Shown: in pieces, positions 1 through 64,000 of the stretch
Position numbering within the stretch: position 1 is the stretch's first letter
Layout of the letters: the number at the start of each line of letters is the position of its first letter
Assembly (NCBI GenBank): GCA_025360425.1
Contig: JANYCD010000046.1
Location: 17,871-81,870, forward strand
Length of the DNA: 64,000 nt
Direction of reading: 5' to 3'
From: Sterolibacteriaceae bacterium
GTDB lineage: Bacteria; Pseudomonadota; Gammaproteobacteria; Burkholderiales; Rhodocyclaceae
The notes under the pieces: generated by a model
Database searches by the model: none
Seen by the model: only the letters and a program-made list of their open reading frames with translations
Told to the model about the DNA's origin: nothing
Translations under genes and position numbers: made by a program

Positions 1-1380
1 ATCGCAGGGCTTGCCGGATACGTCCGATTCCAGCGCGCAAAGGACGAATTTAGCCAGTCGCTTACGCTGTCCGGTGGTTTCGATTTCCTTGCCGGCGAAG
101 TCGCGGGTGAATTTTTCGTCGGTCACGTAAATGGGCTTCAAATGCTGGAATACCTCGGCCGGCGAGGTTGCCTGCCCGGAAAGGAGGGACTTGGCGGCCT
201 TGTGATAGACGGGTTCGAGTTCGTTGGTGTTGAGTCCCGAGATGACGGTATAGCGGAACGAAATGACGCTAACGAGTTTTAGTACCCGCACGAAATCCGG
301 CGGCTGAAGCTTTTCCCAGGCTGCGAACAGCAACGGGGTCATCTGCCGCACTTTAAACAGTTGCAATTCGCGTATGTAGCGTTTGGCTTGTGGCAATTCC
401 AGCCAATATTCGTGCTCGGTGTCGTTCAACGCGGAAAATAATTCGGCGCGCCCTTCGAGAGCCTGCATCAAATCGAATACGCCTTGCGGATCGCGTACTA
501 CATCGCGGACTTCCTTGAACAGGCGCTGCTTTCGTATCTTTGGCGAGTCGCATAAAAGGTGGTACCGCAGGAAATCCGGAAATCTTTCCTGCTTGACTAT
601 CGCCAAAAGGGTTTTCCAGCGGCGTTGCAATGCAAGCAAGTCAGCCGCTACCTTGATCCGCGAAAACAGATAGTTCTTCAGTAGATCGGTTGACGAAAGT
701 TCAAGGCCGCGCGCGTTGAGTGTTTCAAATACGGTATAGGCGTTTAGTTCGTCCTCAACCGTGATTTGGATAAACAACAGATGCCGGGCGATGGTTTCAT
801 TCAACAACGTGGCGAGTGCCGCGCCGTCGCTGGCAATTTCCTTCAGGCGTTTCTGGAACCATTGGAAGCATCCCCACAAGAGCTGATTGGATATGGGCAA
901 GCCGCGCGGATTATTCGGCTCACGCAACTGAACCAGATAGTCTTGATAAAAAGCATCATCCGTTTCATTGAGAAACAGCTTGCTGCTCTCGATAAGGGAG
1001 GCCGGGTCTTTTTCCCCGATGAAGCGACTGCGTAGCCTGCTCGCGCGATCTCGGTTCGCAGCCTTTTCCGAATCGTTTCCCGCAAGCGACTGCAAGGTGC
1101 CGATAACAGCCAGGGCCAAAATGCTAAGAGTGGCCAAGCGTTGCTGGCCGTCAATGATGAGAAATTCCCGGTCGGTTCGGGCCTCGACCACCAAGGCTCC
1201 CATGTAGTGACGTGACTCGGGAGCGCTGCTCAATTCAAGGATATCGTTCCAGAGGTCTTCCCAGTGCTCTTCTTCCCATGAATAGTCACGCTGATAGGGT
1301 GGAACACGATATATCTTGCCGTTGCCGATGAGGTCGAGAAAAGTCGTGTCTTGAGTTTTCAGTAAGTTACTTCTGATCAT
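1..1380 (-). CDS. DUF262 / GmrSD-like protein, 3' end truncated by window edge
   Basis: Open minus frame from ATG at 1380 to position 1 with no stop (absent from ORF track because it is partial); translation contains YRVPPYQRDYSWEEEHWEDLWNDI, FLIIDGQQRLATL and ETLNARGLELSSTDLLKNYLF, typical DUF262 motifs. Confidence 0.85.
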   Translation of the reverse strand, partial: MIRSNLLKTQDTTFLDLIGNGKIYRVPPYQRDYSWEEEHWEDLWNDILELSSAPESRHYMGALVVEARTDREFLIIDGQQRLATLSILALAVIGTLQSLAGNDSEKAANRDRASRLRSRFIGEKDPASLIESSKLFLNETDDAFYQDYLVQLREPNNPRGLPISNQLLWGCFQWFQKRLKEIASDGAALATLLNETIARHLLFIQITVEDELNAYTVFETLNARGLELSSTDLLKNYLFSRIKVAADLLALQRRWKTLLAIVKQERFPDFLRYHLLCDSPKIRKQRLFKEVRDVVRDPQGVFDLMQALEGRAELFSALNDTEHEYWLELPQAKRYIRELQLFKVRQMTPLLFAAWEKLQPPDFVRVLKLVSVISFRYTVISGLNTNELEPVYHKAAKSLLSGQATSPAEVFQHLKPIYVTDEKFTRDFAGKEIETTGQRKRLAKFVLCALESDVSGKPCD

Positions 1381-1404
1381 CGGCGTCTCCATCCAAATTT
1401 TGGT

Positions 1405-1812
1405 TCAAGCCGCCAGCACGTCGGCCAGCGAATGGCAGAGGCCGGGTGCTGCCTTGCGCAGTTTGACGTCTTCGGTAATCAGCGGTACGCCGAGCAGCTT
1501 CGCCGCGCAAAGAAAGCGGGCGTCGTAGGCGGAAACTTTCTGCTTCAGCGCCATGTCGAGTGCGTCGCCATTAGAAACCGAAATTACCCGTGGTCCAAGA
1601 CGTGACTCGGCCACCGAGAGAACGCCCAGCGCATCGGCCGGCAACAGCAGCTTGGCGCGCACATAGCGGCTGAGAACATTGGTCAACTCCACGAGTCCAT
1701 GCGATTCGATGCGCCAGTCGCCGTCATGCTCGTAGAGTTCGCACGCCGCGTCATACAAGGGCGTGCTGCTCACGAGGAGGGCAAAGACGATATTGGTGTC
1801 GACGAGCACCAT
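1405..1812 (-). CDS. PIN-domain toxin (VapC/FitB-like)
   Basis: MVLVDTNIVFALL N-terminus, spaced acidic residues, DARFLCAAKLLGVPLITEDVKL; directly downstream of an RHH antitoxin. Confidence 0.85.
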   Translation of the reverse strand: MVLVDTNIVFALLVSSTPLYDAACELYEHDGDWRIESHGLVELTNVLSRYVRAKLLLPADALGVLSVAESRLGPRVISVSNGDALDMALKQKVSAYDARFLCAAKLLGVPLITEDVKLRKAAPGLCHSLADVLAA

Positions 1813-1814
1813 GC

Positions 1815-2045
1815 CTATTTTTGACCGTCGGCAATGTAGGCTTCGATTTCCTCGATGGTGGCGATGTGTCCGCCGCGCAGCTTGACCGCCGGCGGCAACG
1901 GCGCCTTGACCGGCGCATTGCCGGAGAGACCTGCTTCAAGCAACTGGATCGCTTCCTTGGTCAGCGAGCGGTGGTTGCGTTGCGCCTGCTGCTTGAGTTG
2001 TGCGTGCAAGTGGTCGGGCAGGTTCTTGATGACGAGGGCGCTCAT
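1815..2045 (-). CDS. Ribbon-helix-helix antitoxin (FitA/VapB-like)
   Basis: MSALVIKNLPDHLHAQLKQQAQRNHRSLTKEAIQLLEAGL; two-gene operon with PIN toxin. Confidence 0.8.
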   Translation of the reverse strand: MSALVIKNLPDHLHAQLKQQAQRNHRSLTKEAIQLLEAGLSGNAPVKAPLPPAVKLRGGHIATIEEIEAYIADGQK

Positions 2046-2105
2046 TGGCTGGTCTCCTTGCGGTGGGTTACAAGTGCTAGCATTTTACTTCCCTTTTGCT
2101 CCATT

Positions 2106-3087
2106 TTAAAAACCCGGGCAAGGCTGCTGGTAGTCGGCGAATGAAGTCGCCAATGCCGCCATGCTGGTTGGCGCATGTTGTTCAAAGCTGCCCTGATCGA
2201 CATAAACGAAACAATAGGCCGAGCCACCTTCGGCCTGGCTGGCGGCGCTGGCGTCGGCGCACCACTGGCGCAGCCGAGCCCTTTTCTGCGGCAGGTCGAG
2301 TTCTTCCCTGCCCTTGGTTTCGATGATCCAGACCGTGCCGTCCTGGGTCTTGATCATGAAGTCCGGAATGTAGTGGGAGAGATCGCCATTGGCCTTGACG
2401 TACTCGATCTTGAATCCGACGGCGAGACAGTTCTTGGCGAAGGCGGCGACATCCGGCGCGTCGTTAAGGAATTTGGCGAAGGCCAACTCCAGCACCCCCC
2501 GCATGGGGTTCGCCGTCGAAGTCGTGGCGCAACCGGTCAAGCACGATGATGTTGGGTGCGATCAGCAGAAAGTTGTGCGCCAGACGCGAGGCCGGCTCGT
2601 ACAGCTTATGGAAGTAGCTCCATGCGATGAGTAGGGACAGTACCTTGGTCTTGCCGGCGCCAGTTGCCATCTTGAGCACATAACGCGGCCAGTCTTCGTC
2701 GAACATGCCACTTGAAACGGCACCGGAAGCATCGAAGCGAAGCAGATCGAACTTGTCTTTTACCTGGCGCACGTCGTGCAGCCAGATCACGGTTTCCACC
2801 GCTTCCTGCTGGGCGAAGTAGTAGCGGAACGGCGCCAGCGTGCCGTCGGCCTGTTCGATCAGGTGATCGGTGGCGAACCACCACTCAAGCAAGGATTTCG
2901 ATGTGGCGGAGGCGCCTGCGTATCCGGCATCGCGCCAGGCTTTTACTTCGTTGCGGATATTCGCTACCAGCGGCGGCAGCAACTTTTCATACGCTGACGC
3001 GCGTAACTCTTCAGCCGCCGGAAACCAGCGCTGATCCGGCAGCAGGGTTTCGTAGGGCGAAACGGGGAAGTCGGGATGAAGTGCCAT
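2106..3087 (-). pseudogene. Type III restriction enzyme Res-like gene, apparent internal deletion plus frameshift
   Basis: ORF 2464-3087 carries the N-terminal helicase part with Walker A (LKMATGAGKTKVLSLLIAW) and stops; overlapping ORF 2106-2540 carries a C-terminal part with PDFMIKTQDGTVWIIETKGRE (PD-ExK-like). The central helicase motifs are missing. Confidence 0.7.
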
Positions 3088-3102
3088 CTTTATGCTGTTG
3101 GA

Positions 3103-4068
3103 TCAGATACGGTCTGGTGGTTCGCGCAGCCGATATTGGTCGCGGCCTTCAGGTTCGTGGTAGATGCGAATCAGGATTTCGCCGAGCAGGCCCATCGCGA
3201 TCAGCTGTGCGCCCATCAGTACCATCATGATGCCGAGCAGCAATAATGGCCGGCCGCCAATGCTTTCGCCCGTGATCTTGAGGAGGGTCAGGTAGCCCAA
3301 CATGCCCACACCAGGCACCAGCATCCACAGGCCGACGCCGCCGAAGGCATGCAGCGGACGATGCAGGTAGCGCAGCATGAACTTCATCAACAACAGGTCG
3401 AGCACCACGCGGAAGGTGCGGTCGATGCCGTACTTCGATTGACCCTTGGTGCGGGCATGATGGCGCACTGGCACTTCGATGATCTTGGCGCCAGCTTCGG
3501 CGGCCAGCACCGGGATGAAGCGATGCAGTTCGCCGTAGAGGCGGATGCGGCGGACCAGTTCGGTGCGATAGGCCTTGAGCGCGCAACCGTAGTCGTGCAG
3601 TTGCACGCCGGTGGCCCACGAGATCAGCCGGTTGGCCAGCATTGACGGCAACTTGCGGTTGAGGGCGGCATCCTGCCGCTCCTTGCGCCAGCCGGAGATC
3701 ATGCTGATGTCGGGTCGGTTTTCGAGCGTGCGGATCAGTTCGGGGATATCGAGCGGATCGTTTTGCAGGTCGCCATCGAGCGTTACGGTGTAGCGGCCCG
3801 TTACCGCGTCGAAGCCCGCCTGCAATGCGGCGGTCTGGCCGTAATTGCGCATCAGGTAAAGCGGATGCAGCCACGGCGTCTGTGCCGCGAGATCGCGCAG
3901 CACGTGTGCCGAACGGTCGCGTGAGCCGTCGTCGATGCAGATCAGCTCGAAGCTGAAGCCGCTGCCCTGCATGGCTTCGCCAACGCGTGCGACTAGGTCG
4001 GGCAGGTTCTCTTCCTCGTTGTAGACGGGAATGACGATGGAAACGTCGCAGTTCAATTTATCGGTCAT
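3103..4068 (-). CDS. Glycosyltransferase family 2, DPM1/ArnC-like with C-terminal TM helices
   Basis: VSIVIPVYNEEENLPDLV, IDDGSRDRS, VTLDGDLQNDP; two hydrophobic C-terminal segments. Confidence 0.88.
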   Translation of the reverse strand: MTDKLNCDVSIVIPVYNEEENLPDLVARVGEAMQGSGFSFELICIDDGSRDRSAHVLRDLAAQTPWLHPLYLMRNYGQTAALQAGFDAVTGRYTVTLDGDLQNDPLDIPELIRTLENRPDISMISGWRKERQDAALNRKLPSMLANRLISWATGVQLHDYGCALKAYRTELVRRIRLYGELHRFIPVLAAEAGAKIIEVPVRHHARTKGQSKYGIDRTFRVVLDLLLMKFMLRYLHRPLHAFGGVGLWMLVPGVGMLGYLTLLKITGESIGGRPLLLLGIMMVLMGAQLIAMGLLGEILIRIYHEPEGRDQYRLREPPDRI

Positions 4069-4606
4069 GTCGAGTGTTATGCCAGCAATTACGGATCAAT
4101 AAACACAGTGCGGCCACAGCCAACAGGGGATCAAGCAGAGTGTCCCAGAGATTGGTCGATTCCTGCAAGCCGGCGGCGAAGGCTAACAGATCAACGGCCA
4201 GCAGCCACAGGTAGAGTGGCTGGCCCTGCCACCATGCTGCAATGGCCGCCGCTCCAAGCACGGCCACCAGCAACCAGGGTTGATAGCCAAGGCGGTAGGG
4301 GTCGACATCGCCGAGGCCCAGGGCCATTGGATAAATCAGCGCGGCGATTGCCACGATGAAGGCAGGTCCGCGCCAGCCCCGGCTGAAAGCAGTTGGCGTA
4401 AATCCGATCAACGACAGGATGAGCAACTGCAGGGTGGTGATGCTGGGGTCGCCCCACAATCCGCGCATTGCCATCGCCGTTGATACACCCTGGGACAGGG
4501 GAATCTGCGTCAACAAGCCGATCAGGGATGCAAGGAATTTCAGGCGACGCGGCATCAACAGCGCCATCGCCCATGCGACCAGGAGTGCCTGTGCCAGCAT
4601 GCTCAT
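4058..4606 (-). CDS. Small polytopic membrane protein, unknown function
   Basis: 182 aa, several hydrophobic segments; overlaps neighbours by 4-11 nt in an operon. Confidence 0.65.
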   Translation of the reverse strand: MSMLAQALLVAWAMALLMPRRLKFLASLIGLLTQIPLSQGVSTAMAMRGLWGDPSITTLQLLILSLIGFTPTAFSRGWRGPAFIVAIAALIYPMALGLGDVDPYRLGYQPWLLVAVLGAAAIAAWWQGQPLYLWLLAVDLLAFAAGLQESTNLWDTLLDPLLAVAALCLLIRNCWHNTRHDR

Positions 4607-5724
4607 GGCGTCGTTTCCATCCAGCTTGGGACAAAACTGATCGCCTTGATGGTTTTTCGTTGCCAGGTGTAGGCGAGATGGATGACGCCTGAACGATCCT
4701 GCAACAAGGCCGGATAGGAAAACTCGTCCTCGCCTTGTCCTTGTTCGACGAATTTCGGGGTTGACCAGGTTTTGCCGCCATCACGCGAAACCGACAAGGC
4801 CAGTTGGGTACGATTTGATTGCTGCGGGTTCCAGGCCAGCAGAAGGTTTCCGTCCGTCAGTCGCAGCAGGGCAATGCCGGCGTCCGGATTGGGCAGGATA
4901 GTGGCGGTCGCAGCTTGCCAGCTTTGGCCTCCATCGTCGCTGGTGCTGGAGTGGATGCGACGTGTGGGCCCGGCATCGCGCAGCAGCGTCAGCGCGTGCT
5001 GTGCATCAAGCGCTGCAACTGCGGGCTGGAAGATTTTGTTTGATGAGGGAATCCTTGCCTTGTCTACAACCCGGCCTGCGCTTTCGAGCCGCAGCCATTC
5101 AGCGCGTTTGCCAATGAACTCATGGTAGACAGGAAAACCAATGCCGCCATCGCTCAACGGCAATGGCGGATTGCGTACCAGCGTGCTGAGGTTGAAAAAG
5201 GGGGAGGTGATCAGTCGCGTGACGGGACCCCAGTTTGTGCCGCCATCTTTCGACACGATGTGGTTGATGGAACTGCCCGCCCAACCACCATAGGAGACGC
5301 TGACAAACCATAGATGCAACGTGCCCTGTGGGTCACTCCACAACACCGGGTTGCCCAGCTTGCGGATCAGGCGCCCGGTGCTGCGCTGAACTTCAGCGCG
5401 GTCGGCGATTAGTCGCGGTGCACTCCATGTATTGCCATCCAGGACCGACATGACGATCACGACATCGGCCGCGCCTTCGCGGCTGCCGGCAAACCATGCG
5501 GCAGCAATGCGGCCATCCGGCAATGCCGCAAGCGATGCGCTGTGGGCTGAAGCACTGTAGGCGGGAAGCATCGTTGCGACCGGTGCTGTCGCGGCAAGCG
5601 ATACTTTCGCTGCCGCGATGGGAGAAACAGAGAAGGTTGGTTCGGGCAATGTCCGCAACCGGGGCAGAACCAGCATTACGGCAATCGCGAATGCGGCGAG
5701 CGGCAACCAGTTGCGTTTCATCAC
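4603..5724 (-). CDS. Sialidase-like BNR/Asp-box protein with N-terminal TM/signal anchor
   Basis: Asp-box-like repeats SKDGGTNWGPV, SDDGGQSWQAA, SRDGGKTWSTP; hydrophobic N-terminus MKRNWLPLAAFAIAVMLVL. Confidence 0.8.
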   Translation of the reverse strand: MMKRNWLPLAAFAIAVMLVLPRLRTLPEPTFSVSPIAAAKVSLAATAPVATMLPAYSASAHSASLAALPDGRIAAAWFAGSREGAADVVIVMSVLDGNTWSAPRLIADRAEVQRSTGRLIRKLGNPVLWSDPQGTLHLWFVSVSYGGWAGSSINHIVSKDGGTNWGPVTRLITSPFFNLSTLVRNPPLPLSDGGIGFPVYHEFIGKRAEWLRLESAGRVVDKARIPSSNKIFQPAVAALDAQHALTLLRDAGPTRRIHSSTSDDGGQSWQAATATILPNPDAGIALLRLTDGNLLLAWNPQQSNRTQLALSVSRDGGKTWSTPKFVEQGQGEDEFSYPALLQDRSGVIHLAYTWQRKTIKAISFVPSWMETTP

Positions 5725-7355
5725 TGGGTGACGACGAAAATCTGAACGGTTGAGACCAGCGGATTGGGAGAGCGACTGTTCCAGGCATTTTGCCAGGCCG
5801 CTTTCGTGGCACCCTCTTTGGCGAAGCGGATGCCGGAACCTGCCGAGGTGAGCGCCGCGTATTCGTTGACGAATCTGGTGTGGAGGTGAAGTGCTTCGAT
5901 CTGTTTCTGCATGGCCGCACGATCTTCAATCCGCACCATCAGCAGCGACGAAGAATGAATGTCAGCGGCGGTGAGCTGGCTGGTCTGGCGCAGGGGCTTG
6001 CCAACCAGTATTGGCAGCAGCGCGGGCTGTGGCCCGGCGAACAGGATTACATTCCTGCCGCGTGCCAGATCGATGACCTGCTGCGGAACTGCATTGACGT
6101 CCAGTTTGGGAAAGGCGATGCCCCATCCAATGGTCCACAACAGGATGGCTGAAATCACCAGATGCTTGATCGACAGCGTTGGTCGCCACCACGCCCACAA
6201 AAAGTACACAAGGGCAAGGCCCAACCAAAGCCATCCATCGCGTCCGAACCGCCACAGCAGCAAGCTGAGTGCCAATGCCAGCAGTGCCGGCACCAGACTG
6301 CCGAGACGTCGTGCCCAGTTGGGAACTCCACCACTTTGCAGACCAATGGCGGTGATGAGTGCCAGCGGCACCAATGAACCAATCAGATAGCGTTCAAAGC
6401 TGCGAATGAACAAGAACGGCAGCAGTGTGAGCAGCAGCCACAAGGCGAGAAAACGCGTTTCCGGTTCGCGGCGGCGTGTCCACAAGGCGTGAAAGGCGAT
6501 GAGGCTCCAGGGCAACGCCAGCGTGGTCAGGCCAATGATGGCGTCGGCCGAGATGCCCATGGCCTGACGCGCTTCAAGTTCGTCGTGGGCAGCGCTGGCA
6601 AGCTGCGCAGCAAAGTGATTGCGAACGTAGAGGAACCAGATCACTGGCAATGCGACAGCCACCGCAATCAGGAATCCATGTGAAAACAGGCGGCCCAGCA
6701 TTAGTTTGCGCAATTCGGGTTTGTTGATCAGGAGTGCAAGGCCTCCGGCACCAAAGACGACCATCGCGATCGGCCCTTTGGTCATCAACGCGGCGGAAAG
6801 AAACGCAGCGGAAAGCAGCAGGCTCAACAGTGCGCCGAATGACGGTCGTGGCAGTGCCATGGCGCCTATCCAGCGCAGGTAGAAGCAGAACGCTGTCGTC
6901 GACAGCGCCGCCACCGGCACATCCAGCATCAGGCGTCGTGATTCGGAAGCAAGGCCGCCGCAACCGAGCAGGATGGCAGCGGCCAGCAGTCCGGTCTGCA
7001 ATCCGCCGCCCAGGCGTTTACCCAGCCATACCGTGCAGCCCAGCAGCAGCAAGGCGAAGGCGATGGTGATGCCACGCCCGGCAGCCAGCGATGGCCCGAA
7101 GCGTTCGAAGCTGGCACGACCGAGCCAGTAGATGAACGGTGGTTTTTTGAGTCGCGGTTCACCGTCGACGTAGGGCACCCACCATGCGTTTCGCTCCATC
7201 ATTTCCAGCGGAACGCGCAGCCCCAGCAAATACTCGTCCTTGCCGGTCAGTCCAGTCGGTTTGTTGATGCCTAGGCTCAGCGCGAGTGCAGCCGCCAGCA
7301 ACAGAACGAGAACAGCGTGAAACGGATTTTTCGGGAGTTTCAGCAGCGTGCTCAT
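5721..7355 (-). CDS. Glycosyltransferase family 39 (ArnT/PMT-like) paralogue
   Basis: Multi-TM protein with N-terminal GKDEYLLGLRVPLEMMERNAWWVPYVDGEPRLKKPPFIYWLG, matching the ArnT pattern. Confidence 0.82.
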   Translation of the reverse strand: MSTLLKLPKNPFHAVLVLLLAAALALSLGINKPTGLTGKDEYLLGLRVPLEMMERNAWWVPYVDGEPRLKKPPFIYWLGRASFERFGPSLAAGRGITIAFALLLLGCTVWLGKRLGGGLQTGLLAAAILLGCGGLASESRRLMLDVPVAALSTTAFCFYLRWIGAMALPRPSFGALLSLLLSAAFLSAALMTKGPIAMVVFGAGGLALLINKPELRKLMLGRLFSHGFLIAVAVALPVIWFLYVRNHFAAQLASAAHDELEARQAMGISADAIIGLTTLALPWSLIAFHALWTRRREPETRFLALWLLLTLLPFLFIRSFERYLIGSLVPLALITAIGLQSGGVPNWARRLGSLVPALLALALSLLLWRFGRDGWLWLGLALVYFLWAWWRPTLSIKHLVISAILLWTIGWGIAFPKLDVNAVPQQVIDLARGRNVILFAGPQPALLPILVGKPLRQTSQLTAADIHSSSLLMVRIEDRAAMQKQIEALHLHTRFVNEYAALTSAGSGIRFAKEGATKAAWQNAWNSRSPNPLVSTVQIFVVTQ

Positions 7356-8275
7356 TACGCAGCCGCAGCGAGGAATTCCGGACCCTGCACCAGCAGCGTC
7401 CCGGAGCGCCCGGGAATTTCGCCCATCGTCAGTTCATGGCGTGGCAGGCGGGCAGGATCCAGCGCATCACGCATCGCGCGCAGGCTGACCAGTTCGTAAC
7501 CCTGCGCCTTCCAGCCGGCCAGCAGACGATCGAATGCTGGCGCCAGTTTCATGCCTTCCATTTCGGCATGCAGGGTGAATACATGGCCCGTTGCAGGTGG
7601 ATCAAGGGTCATTGCCAGCAGATACTCGTGAACATTGTCTTCGGTGATGCCGTCAAGCCCGATCAACTCATCCAGCGTGGGCAGGGTGGTCGGCAGTTGC
7701 GGGCAGTGTACGATCTCGGCGTTCCACACCGGCATGAAGGGATGGGTGCCGCGGCCGTCGGAGGCGTAGTCGAAACCGAGACGCTGGGTCATGCGCACCG
7801 CGTGGGGATTCATCTGCCAGCCAGCCGCGCCATGGACTTTAGCCGATTCGCCAAAGATGTTGGCGAACTGTTTGCAGGCCAGTTGCATTTGCTGTTCGGT
7901 CCACGCCATGTCGGCGTCGGCCACGCCGTCCTGCCATTTCACGTGATCCCAACAGTGGATGCCGACTTCGTAACCACTGTCACGCACGCCGCGCAGGATG
8001 TCGGCACAGCGGCGGCCGATTTCCGGTCCGGGCAGCACCGTGCCGTATAACAATGTTTTCAAACCGTAGTGAGATACCACCGAGGTGCGCGACACCTTTT
8101 TCATAAAGCCACGGCGGAATACCCGCTTGATGGCGCGGCCGGTATGGTCGGGGCCGAGCGAAAACAGGAAGGTTGCCTGCGCCTGGTGTCGACGCAATAC
8201 CTCAACCAGTTGCGGCACACCTTGCAGGGTGCCGCGGTAGGTGTCGACGTCAATCTTGAGGGCTAGGAAAGGCAT
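7355..8275 (-). CDS. arnD: Polysaccharide deacetylase family, ArnD-like deformylase
   Basis: LALKIDVDTYRGTLQGVPQLVEVLRRHQAQATFLFSLGPDHTGRAIKRVFRRGFMKK and SGYEVGIHCWDHVKWQD. Confidence 0.85.
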   Translation of the reverse strand: MPFLALKIDVDTYRGTLQGVPQLVEVLRRHQAQATFLFSLGPDHTGRAIKRVFRRGFMKKVSRTSVVSHYGLKTLLYGTVLPGPEIGRRCADILRGVRDSGYEVGIHCWDHVKWQDGVADADMAWTEQQMQLACKQFANIFGESAKVHGAAGWQMNPHAVRMTQRLGFDYASDGRGTHPFMPVWNAEIVHCPQLPTTLPTLDELIGLDGITEDNVHEYLLAMTLDPPATGHVFTLHAEMEGMKLAPAFDRLLAGWKAQGYELVSLRAMRDALDPARLPRHELTMGEIPGRSGTLLVQGPEFLAAAA

Positions 8276-8280
8276 AAGGG

Positions 8281-8371
8281 CTTTTCACCACAGAGTACAC
8301 AGAGGACGCGGAGGAGTAAAAAACAAAAGAAATGGTTTCCTCTGCGTACTCCGCGTCCTCTGGGGTGAAAG
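8281..8371. repeat. Intergenic inverted repeat (CACAGAG/GGACGCGGAG arms)
   Basis: CTTTTCACCACAGAGTACACAGAGGACGCGGAG (8281-8313) against CTCTGCGTACTCCGCGTCCTCTGGGGTGAAAG (8340-8371). Confidence 0.85.
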
Positions 8372-8375
8372 ATTT

Positions 8376-9419
8376 TTAGTCCATCAGTTTTCTGGCGGAG
8401 GCGACGTCGCCGCGATAGGCTTCAAAGATGCCGCGCAAGGCGGCATCCATCGTGACCTGTGGTTTCCAGCCTAATTCTTCCATGGTGTTGGTGATCTTCG
8501 GCACGCGGTGCTGGGTATCCTGATAGCCCTTGCCGTAGTACTCGCCAGAAGTGGTCTCGACCATTTTTACCTTGGCCGCGGTTGCGGCGTATTCGGGATA
8601 TTGTTTCGCCATGTCGAGCATCATGGTGGCGAGCTCGCGCACCGAGTAGTTGTTCTTCGGGTTGCCAATGTTGAAGATTTTGCCGCTGGCAATGCCATCC
8701 TTGTTGGCGACGATTTTCATCAATGCATCGATGCCGTCGGTGACGTAGGTGAAGGAGCGCTTTTGCGCGCCGCCGTCGACCAGCTTGATCGGTTCGCCGC
8801 GCACGATGTGGCCGAGGAACTGGGTGATGACGCGGGAGGAGCCTTCCTTCGGCGTATGGATGGAATCAAGACCGGGGCCAATCCAGTTGAAAGGACGGAA
8901 CAGGGTGTAGTCCAGTCCCTCCTGCTGACCATAGGCGTGGATCACGCGGTCCATCATCTGCTTGGCGCAAGAGTAGATCCAGCGCGGTTTGTTGATGGGG
9001 CCGAGCACCAGGTTGGAGTTCTCGGGATCGAACTCGGGATCCTGGCTCATACCATAGACCTCGGAAGTCGACGGGAAAATCACGCGCTTCTTGTATTTCA
9101 CCGCGTGGCGGATGATGGGCAGGTTGGCTTCGAAGTCGAGTTCAAAAACCCGCAGCGGTTCCTTGACGTAGGTGGCTGGCGTGGCGATGGCCACCAGCGG
9201 CAGGATCACGTCGCACTTGCGAACGTGGTATTCGATCCATTCCTTGTTGATGGTGATGTCGCCTTCGAAGAAATGAAAGCGCGGGTTGCCCATCAGGTCG
9301 GAGACGCGCTCGGAGTTCATGTCCATGCCATGCACTTCCCAGTCCGTGGTGTCCATGATGCGCTGGGACAGGTGGTGGCCGATGAAACCATTGACACCGA
9401 GGATAAGGATTTTTTTCAT
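8376..9419 (-). CDS. arnA: UDP-glucuronate decarboxylase, NAD-dependent epimerase family (ArnA C-terminal half)
   Basis: KILILGVNGFIGHHL nucleotide-binding motif; STSEVYGM, YSCAKQMMDRV; SFTYVTDGIDALMKI. Confidence 0.87.
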   Translation of the reverse strand: MKKILILGVNGFIGHHLSQRIMDTTDWEVHGMDMNSERVSDLMGNPRFHFFEGDITINKEWIEYHVRKCDVILPLVAIATPATYVKEPLRVFELDFEANLPIIRHAVKYKKRVIFPSTSEVYGMSQDPEFDPENSNLVLGPINKPRWIYSCAKQMMDRVIHAYGQQEGLDYTLFRPFNWIGPGLDSIHTPKEGSSRVITQFLGHIVRGEPIKLVDGGAQKRSFTYVTDGIDALMKIVANKDGIASGKIFNIGNPKNNYSVRELATMMLDMAKQYPEYAATAAKVKMVETTSGEYYGKGYQDTQHRVPKITNTMEELGWKPQVTMDAALRGIFEAYRGDVASARKLMD

Positions 9420-9425
9420 GGGGGT

Positions 9426-10349
9426 TCAAACCAGTGGTATCAAGTTAAGGCCCAGGCGTTTGGGCAGGCTTGCCGGGGTGATGGGGCTGCCATCAAGTTC
9501 AAGTGAGAGGATTTTAACAACTCTGCCATCGCTACAGCGGGCCAACAGGTGGCCTTCTTCGGCATACAGACCGGTTGGCTTTCCTGTTGCCGGCTGCCCG
9601 GGTTGGATCAGGGTGCGCAGCAGCCGCAGGCGGTGCCCTGCCATGTCACAGAAGGCGCCAGGGTAGGGCGGCGCCACGGCACGCACCAGGTTGTGGACGT
9701 CCTGCGCCGGTCTGGTCCAATCAATGCGGCCATCCTCCGCTTTGCGTCCGCCGAAATAGCTGCCCAGTTTCAGATCAGCCATGACGTGGGGTGCCGTGCC
9801 GGCCAGGAGCTGCGGCAGGATGTTGTCCAATGTTATTTCGGTGGCAAGGGTGACTTTGTCGAACACTTCCCGAGCTGTGTCATCGGGCAGGATGAGAACG
9901 GCTTGTTGCGCCACTAATTCACCGGCATCCGGTTTTTCGACCATGCGGTGCAGGGTGGCGCCGGTTTCGCGCTCGCCATGCAGGACGGCCCAGTTCACTG
10001 GCGCTCGTCCGCGGTACTTGGGCAACAGCGAACCGTGCATGTTGTAGGCGCCGCGCTTCGCGGTTCCGAGCACTGCTGGTTTCAGCATCAGTCGGTAATA
10101 GAAGGAAAACAGAAAGTCGGCATTGACGGCACGCAACTGCGCCAGTATTTCCGGTGTGTTGGGATCTGCCGGCGTGATGCATGGAATGTCGTAATCCCGG
10201 GCCGCATCGGATACCCGCTCGAACCAGACGTTCTCTTTCGGATCGTCCTGGTGGGTGACCACCAGCGCGACATCGACGCCGTGCGCCAGCAGCACCTTGA
10301 GGCAGCGGACACCGACGTTGTGATAGGCGAAGACGACCGCGCGCGTCAT
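9426..10349 (-). CDS. Formyltransferase (ArnA N-terminal half, separate gene)
   Basis: MTRAVVFAYHNVGVRCLKVLLAHGVDVALVVTHQDDPKENVWF; NMHGSLLPKYRGRAPVNWAVLHGE. Start set to 10349 (ATGA overlap with arnC), not the ORF-track start at 10769. Confidence 0.88.
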   Translation of the reverse strand: MTRAVVFAYHNVGVRCLKVLLAHGVDVALVVTHQDDPKENVWFERVSDAARDYDIPCITPADPNTPEILAQLRAVNADFLFSFYYRLMLKPAVLGTAKRGAYNMHGSLLPKYRGRAPVNWAVLHGERETGATLHRMVEKPDAGELVAQQAVLILPDDTAREVFDKVTLATEITLDNILPQLLAGTAPHVMADLKLGSYFGGRKAEDGRIDWTRPAQDVHNLVRAVAPPYPGAFCDMAGHRLRLLRTLIQPGQPATGKPTGLYAEEGHLLARCSDGRVVKILSLELDGSPITPASLPKRLGLNLIPLV

Positions 10350-11284
10350 TCCTTTCGTTCCAGTATGGCGCCGATCAGGTAGCGTGGCCGGTGGCGTACC
10401 TGCTGGTAGATGCGGCCAATGTATTCGCCGAGCAGGCCGACGCCGAACAGGGTCAGGCCGATGAGGAAAAAGGCAATGCCGAACAGGGTGAACACGCCTT
10501 CCGCTTCCGGTCCGACCATCAGTCGCCGGATGAACAGGAAGACGACGAACAGGGCAGATAGGAAGGAAATGCCGATACCCAGCATCGAGAAAAATTGCAG
10601 CGGGATCAGCGAAAAACTGGTCATCAGGTCGAAGTTGAGGCGGATCAGGCTGTACAGCGAATACTTGGAATCCCCGGCGTGGCGCTCTTCGTGGGCAACT
10701 TCGACCTCGGCGGGATTCTGCGCGAAGGAGTAGGCCAGGGCCGGGATGAAGGTACTGACTTCGCGGCAATTGTTGATGGCGTCGATGATGGAGCGCGAAT
10801 AGGCGCGCAGCATGCAGCCCTGGTCGGTCATCTTGATGCGGGTGATGCGTTCGCGCAGGCGGTTCATGGCCTTCGACGCCCAGCGGCGGAACGGCGTGTC
10901 CTGGCGGTTTTGGCGGATGCTGCCGACGCAGTCGTAGCCTTCGCGCACCTTGGCGACCAGCTTGCCGATTTCTTCCGGCGGGTTTTGCAGATCGGCATCC
11001 AGCGTCACCACGATCTGCCCACGCGAATGTTCAAAGCCGGCCATGATCGCCATATGTTGCCCGGCGTTGGCGGCGAGCAGGATGGCACGCGTCACGTCGG
11101 GCCGCTTCTCGAACTGTGTTCGCAACATGGCGGCGGAACGGTCACGGCTGCCATCGTTGATGAAGATCACCTCATAGTCTGCACCCAGGGCGTCAAGTGC
11201 TGGATAGAGCCTGTCGAAAAGGGCCGGCAGGCCGGCTTCTTCGTTGTAGAGCGGGACGATAACGGAAATTTCCGGAGCGTTCAT
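10346..11284 (-). CDS. arnC: Undecaprenyl-phosphate Ara4FN transferase-like GT2
   Basis: ISVIVPLYNEEAGLPALFDRL, NDGSRDRSAAML, VVTLDADLQNPPEEI; start reset to 11284 (4-nt overlap with arnB stop). Confidence 0.88.
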   Translation of the reverse strand: MNAPEISVIVPLYNEEAGLPALFDRLYPALDALGADYEVIFINDGSRDRSAAMLRTQFEKRPDVTRAILLAANAGQHMAIMAGFEHSRGQIVVTLDADLQNPPEEIGKLVAKVREGYDCVGSIRQNRQDTPFRRWASKAMNRLRERITRIKMTDQGCMLRAYSRSIIDAINNCREVSTFIPALAYSFAQNPAEVEVAHEERHAGDSKYSLYSLIRLNFDLMTSFSLIPLQFFSMLGIGISFLSALFVVFLFIRRLMVGPEAEGVFTLFGIAFFLIGLTLFGVGLLGEYIGRIYQQVRHRPRYLIGAILERKE

Positions 11285-12399
11285 TTCTGCTTGATGACTT
11301 CGGTAATGGCCAGGCACACACGAGCGACATCTGTGTCTGCCATGCCTGGAAAGAGAGGAAGTGTAATGGTTTCACGTCCAACCCGTTCGGCATGGGGGAA
11401 GTCACCTTCCTTGAAGCCAAGCTTGCGATAGAGCGTGAACAGATGCAGGGCAGGGTAGTGAACGCCGATACCGATGCCGCGCCCTTTCATTGCAGCGATG
11501 AAGTTGCCTCGGTTGACCTCTTTCGGCAGCGTTACCTGGAACATGTGCCAGTTTGAGTTTTCGAAGTCAGCCAATGGCAAACCAAGATCCAGCAAGGGAT
11601 CAAGGGTCGAAAAATAGAGACGGGCGAGATGCCGGCGACGTTCAATAAATTCCGCCAGACGCTTCAACTGGCCGAGGCCGATGGCTGCGGCGATGTCGGT
11701 CAGATTGAATTTCCCGCCCAGTACATCCACATCCATGCCGCCATCGGAAAAACGCTGAAATCCCTGCAGCCGCATGCGTTCGCACAAGGCCGGATCGACG
11801 TCGGCGGGAAGCACCAGCGCGCCACCCTCGCCGGTGGTGATGTTCTTGTTGGCATGGAAGCTGAAGGAGACAAAGTCGCCGAATGAACCGATCGGTTTGC
11901 CACGCCAGCGCGATCCGAAAGACTGCGCTGCATCCTCGATAACGCGCAATTTGTGGCGTCCTGCGATTGCATAAAGCCGATCGCGGTCCACCGGCAGACC
12001 GGCCAGATCTACCGGAATGATGGACTTGGTGCTGGATGTGATCGCGGCTTCGATCCGATCAAGATCGATGTTACGAGTGGCTGGGTCAATGTCCACCAAT
12101 ACTGGCGTAGCGCCGACTTCGAGAATGACGTTAGTGGTCGCGACCCAGGTCAGCGGCGTGGTGATGACTTCGTCGCCAGGACCAACGCCGGCGAGACGGA
12201 GGGCGATTTCCAGGGTGGAACTGCCCGAGCTGAACACACGCACTGGCCGGCCGCCGCAGTATGTCGACAGCGCAGCTTCCAGGGCTTGCACCCTGGGACC
12301 GCTGGTGAGCCAGCCCGAGCGCAGCACCGCCACCACATCGGCGATGGTGGTCTCGTCGATTGAAGGCCGTGTGAAAGGTAGAAATTCTGCGCTGCCCAC
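11281..12399 (-). CDS. arnB: DegT/DnrJ/EryC1 aminotransferase, ArnB-like
   Basis: FTRPSIDETTIADVVAVLRSGWLTSGPRVQALE; VIEDAAQSFGS; SFSFHANKNITTGEGG (PLP lysine). GTG start at 12399 preceded by AGGAG. Confidence 0.88.
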   Translation of the reverse strand: MGSAEFLPFTRPSIDETTIADVVAVLRSGWLTSGPRVQALEAALSTYCGGRPVRVFSSGSSTLEIALRLAGVGPGDEVITTPLTWVATTNVILEVGATPVLVDIDPATRNIDLDRIEAAITSSTKSIIPVDLAGLPVDRDRLYAIAGRHKLRVIEDAAQSFGSRWRGKPIGSFGDFVSFSFHANKNITTGEGGALVLPADVDPALCERMRLQGFQRFSDGGMDVDVLGGKFNLTDIAAAIGLGQLKRLAEFIERRRHLARLYFSTLDPLLDLGLPLADFENSNWHMFQVTLPKEVNRGNFIAAMKGRGIGIGVHYPALHLFTLYRKLGFKEGDFPHAERVGRETITLPLFPGMADTDVARVCLAITEVIKQK

Positions 12400-12416
12400 T
12401 TCTTGCTCCTTGCTGA

Positions 12417-12788
12417 TTACGAACGCGCCACGAGCACTACGCCGATGACGATAAAGCCAAGCCCCAGCAACTTTTGTGCGACCAGTGGTTCGCCGAACCA
12501 GAAATAGGCCACGGCCGCGTTGACCACATAGCCAATGGAAAGCATCGGGTAAGCAACGCTGACGGGTACTCTGGAAAGCGCCATGATCCACACCACCAAA
12601 CTCACCGCATAACACGCCATGCCGCCCAGAATATAGGGCTGGAACGCGATCTTCATGCCGATCGGAATCAGGTTGTCGAGCTGGAACTCGAAATGGCCGA
12701 CGACATTGGTGCCGGCCTTGAGCAGCAGTTGTGCAAAGGCATTGAGCAATACGCCGGTGAGCACCAGAGCAAATGCGATCGGCGTCAT
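12417..12788 (-). CDS. Small multidrug resistance / ArnE-ArnF-like membrane protein
   Basis: 123 aa, four hydrophobic segments, SRVPVSVAYPMLSIGYVVNAAVAYFWFGEPL. Confidence 0.8.
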   Translation of the reverse strand: MTPIAFALVLTGVLLNAFAQLLLKAGTNVVGHFEFQLDNLIPIGMKIAFQPYILGGMACYAVSLVVWIMALSRVPVSVAYPMLSIGYVVNAAVAYFWFGEPLVAQKLLGLGFIVIGVVLVARS

Positions 12789-14428
12789 TGTGGCTTCCTT
12801 ATGATGACATTGCGTTTGTCGCGGGCAACTTCCTGCATCGGCAAACCCTCGGCCTGCATCGCCGGCAGCACGCTCAGCGGCATGATGGCGAAGGCATCCT
12901 TGTCTTGCTCCCAGCGCGGGCGAAACTCCGCCACCGTGGGGATCCATTTGTCAGGTTCCTGACCGATGCCAAAGGCCAGTTCATCGGTGTATTCCACCAG
13001 GGTCACGGTACGATTGATATAGAACGGCAAGGTTTGTTCGTAGCCGCGCACGCTATAGAAGGGGACGCCTGGCGTCAGCAGCGAACGGGTTTTTGCGGCG
13101 ATGTCGGAGGCGGAATAGTACGGCGCCAGATTGTCGTGACCGAGCAGCACGCCGCTGCCGGCCAGCAGGCTTCCGCTCGCCAGTACGATCAATGCCGGCA
13201 TGTTGCGTCTGTTCCACGCAAGCGTTGTTGCTGCTGCCAGGGTCAGCAGCAACAGTAATGCGGCGCCAGTTAACCAGTTGGCATAACCGGAAAGCATTTC
13301 GTAGGAATACTCATGGTCGACACCATTGACCAAATGCGGTGCAAACCACAACGCAGGCAAGGCAAGCAATACCAATGTGCCCAGATGCAATAGCAATCCA
13401 CGGCGCGACAGGTTGCCAAGCACTTTGCCGCCCAACAGTGCCAGTGCAGGAAATATTGGCAGGATGTAAGACGGCAGCTTGGAACTGGAGACGCTGAAAA
13501 AGCCGAAGGTGATCGCGATCCACAGCAGCAGAAAGCGCGGCGGCTGAAACGGCGCGGTTCCCTCACGACGCCATGACTTGAGCATCGCGTGGAGCAGCAT
13601 GAACGTCCACGGCAGGGCGCCGAGTGTATAGATGACGAAGAAATACCAGTCGGGCTGGTTGCGGCGATGGACCGTGGTGAGGAAACGCTCGAAGTGTTCG
13701 TGAATGAAAAAGAAATGTGGAAACTCGGGATTGGCGAGCGATACCGCGACGAACCAAGGCGCAGTGATGGCAAAAAACAGCAGCAGGCCCGATATCGGAC
13801 TTAGCCGTCGCCACGGAGACCAGTCACGATTGAGCAAGGAATAGGCAAACAGTGTCGAGCCAGTCAGAACCAGGGCCACCAGCCCTTTGCTCAGAACCGC
13901 GAGTGCCAACGCAGCCCATGCGACCCACATCCAGCGGCGTGCACTGCGGGTATCACCCTGCTGGGCGAAGAAAAAGCCGGTCCACGCCAGTTGCAGGAAA
14001 AAGCTGAGGCCCATGTCGAGGGTGATGATCTGGCTCATGACCAGGTAAAGCAGGCAGCTGGCCAATATGGCGGCGGTCAGTGCACCAGCCTGCGGCCCCC
14101 ATAATCTGCGACCGGTGTACCAGCCCAGCAGGACGCCGAAAAACCCTGTCAGGGCCGGCCACAGGCGAGCAGTCCACTGGTGTTCGCCGAAGGCCTCGTA
14201 GCCTGTCGCAGTGGCCCAGTATTGCAGCGCCGGCTTTTCGAAATACTTGATCGCATTCAGGCGCGGCGTCAGCCAGTCGCCGCTGGCCACCATCTCGCGC
14301 GGAATTTCGGCATAGCGTCCTTCGTCCGGACGCACCAGGCGCCGGTAATCGAGAGTGCCGAACCAGACCGCGATCAGGGCGATCCAGAGGATCCAGGCAA
14401 AACGACGCGTGCCGGGTGTCATGGTCAT
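12785..14428 (-). CDS. arnT: 4-amino-4-deoxy-L-arabinose transferase-like, GT39
   Basis: DYRRLVRPDEGRYAEIPREMVASGDWLTPRLNAIKYFEKPALQYWATA. Start at 14428 overlaps the upstream stop; the ORF-track start at 14887 is too long. Confidence 0.87.
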   Translation of the reverse strand: MTMTPGTRRFAWILWIALIAVWFGTLDYRRLVRPDEGRYAEIPREMVASGDWLTPRLNAIKYFEKPALQYWATATGYEAFGEHQWTARLWPALTGFFGVLLGWYTGRRLWGPQAGALTAAILASCLLYLVMSQIITLDMGLSFFLQLAWTGFFFAQQGDTRSARRWMWVAWAALALAVLSKGLVALVLTGSTLFAYSLLNRDWSPWRRLSPISGLLLFFAITAPWFVAVSLANPEFPHFFFIHEHFERFLTTVHRRNQPDWYFFVIYTLGALPWTFMLLHAMLKSWRREGTAPFQPPRFLLLWIAITFGFFSVSSSKLPSYILPIFPALALLGGKVLGNLSRRGLLLHLGTLVLLALPALWFAPHLVNGVDHEYSYEMLSGYANWLTGAALLLLLTLAAATTLAWNRRNMPALIVLASGSLLAGSGVLLGHDNLAPYYSASDIAAKTRSLLTPGVPFYSVRGYEQTLPFYINRTVTLVEYTDELAFGIGQEPDKWIPTVAEFRPRWEQDKDAFAIMPLSVLPAMQAEGLPMQEVARDKRNVIIRKPQ

Positions 14429-14796
14429 TCGACGATCAACACGGCTACGACCTTGCGGCCTTCGGCCATTAACACGTTGTAGGTGCGGCAGGCCGCCGCA
14501 GTGTCCATGACCTCGACGCCGATGCGGGCTTCGATCATTGGCCGCAGGATGGCAGGGGAGGGGAAACGCTGTCGCGCACCGGTGCCAAGCAGCACGACGT
14601 CGCATTTTGAGGTGGCAAGTGAGGTCAAGTGTTCGGCCCGAAGATCGTCGAGGTTCGTCGGCGGCCATTCCGAATCGAGGCTGTCGGGTGTCACGATCAG
14701 GCTGCGTTCGTAACGTCGTCCGTTGATGGCGACGAAGCCGGAACCGTAAGCGGTGACCGTGTTTTGACCGGAATAAGTGTCGGCGTGGAGTTTCAT
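14425..14796 (-). CDS. Mth938/DUF498-like domain protein
   Basis: MKLHADTYSGQNTVTAYGSGFVAINGRRYERSLIVTPDSL, LLGTGARQRFPSPAI, EVMDTAAACRTYNVLMAEGRKVVAVLI. Confidence 0.75.
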   Translation of the reverse strand: MKLHADTYSGQNTVTAYGSGFVAINGRRYERSLIVTPDSLDSEWPPTNLDDLRAEHLTSLATSKCDVVLLGTGARQRFPSPAILRPMIEARIGVEVMDTAAACRTYNVLMAEGRKVVAVLIVE

Positions 14797-14959
14797 AAAA
14801 ACAAAGCGCCGACAACCTTGATTGCGGCGCAGCATGGGCTTCGGTAAGATTATACCTTTGCCCGGCACGCGGCCCAATGTCAGTCATTGGGCGAAATAGC
14901 GCGTGTTTGGCTGCTTTCCCGGAGTTTCTCCAGGACGATCAATGAGACAAGGGTTCCTG

Positions 14960-16186
14960 ATGCGACCAGTAATGAAGTCTGCAAAGCTGGACAATGTCTG
15001 TTACGACATCCGTGGTCCGGTGCTCGGCCGCGCCCGACAGATGGAGGACGAAGGCCATCGCATCATCAAGCTGAACATCGGCAATCTGGCGCCGTTCGGC
15101 TTCGAGGCGCCGGAGGAAATCGTGCAGGACATGATCCGCAACCTGCCGGAGTCGTCGGGCTACTCCGACTCCAAAGGCGTTTTCTCCGCGCGCAAGGCGA
15201 TCATGCATTACACGCAGCAAAAGAAGATCTCCGACGTGACCATTGACGATATCTACCTTGGCAACGGCGCTTCGGAACTGATCGTGATGGCCATGCAGGC
15301 GCTGCTGAACCCGGGCGATGAAGTGCTGGTGCCAAGCCCCGATTATCCGTTGTGGACGGCGGCGGCCACTTTGGGTGGCGGCGCGCCACGACATTACCTG
15401 TGCGACGAACAGGCCGGATGGTTGCCCGACATTGACGACATCCGCAAAAAAATAAGCCCTTCTACCCGGGCGATCGTCGTCATCAATCCCAACAACCCGA
15501 CCGGGGCGCTTTATCCCGATGCAGTGCTGCTGAAAATCATCGAACTCGCCCGTATCCACCAGCTCATCATTTTTGCCGATGAAATCTACGACAAGGTGCT
15601 CTACGACGGCAACACGCACACTTCGATCGCCTCTTTGGCGGATGACGTGCTGTTCGTGACTTTCAACGGGCTGTCGAAAAACTATCGTTCCTGTGGTTTT
15701 CGCGCCGGGTGGATGGTGGTTTCGGGGCAGAAGCAACACGCGGGCGATTACATCGAAGGGCTCAACATCCTGGCGTCGATGCGCCTGTGCGCCAACGTGC
15801 CGGGACAATACGCAATCCAGACTGCACTAGGTGGTTACCAGAGCATTAATGATCTGGTCGCGCCTGACGGGCGCCTGGCGAGGCAGCGCGATCTGGCCTG
15901 GGAGCTGTTGTCGGAAATTCCCGGCGTCTCTTGCGTCAAACCCAAAGCGGCGCTGTATCTGTTTCCACGCCTCGATCCGGCGGTCTATCCGATCGCGGAC
16001 GACGAGCGATTCATTCTTGAATTGCTGGAAGCCGAACGGGTTCTGCTGGTGCAGGGCAGCGGTTTCAACTGGCCCCATCCGGACCATTTCCGCGTGGTCT
16101 TCCTGCCGCACGAGGATGACTTGCGTGAGGCCATCGGCCGTATCGCCCGTTTTCTGGAAAGCTATCGCAAGCGACACGGAAGCTGA
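14960..16186 (+). CDS. Alanine-synthesizing aminotransferase (AlaA/AlaC type)
   Basis: KLNIGNLAPFGFEAPEEI, INPNNPTGALYP, DEIYDKVLYD, SKNYRSCGFRAGW; exact start uncertain (14942/14960/14972). Confidence 0.88.
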   Translation: MRPVMKSAKLDNVCYDIRGPVLGRARQMEDEGHRIIKLNIGNLAPFGFEAPEEIVQDMIRNLPESSGYSDSKGVFSARKAIMHYTQQKKISDVTIDDIYLGNGASELIVMAMQALLNPGDEVLVPSPDYPLWTAAATLGGGAPRHYLCDEQAGWLPDIDDIRKKISPSTRAIVVINPNNPTGALYPDAVLLKIIELARIHQLIIFADEIYDKVLYDGNTHTSIASLADDVLFVTFNGLSKNYRSCGFRAGWMVVSGQKQHAGDYIEGLNILASMRLCANVPGQYAIQTALGGYQSINDLVAPDGRLARQRDLAWELLSEIPGVSCVKPKAALYLFPRLDPAVYPIADDERFILELLEAERVLLVQGSGFNWPHPDHFRVVFLPHEDDLREAIGRIARFLESYRKRHGS

Positions 16187-16192
16187 AATGCG

Positions 16193-16270
16193 TGAGGGGT
16201 GAGGAGTGAAGGGTGAGGAGCAAAAACCCGACGCTCTTTACCCCTTTCTCCTCACTCCTTACTCCTCACT
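16193..16270. repeat. Intergenic GTGAGGAGTGA / TCACTCCTCAC inverted repeat
   Basis: gtgaggggtgaggagtgaagggtgaggag ... ctcctcactccttactcctcac between the aminotransferase gene and hom. Confidence 0.8.
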
Positions 16271-16275
16271 GAATT

Positions 16276-17589
16276 ATGAAACCTATCAATGTTGGTCTTC
16301 TGGGCATCGGCACTGTCGGTGGCGGCACGTTTACGGTGCTGGCGCGCAACGAAGCTGAAATTACCCGCCGCGCCGGGCGGCCGATCAGAATTTCGATTGT
16401 TGCCGACAAGGAGGTAGCGTTGGCGAACAAGGTCGCCCAAGGCAAGGCCAAGGTGACCAATGATGCATTCGCTGTCGTCAACGATCCTGAAGTGGACATT
16501 GTCATCGAGCTGATCGGCGGCTGCGGTGTGGCCAAGGAACTGGTGTTGAAGGCGATCGAGAATGGCAAGCATGTGGTCACCGCCAACAAGGCGCTGCTGG
16601 CCAACCACGGCAACGAAATCTTTGCCGCCGCACAGAAAAAAGGCGTGATGGTGGCTTTCGAGGCAGCCGTGGCGGGCGGCATTCCCATCATCAAGGCAGT
16701 ACGTGAGGGCCTTAGCGCCAACCGCATCGAGTGGATCGCCGGCATCATCAACGGCACCACCAATTTCATCCTTTCGGAGATGCGCGACAAGGGATTGTCC
16801 TTCGACGTAGTGCTCAAGGAGGCGCAGCGACTGGGTTACGCCGAGGCCGATCCGACGTTTGACATCGAAGGCGTCGATGCTGCTCACAAGATCACCATCC
16901 TTTCCGCGATCGCCTTCGGCATTCCGGTGCAATTCGACAAGGCGCACGTCGAGGGCATCAGCAAACTCGAAGCTGACGACATCAAGTACGCCGAGCAACT
17001 CGGCTATCGCATCAAGCTGCTGGGCATCACCAAGCGCAAGGAAAACGGCATTGAACTGCGCGTGCATCCAACACTGATCCCCGTTCGACGCCTGATCGCC
17101 AACGTGGAAGGCGCCATGAACGCGGTGTTGGTGCAGGGTGACGCCGTTGGCTCGACCCTCTACTACGGCAAGGGTGCCGGCGCAGAGCCGACAGCCAGCG
17201 CGGTGATTGCCGATCTGGTCGACGTGACCCGCATGCACACGGCCGACTCGGCGCACCGCGTGCCGCATCTGGCATTCCAACCTGACGCGCTGCACAGCAC
17301 CCCGATTCTGCCGCTCTCCGAAGTGGAAACCAGCTATTACCTGCGGCTAAGAGTGGAGGACAAACCCGGCGTACTCGCCGATATCACCCGCATCCTGGCC
17401 GATCAGCAGATATCCATCGACGCCATGATTCAGCGCGAGCCGGGTGAGGGGGAAGATCAGACTGACATCATCATGCTGACGCATGTGACTCGCGAAAAGC
17501 ACGTCGATGCGGCAATTGCCAAAATCGAAATGTTGCCGGTGGTGAAGCGAAACGTGATTCGTCTGCGCATGGAAGATTTGGCTGGCTGA
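16276..17589 (+). CDS. hom: Homoserine dehydrogenase
   Basis: INVGLLGIGTVGGGTFTVL; AGIINGTTNFILSEM; C-terminal ACT region. Confidence 0.93.
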   Translation: MKPINVGLLGIGTVGGGTFTVLARNEAEITRRAGRPIRISIVADKEVALANKVAQGKAKVTNDAFAVVNDPEVDIVIELIGGCGVAKELVLKAIENGKHVVTANKALLANHGNEIFAAAQKKGVMVAFEAAVAGGIPIIKAVREGLSANRIEWIAGIINGTTNFILSEMRDKGLSFDVVLKEAQRLGYAEADPTFDIEGVDAAHKITILSAIAFGIPVQFDKAHVEGISKLEADDIKYAEQLGYRIKLLGITKRKENGIELRVHPTLIPVRRLIANVEGAMNAVLVQGDAVGSTLYYGKGAGAEPTASAVIADLVDVTRMHTADSAHRVPHLAFQPDALHSTPILPLSEVETSYYLRLRVEDKPGVLADITRILADQQISIDAMIQREPGEGEDQTDIIMLTHVTREKHVDAAIAKIEMLPVVKRNVIRLRMEDLAG

Positions 17590-17610
17590 AGGATACAGCA
17601 CAAAAAACAA

Positions 17611-17637
17611 AAAACCGGCTAAGTGCCGGTTTTTTTG
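17611..17637 (+). terminator. Rho-independent terminator after hom
   Basis: aaaaCCGGCTaagtGCCGGttttttt stem with T tract. Confidence 0.75.
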
Positions 17638-18033
17638 TTGTGTATCCAGCTACTACATCCAACTTTTAAGGTCATGCTTGTTACAACTCACATTGTTTGT
17701 CGCTATGGTCTATCTGCCGGGTTCATTGCCATGAATAATGACGACGCTGGAAAGGGTGTAATTCGTCGTTGTCGGATTCCAGGTCAATGCCTTCGATGAA
17801 GCCCGTAGAAAATACATTAAAGTTTTTGGGATTGAATTAAAGAAAACATTTTTCTTGGTCGTAAAGGCACATTGGGCTAATTTCGATTCGCAACCGCCAA
17901 ACCTTCGTTAAAGCCGTTCCACAAACCGATAATCTGTGTGTTTCTGACATTTTCATGGAAAATGCTACCAATTTGTTTGACAAGCGCCGGTGCGGCGTTT
18001 CATACTCAAAACGTCAAATCATCAGGAACATAC

Positions 18034-19065
18034 GTGACCGACACTGCTAAATTCAGCCACGGTTTGGAGCGGGATGCGATGCTTGCCCCGCTCCCCGATT
18101 TACGCTATCCGACCACGCCATTCGAGCAACTGGCACGCATAGGCGGTCATTTGTTCGATGTGGATGTTTGCGTCGCTCTTTTGCCAGAAGAGCCGCATTG
18201 GATGCGAACGATAGGTGGGCTTCTTGAGAGTGAAGGAAAGGTACCTCAACGGCTGTTCGGCCAGCACAGCGCAATACTGATTCCGGATACATTTGCGCTT
18301 GATTCGTTGCGGGCCAACTTGCTTGTTTCAAAAGACCCCGGCATTCGCTTCGTGGCGCATTCACGTCTGATCGCCAGTGATGGAAAGTCGCCGCTGGATA
18401 TTTTTTTGGGAGACCGTGAGCCTCGCACATGGACCAATGAGCGTTCATCGTTGTTTGGCGACTTTCTGGCGATTTGTAACGAAGTTTTGAATGGTGGTTT
18501 GCAGGAGCGCGAATTGCTTGATCTCATTGAAGAGAACAAGCAGCTTCATCGCTTGGCCACGGTGGATCACCTGACAGGGCTTTGGAATCGAAATTCCATT
18601 TTGGATATTCTTGATCGTGAATTGGAGCGGTGTTTTCGCGAACGGCTGCCGATTTCGGTCATTGTTGCCGATCTGGATCATTTCAAAAATGTAAATGATC
18701 AGTACGGGCACTTGGCGGGTGATGCGGTACTCGAAGAAGTCGGAAGGCGATTGCGCCGTGCCGTGAGAACCTATGATGCGGTCGGTCGCATAGGTGGAGA
18801 GGAGTTCCTGATCGTTATGTCCAGTTGCGATGCGCTGGTCGCTGCTTCTGTTGCCGAGCGTATTCATGCCGTGATTCGAAGTGATTCGATGCCAGCAGGC
18901 GAAACGCAGGTCAGCGTCACGATCAGTCAAGGATTGGTGACTTATTCCGGTGAGAAAAGGATGAATCCGGTGGAACTTTTCGAAAAAGCCGACAAGGCGC
19001 TTTATTTGGCAAAATCCAAAGGTAGGGATGGCATACAAAGAGACACCGACACGAAGTCGCGATAA
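18034..19065 (+). CDS. GAF-like N-terminus plus GGDEF diguanylate cyclase
   Basis: DHLTGLWNRNSILDILDREL, RTYDAVGRIGGEEF (GGEEF with RxxD I-site five residues upstream). GTG start at 18034 inferred. Confidence 0.85.
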   Translation: MTDTAKFSHGLERDAMLAPLPDLRYPTTPFEQLARIGGHLFDVDVCVALLPEEPHWMRTIGGLLESEGKVPQRLFGQHSAILIPDTFALDSLRANLLVSKDPGIRFVAHSRLIASDGKSPLDIFLGDREPRTWTNERSSLFGDFLAICNEVLNGGLQERELLDLIEENKQLHRLATVDHLTGLWNRNSILDILDRELERCFRERLPISVIVADLDHFKNVNDQYGHLAGDAVLEEVGRRLRRAVRTYDAVGRIGGEEFLIVMSSCDALVAASVAERIHAVIRSDSMPAGETQVSVTISQGLVTYSGEKRMNPVELFEKADKALYLAKSKGRDGIQRDTDTKSR

Positions 19066-19142
19066 ATAAGTATGGGCGGCTTATCTTGGAGTCAGCGCCA
19101 GTACCGGCGCTTGATCAGCGGAAAGTTTTTGGGGGTATAGCG

Positions 19143-20441
19143 ATGGGAAAGTTTGGTGGAAACTCACTTTTTCGGCACTCAAGCGAGTTACGGCGTGATA
19201 TGCGTTATGTACGAAGCGATATTGTTGAGTATCTGAAACGTCCTAAAGGAGAAGACGGAGTACTTCTAAGCCGACCGCATGACCAGCGCTCAATTGAGCA
19301 ATATGGCACTGGAAGAAGAGTATTTAAGCAGGCTCGCGAATATCATCAATCAGCCAATTTCGAATTGCCGCCAATGACTTCCAGCGCATTGACCATCGTC
19401 GTCATTGATGACCAGTCAACAGGCAGACTGCTGATCTCGGAAATACTCACTGGTGTTGCTCCGGATGCACAAGTAATTGCTTTTGAAGAACCATTCGATG
19501 CAATTGCATATGCGGAAACACATCAAGTGGATCTCGTGTTGACCGATTACAGAATGCCATCAATTGACGGCATCGAGACCATACGTCGACTACGCGCCAT
19601 TGAGCATATGATCGAAGTGCCAATAATATGTATAACGATCGTCGATGACCGCGAAATAAAGTACCGGGCATTGGAGGCAGGTGCCACCGACTTCCTCAAA
19701 CGGCCACTGGACCCGTTCGAGTGTGCAGCCAGATGCAGAAATCTTCTAAGTTTGCGTAAGCAGCAATTACTCAATCACGAGTACACAGAGAATCTTGAAG
19801 ATCGCGTTGACCAGGTGACCCGGGAAATGCGTGTCAGCGAAATGGAAACCCTTTTGCGGCTCGCACGCGTTGCCGAACAACGCGATAGTTTTACCGGTTT
19901 GCATCTGGTCAGAATGGCAAAATATTCGGTGTTGCTGGCACGCGAACGTCAATGGAACGCTGATAGCCTGGATATCCTTGAGTTGGCTGCCCCGCTGCAT
20001 GATATCGGGAAAATCGCGATTCCTGATGAAATTCTTCAGGCCCAACGTCGCTTGACTGAAGAAGAAATGATAGTCATGCGCACGCATGCAGAGATAGGGC
20101 ACTCAATGCTGGAAGGGAGTCAATCGCGCTACCTGCAAATGGCCGCCTCGGTCGCCAGAAGTCACCATGAAAAATTTGATGGCAGCGGCTACCCCAGCGC
20201 ACTCGCGGGTGAGCAAATTCCGATCGAAGCCAGAATCGTCGCAATTGCCGATGTCTATGATGCTCTGACTTCCAAGCGTCACTATAAAGCGGCCTGGACC
20301 GTTGAAGAGGCTACGGATCACATGTGGGCGCAATCGGGGCGACACTTTGATCCGCTGCTACTTACCAGTTTTTTTGCATGCAAGGACGAACGAGAACAAA
20401 TTCGTCTGGCTTTTGGCGACCCGATCTCCGATACCGATTGA
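19143..20441 (+). CDS. rpfG: Response regulator with HD-GYP domain, RpfG-like
   Basis: REC: VVIDDQSTGRLL, LVLTDYRMPSIDG, FLKRP; HD-GYP: HDIGKIAIPDEIL, HHEKFDGSGYP. Start could be 19374. Confidence 0.85.
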   Translation: MGKFGGNSLFRHSSELRRDMRYVRSDIVEYLKRPKGEDGVLLSRPHDQRSIEQYGTGRRVFKQAREYHQSANFELPPMTSSALTIVVIDDQSTGRLLISEILTGVAPDAQVIAFEEPFDAIAYAETHQVDLVLTDYRMPSIDGIETIRRLRAIEHMIEVPIICITIVDDREIKYRALEAGATDFLKRPLDPFECAARCRNLLSLRKQQLLNHEYTENLEDRVDQVTREMRVSEMETLLRLARVAEQRDSFTGLHLVRMAKYSVLLARERQWNADSLDILELAAPLHDIGKIAIPDEILQAQRRLTEEEMIVMRTHAEIGHSMLEGSQSRYLQMAASVARSHHEKFDGSGYPSALAGEQIPIEARIVAIADVYDALTSKRHYKAAWTVEEATDHMWAQSGRHFDPLLLTSFFACKDEREQIRLAFGDPISDTD

Positions 20442-20512
20442 TTGTCGAGCATTCCATTTCTTGACACAGTTGACGAGCACGACCACACAGAAGCCAAAGG
20501 TGCCCATCGATC

Positions 20513-22636
20513 ATGACATTACTAGCGCAACTCCCCTCAAAGCTTGACCTTGGGGCCAGTGTAAAGGCACAGGCGATTCTCCGTGCGCTATTGGCACTGC
20601 CAATCGTTTTGGGTGGTGCTGGATTGTTTCATTTGAGTGGAATTGCCAGTACCTGGATCTGGTTGCTGGGAGCATGCCAACTCATATACACGTTGTTGAT
20701 GCTGATACTTGCGCATCATCCTGGTCGTTTTACCGCGCGACAGTTAGTAAGCCTCTCGGCAGTTCTCGATCCACTTGTACTTTCAGCATGGCTGCCGCTC
20801 ATGAATGAATATGGCGGACTGGTTGTGGGGTTTTATCTCTTCACGATTCTCGGCTTTGGATTCCGCACCGGCTTAAAGCTTATGCGGGTATGCCAACTTG
20901 TTTCTATTGCCGGTTTTTCTGCAGTATTGCTCGTGGTTCCTTTCTGGAGAGAGCATTTCGTCATATGGCTGTCGTTTTTGGTGACACTGATCGTAGTTCC
21001 CCTCTACGCGACAGTATTGATACGGAAACTCCACGAATCTCGCGCGCATGCCGAACAGGAAAGCATGGCCAAATCTGAATTGCTAGCCCGGGTCAGTCAT
21101 GAACTACGAACCCCGCTGTCCGGCATCATGGCGGCGACGCAACTGCTGGCAATGGAAACCAGCGACAAGAAAGCTGCAAAACGGGCTGAAACGATTCTTG
21201 GGCTATCCAAGGATCTGCTGCATGAAATCAATGACCTGCTTGATCAATCGAAGTACGAGGCCAAGGCTCTGGTGCTGGAGTCTGTAGCGTTGAACTTGCC
21301 GGAGCAGATGGAACGAGTCCGCCTCACCATGGAGCCTGCGGCAGCGAAAAAGAATCTCGCGTTTCGGACCAGCATGGATCCGAGGATCGCAGATTGGGTG
21401 CTTGGTGACTCTCATTACCTGAGCCGGGTATTGCTCAACCTTGTGGGTAATGGAGTCAAGTTCACCGATCACGGCGAGATTTTGATCGGAATGCATCTGC
21501 TAGATGAGAGCGAAACAGAATATCGCATTCGCTTTACGGTTCAGGATAGCGGAATCGGTATTGCACCGGAACATCATGAGCGCATTTTCGAGCCATTCTT
21601 TCAGACTGACAGCGGGACGGTACGCCGTTACGGAGGGACGGGGTTGGGCATGACCATTGCCCGAGAAATTGTGAAATTGATGGGCGGCGATCTACGCTTG
21701 GCGAGTGAGTTGGGCAAGGGGACCCTGTTTTATTTTGACCTCTCCATGCCGAGAACCGGGATTCCTGAAGAGCGCATAAGTTCAAGCGAAGTGGTGCCGT
21801 TGGTGAACGGCAAGCGAATATTCGTAGTCGATGATCACGAAACGAACCTGATGCTGATCAAGGAATTGCTCGAGCAGGATCGACATGAAGTCACCGTCGC
21901 GACGGGCGGCATGGAGTCGCTGGAGATTCTGAGTTCCAGAGAGTTCGATGTCATTTTCCTGGATTTTAATTTAAGTGATATGGACGGGCTCAGGCTTCTG
22001 CAGCTTTACCGCTTTGGAACGGTTAATCCGGCACCGACCTTCTTCCTTACTGCAGATGCAACATTGGTGACTGCCGACAAGCTCAAGAATTCGGGTGCTG
22101 TCGGAGTATTGATAAAGCCGATCATACTTGGCGAGTTACGGCGGGCTGTAGCACAAGCATGTGGTCTGACGTCGGCCAAGACTACGGTTATCGATCAGGC
22201 TTCATCCAAATCTGCTCGACCTATTCTGAAGGCAGTTCCCGCTCAGGCAATCGATCTCACGGTGATCGAGCATCTCAAATCTATCAGTGGACGTCCTGCT
22301 TTCCTGCGAGAACTATTGACGCATGCTGAGGAGGACATCCGGCGCAATTGCGAGGATCTTGTCCGGGCATTGACTATCCGTGATATCGAGTGCATCGCCG
22401 ATACCGCCCATGCGCTTAAAGGTGTCTGTGCCAGCATCGGTGCTGTACGTTTGATGGCCGTCGCGACAGGTCTCATGCGTTGCTCGCGCGAAGACCTGAA
22501 GCGTGCCGAACCCCGAATGAGAACCGACGTCACCGAAGCTTCAATCGCCACATTGGATGCTATCGGCAATATCCTTGCCGATATTGACAGTAAGAAACCG
22601 GTCGATAGTTCAGCGGCCTTCCTGCATACGAATTAG
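20513..22636 (+). CDS. rpfC: Hybrid sensor histidine kinase (TM, HisKA, HATPase, REC, Hpt), RpfC-like
   Basis: VSHELRTPLSGIM, DSGIGIAPEHHERIFEPFFQ, GGTGLGMTI, VIFLDFNLSDMDG, DTAHALKGVCASIGA; N-terminal multi-TM region. Confidence 0.85.
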   Translation: MTLLAQLPSKLDLGASVKAQAILRALLALPIVLGGAGLFHLSGIASTWIWLLGACQLIYTLLMLILAHHPGRFTARQLVSLSAVLDPLVLSAWLPLMNEYGGLVVGFYLFTILGFGFRTGLKLMRVCQLVSIAGFSAVLLVVPFWREHFVIWLSFLVTLIVVPLYATVLIRKLHESRAHAEQESMAKSELLARVSHELRTPLSGIMAATQLLAMETSDKKAAKRAETILGLSKDLLHEINDLLDQSKYEAKALVLESVALNLPEQMERVRLTMEPAAAKKNLAFRTSMDPRIADWVLGDSHYLSRVLLNLVGNGVKFTDHGEILIGMHLLDESETEYRIRFTVQDSGIGIAPEHHERIFEPFFQTDSGTVRRYGGTGLGMTIAREIVKLMGGDLRLASELGKGTLFYFDLSMPRTGIPEERISSSEVVPLVNGKRIFVVDDHETNLMLIKELLEQDRHEVTVATGGMESLEILSSREFDVIFLDFNLSDMDGLRLLQLYRFGTVNPAPTFFLTADATLVTADKLKNSGAVGVLIKPIILGELRRAVAQACGLTSAKTTVIDQASSKSARPILKAVPAQAIDLTVIEHLKSISGRPAFLRELLTHAEEDIRRNCEDLVRALTIRDIECIADTAHALKGVCASIGAVRLMAVATGLMRCSREDLKRAEPRMRTDVTEASIATLDAIGNILADIDSKKPVDSSAAFLHTN

Positions 22637-23485
22637 CATTTCCATCACACGAAGCTCATCGGCAGTCAGGTCCATGGCGGTGCTGACCCATTCGTCGACC
22701 ACCATCAATAACTCCTGGTAATCCAGCGGCGCGACACGATAACGACTGCGCTGTAGCATAAGACGGGCAATACGCCGCTTGGCATGTCCTGCGATAAACT
22801 TTTCGACGGTGGCAACGCCTTCGCCCTTCGCGCAAAGTTCATCCACGATCCCCATTTCCTTCAGTTCCTTCGCCGAGTAGATGCGGCCATTGGTCATCAT
22901 TCGCTCGGCTTCATAAACGCCCACACGGCGTGCGAGCAGGCTCATGCCCCCGGTGCAAGGGAACAGGCCGAACATGATTTCAGGAAAGCCAAATTCACTC
23001 TGCTCTTCTGCAATTAAAAAATCCGCGCCGAGCGCAGTTTCGAATCCGCCACCCAAAGCACGACCCTGAACCAGCGCAATGGTGGTTGCGCGATTGTTCA
23101 GCGTCGTCGCCCACTCGTACAGGATGTCCAGGCACAGCTTGGAGTATTGATACAGGGACGTCTTGTCCTGCCGGGTAATGCACGAACGAAAGTGCTCAAG
23201 ATCTCCACCCAGACTGAAATAATCCGGGTGACCGGACTTGAGCACCGTGTAATGCACAGGTTTCATCTGTCCCTGGTGTCGCCAGCTGACGTCATCGTTT
23301 TTCACTGCTGAAAGCAATTCGTGCAAGCCATTCAATATCGGTAACGAGAAGTTCTGACGTCCCCCGGCAATATCACGGGCCATGGTGACCCACAGCGTGT
23401 TGGCCGCTCCGGAGTCAAAGTCGACCTCGATGCGATTGGATCCGCGCTGAATTTTTGGTTGCGCAGCAAAGTTGAGAGTTGCCAT
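22610..23485 (-). CDS. rpfF: DSF synthase, crotonase fold, RpfF-like
   Basis: SLGGDLEHFRSCI, GRALGGGFETALGADFLIAEEQSEFGFPEIMFGLFPCTGG (two conserved Glu); next to rpfC/rpfG. Confidence 0.87.
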   Translation of the reverse strand: MATLNFAAQPKIQRGSNRIEVDFDSGAANTLWVTMARDIAGGRQNFSLPILNGLHELLSAVKNDDVSWRHQGQMKPVHYTVLKSGHPDYFSLGGDLEHFRSCITRQDKTSLYQYSKLCLDILYEWATTLNNRATTIALVQGRALGGGFETALGADFLIAEEQSEFGFPEIMFGLFPCTGGMSLLARRVGVYEAERMMTNGRIYSAKELKEMGIVDELCAKGEGVATVEKFIAGHAKRRIARLMLQRSRYRVAPLDYQELLMVVDEWVSTAMDLTADELRVMEMLIRMQEGR

Positions 23486-23514
23486 GATTTTCCCCTTCGT
23501 GAGTTAAAAAAGGA

Positions 23515-24783
23515 CTACACCGGAACAGCCTGATGTGTGCTCGGAGTTTCACGATATTTCGAAACCACCAGCGCCACATTGGTACCACCCAAACCCGATG
23601 AGAACGACATCGCGTGCTCGATCAGTCTATCGAAAATCGGAATATTGGCGACGTGATTCAAATTGCAATCGGGGTCGAGTTCGTCCAGGTTTGTTGTCGC
23701 CGGAAGGAATGATTCGTTCATCGCGACAATCGTAATGATCAATTCCATTACGCTTGCCGCCCCAAGGAGATGACCATGTACAGATTTTGTCGAGCTGACA
23801 GGCAGGGCCTCGGCCGCTTCGCCAAAAGCAAGCTTGATTGCGTTGGCCTCGACCGTATCACCACCACGCGTAGCGGTGGCGTGAGCATTGAAGTAATCAA
23901 TCGCTGCCGGCTGAATTCCGGCATCTTTGAGCGCAGCGGCCATTGCAATGACCTGCCCATCGGCTTTTGGTGAGCCGATATGGTAGCCATCAGATGCGAT
24001 GCCATAACCGGACAAGGTGGCAAGGCAAGTGGCGCCTCTTTTCCTGGCATGGGTGGCCGATTCAAGCACAATGAATGCAGCTCCTTCACCAATAACCAGA
24101 CCAGTGCGGTTCTTCGAAAACGGCTTGCAACTGTGACCGACATCCTGCGTGTCCGGTGTGGCTAGTGCCCGACTCCCATCCCAGGCAACAAAGGTCGATG
24201 TGGTTAAAGGAGAGTCGGCGCCACCAGCGATTGCAACGTCAAGATAACCGTCGCGGATGGCCCTGTAAGCATCTCCGATGGCGGTTCCTGAGGAAGTACA
24301 TGCGGTGTTATGCGTCATCACCGGCCCCAGGATTTGGTGCCGTATCGATATTTGCGCCGCGCCTGCATTGTGCATGATTGCAAATACGGTATAGGGCCTG
24401 GCAGACTGGGCGTGTTCTACAAGATACTTCTCAAACCAGATTTCCTCCAGCTCGGCACTACCCCTTACGGTTCCATAGTAGAGGCCAGCCCTTTGTTGAT
24501 ATTCAGATAAATCGTTCAATCCCGCCCCAGTGATCGCTTGGCGAGCAGCTAAAACAGCCATCTGCGTGCAACGATCCAGATACGGTAAATCGAGCTTTGA
24601 AAATTCATCGCTGAAGTCGCGCAAAACCCTTCCGGCTGGATATTTTTTGCTTAATTTTGAGGACTGCCAAAGGTGAATCCCTGATCGTCCGTTTTTCAGT
24701 GCTGATATCAATTCGGCCGTGTCAAGTCCGATTGGGGAAACCAGGCCCATCCCGGTGATAACGACATCCTGCTGTTGGTTCAT
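23515..24783 (-). CDS. Beta-ketoacyl-ACP synthase II-like (FabF family)
   Basis: DVVITGMGLVSPIG; TACTSSGTAIGDAYRAIRDG (Cys); NAHATATRGGDTVEANA and STKSVHGHLLGAAS (His/His). Confidence 0.9.
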   Translation of the reverse strand: MNQQQDVVITGMGLVSPIGLDTAELISALKNGRSGIHLWQSSKLSKKYPAGRVLRDFSDEFSKLDLPYLDRCTQMAVLAARQAITGAGLNDLSEYQQRAGLYYGTVRGSAELEEIWFEKYLVEHAQSARPYTVFAIMHNAGAAQISIRHQILGPVMTHNTACTSSGTAIGDAYRAIRDGYLDVAIAGGADSPLTTSTFVAWDGSRALATPDTQDVGHSCKPFSKNRTGLVIGEGAAFIVLESATHARKRGATCLATLSGYGIASDGYHIGSPKADGQVIAMAAALKDAGIQPAAIDYFNAHATATRGGDTVEANAIKLAFGEAAEALPVSSTKSVHGHLLGAASVMELIITIVAMNESFLPATTNLDELDPDCNLNHVANIPIFDRLIEHAMSFSSGLGGTNVALVVSKYRETPSTHQAVPV

Positions 24784-24813
24784 ATTTTGGCTGGTTCCGT
24801 TATCGACTCAAAC

Positions 24814-25074
24814 TCAAACACTAGGTGCCATATTCCGTTCTATGGCGGCCGCGACTTCACCCAATGACGGGTTCGGCGGTACGGAGAGATCTTCCAATTT
24901 GATGCCAAGTTCTGATTCCATGTCCAGCATGATCTCTAATACATGAAGAGAATCAACACCCAAGTCACGGAGGCGGGAGTTCTCGTCAACTTTTGTGACA
25001 TCAATGGCGAATCGGTCTTTCAATGCATCCTTGATCTTTTCGACTAGATCGATATTGCTCAGAGGAGAAGGCAT
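24814..25074 (-). CDS. Acyl carrier protein
   Basis: 86 aa, LRDLGVDSLHVLEIMLDMESELGIKL phosphopantetheine attachment motif. Confidence 0.88.
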   Translation of the reverse strand: MPSPLSNIDLVEKIKDALKDRFAIDVTKVDENSRLRDLGVDSLHVLEIMLDMESELGIKLEDLSVPPNPSLGEVAAAIERNMAPSV

Positions 25075-25227
25075 AGTGCGATTCCATCCTAAATTAAATT
25101 AATCGGCTGCTTGTTCGCAGTAGTTGAAAGTCATCTGCGACGACCATACGGAACAAAACCTAACACGAAGCATGCCAAACCGAAAGTCGGCAGCGGAGTG
25201 GGATTCGAGATCAGTTTGCTTGATATG

Positions 25228-25256
25228 AAAAAAACGACCCGAAAAGGGGGCCGTTA
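25228..25256 (-). terminator. Terminator downstream of tRNA-Ser
   Basis: Minus strand AACGGCCCCCTTTTCGGGTCGTTTTTTT. Confidence 0.65.
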
Positions 25257-25261
25257 TCGTT

Positions 25262-25351
25262 TGGCGGAGGCGGTGAGATTCGAACTCACGAGGGGCGTTA
25301 ACCCCTGCCGGTTTTCAAGACCGGTGCATTTAACCACTCTGCCACACCTCC
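25262..25351 (-). tRNA. tRNA-Ser(TGA)
   Basis: Minus strand GGAGGTGTGGCAGAGTGGTTAAATGCACCGGTCTTGAAAACCGG...GTTCGAATCTCACCGCCTCCGCCA; anticodon TGA, long variable arm, encoded CCA. Confidence 0.95.
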
Positions 25352-25364
25352 AAATCGGGTAAAG

Positions 25365-25784
25365 CTAACCGCGTATATTCGACTGAGTCAAGTACTCCAT
25401 CATTTCGACTTTGAAGGCTGGTTTCCAGCCTTTTTTGCGGTGCTCTGCAACAATATTGGTAAAAATCCCGCCCCGCACATAAAACCGCGCAGTCAGGCGC
25501 ATAAAGCGCGGTTTGATTGCTTTTGCCAAATCGTCCAGGATGCGATTGGTAACATCTTCGTGAAAATGTCCCTCTTCACGGAAACTCCAAGTGTAGAGCT
25601 TCAGACTTTTCAATTCGACGCATAGCTTGTCGGCAACATAATCCAGCGTCAGTAAAGCAAAGTCAGGTTGCCCGGTTTTTGGGCATAAGCAGGTAAATTC
25701 CGGGATTTCCATGTGTATCTGGTAGTCCCGATGCGGTGCCGGATTGGAAAATGTTTCCAGTGTTTTGTTCGGCTTGCTGGGCAT
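25365..25784 (-). CDS. queF: 7-cyano-7-deazaguanine reductase (QueF)
   Basis: [41 protein letters not shown]; start reset to MPSKPNK. Confidence 0.92.
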
Positions 25785-25885
25785 GGTAGTGGGTGTGACG
25801 ACGGGACAGTGAGAGCGATTATAATGCAGCGTCATGGATATCCCATCGTCCAAAGTCCAACTCAACCCAGTCTGAACAATCAAGC

Positions 25886-28800
25886 GTGCGTCTGATAAAA
25901 CTGAAATTATCCGGGTTTAAATCCTTTGTGGACCCGACGACTGTCGTTTTTCCTGGACAGTTGGCGGGAGTGGTTGGTCCTAATGGTTGCGGAAAATCGA
26001 ACATCATTGATGCGGTGCGTTGGGTTCTGGGCGAGTCCAAGGCCTCCGAGCTGCGTGGTGAATCGATCCAGGATGTGATTTTCAAAGGTTCGGGGACTCG
26101 AAAAGAGGTGAGCCGGGCCAGCGTCGAACTTTTTTTTGACAATGATCAGGGCCGCGTCTCAGGGCAATGGTCCCAGTATGCGGAGATCACGGTCAAGCGC
26201 GTGCTCGACCGTGAAGGAAACTCCAGCTACTACCTCAACAATCTGCACGTTCGCCGGCGCGATGTAATCGACCTGTTCCTCGGCACAGGCCTGGGGCCAC
26301 GGGCCTACGCCATCATTGGCCAGGGCATGATCTCCCGCATCGTCGAGGCCAAGCCGGAAGAACTGCGTTTCTTTCTGGAAGAAGCGGCGGGTATCACCAA
26401 ATACAAGGAACGGCGCAAGGAAACAGAGAATCGTCTGGAAGACGCCCGCGAAAATATCGCCCGGGTCGACGATATTCGCAATGAGCTGGAAGGGCAGATT
26501 GCCCGTTTGGAATCGCAGGCGACAGTCGCCCATCAATATTGTGATTTGCATGCGAATCTGACGCGGCGACAAAATTTGCTTTGGCTGAAAAAACGTAACG
26601 ATGCCCGCGTCGATTCGATCCGTTTTTCGGGCGAGATTGACAAAGCCGGCATTCAGCTTGAGTCGCAAACTGCACAATTACGGGAAACCGAGGTCCAGGT
26701 TGAGCGCGCCCGCGAGGCCCATTTCACCGCGTCGGACACGTTGCATTCGGCACAAGCCGAGCTATATGCTGCGAATACCGAGGTCGGCAGGCTTGAGTCT
26801 GAAATCGCGCATCTACGTGAATCGCGTCAACGTCTTGAGCAGCGCCTCACCCAGCTGGCAGCCGAAGATACCCATTGGCATGCCCAAAGTTTGCAGTTGG
26901 CGCAGGATGAAACCCGCTGGCTTGCCTTGTTGGACAATGCCCGGCTGCGGGCCACCACCGCTGCTGCGCGTCACGAAGAGGCCGCGCGCAGTCTGCCGGA
27001 TATAGAAAGTGCTGTACAAGTGGCCGGCAGTGCGGTTGCCGAAGCAAGACGCGCACTGAGTGAAGCAGAGCAGGGTGCCCGCTTGGCGGACGTCAACCAA
27101 GGACACGCTTTGCGTGCATTGGAGAATCTGACGCAGCGAAGAGTCAGGCTGGAAGAAGAAACAGCCGCCCTGAATGCTCCCGATCCGGTCGAACTTGATA
27201 CGGCCAGGAACGCCCAAGCCGAAGCCGGACGTAATCTCCAATCACAGCAGCAGAGACTGGGCGAACTTCAAACTCAGCTTCCCATAAGGGAAGCACTGCT
27301 GAAGTCGGCTCGCGAAAATTTACAGGCCGCTCATCGGCAATCGACCGAAACCCGCGCACGGCGCGATGCCCTTCAGCAGTTGCAGGAACGGGTTCGGCCA
27401 AGTGGCGAGATTGGTGATTGGCTGCAAGCGCATGGCTTGTCCTCTGCCCAACCGTTATGGAAAACGCTTCATGTCGATGCTGGCTGGGAAACTGCGATAG
27501 AAGCGGTATTGCGTGAGCGATTGGCAGCACTGGCGACTGATATCGATACTGCCAACAAAGCGCTTGCCTCCCCACCACCGGCGACGTTGGCCTTGGCGTT
27601 GTCCGACAGCACTGTCGCACAGGTCGCCGGTTTGGACTCGTTGCGCAGCAAGGTCCGTTGCGATGACCCACGCTGGGCCTGTGTCCTGGATGAATGGCTG
27701 GCAGGTATTACCGCGGTTGCAGACCTTGCCGTGGCACCAGAAGGACCGGGCCAGGTTTTGGTCAATCAGAGCGGGCATCTGCGCACCGTTCATGGCGTGA
27801 TTCTATACGTGCCGGACACCCGAACGCATGGCGCGATTGAGCGCCAGAGGGAGATTGAGGAACTCAGTGTTCTGATCACGCATTGTCAACAGAAAGAAGA
27901 GGCCACCCGGGCAGCACAGCAGGCGGCAGAGCGTCACCTTGCGGAAACGCAAGCCGCGTTAACCCAGTGCCGACGTGATGTTCAGGAAAGCCAACAGAAG
28001 GCTCATGCCGTTCAGGTCGAAGTCCTTAAACTGACTCAAGCCTATGCGCGTTTCGATGAGCGCTCGGCGCAGATAGCACGTGATCTGGAAGACATCCTAC
28101 GTGGTGAAGAAGCCGAGCGCAGCGCGAAGTCGCGCGCCGAAGTTGACGCGGGTGGTTGGCGCGAGCAACTGGATCTGATACGCGCCAAACTTGAACAGGC
28201 GCTTGATCAGCAGCGGCTACATGACACCGCGTTGCGTGAGGCGCGCGCACTCGAACAGCAGCTCGCACGCGAAGCACAGGAAGCAGGGTTTTCCGAACGC
28301 GAATGCATTGCCAAGCTCGAAGACCTTGGCCGTGCCGCGGAAACCGCGCGCGGGCAGCTTGAACGCATTGGCGGAGAAACCGCAAACGCTGGCGAGGAAC
28401 TGGCCGGCATCAGTGACATCGTTCTGCAAGAACAGTTGCAATCGGCGCTGGCAACTACGCAGGGTCGTGAAGCGCTTGTGGTGGAGCGTCGCAATGCGCT
28501 GGAAGCGGCTGCACTTGAGCTGCGCACGCTTGATGAAACCCGCCTCAAGCTGGAACAAGGACTAAACCCGTTACGAGATCGCATCAATGATCTAAAGCTC
28601 AAACAGCAAGCGGCACAGCTTAATGAAGAGCAATATCAGCAGCGCCTGAGTGAAGCCAATGTTCACAGCGAGGCTGACGAATTATTGATCGCCGTCGACT
28701 TGGTGCCGGGCCTTAAGGAAAGTGTCCTGCAAGGCGATATCGCTCGACTCAATGCTGAAATAGAGTTGCTTGGCCCGGTCAATCTGGCCGCACTGGAAGA

Positions 28801-29388
28801 ATTGAAATCAGCATCGGAACGCAAGGGCTTTCTCGATGCCCAGTCAGGTGATCTGACTGAAGCAATTCAGACACTGGAAGACGCCATTCGCCGCATTGAT
28901 CGCGAAACGCGTGAGCAATTGCAGGAGACTTATGACGCGGTCAATGGCCATTTCGGAACTTTGTTTCCCCAACTGTTCGGTGGCGGCGAGGCCAGATTGA
29001 TTCTCACCGGGGATGAAATTCTGGATGCAGGTATCCAGATCATGGCCCAGCCGCCGGGCAAGAAAAATACAACGATTCATTTGCTGTCGGGTGGCGAAAA
29101 GGCGTTGACCGCCATAGCGCTGGTGTTCGCATTGTTCCAGCTCAATCCGGCGCCCTTCTGCCTGCTTGACGAGGTAGATGCACCGCTGGACGACAGCAAC
29201 ACTGACCGCTTCTGCGAATTGGTCAAACGCATGTCGCAGCACACGCAATTCATCTTTATCTCCCACAACAAGATTGCCATGGAAATGGCCCAGCATCTGA
29301 TCGGCGTCACCATGCAGGAACGTGGCGTGTCACGTGTTGTGGAGGTAGATATGGAAGAGGCGTTGCGCATGGCTGAAGAGACTGCTGC

Positions 29389-29392
<4 letters not shown>
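25886..29392 (+). CDS. smc: Chromosome segregation protein SMC
   Basis: [63 protein letters not shown]; coiled coil; GTG start. Confidence 0.95.
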
Positions 29393-33378
<3,986 letters not shown>

Positions 33379-33382
<4 letters not shown>

Positions 33383-33924
33383 CGCGCGACGAAGCGCTGG
33401 AGATTCTGGGAAATGCGGAGCAAATCTGCTCTGCCGCCGAAGTCACCGCTGCGGTGAGTCGGGTAGCAGGTGAGGTTACGACGCTGTTGGCCGGTTGCAA
33501 TCCACTGGTGCTGGCCGTCATGGGTGGGGCGACAATTTTCGCCGGGCATCTGTTGCCGCAACTCGCATTTCCTCTGGAGTACGACTACCTGCACGCCTCG
33601 CGTTATGGGGATGCAACCACCGGCGGCGAACTGGCCTGGATCGTGGAACCGCGCAGCTCGGTGAATGGGCGCACGGTACTGCTGGTGGATGACATCCTTG
33701 ATGAGGGCATCACGCTGGCCGCGATCAAGCAGCGCCTGCTGGCACAGGGCGCCTTGGCTTGTCATACCGTGGTCTTTACCGACAAGAACATTGGTCGCCC
33801 AAAGCCCATCGTGGCGGACTTTGTCGGGCTCACGTTGCCGAACCGTTATGTGTTCGGGTTTGGCATGGATATCCGCGGTGCCTGGCGCAATTTGCCCGCA
33901 ATTTACGCGCTCAAGAACAGCTAA
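33379..33924 (+). CDS. hpt: Hypoxanthine-guanine phosphoribosyltransferase
   Basis: PRPP motif [30 protein letters not shown]. Confidence 0.85.
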
Positions 33925-33946
33925 AAAGTCGAGCTGTCGCCGGGTA

Positions 33947-35767
33947 TTAGACGACCTGCTCGGCCCGATTGGCTTTCTTGCGGTCTTGTTCCTTGAGGTA
34001 GCGTTTGCGCAATCGAATCGATTTCGGCGTGATCTCCACCAATTCATCATCCGCAATGAACTCAACGGCGGATTCGAGCGTGATCTGAATGGGTGGCACC
34101 AGCCGCACGGCTTCGTCAGTACCAGAAGAACGCACATTGGTCAGTTGCTTGCCTTTGATCGGGTTCACCACGAGATCGTTGTCGCGGCTATGGATCCCGA
34201 TGATGATGCCTTCGTAAAGCGGGTCGCCGTGATTGACAAACATCCTGCCACGATCCTGCAGCTTCCAAAGCGCATAGGCGACGGCAGGGCCGTCTTCGGC
34301 TGAAATCAGCACGCCATTGCGGCGCTCAGCCATGGTGCCTGCCATGGGACCGTAGTCGTCGAATACGTGACTGGCAAGGCCTGTGCCACGGGTCAGGGTA
34401 AGAAATTCGCCCTGAAAGCCGATCAGGCCACGCGCCGGAATGCGATATTCGAGTCGGACGCGTCCCTTGGCATCCGATTGCATGTCTTGCAGATCGCCAC
34501 GGCGACGACCGAGTTCTTCCATCACGCCGCCCTGATTAGCCTCTTCCACGTCCACGGTGAGCAATTCATACGGTTCGCACTTCTCACCGTTGATCTCCTT
34601 GTAGAGCACTCGGGGACGGGACACTGCCAGTTCGTAGCCCTCACGCCGCATGGTCTCCAGCAAAATCGTCAGATGCAATTCACCCCGGCCTGAAACCAGA
34701 AATACATCGGCATCCTCGGTGTCTTCGACGCGCAGCGCGACATTGGCGAGCAGTTCTTTTTGCAGGCGGTCACGAATTTGACGGCTGGTGACAAACTTGC
34801 CTTCCTTGCCGGCCAGCGGCGAGGTATTGACCTGAAAGTTCATGGTCAAAGTGGGCTCATCGACGACCAGAGGCGGCATACCGACAGGATTGATTGGGTC
34901 GCAGACGGTCACGCCGATCCCAACCTGCTCAACACCCGTGACCAACACGATGTCACCGGCTTCGGCTGATTCCGCCGATTCGCGTTCCAGCCCTTTGAAC
35001 ATCAGAATCTGACCAACCTTGGCCTTGCCCTTTGGTTCGTCACCATACATCACTACGACTTCCTGACCCGGCTTCAGGCGGCCTTGCTTGATGCGGCCAA
35101 TTCCGATGCGGCCGACGTAGCTGGAGTAATCGAGGGAGCAAATTTGCAATTGCAGCGGTCCGTCCGGATTGACGTCGGGCTGCGGTGTGTACTTGAGGAT
35201 CGCTTCATAGAGCGGGCGCATGTCGGTGCCCGGTTTGTCTGCATCAAGCATCGCATAGCCGTTCAGCGCCGAGGCGAAAATTACCGGGAAATCGAGTTGC
35301 TCTTCTGTAGCGCCAAGTTTGTCGAAAAGATCAAACGTATGATTGATCACCCAGTCCGGGCGTGCACCTGGACGATCGATCTTGTTGACCACCACAATTG
35401 GTTTGAGGCCCAGCGCCAGCGCCTTGCGCGTCACGAAACGCGTCTGCGGCATGGGCCCTTCGACCGCGTCCACCAGCAGCAAAACGCCGTCCACCATGGA
35501 CAGTACACGCTCCACTTCGCCGCCGAAATCGGCATGGCCCGGGGTGTCCACAATATTGATGTGGGTGCCTTCAAAATTGATGGCGCAGTTCTTCGCCAGA
35601 ATGGTTATGCCGCGTTCCTTTTCCAGATCATTGGAATCCATCACCCGCTCGGTAACCTGCTGGTAAGCGGCGAAGGTGCCGGACTGCCGCAGCAATTGGT
35701 CAACCAGCGTGGTTTTGCCGTGGTCGACGTGAGCGATGATGGCGATGTTTCTGAGGGAACGCGACAT
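33947..35767 (-). CDS. typA: Ribosome-associated GTPase TypA/BipA
   Basis: [49 protein letters not shown]; start reset to 35767. Confidence 0.95.
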
Positions 35768-35941
35768 AATGTTTTTTGCAGTGCAACAAAAGGGCGCGCA
35801 TTGTACCACTTTCCTTGCTGGGCTTCCCGAGGGATGGGCCGTATCGTTACCCGTCTGGTTTAACGGCAGCAGACGTTCTTGTCCGAATGCGGTCAAAAGG
35901 GTACATGCTAGAATCCGCGCGCTTTTTCAGGAGATGCATGA

Positions 35942-36682
35942 ATGCTTGCAATCATCGGTGGCAGCGGCCTGACCCGGCTTGCCAACCTGGATGTTTCCCG
36001 TCGCGAAGTAGTACGAACACCGTTTGGCGACCCTTCCGGGGCATTGACCTTTGGTCGGTTGGGAGGGGCTGAGGTGGTATTTCTCGCCAGGCACGGGTAT
36101 GGGCATACGATTCCTCCGCATCTGGTCAATTATCGGGCCAACCTGTGGGCGATTGCCAAGGTAGCCAAGGCTGATCGCATCATTTCAGTGGCCTCTGTTG
36201 GCGGAATTCGTGCACATCTCGGACCTGGAACCCTTGTGGTTCCACATCAAATCATTGATTACACTTGGGGGAGATCCTCAACGTTTTTTGAGGGGGGCGA
36301 AAGCAAGGTGATCCACGTGGACTTCACTCATCCCTATGACACGGCATTGCGGGGAGAATTGATCCAAATCGCCCGCATTGTGGGTCAGACGGTTATCGAT
36401 GGATCTGTCTACGCGGCTACGCAGGGGCCACGCCTCGAAACGGCTGCCGAAATCAATCGACTTGAGCAAGATGGCGTCGACATCGTTGGTATGACCGGCA
36501 TGCCCGAAGCTGTCCTCGCGCGTGAACTTGAAATTTCCTATGCCGCCCTGTGCGTAGTCGCGAACTGGGCGGCAGGTCGAGCCGACAGTAGTCAGGGCAT
36601 TCACTTTGAAAGCATCGAAGAAGTCTTGCACGCATCCCTGGCTCAGGCGCGTCTGATCATTGAAGGCTTTTGCTCATCATGA
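35942..36682 (+). CDS. S-methyl-5'-thioinosine/thioadenosine phosphorylase family
   Basis: [72 protein letters not shown]. Confidence 0.88.
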
Positions 36683-37206
36683 TCCGCCGGGTACTGCGCA
36701 TGGGTGACCCGCATTTGCTGCGCGTAGCGCAGCCAGTCATTACATTCGGCACTGCTGAGTTGAAGTCGTTAATCCAGGACATGATGGATACCATGGCCGA
36801 AGAAAACGGTGTCGGCTTGGCTGCGCCACAGATTGACGTTGATTTGCGGATCGTAATTTTCGGTTTTGAATCCAGCGAACGCTATCCTACTGCGGATGCC
36901 GTGCCGTTCACGACTCTCGTGAACCCGGAGTTGACTCCCCTATCAAGCGAAGAAGAAGAGGGCTGGGAAGGTTGCCTCTCGGTACCGGGCTTGCGTGGAT
37001 GGGTGCCGCGATTTCAGCATCTGAAATATGCAGGTTTTGATATTGATGGAAACCGCATCGAACGCGAAGTAGAGGGTTTCCATGCGCGCGTCGTGCAGCA
37101 CGAGTGCGACCATCTTGACGGCATACTTTACCCGATGCGTGTGCGCGACTTGCGTTTGTTTGGGTTCAGTGAAGAACTCGGATTGGCTCATTTGCCCGAT
37201 GATTGA
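36679..37206 (+). CDS. def: Peptide deformylase
   Basis: [26 protein letters not shown]. Confidence 0.95.
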
Positions 37207-37308
37207 GCCAAACTGATTCCGGCTTGGTTCGTTTGCGTCCGTTGTAATCCGCTAGTAAAGCGGTTGTATTTGCGGGTAACAAGCCGTGCGCATCCGTTTT
37301 TCAGACTT

Positions 37309-39891
37309 TTAGATCTGAAGCGTCTTCAGTAACTCCTGCTCCAACCGCACCAGGGTCGCCGCTTGCGCAAGCTCCGCACCGCTGATCAGAAACGTATCTT
37401 CAGCCCGCTCACCCAGCGTGTTGATCTTGGCAGTTTGCAGGTCAATGCCATGTTCGCTGAGAATCCGTGCCACATCGAACAGCAGCCCCGGGCGATCAGC
37501 GGCAGTAATTGACATCAGGTATTGACTACCTCTTTCGTCGGCACGAATTTCCACTTCTGGAAGAATCGGAAAATGCTTGACCTGCCGGGAAAGCCTGCCG
37601 CGCGAAGGTGGCGTCAGCTTGGTGCGGGACTGCAAAATTTTTGTCAGGTCATGCTCGACCAGGGTCATCATGTCGCGATAAGGTATCGCGTCATCGACAC
37701 CCATCAGGACAAAACTGTCAAGCGCATAACGATGGCGCGTGGTGTGGATCTTGGCGTCGAGAATCGAATAGCCGATCTGCGAAAAAAAACCACAGAGGCG
37801 CGCAAATAATTCAGGCTGGTCAGGACAGAACACCATCACCTGGAGCCCCTCGCCAACAGGATTAAGGCGGGCTTTGATCACTGGCGAATCTGATGTCGGA
37901 CGGTAATGCAGGGTCCGGGTGTGCCAAGCGATTTCCTCAGCGTCGTGGCGCATGAAATAGGGCGTGTCAAGTTGTTCCCACAGCGCGGCTTCGCTATCAC
38001 GAGCAAGGCCGCGATAGCGCAGTAAACGGCGTGCCTCTTCCTGCCTTTCTCCCACGCCATGCATCTGTGGCGGTGCGTCACCACGCAGTTGCAGCATGGT
38101 CATCCGGAATAGATCTTCAAGCAGCTTGCCTTTCCATGCATTCCACACTTTGGGGCTGGTGCCGCGGATGTCGGCCACTGTCAGCAGATAAAGCGCCGTC
38201 AATCGGCGCTCGGTTTGTACAGTCTTGGCAAAGGTGCGTGCAACTTCGGGATCTGAAAGATCCTGCTTTTGCGCCACTGATGACATGGTGAGGTGGTATT
38301 CAACGAGAAATACCACGAGCTCTGTATCTTCGCTCCTGATGCCGTGATTACGACAGAATCGACGCGCATCGGCCATACCCAATTTGGAATGATCACCGCC
38401 GCGTCCTTTGGCAATGTCATGGAACAGTGCAGCAACGTAGAGCACCCAGTAGCGTTCAAAACCGGCACTGAGACGGGTGCAAAAAGGATACTCGTGGGCA
38501 AACTCGATCATGGTGAAACGCCGCAAGTTGCGGATCACCTGCATGATGTGCTGGTCGACGGTATAGACATGGAACAAATCGTGCTGCATCTGTCCGACGA
38601 TCCGACCGAATGCGGGAAGATAGCGCCCCAGCGTGTCGTACTGATTCATCCGCCGTAACGCATGGATCAGATGTTTTTGCTGAAACAGTTGCAGGAACAA
38701 TTGCCGATTTTCGGGATCGCGGCGAAAACTCGCGTTGATCCGTGGTCGGGCCTGCCACAGTGCACGCAGTGTGCGGGCCGTCATGCCTGCAAGTTCGGGG
38801 CGTTGTTCAAGCAGCAGGAAACTTTTCAGGATGCAGGCAGGGTGCTGCTCAAAAACATCGTCATTCCGGATGTCGAGCAGATTGCGAACTGACTGAAAGT
38901 GCTGGTCAATGCGCAATGCGGCCGCCGGTTGATCCGGGAACAGCCGTGTCCCGAGATTTTGCAACACCAACGTGTTCAATTGGGTCACAAGTTTGGCATT
39001 GCGGTAATAACGCTGCATCAAAATTTCGGCGGCCCGTTTGGCACCATTACCCACAACACCCATGGCGTGCGCCAAACCTTCCTGATAGTCGAACAGGAGT
39101 CTGTCCTCTTTGCGCATGACGAAATAATGCAATCGAATTCGCAGGTGGCTCAGATACTGCTCCGCGCGTTTGAGCTGGCGCGCTTCTTCTGCTGTCACCA
39201 GTCCGGGGGCAATCATGTCTGACCAGTTTTTTCCGAAGCCAGCCGCGCGCGCGGTCCACATAATGACTTGCAAATCGCGCAATCCGCCCGGACTTTCCTT
39301 GCAGTTGGGTTCCAGGCTGTAAGGGGTGTCGTTGTGGCGGGCGTAGCGCTCCGCCTGTTCAAGCTGCTTGGCTTTGAAAAAATCTTGTGCGTTGCTGACC
39401 CTGGCAACCCGACTGCCGAGCTCGGCAAACAATGCGCGGCTGCCGGCGAGATAGCGCGACTCCAACAGTGTGGTTTGGATCGTAATATCGCGCATCGCCA
39501 AGTCAACACATTCGCCGGGCGTGCGCACGCTATGGCCGACATCAAGCCCGATGTCCCACAACAAACCCACCAGTTGCTCCAGCTTTGGCTCGGTCTCCGG
39601 ATCGAATCCCTCAGGGATCAGCAACAGCAAATCCACGTCGGAAGCCGGATACAGCTCACCTCGACCATAACCGCCAACGGCCACCAAAGCCAGACCGGGC
39701 GGTATGCGGAGTTGCTTCCACAAATCGCAGAGTGCCTGATCCACAAGACGGGCAAGTGCGCGCAGCAATCCACCAGCATTGGCGTTTTTGCTATAGGCGG
39801 CTTGCAGTCCGGCGCGTCCGGCTAACAGGCGCGCACGATAATCTCCGATCAGGGTACGTGGATCGGTTCCGGCCAGGGCCGTTCGTGGCAT
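37309..39891 (-). CDS. glnD: [Protein-PII] uridylyltransferase / UMP-removing enzyme
   Basis: VGGYGRGELYPASDVDLLLL; HDIAKGRGGDHS; two C-terminal ACT-like regions. Confidence 0.95.
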   Translation of the reverse strand: MPRTALAGTDPRTLIGDYRARLLAGRAGLQAAYSKNANAGGLLRALARLVDQALCDLWKQLRIPPGLALVAVGGYGRGELYPASDVDLLLLIPEGFDPETEPKLEQLVGLLWDIGLDVGHSVRTPGECVDLAMRDITIQTTLLESRYLAGSRALFAELGSRVARVSNAQDFFKAKQLEQAERYARHNDTPYSLEPNCKESPGGLRDLQVIMWTARAAGFGKNWSDMIAPGLVTAEEARQLKRAEQYLSHLRIRLHYFVMRKEDRLLFDYQEGLAHAMGVVGNGAKRAAEILMQRYYRNAKLVTQLNTLVLQNLGTRLFPDQPAAALRIDQHFQSVRNLLDIRNDDVFEQHPACILKSFLLLEQRPELAGMTARTLRALWQARPRINASFRRDPENRQLFLQLFQQKHLIHALRRMNQYDTLGRYLPAFGRIVGQMQHDLFHVYTVDQHIMQVIRNLRRFTMIEFAHEYPFCTRLSAGFERYWVLYVAALFHDIAKGRGGDHSKLGMADARRFCRNHGIRSEDTELVVFLVEYHLTMSSVAQKQDLSDPEVARTFAKTVQTERRLTALYLLTVADIRGTSPKVWNAWKGKLLEDLFRMTMLQLRGDAPPQMHGVGERQEEARRLLRYRGLARDSEAALWEQLDTPYFMRHDAEEIAWHTRTLHYRPTSDSPVIKARLNPVGEGLQVMVFCPDQPELFARLCGFFSQIGYSILDAKIHTTRHRYALDSFVLMGVDDAIPYRDMMTLVEHDLTKILQSRTKLTPPSRGRLSRQVKHFPILPEVEIRADERGSQYLMSITAADRPGLLFDVARILSEHGIDLQTAKINTLGERAEDTFLISGAELAQAATLVRLEQELLKTLQI

Positions 39892-39892
39892 C

Positions 39893-40693
39893 TCAGACGG
39901 CGTTACACGGCATGGAAGGAGCGCCGGCAGATTGCGTCAACACCTCGTAGCCGCTTTCTGTGACCAAGATGGTGTGCTCCCATTGGGCGGAGAGGCTGCG
40001 ATCCTTGGTGACAATGGTCCAGCCATCGGGTAGTTCCGAAATGGCAGCTTTCCCCGCATTGATCATGGGTTCGATGGTGAACGTCATGCCCGGCAAAATT
40101 TCCACGCCGGTACCGGCCTTGCCGTAGTGCAGAACCTGGGGCTCGTCATGGAAATTGCGACCGATGCCGTGGCCGCAAAATTCCCGCACCACTGAAAATC
40201 CATTTTTCTCGGCATGTTTTTGGATAGCCGCGCCGATATCACCCAGCCTCGCATTGGGTTTCACTTGGGCAATGCCTAACCACAGGCATTCGTAGGTGAT
40301 GGCGCACAGCCTTTTTGCCAGAATTGAAGCCTCGCCGACGACGAACATGCGACTGGTATCCCCATGAAACCCATCCTTGATCGTCGTGATGTCGAGATTG
40401 ATGATGTCGCCTTTTTTCAACGGGCGTTCGTTCGGAATGCCATGACAGACTTGGTGATTGACCGAGGCGCATATTGACTTCGGGTACGGTTTGTAGCCCG
40501 GCGGCGCGTAATTGAGAGGTGCGGCAATGCAGCCTTGCACGTTGACCATGTAATCGTGGCATAGCCGATCCAGCTCTTCGGTGGTCACGCCGGGCCGCAC
40601 ATGGGGCTCAATGTAGTCAAGGACTTCCCCGGCCAATCGGCCGGCGACGCGCATTTTTTCGATTTCTTCCGGGGTCTTGAGGGTGATACTCAT
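39893..40693 (-). CDS. map: Methionine aminopeptidase type I
   Basis: SICASVNHQVCHGIP, GDIINLDITTIKDGFHGDTSRMF, CGHGIGRNFHDEPQVLHYG. Confidence 0.95.
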   Translation of the reverse strand: MSITLKTPEEIEKMRVAGRLAGEVLDYIEPHVRPGVTTEELDRLCHDYMVNVQGCIAAPLNYAPPGYKPYPKSICASVNHQVCHGIPNERPLKKGDIINLDITTIKDGFHGDTSRMFVVGEASILAKRLCAITYECLWLGIAQVKPNARLGDIGAAIQKHAEKNGFSVVREFCGHGIGRNFHDEPQVLHYGKAGTGVEILPGMTFTIEPMINAGKAAISELPDGWTIVTKDRSLSAQWEHTILVTESGYEVLTQSAGAPSMPCNAV

Positions 40694-40765
40694 CGCGATT
40701 CTTTGATTTGTCTTGGTTTGAAGCGCCTCATTTTAACCGTCCCGAGTTCGATTGCCTTGATTGTC

Positions 40766-40795
40766 TTGATGAAAACCCTGTGAAAACGCTATAAT
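40766..40795 (+). promoter_or_regulatory. Sigma-70-like promoter for rpsB
   Basis: TTGATG - 18 bp - TATAAT, followed by a ~135-nt leader before rpsB ATG. Confidence 0.6.
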
Positions 40796-40932
40796 CGGCG
40801 GATTGCTTTTTTCGACCATCGCAGCATAAGGTCGGTTAAAGCAAAATTCGCACGCCAGGCGCCGAGTGGGTGATCCCGAAAGGGTTGCATACGGCCAGGC
40901 GGAGGTTCCCAACCCATATCGGAGATCATTCG

Positions 40933-41688
40933 ATGAGTACTACCATGCGCCAAATGCTGGAGGCGGGCGTCCATTTCGGACACCAGACCCGTTTCTGGAA
41001 CCCCAAGATGGCCCCGTATATTTTCGGCCACCGCAACAAAATTCATATCGTCAACCTGGAAACCACGCTGGTTAAATACCAGGAGGCAATCAGTTTCCTC
41101 AAAAAGATGTCGGCCAAGAAGGGCACTGTCCTTTTTGTCAGCACCAAACGTCAAGCACGCGAAATCCTTGCCGAAGAGGCTCAGCGCGCCGGCATGCCCT
41201 TCGTGGATGAGCGCTGGCTTGGCGGCATGCTGACCAATTTCAAGACCGTCAAGCTTTCGATCAAGCGTCTCAAGGATCTTGAGCAGATGGCGCTGGATGG
41301 CAGCATGGAACGCCTGAGCAAGAAAGAGGCGCTGGTGGCAAGTCGAGAACTCGAAAAATTGCAGAAGAGCATCGGTGGCATCAAGGACATGGTCGGCCTG
41401 CCCGATGCCTTGTTTGTGATCGATGTCGGCTATCACAAAATCGCCATTACCGAAGCGAACAAGCTCGGGATTCCGGTGGTCGGCGTGGTCGACACCAACC
41501 ACTCGCCGGAAGGTATTTCCTATGTGATTCCTGGCAACGACGACTCCAGTCGGGCGATTCGCCTGTACGCGCGTGGCGCAGCCGATGCCATCCTTGAAGG
41601 ACGCGACCAGTCGTTGAACGAAGTGGTTCAGGCCATGGCCGGCGACGATGAGTTCGTCGAAGTCGAGGAAGAAGCAAAAGACCAGTAA
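40933..41688 (+). CDS. rpsB: 30S ribosomal protein S2
   Basis: [32 protein letters not shown]. Confidence 0.97.
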
Positions 41689-41803
41689 AGGCATTTCTCC
41701 GTCAGAAACACGTGAGAGACTTGGGAAACCTCGGTTTTTCCCGGCTCCGCTGGTGTCTCGGTGTTTCTGGCAACTCATTCGATTTTGATTTTGGAGTAGT
41801 TTC

Positions 41804-42700
41804 ATGGCGGAAATCACCGCAAGCATGGTCAAGGAACTGCGCGAGAAGACTGACGCGCCCATGATGGAATGCAAGAAGGCATTGACCGAAACCGGCGGCG
41901 ACCTGACAAAAGCTGAGGAAGTGCTTCGGGTAAAACTTGGCAACAAGGCATCCAAGGCCGCAAGCCGGATTGCCGCTGAGGGTATTGTCGGGATTCACGT
42001 CTCTGCCGATGGCAGACTGGGCGCAATGATTGAGGTGAATTGCGAAACCGATTTCGTCGCCAAAAACGATGATTTTCTGGCCTTCACCAAGAATCTTGGT
42101 GAACTCGTTGCCAATGGCAATCCCGCTGATGTCGTTGCATTGGCAGCGATGAATATTGGCTCGTCAACGGTCGAAGCGACTCGCACTGCCTTGGTCGGAA
42201 AAATTGGTGAAAACGTCTCGATCCGACGCTTCGTTCGCATCGCTGCCAAGGGCAAGTTGTCCACCTATATTCACGGCGGTGCCAAAATCGGCGTGTTGAT
42301 CGACGTTGTTGGCGGTGATGAGCAGCTGGCCAAGGATCTGGCGATGCATATCGCCGCATCCAAACCCAAGTCGCTGGATTCTTCCGGTGTCGCTGCCGAA
42401 CTACTGGAAACCGAGCGCCGCATTGCCATTGAAAAAGCCCGTGAAGCCGGCAAGCCTGAAGCCATGCTGGAGAAAATCGCTGAAGGCACGGTGCAGAAAT
42501 TTCTCAAGGAAGTAACGCTGCTGGGTCAGGTCTTCGTCAAAGCCGAAGACGGCAAGCAGACGATCGAACAGGTGTTGAAGAGCAAAAATGCATCTGTCGC
42601 CAGCTTTACGCTGTACGTCGTTGGTGAAGGTATCGAGAAAAAGTCCAGTGACTTTGCAGCCGAAGTTGCTGCACAGGCCGCTGCAGCTGCCGGCAGATAA
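41804..42700 (+). CDS. tsf: Translation elongation factor Ts
   Basis: [47 protein letters not shown]. Confidence 0.97.
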
Positions 42701-42706
42701 TTTCTT

Positions 42707-43429
42707 ATGGCCGCCGACAAACCTGCTTTCCGGCGCATCCTGCTCAAGCTGTCGGGTGAGGCTCTAATGGGTGATGACGCCTACGGCATCAACACCGTCA
42801 TGCTCGGTACCATCGTCGCCGAAATCAAGGCGGTGGTGGATCTAGGTGTGGAAATGGCGATTGTCATCGGCGGCGGCAATATTTTCCGGGGTGTTGCGGG
42901 CACTGCGACCGGCATGGATCGGGCGACTGCGGATTACATGGGCATGCTGGCGACGGTGATGAATGCGATGGCACTCTCCGATGCGATGCGTCAAGCAGGG
43001 CTCAACGCACGAGTCCAGTCCGCGCTGAATATTGAGCAGGTAATAGAACCTTACATTCGTGGCAAGGCCATTCGCTACCTGGAAGAGGGCAAGGTGGTCA
43101 TATTTGCCGCGGGTACCGGCAACCCGTTCTTCACCACCGATACCGCAGCGGCTCTGCGTGGTTCTGAAATCGGTGCGGAAATTGTGCTCAAGGCGACCAA
43201 GGTCGACGGTATTTACTCGGCTGATCCAAAAAAAGACAAGTCTGCAACCAGGTTCTCGAAGATCAGTTTCGACGATGCAATCGGTCGTGATCTGAAGGTG
43301 ATGGATGGCACTGCGTTTGCCTTGTGTCGTGACCAGAAGTTACCGATCAACGTTTTTTCCATCTTCACTCCCGGCGCATTGAAGCGGGTCGTGATGGGTG
43401 AGGATGAAGGTACGCTGGTTCATTGTTAG
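42707..43429 (+). CDS. pyrH: UMP kinase
   Basis: [48 protein letters not shown]. Confidence 0.97.
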
Positions 43430-43465
43430 TACCATGGGATCAATAGCTGGCACTAGGAGTGTGCG

Positions 43466-44023
43466 ATGATTGCCGAACTCAGGAAGTCCACCGAGCAGCG
43501 TATGCAAAAAAGCCTCGACGCCCTCAAGAGCGACCTTGGCAAAGTACGCACCGGTCGCGCCCATACGGGCATTCTTGACCATGTTCAGGTCGACTATTAC
43601 GGTTCGGTGATGCCGATCAGTCAGGTTGCCAATATAACGCTGATCGACGCGCGCACGATCGGAGTCCAGCCTTGGGAAAAACCGATGGTCGCCAAGGTGG
43701 AAAAGGCGATTCGCGATGCCGATCTGGGGTTGAATCCCGCGACGCAAGGCGATGTAATTCGGGTGCCGATGCCGGCGCTGACGGAAGAACGTCGTCGGGA
43801 TCTGATCAAGGTAGTCAAGCACGAGGGCGAGAATGCAAAAGTCGCCATTCGCAACCAGCGCCGCGATGCCAACAATCATCTCAAGGAAGCTCTCAAGAAA
43901 AAAGAAGTTGCCGAAGATGAAGAGCGACGTACCCAGGATGATATTCAGAAGCTCACTGACAGGTATGTGGCTGAAGTTGACAAGTTGCTTGCCGACAAGG
44001 AAAAGGATCTGATGGCCGTCTGA
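43466..44023 (+). CDS. frr: Ribosome recycling factor
   Basis: [27 protein letters not shown]. Confidence 0.97.
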
Positions 44024-44044
44024 GGCCATCCTTTCGCGACCGCC

Positions 44045-44821
44045 ATGGCGTTCATCAGCTCTACGCGGGCGATCCCGGAAGCGCTTCAGGTGCCGCGCCA
44101 TGTTGCCATCATCATGGATGGAAATGGCCGCTGGGCCCGCCGCCATTTTCTGCCGCGGGTCGCCGGCCACAAGCGCGGCGTGGAAACCGTGCGCACCATG
44201 GTCAAGGCCTGCATGGCGCGTGGCGTTGAATATCTCACGCTGTTCGCTTTCAGTTCCGAGAACTGGCGTCGTCCCGAGGAAGAAGTATCGTTTCTGATGG
44301 GTCTGTTCGTTTCGTCATTGGAAAGCGAACTGAACAAGCTGAATAGCAATGGAGTCAGGCTCAAGGTGATCGGTGACCTTTCCAGGTTTCCTCCAAGGTT
44401 GGTCGAAGTCATTCGCCAAGGCGAAGAGTTAACTGCCAAAAATTCGCGCTTGACGTTGACCATTGCGGCCAACTACGGTGGGCGCTGGGATATCGTGCAG
44501 GCACTAAACCACCTTTCCTCGCAAAACCCTGGGAAGGCTGGCGCTTATAGCGAGGACGACTTGGCCCCCCATCTGGCAATGGCCTATGCGCCGGAACCGG
44601 ACTTGTTCGTACGGACCGGCGGCGAGCAGCGCATCAGCAATTTTTTGCTCTGGCAGCTTGCTTACACGGAATTCTATTTCACCGATCAACTATGGCCGGA
44701 GTTTGACGACGCTGCGCTTGATGCAGCGATCGATTCGTATCGCTGTCGTGAGCGGCGCTTTGGGCGCACCAGCGAACAATTGGCCGCTATCCTGGCTCCA
44801 GCGGCGACAGACGATGCTTAG
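44045..44821 (+). CDS. uppS: Undecaprenyl diphosphate synthase
   Basis: [53 protein letters not shown]. Confidence 0.96.
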
Positions 44822-45611
44822 GACGCGGATAATCACCGCGTTGCTGTTGGCTGGGGGCTGTCTCGGTGTGTTGTTTTGGCTGCCAACCCCGTATCCCGGG
44901 CTTGCATTCGGTATGGTCGCCGCCATCGCTGCATGGGAGTGGGCGGGACTTATTAAAGCGGGGAAACTCGGACGTTGCGCATTTCCGCTGGTTACTGCGT
45001 TGAGTTGTTTCGCGCTATTTAATTGGCCGGGTTTGCAGTTTCCCGTGTGGTTAATAGCCGCCTTCTTTTGGCTAGGCTTGATTCCATTCTGGTTAAGCTT
45101 GCGCTGGCAACTGACATCACGTCCGTTAGGGTACTTCGTAGGTCTGCTTGTCATTGTTCCGACTTGGGCTGCCATGACCATGCTCCAAAGTATCAGCCCG
45201 ATGTTGCTGCTTCTGTGCATGGCTCTGGTTTGGGTCGCAGATATCGCTGCCTATGCCGCCGGCCGTCTGTGGGGTCGGCACAAGCTTGCCATCCATATCA
45301 GTCCTGGAAAAACCTGGGAAGGCGCGATTGGCGCCGGAATAGCCGTCGTAATATTCGTTTTTGTGGTGGCCTACGTTTACCCGACCCCGGACGACCCGTT
45401 ACAGCCGTCGCTGACCTGGGTTCCTGTATTGTTACTTCTGACAGCCGTCAGCATCGTCGGCGATTTGTTCGAGTCGATGATCAAGCGGCAAGCCGGTGTC
45501 AAAGACAGCAGCAATCTTCTTCCCGGTCATGGCGGTGTGCTTGACCGGATCGACAGCCTGACATCAACGTTGCCGATACTCGCGTTTGCTCTGGCCCTGG
45601 TTCAGTCATGA
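44814..45611 (+). CDS. cdsA: Phosphatidate cytidylyltransferase
   Basis: Multi-[28 protein letters not shown]; start reset to MLRTRII. Confidence 0.94.
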
Positions 45612-46795
45612 CCCGCCAGCGCCTCACCATTCTTGGCGCTACTGGATCAATCGGGGTCAGTACGCTTGACGTTGTTGATCGTCATCCGGATCGCTTTGAG
45701 ATTTTTGCACTGACTGGTTCTTCCCAGTTGGACAGGCTCGCCGCGCAATGCCGTCGTTACAACCCGAAATATGCAGTCGTTGGCTCGCTGCAGTCGGCGC
45801 AAAAACTTGCGGAACTGATCGGCCTGAATCATCCCACCGAAATTCTTGCAGGCCTCGATGCTCTTGAAACTGTGGCATCTTCATCCGAAGTTGACACCGT
45901 GATGGCCGCCATCGTTGGAGCCGCGGGACTCAAGCCAACTCTGGCCGCAGTGAAGGCAGGCAAGCGTGTCCTGCTTGCAAACAAGGAAGCGTTGGTCATG
46001 GCAGGGCATTTGTTCATGACCGAGATAAAAAGTTCCGGCGCCAAACTGCTTCCGATTGACAGCGAACACAATGCCATCTTTCAATCGCTCCCGCATGCGT
46101 TTGAAAGTGGTCTGGAAAGATCAGGAGTAAGCCGGGTGCTACTGACTGGATCCGGTGGCCCGTTTCGCACAATGCCGCTCGATCAGTTGGCCGCGGTTAC
46201 CGTTGAGCAGGCCTGCGCTCACCCGAACTGGGTCATGGGCCGCAAAATTTCCGTTGATTCGGCAACCATGATGAACAAGGGGCTGGAGGTGATCGAAGCC
46301 CATTGGTTGTTTGGCGCAAGGCCTGATCAGATCGAAATCATTGTCCATCCGCAAAGCGTGATTCATTCGATGGTGGAATACGTGGATGGCTCTGTCCTTG
46401 CCCAATTGGGTCATCCAGACATGCGTACGCCGATTGCACACGCCCTTGGATACCCTGATCGCATTGAATCCGGTGTCGGATCACTTGACCTGTTCCGTAT
46501 CGCTCAACTGACTTTCGAGAAACCCGACCTGGCGCGTTTTCCTTGCATTGGTCTGGCCTATCGTGCCCTAGAGGCGGGGGGCACGGCACCTGCAATTCTC
46601 AATGCGGCAAACGAAGTTGCCGTAGCAGCTTTTCTCGACGGGCGGCTGCCTTTCTTGCGAATTGCCGATGTCATCTCTGCGGTACTTGACGAAGTTCCTC
46701 ACGTGATCGTCAACGTACTCGAAGACGTTCTCCACGCCGACAGTCGTGGCCGCGATGCAGCACAGCGTCAGCTGGCTAGTTGGGCAACTGCATGA
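45608..46795 (+). CDS. dxr: 1-deoxy-D-xylulose 5-phosphate reductoisomerase
   Basis: [52 protein letters not shown]. Confidence 0.96.
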
Positions 46796-48165
46796 GCGGA
46801 GCCGGCGCACTGTGGACCTTCGGCGCGTTCATAGTCGCCATCGCAGTGCTGGTGGTCATTCACGAATTGGGACATTTCCTTGCCGCCCGCTGGTGCGGAG
46901 TCAAAGTGCTGCGTTTCTCTGTCGGGTTCGGCAAGCCTCTCGGAGAATGGCGTTTTGGTCGTGACATGACGACATGGAGCATCGCGGTCGTCCCGCTCGG
47001 TGGCTATGTCAAGATGCTGGATGAACGCGAAGGCCCCGTAGCTCCTGAAGAGGTGGGGCGCACGTTCAATCGCCAATCGGTCACACGGCGGATGCTGATC
47101 GTGGCCGCAGGTCCTCTTGCCAATCTTTTGCTGGCACTATTGCTCTACTGGATGATGTTCATGCACGGAGTCCAGGATCTCAAACCGATATTGGGCAATC
47201 CTCCTCCAACCACCATTGCGGCAGCTTCCGGGATAACCGGCGGCGAACGTGTAATTTCAGTCGATGGCAAGCCGCTGGCGACCTGGAGCGAGCTGCGAAT
47301 GCAAATTCTGAATGGAGTGCTTGATCGCCACTCTCCGACCCTGGAAACCATTAATCCCAGCGGCCAAATCGCCTATCGCCGGCTTGATCTAAAGTCGCTA
47401 CAGGGCACTGATATGAGTGATGATCCATCACATACACTGGGGCTCAGAATCTACAGACCACCGGTAAATGCAGTCATCGGGATAATCATTGATAACTCGC
47501 CCGCACAGCAGGCGGGACTCCTTCCCGGCGACCTTGTTCTTTCCATTGACGGAAAACTTGTCCGATATTGGGAGGATGTCGTTGCGATAATTCAGGCAGC
47601 CCCAGATCATCCTCTGGTCATGGAGATGCTGCGTAACAACAAACAATTCTCGATTCGACTGACTCCGCAACGCGTGCTGGAAAATGGACAACCAGTCGGA
47701 CGCATCGGTATTGCGGTCCAACAGGATCCCAAGGTGAGCGGGGCAATGCTGACATTGGTTCGTTATGGTTTCATCGATGCGCTGGTGAAAGCCTCATCCG
47801 AATCCTGGGATACCGCCCGACTCAGTCTCGTGATGATGGGACGAATGGTCATTGGCGAGGTTTCCTGGCGCAACATTTCGGGGCCGGTCGCCATTGCAGA
47901 TTACGCCGGGCAATCGGCGCGACTGGGAATATCTCCGTACCTGAGGTTTCTGGCATTGATCAGCATCAGTATCGGGATACTCAATCTGCTGCCGATTCCC
48001 GTATTGGATGGGGGGCATTTGATGTATTATCTTGTTGAATTCATAAAGGGTAGCCCAGTCCCAGAGCGGGTCCAGGAAATTGGACAAACTATCGGGTTTG
48101 GCATGCTGGGATTGCTGATGGCATTCGCGTTGTTCAACGACATTCACCGTTTAATATCCAGCTGA
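46792..48165 (+). CDS. rseP: Site-2 protease RseP with PDZ domains
   Basis: [40 protein letters not shown]. Confidence 0.95.
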
Positions 48166-48169
48166 TCGC

Positions 48170-50455
48170 ATGAAAAAATCCCTGATCGCGGGGCTGTTGT
48201 CAGCCTTGTTTGCAACTACGGCGAGTGCATTTGAGCCTTTCGTCGTTAAAGATATACGGGTTGAGGGCGTTCAGCGCACCGAGGCCGGCACCGTGTTCAG
48301 CTATCTTCCGGTCAAGGTCGGCGATACGATGACCGATGAAAAAGCGGCCCAAGCCATCAAGGCATTATTCGGGACAGGATTCTACAGAGACGTACGTCTG
48401 GAAATCGAGGGGCCCCTTCTGGTGGTTCTGGTCGATGAACGGTCAGCGATCGCCAGTCTGGATTTTGTCGGGATCAAGGCCTTCGACAAGGAACTGTTGC
48501 GAAAGTCGCTGAAGGAAGTGGGCTTGTCTGAATCCCGCATCTTTGATCGCTCACTGCTCGACAAAGCCGAACAGGAAATCAAGCGTCAGTATCTCAGTCG
48601 CGGCTATTACGGAGCCAAAGTTACCACCACGGTAACGCCGATGGAGCGCAACCGTGTTGGCCTCAGTTTCAGCGTTGAGGAAGGTGATGTATCTCGTATA
48701 AAACAGATCAATATCATTGGCAACAAGGCCTTCGATGAATCCGAGTTGCTGGGTATCTTCACACTTCGCACACCGGGTCTGATGACCTGGTATACCAAGA
48801 ATGACCAATACTCCAAGCAAAAGCTCTCGGGCGATCTTGAATCATTGCGTTCTTTTTATCTGGATCGCGGCTACGTCGAGTTCAATACTGAGTCCACACA
48901 GGTGTCGATTTCGCCGGACAAGAAAGACATCTACATCACCGTCAATATCTTCGAGGGTGAAAAATACACGATTTCCTCGGTGAAGCTGGCGGGCAATTTG
49001 CTGCTTCCTGAGGCTGTGCTGCGTCCTCTCGTGACGCTGAGGCCCGGAGATGTCTATTCCAGGGAGCGACTCACCGATACGACCAAAGCCATCAGCGAAC
49101 GAATTGGTGACGAGGGCTACGCGTTTGCCAACGTCAACGCCGCTCCTGAACTTGATAAAGTAAAGCACCAGGTTGCCTTTACCATTCTTGTGGATCCGGG
49201 TCGACGCGTCTATGTGCGGCGAATCAACATTGCGGGCAATACCCGTACCCGGGATGAAGTGATTCGTCGCGAGATGCGCCAGATGGAAGCGAGCTGGTAC
49301 GACGGAGAAAAAATAAACAAATCACGCACTCGTGTTGACAAGATCGGTTACTTTGAAGAAGTGACCGTTGAAACCCCGGCCGTTGCGGGGACCACAGACC
49401 AGGTTGATATGAACATCAGCGTCAAGGAAAAGCCTACCGGCAGCGTTACGCTCGGCGCTGGTTTTTCCCAGTCGGAAAAACTGGTGCTGTCGGGTGCGAT
49501 CCAGCAACAAAACATTTTCGGCAGTGGCAAGAGCGTCGGCGCCCAGATCAGCACCAGCAAGAGTAATCAGGTGTATTCGCTTTCTTACACGGATCCTTAC
49601 TACACCATTGACGGCATGAGTCGCGGGTTCGATATCTACAGGCGTAAAACAGATACCAGCAAGCTGAATTCCATCGCGGCCTATGATATATCGTCGTGGG
49701 GGGGGGGGGTTCGCTACGGGATTCCGATTGGGGATGAAAACGGCATTGGAGTCGGTTTGGCGCTCGACTCGACTTCAATCACCCTAACCCCCTTCAGTCC
49801 GCTTTTCTATCAAAGCTTCGTGGCCACTGAGGGCAATAAATTCACTACCCTGGTTGGAAGCATTGGTTGGAGTCAAGACACCGTTGACAGTCGAATTTGG
49901 CCAACCAAGGGAGTTATTCAAAGTGCCTCCGTAGAAATTGGGTTACCAGGTGGGAATTTAAAATACATCCGGCCAAGCTATCAGTATCAGCAATTCTTTC
50001 CCTTGACGCGAATCTTCACGCTGATGATGAACGGCCAGGTAGATGTCGCGAATGGATTTGGTGGCAAGCAACTGCCGTTCTGGAAAAACTACTATGCAGG
50101 TGGTATTGGATCGGTGCGTGGCTATGAAAGCGGATCCCTCGGCCCCAGAGATCCGTCATTTAATGACAACGCGCTTGGCGGCAATCGTAGACTCATCGGC
50201 AATGCCGAAATGCTTTTTCCGCTGCCGGGTCTTGGTTTGGGTAAATCGGTGCGTCTCGGCGCGTTCTTTGACGCGGGTAATGTTTGGGGCTACGGTAGTA
50301 AGGTATCGATTGGTGACATGCGCTACAGCGTAGGCTTGTCGGTCGCATGGACTTCCCCGTTTGGACCGCTGAAATTCAGCTTTGCCGATCCTCTGAATGT
50401 GAAAACGGGCGACAAAGTCCAGCATTTTCAGTTTCAGTTGGGTAACACGTTCTAA
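48170..50455 (+). CDS. bamA: Outer membrane assembly factor BamA
   Basis: N-terminal signal, POTRA repeats, C-terminal barrel ending with FQFQLGNTF; position after rseP. Confidence 0.96.
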   Translation: MKKSLIAGLLSALFATTASAFEPFVVKDIRVEGVQRTEAGTVFSYLPVKVGDTMTDEKAAQAIKALFGTGFYRDVRLEIEGPLLVVLVDERSAIASLDFVGIKAFDKELLRKSLKEVGLSESRIFDRSLLDKAEQEIKRQYLSRGYYGAKVTTTVTPMERNRVGLSFSVEEGDVSRIKQINIIGNKAFDESELLGIFTLRTPGLMTWYTKNDQYSKQKLSGDLESLRSFYLDRGYVEFNTESTQVSISPDKKDIYITVNIFEGEKYTISSVKLAGNLLLPEAVLRPLVTLRPGDVYSRERLTDTTKAISERIGDEGYAFANVNAAPELDKVKHQVAFTILVDPGRRVYVRRINIAGNTRTRDEVIRREMRQMEASWYDGEKINKSRTRVDKIGYFEEVTVETPAVAGTTDQVDMNISVKEKPTGSVTLGAGFSQSEKLVLSGAIQQQNIFGSGKSVGAQISTSKSNQVYSLSYTDPYYTIDGMSRGFDIYRRKTDTSKLNSIAAYDISSWGGGVRYGIPIGDENGIGVGLALDSTSITLTPFSPLFYQSFVATEGNKFTTLVGSIGWSQDTVDSRIWPTKGVIQSASVEIGLPGGNLKYIRPSYQYQQFFPLTRIFTLMMNGQVDVANGFGGKQLPFWKNYYAGGIGSVRGYESGSLGPRDPSFNDNALGGNRRLIGNAEMLFPLPGLGLGKSVRLGAFFDAGNVWGYGSKVSIGDMRYSVGLSVAWTSPFGPLKFSFADPLNVKTGDKVQHFQFQLGNTF

Positions 50456-50470
50456 GGCAAGGAGACCAAG

Positions 50471-50992
50471 TTGAAAAATTCCGCGAGACTGCTACTCACC
50501 GCGTTGACTTCCCTGTCGATGGCGGCTTCGGTTTATGCCCAAGCAGAAGTCAAAATTGGCGTGATCAGTACCGAGCGTGTAATGCGCGATTCGGATCCGG
50601 CCAAGAAAGCCATGAAAAAACTCGAAAAAGAGTTTGAGAGGCGCGGCCAGGAGATGGAAAAGACGCGTCAGCAGCTACAGAAATTGCAGGAAGATATGGA
50701 AAAAAATGGCGTTGGTATGCCTGATGGCGAACGCAAGGCAAAGGAAAAGGATTTCGCCGATCTGAACCGGGAGTACCAGCGCAAGCAGCGGGAACTCAAC
50801 GAGGACGTCAACTCCCGGCGCAATGAGGAATTACAGTCAGTAGTAGAGCGGACCAACAAGGCCATCAAGGCCATCGCCGAAAAAGAAGGCTTTGACCTGA
50901 TCATTCAGGAAGCCGTTTATGCCAGTCCTCGTGTCGATATCACTGATCGTGTGATGAAGGCGTTGAGTGACTCTGGATCCTCCGGCAAGTAA
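50471..50992 (+). CDS. OmpH/Skp family periplasmic chaperone
   Basis: Signal peptide, KIGVISTERVMRDSDPAKKAMKKLEKEFERRGQEMEK; TTG start. Confidence 0.9.
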   Translation: MKNSARLLLTALTSLSMAASVYAQAEVKIGVISTERVMRDSDPAKKAMKKLEKEFERRGQEMEKTRQQLQKLQEDMEKNGVGMPDGERKAKEKDFADLNREYQRKQRELNEDVNSRRNEELQSVVERTNKAIKAIAEKEGFDLIIQEAVYASPRVDITDRVMKALSDSGSSGK

Positions 50993-51013
50993 GCCGGGGC
51001 GGCGGATATCGCG

Positions 51014-52045
51014 GTGGCCGGCGTCACACTGGCGCAAATCATTGCCCGCCTGGGCGGTGAGTTGAAGGGCAATGAAGCGATCAGGATCGTTCGCGTCGCC
51101 CCTCTTGAAACCGCTGTTGCGGGCGATATCAGTTTCCTTTCCAATCCCCGCTATACCAAGCAATTAGCCGAGACGAAGGCCTCGGCAGTCATCCTGAAGC
51201 CACAGTTTGCAGCAGGCTCACCTGTGGCCTGCATCATCACGCCGCAACCTTATCTGTATTTTGCCTACCTGGCACAATGGCTAACGCCGGTGGACAATGC
51301 TGCTCCGGGGATTCATCACTCCGCGACAGTAGAAACGAATATCCCCGCCAGCGTTTCGGTGGGGCCCGGAGCATGGATCGGGACAGGGGCAAAAATTGGT
51401 AAGAATGTCCAGATTGGAGCCGGCTGCACGGTTGGCAAGGGTGCAGAAATCGGTGCTGACAGTCGGCTTTATCCTCAGGTCAGTATCTATGCTGGTTGCC
51501 GCATAGGACTGCGCGCCATCATTCATTCCGGAGCGGTGATCGGTTCCGACGGTTTCGGCTTTGCCCAGGAGAAGGATCGCTCCTGGGTAAAAATTCCCCA
51601 GAACGGCCGGGTTTTCATTGGCGACGACGTTGAAATTGGCGCCAACACAACCATAGACCGCGGTGCCATGGAAGATACCATCATCGAGAATGGCGTCAAG
51701 CTCGACAACCAGATCCAGGTCGGCCACAACGTACACATTGGCGCACATACCGCAATGGCAGGTTGTGTAGGCATTGCCGGCAGCGCAAAAATTGGCCGCC
51801 ACTGCACGGTCGGAGGCGGCGTAGTCATCCTCGGCCATCTGAAGATCGGCGATGACGTCAATATTTCTGCCGGCACACTGGTTGCGAAATCCATCCTCAA
51901 GCCTGGAAACTATACCGGCACCGTGCCATCACTGCCGCACCAGGACTGGCTGAAAAACTTTGCCCATTTGCGCCATCTCGATACCATGGCCGATAAAATA
52001 CGCGCCCTCGAAAGCCGCCTCGCCCAACTGGAGAAGAAATCATGA
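51014..52045 (+). CDS. lpxD: UDP-3-O-(3-hydroxyacyl)glucosamine N-acyltransferase
   Basis: Hexapeptide repeats, [28 protein letters not shown] start. Confidence 0.95.
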
Positions 52046-52488
52046 GTGCGATGGATATCAATCAAATACTCCAACACCTGCCGCATCGGTATCCCTTCCT
52101 GCTTGTGGACCGGGTGCTTGAAATAGTCAAAGGCGAGCGCATTACGGCATTGAAGAACGTCACCATCAATGAGCCGTTCTTCCCCGGACATTACCCGCAT
52201 CATCCGGTCATGCCGGGTGTTCTGGTCATTGAAGCGCTAGCCCAGACTGCTGCCATTCTTTCCTTCCAGTCGCTGGGAGACAAGCCGGACAGCAAGTCGG
52301 TTTATTATTTCCTTGGCATCGACAATGCACGATTCAAACGACCGGTGGTGCCTGGCGACCAATTGATACTGGAGGTTGCAATCACCGCCAATCGGCGCGG
52401 CATATGGAAGTTTTCAGGTACCGCCAAGGTGGATGGGAAAGTTGCTGCTGAGGCGCAGCTGATGTGTGCGGAACGGACCATCGAGTGA
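52042..52488 (+). CDS. fabZ: 3-hydroxyacyl-ACP dehydratase FabZ
   Basis: [41 protein letters not shown]. Confidence 0.96.
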
Positions 52489-53267
52489 GTGAAGAGCGCA
52501 TTCACCCAACCGCGCTGATTCATCCCGGCGCGAAGCTGGGCAAGGCCGTTTCAGTGGGTGCCTATTCCATCGTCGGTGAACATGTCGAGATCGACGACAG
52601 CACATGGATCGGCCCGCACGTGGTGATCAATGGACATACGCGAATCGGTCAAGAGAACCGAATTTTTCAATTCTGTTCCATCGGTGAAATTCCACAGGAC
52701 AAGAAATATGCAGGCGAGCCGACCCGTCTCGAAATCGGCGACCGCAACACCATCCGTGAATGTTGCACTCTGAATTGCGGTACCGCCCAGGATATCGGCG
52801 TCACGCGTCTGGGCAACGACAACTGGATCATGGCTTATGTCCATGTCGCACACGATTGCCAAATCGGCAGCAACACCATTATCGCCAACAGCACCCAGTT
52901 GGGCGGACACATTGTCATCGGCGACTGGGTCATTCTCGGCGGCTGCACCGCAGTACATCAGTTCGTCCGCATCGGCGCGCACAGCATGACGGCGGCAGGT
53001 ACTGTGTTGCTGCTGGACATGCCCCCCTATGTCATGGCCTCGGGCAATACCGCCGAACCGCATGGCATCAACAGCGAAGGTCTCAAGCGGCGAGGTTTTT
53101 CCGTTGATGCCATCGCTGCCATACGACGTGCTTACAAAACGCTGTACAAATCCGGCCTGAAGCTGGACGAAGCGCGGGAAGCGATTGCCGCAGAAGTTGG
53201 CGCCGTCCCCGAGCTGAAAATAGTCAGCGACTTTCTTCATGTGCAGGGCAGGGGAATCATCCGTTAA
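52485..53267 (+). CDS. lpxA: UDP-N-acetylglucosamine acyltransferase
   Basis: [31 protein letters not shown]; hexapeptide repeats; GTG start overlapping fabZ stop. Confidence 0.95.
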
Positions 53268-54418
53268 TGCCGGCATTGAAGATCGTTCTCGTCGCCGGTG
53301 AAGCTTCCGGTGATTTGCTGGCAGCCCATCTGATCTCCGCCCTCAAACGGCGGATTACCGAAGCGGATTTTTATGGCATCGGCGGCCCCAAAATGCAGGC
53401 GCAGGGCTTCAACGCCATGGTTCCCGCCGAAAAACTTGCAGTGCGCGGTTATGCTGAAGTACTGCGGCACTACCGTGAAATCAGTGGCATCCGTCGCAAA
53501 CTCCTGAATCAATTGCTGCAAGATCCGCCGGACATATTCATCGGCGTGGACGCGCCGGATTTCAACCTCTGGCTGGAAAAACAACTCAAACAGGCCGGCA
53601 TCCCGGCCATCCATTTCGTCAGCCCTTCCATCTGGGCCTGGCGCGGCGGACGCATACGTCACATCGCCGAATCAGTGACGCGCGTTCTCGCCCTGTTCCC
53701 GTTCGAGTCCGCGATATACGAGCATGCAGGTATTCCGGTGACCTACGTCGGGCATCCTCTGGCCGACATGATTCCCCTGCGCGTGAATCGCAAGGAAGTG
53801 CGTGACCGACTGGAACTGGGCGACGAATCACCAGTTTTTGCATTGCTGCCAGGCAGCCGTCAGTCAGAATTGCAGTACATGGCAGAGACCTTTATCGAGA
53901 CCGGCAAGCTGCTCCTGCAACGCTTTCCATGTGCCTTGTTCCTGGTGCCGCTGGTGTCGCGTGAAACCCGCGATCTGTTCGAGTCGGCACTATGGAAGTG
54001 CGGCGCACAGGAGATGCCCTTCAAACTGTTGTTCGGCCACGCCCAGGAAGCCATGGCCGCCGCCGATGCAGTGCTGGTGGCCAGTGGTACTGCCACGCTG
54101 GAAGCGGCGCTGATCAAGCGTCCCATGGTCATTGCCTACAAGATGTCGCCGTGGTCCTGGCGCCTGATGCGGCGTATGCGCTATCAGCCCTGGGTTGGCC
54201 TGCCCAACATTCTCGCTGGACGTTTTGTCGTGCCGGAGTTTCTGCAAGACGAAGCAACGTCGGAGAATTTGGCGCAGGCACTCGGCAACCTGGTGGGCGA
54301 TGCGGAAGCGGCGAGTCGTATCGAGGATGTGTTCACACAGATTCATCAGCTTCTCAAGCAGGACACGGCGGAAAAAGCTGCCACCGCGATCCTGGCTCAC
54401 ATCAAGTCAACGCAATGA
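53267..54418 (+). CDS. lpxB: Lipid-A-disaccharide synthase
   Basis: [46 protein letters not shown]. Confidence 0.96.
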
Positions 54419-54981
54419 ATCTCGTCTGTGGTGTCGACGAAGCCGGACGCGGTCCACTCGCCGGAGCAGTTTATGTTGCGGCGGTGATTCTTGACCCGTT
54501 GCGCCCAATCGCCGGGCTGAATGACTCCAAGAAACTCAGCGAAAGAAATCGTGACCGGCTTGCACTGGAGATTCGCGGCAATGTACTGTGCTGGAATATT
54601 GCCAGCGCTTCCGTCGAAGAAATCGACCGTCTCAATATCCTGCAAGCCACGTTACTTGCCATGCGTCGCGCGGTGGAAGGGCTGAGTCTGGCGCCGACAA
54701 TGGCGTTGATCGACGGCTTGCATTGCCCATCGCTGGCCATGCCATCCCGTGCCATCGTGCGGGGTGATGCCACCGAACCCGCCATTTCGGCGGCCTCGAT
54801 CCTGGCCAAGACGGCCCGCGACGCGGAAATGCTGCTGTTGCATGCGCGTTTCCCCGATTACGGATTCGACCGGCACAAGGGCTATCCAACGGCGGCACAT
54901 CTGCATGCCTTGCGCCGACATGGCGTCTGCGATATTCATCGCCGCAGCTACGCGCCAGTGCGTGAACTGCTGCCGACATGA
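54415..54981 (+). CDS. rnhB: Ribonuclease HII
   Basis: [47 protein letters not shown]; start reset from the ORF-track start 53992. Confidence 0.95.
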
Positions 54982-54988
54982 AGACCTT

Positions 54989-55777
54989 ATGAAGACAATT
55001 GCCTCGCGTGACAATCCGACTTTCAAACTGCTGCGGCAACTGGTTGAAGATCCGCGCGAACAGCGTCGCACAGGGCGGACCCTGATCGACGGGCCGCACC
55101 TGGTTGAAGCCTACCGCACACGGGTCGGGTTGCCGGCGCTGATCGTCGTCAGCGAATCAGGGCTGGCAATTGCCGAAGTGGCGCGTCTGATCGAGGCGCA
55201 TCAAGGGCTGGAGCCGTTGCTGCTGCGTGATGCGCTGTTCCGCGAGCTAAGCGGCACGGCATCTCCTGTCGGCATCCTCGCCGTCATCGATATTCCAGCG
55301 GAAGCTGCCGACAGCATTGAAGGCAGTTGCGTGCTGCTGGATGGCGTGCAGGACAGCGGCAATGTCGGCGCCATCTTGCGTTCGGCGGCAGCGGCAGGAA
55401 TCCGCGACGTCGTTCTCGGCCCCGGTTGCGCAGGTGCATGGACGCCGCGTGTGTTGCGCGCAGCGCAAGGCGCTCATTTCAATTTGCGCATCCGCGAGCA
55501 GGCGGCGTTGGCCACGATCATCAATAACTACCGGGGGCATACGGTGGCCGCCATTGCCCATGGCGGTGCGTCACTCTATTCAATGGATTTGCGAGGCCAA
55601 ACAGCCTGGCTGTTTGGCAGCGAAGGGCAGGGCATCTCGCCCGAGTTGTTGTCATTGGCCGATGCGGGAGTCACCATTCCGCTGGCGGGGGACAGCGAGT
55701 CGCTGAATGTCGCCGCTGCCGCCGCCGTGTGCCTGTTCGAAGCGGTGAGACAGCGTCGATGTGGTGCGGCTGGTTAG
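54989..55777 (+). CDS. TrmH/SpoU family RNA 2'-O-methyltransferase
   Basis: LLDGVQDSGNVGAILRSAAAAGI; LFGSEGQGISPELL; IPLAGDSESLNVAAAAAVCLFEA. Confidence 0.92.
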   Translation: MKTIASRDNPTFKLLRQLVEDPREQRRTGRTLIDGPHLVEAYRTRVGLPALIVVSESGLAIAEVARLIEAHQGLEPLLLRDALFRELSGTASPVGILAVIDIPAEAADSIEGSCVLLDGVQDSGNVGAILRSAAAAGIRDVVLGPGCAGAWTPRVLRAAQGAHFNLRIREQAALATIINNYRGHTVAAIAHGGASLYSMDLRGQTAWLFGSEGQGISPELLSLADAGVTIPLAGDSESLNVAAAAAVCLFEAVRQRRCGAAG

Positions 55778-55827
55778 GGATATCTGTGCCGGTTCCCGTG
55801 CGCTTTGCATAGACTCATTTGCTCGCA

Positions 55828-56652
55828 CTAGAAAGAAACCGGCTCCAGCTTGATCGTCTGCATCAGTGTCGCAGCAATTTCCTCGATCGACTTGGTGGTT
55901 GAATCGAGTGAGCGTATGCCTTCACGCCGCATCATTTTTTGCGCTTGTTCAATTTCCCAGCGACAGTTTTCCAGCGACGCGTAGGTGCTGTTCGGGCGGC
56001 GTTCCTGGCGAATTTGCGTCAGCCGCTCGGCGGCGATGGTCAGGCCGAACAGCTTGTGACGGTGCTGGCTTAACGTCTCCGGCATGCGATTGCGCTCGAA
56101 ATCTTCAGGGATCAAGGGATAGTTGGCGACCCGGATGCCGAATTGCAGCGCGAGATAGAGGCTGGTCGGCGTCTTGCCGCTGCGCGAGACTCCGATCAAT
56201 ATTACGTCGGATTTTTCCAGGTCCGTGTTCGAAACGCCGTCGTCGTGCGCCAGGGTGAAGTTGACGGCTTCCATGCGCGCCGCGTAATTGCTGGAGTCGG
56301 CGCCGCCGTGTGAACGGCCCATCAAATGCGTGGACTTGACGCCCAGTTCGGCTTCCAGTGGCGCAAGGAAGGCTTCAAAAAAATCGAGGATGATCGCGTC
56401 AATGCCACGCAGCACAGCGGCCACCGCCGGTTCAACCAGGGTGGAGACAACGATCGGTCGAATGCCATCCTTGAGGCGCGCTTCGGTGATTCGCTGGACG
56501 CAATCCCTGGCTTTTTCGACCGAGTCGGTAAAAGGCATGCGTACCTGCTTGAAGCGGATGTTTTCGAACTGGCTGAGCAGGCTGTGGCCCAACGTTTCGG
56601 CAGTAATGCCGGTGCCATCGGAAACAAAAAACACGGTGCGGGTAGCGGTCAT
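55828..56652 (-). CDS. ppsR: PEP synthase regulatory protein (DUF299 kinase/pyrophosphorylase)
   Basis: [43 protein letters not shown]. Confidence 0.94.
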
Positions 56653-56721
56653 GGGGTGAGCGAAGAATCAAAACCGATACAATAACAATCTTCTTTGCCA
56701 CCGTTGAGAAAAGAGTATTCG

Positions 56722-59091
56722 ATGACGCGCTACGCCCTTGCTTTCGACCAGTTGCGCATGACCGATGTGGGGGAGGTTGGCGGGAAAAATGCCTCTTTGG
56801 GCGAAATGATCAGCCAGCTCGCGGCCTCGAATGTGCGCGTGCCAGGCGGTTTTGCCACCACTGCGGAGGCTTTCCGGGAGTTTCTCTCGTTTCAGGGACT
56901 GGCAGGACGCATTCAGGCGGCGTTGGCCACGCTGGATGTCGATGATGTCGATACGTTGGCACGCACCGGTGCCGAAATCCGCCGCTGGATCGTGGATACG
57001 CCCTTCCCGCCGCAGTTGGAGGCGGAAATCAAAACCCAGTACCAAACACTGATCGATACCAGCGGCAGCGATGTTTCCTTCGCCGTACGCTCATCGGCCA
57101 CCGCAGAGGATCTTCCCGATGCGTCCTTTGCCGGGCAGCAGGAAAGCTTTCTGAACATTCACGGCTACGACAACATCCTGCATGCCATCAAGGAAGTCTT
57201 TGCCTCGCTCTACAACGATCGCGCCATCGCCTATCGGGTGCACAAGGGCTTCACCCACGCCGAAGTAGCCTTGTCCGCCGGGATTCAACGCATGGTGCGT
57301 TCGGACAGCGGCGCCTCCGGTGTGATGTTCACGCTGGATACTGAATCCGGTTTTGACGGCGTGGTGCTGATTACCTCCAGCTATGGTCTTGGCGAAACGA
57401 TCGTGCAGGGCGCGGTGAATCCCGACGAGTTCTATGTGCACAAGGCCACACTGGCGCAGGGCTTGCCGGCGGTGATCCGGCGCAACCTCGGCAGCAAGCT
57501 TATCAAGATGGAATTTGCGGAGGCACAACAGGCGGGCAAGTCCACCCATACCGTCGATGTGTCAGAGGCTGATCGTAACCGCTTTTCACTTTCCGATGCG
57601 CACATCCTCGAACTGGCTCGCTATGCAGTGATCATCGAACAGCACTACGGCCGCCCCATGGATATCGAATGGGGCCTGGATGGCCGCGATGGCAAACTCT
57701 ATATCCTTCAGGCGCGGCCTGAAACCGTGATGTCGCAGAGCGGCGGTGTGGTCGAAAAATTTCGTATCAAGCAGCATGGCAAGGTACTGGTGACCGGCCG
57801 CGCCATTGGCCAGAAAATCGGTGCCGGCCCGGTGCGCGTGGTCAAGGATGCTTCGGAGATGAACCGTGTGCAGGCCGGTGACATTCTTGTCACCGACATG
57901 ACCGACCCCAATTGGGAGCCGGTCATGAAGCGGGCTGCCGCCATCGTCACCAACCGCGGCGGGCGCACCTGCCACGCCGCCATCATTGCGCGTGAGTTGG
58001 GCATTCCGGCCATCGTCGGCTGCGGTAATGCCACCGAGAAACTGAACGAGAACGATGCGGTGACGATCAGTTGCGCCGAAGGTGATACCGGCTACGTCTA
58101 TCGCGGCATTCTCGACTTTGAGGTGACGCAGCAGGACATGGGCAAATTGCCGCCGCTGCCAGTCAAGATCATGATGAACGTCGGCAACCCGGAACTGGCT
58201 TTCGACTTCGCCCAAACGCCGAACGATGGCGTCGGTCTGGCGCGGCTGGAGTTTGTCATCAACAACATGATTGGCATTCACCCCAAGGCGATTCTTGAGA
58301 TTGACCAGCTACCGGCCAACCTGCGCGCAGAGATTCAGCGCCGTTCGCGCGGCTATGCCTCGCCAGAGGCCTTCTACGTCGAAAAGCTGGTCGAAGGCGT
58401 AGCCACCATCGCTGCCGCGTTTTACCCGAAGCCGGTCATCGTGCGCCTCTCCGATTTCAAGTCCAATGAGTATCGCAAACTACTCGGCGGCGATATTTAC
58501 GAACCCGAAGAAGAAAACCCGATGCTCGGCTTCCGCGGTGCGTCGCGCTACATCGCGCATGGCTTTCGCGACTGCTTTGAACTCGAGTGCCGGGCGATGA
58601 AAAAGGTACGCAACGAATTGGGGCTGACCAATGTCGAGCTGATGGTGCCCTTCGTGCGCAACGTCGAGGAAGCGCGTGGTGTGGAAGAGCTGCTGGCCTT
58701 GCATGGTCTCAAACGCGGTGAAAATGGCCTGCGACTGATCATGATGTGCGAGATTCCCTCCAATGCACTGCTGGCCGAAGCCTTCCTGCAATACTTCGAC
58801 GGTTTCTCGATCGGTTCCAATGATTTGACCCAGTTGACGCTTGGACTGGATCGGGACTCCGGCCTTGTCGCCCATGCTTTTGACGAGCGCGATCCCGCCG
58901 TCAAGCAATTGCTGGCCATGGCCATCAGCGCCTGCAACCGGCTTGGCAAGTATGTCGGCATCTGCGGGCAGGGGCCGTCGGACCATCCGGATCTGGCGGA
59001 ATGGCTGATGAACCAAGGCATCCAGAGCATTTCGCTGAATCCGGATACCGTGGTGGATACCTGGCTTAAACTGGCCGTTCATCAACACTAG
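56722..59091 (+). CDS. ppsA: Phosphoenolpyruvate synthase
   Basis: [38 protein letters not shown]; start reset to MTRYALAF. Confidence 0.96.
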
Positions 59092-59100
59092 GAGTCAATA

Positions 59101-59544
59101 ATGCAACCTGAGTGGTGGCACTGGGCTGTTGCCGGAATCGCGCTGATCCTGGCTGAATTGGCAATACCCGCTTTCGTGCTGATCTGGTTCGGACTGGGTG
59201 CGCTGCTGGTGGCAGTGATGCTTGCCTTGCATGCCGACATCGGCTTGACCGCGCAATTGGCTGTCTGGCTGGTTGCGTCCGTTGCCATGGTCGCGCTGTG
59301 GTTTCGGGTGTTTAAGCCCGGCCAGCGCAAAACGCGGATCGGCAGCGCAGACGCGGAAGTGATCGGCGAAACGGGATTGCTGACGCGCGCCGTTGCGCCC
59401 TTCGAAAAAGGCGCAGTACGCTTTCAAAAACCACTGCTGGGAACGGATGTCTGGCCGTGCATCGCCGACGAAAGTATTGAAGCAGGGCAAAGAGTCAAGG
59501 TGCTGGCCGTCGAGGGCAGCTTTCTGAAAATCACAAAAGTTTGA
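59101..59544 (+). CDS. NfeD family membrane protein
   Basis: Hydrophobic N-terminus and C-terminal OB-like region; adjacent to SPFH gene. Confidence 0.85.
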   Translation: MQPEWWHWAVAGIALILAELAIPAFVLIWFGLGALLVAVMLALHADIGLTAQLAVWLVASVAMVALWFRVFKPGQRKTRIGSADAEVIGETGLLTRAVAPFEKGAVRFQKPLLGTDVWPCIADESIEAGQRVKVLAVEGSFLKITKV

Positions 59545-59558
59545 TGGAGGTGGGTGCC

Positions 59559-60416
59559 ATGAGCGCAGGTTTCGTGTTTGTTGTTGCATTGCTGGTGTTT
59601 GCCGCAGTGACCCTGGCGAAAGGCGTGCGCATCGTGCCGCAGGGCGAGGAATGGATCGTCGAGCGTCTCGGCAAATATCATGGCACGCTACTGCCGGGGT
59701 TGAATATTCTCATTCCCTATCTCGACCGCATCGCCTACAAGTTGGTGACCAAGGACATCATTCTCGACGTGAAGGAGCAGGAAGTCATCACACGCGATAA
59801 CGCCGTGATCCTGACCAATGCGATTGCGTTCATCAAGGTGACGGATCCGATCAAGGCGGTGTATGGCGTTACGGATTTTTCCGAGGCGATTCGCAACATG
59901 ATCATGACCACGCTTCGCTCCATCATCGGCGAAATGAGTCTCGACGAAGCATTGACGGGCCGCGACAAGATCAAGGCGCGGCTGCGCGAAGGTATCGCCA
60001 ACGAAGCGATTGACTGGGGCCTCACGGTCAGGTCAGTCGAGCTGCAAGACATCAAGCCTTCCGAATCGATGCAGAAGGCTATGGAGGGTCAGGCCTCCGC
60101 CGAGCGTGAGCGCAAGGCCGTGGTGACCAAGGCCGAAGGCGCCAAGCAATCGGCCATTTTGTATTCCGAAGCCCGGCTCGAAGCTGCGCGGCGCGACGCC
60201 GAAGCACAAGTGACACTGGCCGAAGCCAGTGCCGAATCGATTAGACGTGTCGCCGCCGCCATCGGCCAGCAGGATGCGCCGATGCGCTATATCCTCGGCG
60301 AAAAGTATGTGATGGCGATGAGCAAGCTGGCCGACTCGCAAAATGCCAAGACTATCCTGCTGCCGGCCGATTTGCAGGAAGCATTACGCGGCGTCCTCGG
60401 TCGCGCCCGCGACTAA
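59559..60416 (+). CDS. SPFH/stomatin-family protein
   Basis: GVRIVPQGEEWIVERLGKYHGTLLPGLNILIPYLDRIAYK; ERERKAVVTKAEGAKQSAI. Confidence 0.92.
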   Translation: MSAGFVFVVALLVFAAVTLAKGVRIVPQGEEWIVERLGKYHGTLLPGLNILIPYLDRIAYKLVTKDIILDVKEQEVITRDNAVILTNAIAFIKVTDPIKAVYGVTDFSEAIRNMIMTTLRSIIGEMSLDEALTGRDKIKARLREGIANEAIDWGLTVRSVELQDIKPSESMQKAMEGQASAERERKAVVTKAEGAKQSAILYSEARLEAARRDAEAQVTLAEASAESIRRVAAAIGQQDAPMRYILGEKYVMAMSKLADSQNAKTILLPADLQEALRGVLGRARD

Positions 60417-60426
60417 GCTAAGTTCA

Positions 60427-60511
60427 GCTCGGGTGGTGAAATTGGTAGACACAAGGGACTTAAAATCCCTCGGCGCAAGCCATACCGGTTCGATTCCGGT
60501 CCCGAGCACCA
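60427..60511 (+). tRNA. tRNA-Leu(TAA)
   Basis: gctcgggtggtgaaattggtagacacaagggacTTAAaatccctcggc...ggttcgattccggtcccgagcacca; anticodon TAA, encoded CCA. Confidence 0.95.
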
Positions 60512-60613
60512 AATTAGCATCCAGCAACAACCAAGAATGTCCAATTAACCCAGCTACTGCAGGGTTTATCTCTTGTAGGCTTGTCCAGCAAGGTCTATCA
60601 TTGTCCGGGTAAA

Positions 60614-60686
60614 TACCGTCACTTTTGACGGTACTTCTGACGGTAGGCGAGTGAATTTCGGTAAATTTCGGTCGCGTGTACCGTCA
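60614..60686. promoter_or_regulatory. Cluster of four TACCGTCA/TGACGGTA sites upstream of the integrase
   Basis: 60614-60621 (+), 60626-60633 (-), 60638-60645 (-), 60679-60686 (+). Confidence 0.6.
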
Positions 60687-60739
60687 CATTGGGCAGGGCC
60701 AGCATTGGCCCGCGTTCGCACCGGATCGGAGAAGCCGCT

Positions 60740-61954
60740 ATGCCACTGTCAGATACCGCCATACGTACCGCCAAGGTTGGCGACAAGGCCAGAAAAATGG
60801 CCGATGAGAAGGGCTTGTACCTGCTGGTCAACCAGACGGGTAAGTACTGGCGCCTGGACTATCGATTCGCCGGCAAGCGAAAGACCTTGGCACTTGGCGT
60901 CTATCCCGATGTGTCGCTCAAGGACGCACGGGCGCGTCGTGATGATGCACGCAAATTGCTGGCCGATGACATCGATCCCGGCGAGCAGCGGAAGGCGATA
61001 AGGCAGGCGAGGGAAGCGTCGGAGACAAATACCTTCGAGGCTGTGGCACGGGAATGGCTGGAGGGCCGTAAGTCGCACGTCGAGGAAGCGCAGCACGTCA
61101 AGACGCTGGCCCGGTTGGAAAAGGACGTATTCCCGTGGATCGGAAATTGCCCCATTGCCGAGATTGACGCCCCGGAAATCCTGACCCTCTTGCGCAGGAT
61201 CGATGCACGAGGTGCACGCTATACCGCGCATAGGGCACGCAGTGAGATCAGCCGTGTGTTCCGGTATGCGATTGCCACTGGTCGAGCCAAGAACGACCCA
61301 GCGGTAGCCCTGATCGGTGCCATCCCGCCACCCGTGTCAAAACACTTCTCCAGCATCACCGATCCGGCCAAAGTCGCAGAAATGCTCCGCGCCTTCGATG
61401 GCTTCTCCGGCACATTTCCAGTGCTGTGCGCCCTCAAGCTCGCGCCCATGCTCTTCGTTCGTCCCGGCGAATTGCGCAAAGCCGAATGGTCGGCCATCGA
61501 CTTCGACAAAGCGGAATGGCGCTACTTGGTCAACAAGACCAAGACCGACCATCTGGTCCCGCTGGCGAATCAGGCCATCGCCATCCTGCGCGAGCTACAT
61601 CCACTGACGGGGCAGGGCCGATATGTGTTTCCGGGAGCGCGTACCGCCTCGCGACCAATGTCGGAGGCGGCCGTCAATGCCGCCTTGCGTCGGCTGGGCT
61701 ACGACACTCGTACTGAAATCACCGGGCATGGATTTCGTGCCATGGCGCGCACTATCTTGCATGAGGAGCTGCATCAAAAACCGGAAGTGATCGAGCATCA
61801 ATTGGCGCACGCTGTTCCCGACGCCTTAGGCACGGCCTATAACCGTACAAAGTTCCTCAAGGAGCGCAAGGCGATGATGCAGATGTGGGCCGATTATCTG
61901 GACAAGATCAAGGGTGGTGCTGATGTTATTCCACTCCATGGCCACACCGGATGA
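60740..61954 (+). CDS. Tyrosine recombinase/integrase, P4-like (DUF4102 N-terminus)
   Basis: MPLSDTAIRTAKVGDKARKMADEKGLYLLVNQTGKYWRLDYRFAGKRKTLALGVYPDVSLKDAR; catalytic MLFVRPGELRKAEW and GHGFRAMART; 3' of tRNA-Leu. Confidence 0.93.
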   Translation: MPLSDTAIRTAKVGDKARKMADEKGLYLLVNQTGKYWRLDYRFAGKRKTLALGVYPDVSLKDARARRDDARKLLADDIDPGEQRKAIRQAREASETNTFEAVAREWLEGRKSHVEEAQHVKTLARLEKDVFPWIGNCPIAEIDAPEILTLLRRIDARGARYTAHRARSEISRVFRYAIATGRAKNDPAVALIGAIPPPVSKHFSSITDPAKVAEMLRAFDGFSGTFPVLCALKLAPMLFVRPGELRKAEWSAIDFDKAEWRYLVNKTKTDHLVPLANQAIAILRELHPLTGQGRYVFPGARTASRPMSEAAVNAALRRLGYDTRTEITGHGFRAMARTILHEELHQKPEVIEHQLAHAVPDALGTAYNRTKFLKERKAMMQMWADYLDKIKGGADVIPLHGHTG

Positions 61955-61994
61955 TGGTTTTCAATATCGGACCTACGGCTGATAAGAGAAACGG

Positions 61995-62369
61995 ATGAAA
62001 ATAAAATCATCGAAGACGAAGGCCATACCGCTTGAATCAATTGTCGGCGACGAGGGGTTTGACCGAAATCACGATCTTTTGGAGGATGGTAAGCATGAAG
62101 ATCCGGCTCTACGCAAAGCTATAAGGCAAATGCTTAGAGGACTAGCCAGAAAGGGGATTAAGTTTCTTCCAGGCCGCTCGGAAGGATCTATCAGCAAGGA
62201 AACAAAATACATTCGCGATCTGACAAGGAACCATTGCAGCCTATCAGCAAAAGAGCTATTTGCTATAGCTGATAAGTCGATCATTGGAAATATGCAGCTA
62301 AGGACATTCGAGAATCATGTGAGTGCCGCGCGAAAGAAATATGAGACGGAGAGAACGCCAGCCAAGTAG
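61995..62369 (+). CDS. Hypothetical protein, island cargo
   Basis: 124 aa ORF, same strand between integrase and AlpA-like genes; no recognised motif. Confidence 0.5.
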   Translation: MKIKSSKTKAIPLESIVGDEGFDRNHDLLEDGKHEDPALRKAIRQMLRGLARKGIKFLPGRSEGSISKETKYIRDLTRNHCSLSAKELFAIADKSIIGNMQLRTFENHVSAARKKYETERTPAK

Positions 62370-62472
62370 CAATTTTTCATGCTCTAGCGTCACTGTGATT
62401 TTCTGTTTCTGAGACGACACTTTTTCTGATGTAAAAATTAGCCATGTTCAACCACATCCGAAGGGACACAAC

Positions 62473-62667
62473 ATGGCAATTACCGTACAGCAACTACCTT
62501 CTACGGGATTAGTCCGACTTCCGCAAATCCTTGCGGTGATTCCAGTCTCACGCAGCACATGGTGGGCATGGGTCAAATCAGGCAAAGCTCCTAAAGGCGT
62601 CAAGCTAGGCCCGCGAATCACCGCGTGGAGAGTGGAGCACATTCGCGATTTTCTTGCATCGGCGTAA
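62473..62667 (+). CDS. AlpA-family regulator
   Basis: 64 aa, LVRLPQILAVIPVSRSTWWAWVKSGKAPKGVKLGPRITAWRVEHIRDFLA. Confidence 0.85.
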   Translation: MAITVQQLPSTGLVRLPQILAVIPVSRSTWWAWVKSGKAPKGVKLGPRITAWRVEHIRDFLASA

Positions 62668-62708
62668 GGCGAGAGTCATGACCCCAGAATTGGTCGCCGG
62701 GGGTAGTC

Positions 62709-63371
62709 ATGGCGCGTAAGAGGGCGGCCGAGCATGTTGTTGGCACCTATTCCGCTATGCCGCATTCCGTCATGGACAGTGTGGCATTCGCCGGCGCATC
62801 GCACCCGGCACGCTCGCTACTTTTTGAGCTGATTCGCCAGCTTAATGGCCGTAACAATGGACACCTGAAGCTCGCAACAGGTTGGTTGAGGAAGCGAGGT
62901 TGGAGCAGCGCCGATGTGGTGCAGCGCGCCAAGGCGGAGCTAATAGTGCGTCAACTAGCGATTAAGACCTACTTTGGGGGGCTGAACGCTGGCCCCGACC
63001 TTTGGGCGGTGACCTGGTTGCCAATCTCCGACTTTACCGGACTCTCTGAGGTTAGCGCCACGACCTTCCATCCGGGGGCATGGCATTTTCTGAGTCCACC
63101 AATTCCCATTGCAAAATGCGACGGGCGTACCGTCTCCCGGAACAGTACTGTTCCTTCTTCCGGAATAGCACAAATGGTCTCAGTTCCGTCACCCGGAACG
63201 AAAACGGCACTTTTTGAGGCCCTCACTGTTCCGCCTCCCGGAAACATTGTAGATACCAATGGTAGCGGTCGTGTTGGTGCTCTTCGTGTCGTTGGCAAAA
63301 GACGCTCGGACTCTCCAGCGAGCAACGGGACAAAAGGTCTATCTGACAATCAAGTATGCAAGAGGAAATGA
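62709..63371 (+). CDS. Putative replication/DNA-binding protein of the island (winged-helix-like N-terminus)
   Basis: 220 aa; AGASHPARSLLFELIRQLNGRNNGHLKLATGWLRKRGWSSADVVQRAKAELI suggests a HTH/winged-helix region; contains internal DNA repeats. Confidence 0.5.
   Translation: MARKRAAEHVVGTYSAMPHSVMDSVAFAGASHPARSLLFELIRQLNGRNNGHLKLATGWLRKRGWSSADVVQRAKAELIVRQLAIKTYFGGLNAGPDLWAVTWLPISDFTGLSEVSATTFHPGAWHFLSPPIPIAKCDGRTVSRNSTVPSSGIAQMVSVPSPGTKTALFEALTVPPPGNIVDTNGSGRVGALRVVGKRRSDSPASNGTKGLSDNQVCKRK
63127..63244. repeat. Four 17-bp iteron-like imperfect inverted repeats
   Basis: 63127 GTACCGTCTCCCGGAAC; 63150 GTTCCTTCTTCCGGAAT; 63183 GTTCCGTCACCCGGAAC; 63228 GTTCCGCCTCCCGGAAA. Confidence 0.75.
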
Positions 63372-63372
63372 C

Positions 63373-63927
63373 ATGCCAAGACCATCAAAGCTCACCGATA
63401 GCCAATGGTTTGAAATTGAGCGGCGTCATCTTGCCGGTGAATCAATTCGGTCGCTGGCGCGAACATTTAAAGTGAGTCACAGCACCATCGTTGAGAAGAT
63501 TTCCGACCGCCTTACAGGGCTAAGAACTGTGGCGAAATCACTGGCTGACGCAGAACTAGCTTTCGTGGCGCTGCCAGTTTCCGACCAAGTGGCGGTGCGC
63601 TCTCTTACCGATGAGTTGAAGTTGATCAGCACGCACATCGCCAGCGCGGGAAAGTACGGGAGCATGACAGCTCACAGGCTATCAGCTCTCGCCTATATGC
63701 AGTCGGCGAAGCTCAAGGCCACCACCGGTCATGCGGAAAACGCGGGTGCATTGAAAAACATCATGACAATGACCAAGGGTGCTAACGAGGCAGCGGTCAT
63801 TGGGCTTAACCTGCTGTCGACAAGCAAGGATCTATTGCCAACGAAGGCGCCGCCGCCGATCGGCGACGTGGAGATTCCTACAGATCCCGTAGAAGCTGCG
63901 AGAGTCTATAAAGAGTTGCTCGGATAG
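63373..63927 (+). CDS. HTH protein, possible phage terminase small subunit
   Basis: MPRPSKLTDSQWFEIERRHLAGESIRSLARTFKVSHSTIVEKI N-terminal HTH; island position after the replication-like gene. Confidence 0.45.
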   Translation: MPRPSKLTDSQWFEIERRHLAGESIRSLARTFKVSHSTIVEKISDRLTGLRTVAKSLADAELAFVALPVSDQVAVRSLTDELKLISTHIASAGKYGSMTAHRLSALAYMQSAKLKATTGHAENAGALKNIMTMTKGANEAAVIGLNLLSTSKDLLPTKAPPPIGDVEIPTDPVEAARVYKELLG

Positions 63928-63943
63928 ATACCAGGCGTCTGGT

Positions 63944-64000
63944 CTATGGTTTGACCGCCCGCTGTCGCCGGAGCAGTAACGCCATAAATTCATCCACCAG
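63944..64000 (-). CDS. C-terminal end of a minus-strand ORF entering from the right edge (uncertain)
   Basis: Minus frame ...LVDEFMALLLRRQRAVKP* with stop at 63944-63946; only about 18 codons visible. Confidence 0.2.
   Translation of the reverse strand: MVDEFMALLLRRQRAVKP

Follow-up and report, generated by a model that had tools for sequence, protein, structure and literature searches.

An rpf-type locus with its own acyl carrier protein and ketosynthase genes in a Sterolibacteriaceae genome

How do producers of DSF-family signals fix the acyl chain of the signal, and how do they split acyl chains between the signal and the membrane? Both questions are at stake in a locus where the gene for a putative signal synthase lies with its own acyl carrier protein (ACP) and ketosynthase (KS) genes. 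Such linkage makes the matter of chain and partition testable, and signal synthesis in these bacteria may run on a line of its own, apart from the general fatty acid pool. The locus lies in the window, the whole stretch of 64,000 nucleotides of DNA that was analyzed. No published account of KS or ACP genes in rpf loci was found in literature searches that reached few subscription journals.

Gene content of the locus

Three genes on the minus strand, each an open reading frame running from ATG to stop, make up the cassette, and their order and positions agree with the first-pass annotation. They encode an ACP (24814 to 25074; 86 amino acids), a FabF-like elongating KS (23515 to 24783; 422 amino acids), and an RpfF-type crotonase that is a putative DSF-family synthase (22610 to 23485; 291 amino acids). 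The gaps between the genes are 30 bases (ACP to KS) and 29 bases (KS to RpfF). On the plus strand is a gene for an RpfC-type hybrid sensor kinase (20513 to 22636) with an N-terminal membrane domain and HisKA, HATPase, REC, and Hpt domains. This gene and rpfF are convergent and overlap at their 3' ends by 27 bases, and the kinase's membrane domain is homologous to that of kinases in other rpf loci. Upstream of the kinase gene, also on the plus strand, are genes for an RpfG-type response regulator with REC and HD-GYP-type HD domains (19086 to 20441) and, farther upstream, a GGDEF protein (17938 to 19065). The kinase, regulator, and GGDEF genes were absent from the first-pass description.

Because RpfF is convergent with an RpfC-type kinase, with an RpfG-type HD-GYP regulator upstream of the kinase, the window holds, by the predicted gene products, a complete rpf-type locus. 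The GGDEF protein is an uncertain member of the module, since its gene is not conserved in related loci. On the other side, the order of genes 5' of rpfF is KS, ACP, tRNA-Ser, and queF. The upstream neighbor tRNA-Ser(TGA) (25262 to 25351, minus strand) bounds the cassette, and a terminator-like hairpin (25233 to 25255, minus strand) lies between it and the ACP gene; transcription of the cassette therefore probably starts within 25075 to 25232, to which the hairpin lends weak support, as the four terminator-like sites found compare with 3.2 expected.

The published rpf order in Xanthomonas consists of convergent rpfBF and rpfCG (PMC8357829). Like Xanthomonas, the window has an RpfF-type crotonase with both catalytic glutamates, an RpfC-type hybrid kinase, and a REC-HD-GYP regulator, with rpfF convergent with the kinase-regulator operon (PMC8357829). 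It differs in having the ACP and KS genes upstream of rpfF where Xanthomonas has rpfB; this acyl-CoA ligase gene, which accompanies rpfF in xanthomonads only, is absent beside rpfF in the window. The doubt raised in the first-pass annotation as to whether this was the standard rpf order was therefore justified.

Cassette proteins and the housekeeping fab genes

The crotonase matches Pfam ECH_1 (8.5e-28), and its top PDB match is the Xanthomonas RpfF structure 3M6M (8e-43). In the alignment to 3M6M, Glu149 and Glu169 correspond to the Xcc catalytic residues E141 and E161, so that both are kept. The protein scores 278 bits against PRK08788, above the cut-off of 177, but 183 bits against the NCBIfam RpfF equivalog NF053515, below the cut-off of 550. 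It differs from Xanthomonas RpfF both in falling under this equivalog cut-off and in a CTGG loop that the cassette RpfFs carry in place of the GMGA found in nearly all other RpfFs. Since the clade is divergent and below the equivalog cut-off, we call the protein RpfF-type and claim no known DSF as its product; the long branch that the window clade occupies in the RpfF tree, together with CTGG for GMGA, leaves room for a product other than a DSF.

The KS matches Pfam ketoacyl-synt (3.1e-42) and Ketoacyl-synt_C (1.8e-31), with FabF enzymes as its top matches (1e-79), and the ACP matches PP-binding (1.3e-9) and has an intact GVDSL phosphopantetheine site. Both fall under the equivalog cut-offs for their housekeeping counterparts, the KS with 358 bits against TIGR03150 fabF (cut-off, 493.75) and the ACP with 33 bits against TIGR00517 acyl_carrier (cut-off, 70.45). 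The positions of FabF Cys163, His303, Lys335, and His340 are kept in every complete rpf-linked KS. The position of FabF Ile108, by comparison, is Arg in the window KS. Ile108 is a pocket residue whose change to Phe lowers long-chain elongation by FabF (PMC5206705), and it has also been called a gating residue (PMC7138838). Arg or Lys stands there in five of the six complete cassette KSs (L189 has Ile) and in 0 of 36 other KSs with a residue at this position; 37 others were aligned, and Escherichia coli FabB, which is gapped there, falls outside the 36. Effects of such residues are predictions from alignment.

The first-pass annotation had allowed that the ACP and KS genes might be the only fabF/acpP pair of the genome. 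A search of the genome, a 2.47-Mb draft that is 84% complete, found two KS genes and two ACP genes, and the second pair lies in a fabG-acpP-fabF cluster on a separate contig (C22), which rules out the cassette as the housekeeping pair. The housekeeping fabF has one in-frame TGA past which the frame is conserved; judging from the draft sequence, it could reflect an assembly error, a polymorphism, or a true lesion.

Distribution and origin of the linkage

The RpfF clade of the window comprises seven loci: the window, L017 (the same as L023, its contig ending inside the KS gene), L018 (the same as L024), L022 (Herbaspirillum sp. MAG RYN_547), and L187, L188, and L189, which belong to another GTDB family. 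Those relatives that carry names are MAGs assigned to Herbaspirillum, Betaproteobacteria, and Proteobacteria. RpfF identities of the clade members from the six other genomes are 58 to 70%. The search that the first-pass annotation had proposed, for rpfF homologs with adjacent KS and ACP genes, recovered the linkage in these genomes: all six carry the KS, 60 to 70% identical, inside the rpf locus, and the ACP is present in every clade locus but L017, whose contig is cut. The order ACP-KS-RpfF><HK, with RpfF and the kinase convergent, is common to the window, L187, L188, and L189; L022 has KS-RpfF><HK with the ACP past the kinase, and L018 has ACP-KS-HDGYP-HK><RpfF. The output regulator varies as well: the window, L017, and L018 have HD-GYP, L022 has REC-GGDEF-EAL, and L188 and L189 have REC joined to a nucleotide cyclase domain, with an orthologous regulator in L187. 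The genes that the window has in common with the other clade loci are those for the ACP, KS, RpfF, kinase, and response regulators, the sole additional flanking match being a GGDEF domain in L022. Since the cassette recurs in six genomes without other flanking genes in common with the window, its linkage goes beyond chance.

The wider survey covered 144 RpfF loci. Most came from an evenly drawn sample that comprised 399 genomes from the order, 98 from one family, and 274 from the class. A KS gene was found in the rpf neighborhood of 16 of these loci, the ACP gene being sometimes out of view at contig ends, and the linked loci are spread across the Burkholderiales and two further families of the class. 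Beyond the seven clade loci, the order HDGYP-HK-ACP-KS><RpfF was seen in L164, L196, L209, and L226, and in L200 as far as its cut contig allows; ACP-KS-HDGYP-HK><RpfF was seen in L126 and probably in L176, whose contig is also cut. L258 has ACP-KS-RpfF><HK, and L253 has ACP-KS divergent from the kinase. An ACP gene without a KS gene adjoins rpfF in L246 and L256, and two loci with an aryl-polyene-like cluster near rpfF (L134 and L158) were counted separately. KS linkage was confined to sensor-linked loci (16 of 97, versus 0 of 47 sensor-less loci) with a Fisher P value of 0.0014 if L200 is treated as sensor-linked and 0.02 if it is taken as sensor-less, in tests that ignore relatedness. The majority of the rpf loci surveyed, 79 that are sensor-linked, have neither gene nearby, and RpfF therefore does not require a KS or ACP. 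Plasmid-borne RpfF relatives in Methylobacterium, Sphingomonas, Bosea, and Methylibium had no annotated KS or ACP gene adjoining, in a gene table that is incomplete.

Five changes of the linked state, each a gain or a loss, are required by the RpfF tree, and well supported branches make at least four of them unavoidable. The KS tree shows the window clade as one group of six complete sequences with 100% support; the L164 type is far from it, L126 falls among KSs of an alpha/beta hydrolase-ACP-KS module, and L258 and L253 are long branches. One ancient ACP-KS acquisition for all of the rpf loci was rejected for the KS (p-AU, 0.00026), as was a single clade of the window and L164-type KSs (p-AU, 0.011). 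The trees thus point firmly to recruitment of the ACP and KS to rpf loci more than once, since the linked KSs fall in at least two lineages and a single origin is rejected. We put the number of recruitments at a minimum of two and not at five because the AU test does not reject a clade that joins the window type to L126, L258, or L253 one at a time.

The closest KSs outside rpf loci are 40 to 48% identical and belong to the alpha/beta hydrolase-ACP-KS module, which is common in the Burkholderiales. An ACP gene lies directly upstream of the KS gene in 22 of 22 fetched loci of this module, the hydrolase is present in 18, and rpfF is present in none, the opposite of the window, where rpfF is present and the hydrolase is absent; tblastn with the hydrolase found no match in the window, nor in those DSF-clade loci that it covered. 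A common origin of the window KS and this module is likely. The first-pass annotation had reasoned that a KS-ACP pair found mostly without rpfF among relatives would count against a tie to the signal; that is so for the distant KSs of the 22 module loci, but all seven KSs found at more than 55% identity are rpf-linked. A further candidate explanation, that the cassette is a remnant of the module, was rejected, as the hydrolase is missing and the window KS groups in a clade of its own.

Candidate roles for the ketosynthase and carrier protein

More likely than not, judging from gene content and conservation, this is a quorum-sensing module of the rpf/DSF type whose signal synthase is served by a separate precursor line, leading to a DSF-like signal. 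Characterized RpfF enzymes take 3-hydroxyacyl-ACP as the substrate and act as both dehydratase and thioesterase, releasing the acid, and in Xanthomonas the general fatty acid cycle provides the DSF precursor (PMC4542539), to which a specialized, partly dedicated reductase, FabG2, encoded elsewhere, contributes (PMC5941067). In the window, the cassette KS would condense a primer chain with malonyl units, the cassette ACP serving as carrier, and the product would be reduced to 3-hydroxyacyl-ACP by the housekeeping FabG, a step assigned to that enzyme because the cassette has no reductase. RpfF would then dehydrate this intermediate to the cis-2-enoyl thioester and free the acid, which the RpfC-type kinase would sense, passing the signal on through the HD-GYP regulator. 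Having its own ACP would keep the signal precursor apart from that of membrane lipid, and the chain would be set by the KS pocket with its changed Ile108 position. The cassette showed no feature specific to branching. We infer, accordingly for each part in the conditional, that the KS and ACP would act before RpfF, that RpfF would prefer the cassette ACP, and that the product would be a DSF-family acid. A private precursor line is the best reading because an ACP and an intact elongating KS are linked to an RpfF-type enzyme, and the loci with an ACP alone beside rpfF (L246 and L256) fit a carrier role.

The proposed working principle has a counterpart in the rhizobial Nod factor system, whose dedicated KS (NodE) and ACP (NodF) provide the acyl chain for a secreted signal and borrow housekeeping reductases. 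The likeness is one of principle; NodE and NodF differ in that the signal is a lipo-chitooligosaccharide, the user of the acyl chain is NodA and not RpfF, and the bacteria are others.

It is unlikely that the KS and ACP instead form an output operon, making a separate lipid or polyketide under DSF control and not a signal precursor. L134 and L158, where some 3 kb separate rpfF from an aryl-polyene-like ACP-KS-ACP cluster, are likely such a case, and the related alpha/beta hydrolase-ACP-KS module exists without rpfF. The window shares with aryl polyene (xanthomonadin-type) clusters a FabF-like KS and a small ACP, but it lacks the second ACP, the membrane protein, and the AMP-ligase-like gene of L134 and L158; no such genes occur among the window ORFs, and an aryl polyene cluster of this kind as a neighbor of the cassette was rejected. 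The cassette is also without the ligase, acyltransferase, and second KS that making a separate product would take, and in the window, L187 to L189, and L258 rpfF follows as the third gene in one run with the ACP and KS genes.

Action after RpfF is a reading to which we give little credence. Here the cis-2-enoyl chain on the cassette ACP would be elongated by the KS or handed to another enzyme, and the kinase would sense the new product. The clade's substituted loop and long branch and the charged residue of the KS pocket, which suggests an unusual substrate, would suit such a route, against which stand the thioester cleavage and acid release of characterized RpfF enzymes (PMC4542539) and the lack of a downstream tailoring gene in the cassette.

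It is improbable that the adjacency is incidental, with rpfF neighboring by chance a superfluous FabF/ACP pair or one that backs up fatty acid synthesis. Extra FabF and ACP genes are frequent in bacteria, and the in-frame TGA of the housekeeping fabF would be relevant to a backup if the stop is real; the linkage, however, is kept in seven genomes without other common flanking genes and arose more than once, and the KS and ACP are not equivalog-level matches to the housekeeping families. A regulatory pair that holds or diverts acyl chains so that RpfF activity tracks the state of fatty acid synthesis is very improbable, for although an ACP alone adjoins rpfF in two loci, the catalytic residues that every complete KS copy retains would be superfluous for pure regulation.

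A broader and more tentative possibility is that DSF-family loci repeatedly gained their own ACP and KS, giving each a private carrier and a chain set by its own KS, and that the changed RpfF loop of the window clade, with its charged KS pocket, leads to a structurally new signal with a short or polar chain, outside the known cis-2-enoic acids of about 12 to 13 carbons. Such loci point to signals that searches for known DSF molecules could miss. Further substitutions accompany the pocket residue: the Phe400 gate of FabF is Leu in the window KS and in those of L018 and L017, and all six DSF-clade ACPs have His in place of AcpP Asp38 while keeping the attachment serine.

Regulators adjoining the rpf cassette in relatives

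In two loci of the window RpfF clade that come from another GTDB family, the regulator adjoining the rpf cassette (L188 10988-12037 and L189 12354-13400) carries a REC domain and an adenylate/guanylate cyclase domain in place of HD-GYP. This predicted domain composition suggests a cyclic-nucleotide output. An ortholog of this regulator is found in a third locus of the same group (L187 3987-5051). The Herbaspirillum sp. MAG RYN_547, which belongs to the same RpfF clade, contains a REC-GGDEF-EAL regulator close to the cassette (L022 12232-14412).

ACP, KS, and accessory genes in other rpf loci

Additional genes adjoin the linked ACP and ketosynthase (KS) genes of two other rpf loci: one encoding a radical SAM protein immediately upstream of an ACP-KS-RpfF run (L258 10528-12123) and one encoding a cyclopropane-synthetase-like methyltransferase next to an ACP-KS pair (L253 12758-13840). 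This methyltransferase could modify an acyl chain. A single ACP gene, without a KS, immediately adjoins rpfF in two genomes of the class (L246 4167-4406 and L256 8604-8846). In two genomes of one family, an rpf locus lies roughly 3 kb away from an ACP-KS-ACP cluster of aryl-polyene-like type (L134 11444-13258 and L158 11228-13041), and genome G507 has two distant KS genes in tandem, 6 to 7 kb from rpfF and a kinase gene (L127 13685-17001).

ACP-KS genes outside rpf loci

A three-gene module encoding an alpha/beta hydrolase, an ACP, and a FabF-like KS is widespread in Burkholderiales (L064-L083, L144, and L145). ACP and KS occurred together in all 22 of the fetched loci of this module, and the hydrolase gene was present in 18 of the 22.

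The housekeeping fabF of the window genome (L021 8286-9509, contig C22) contains one in-frame TGA close to its C-terminal end, past which the conserved frame runs on; this codon may be an artefact of the draft assembly or a genuine lesion.
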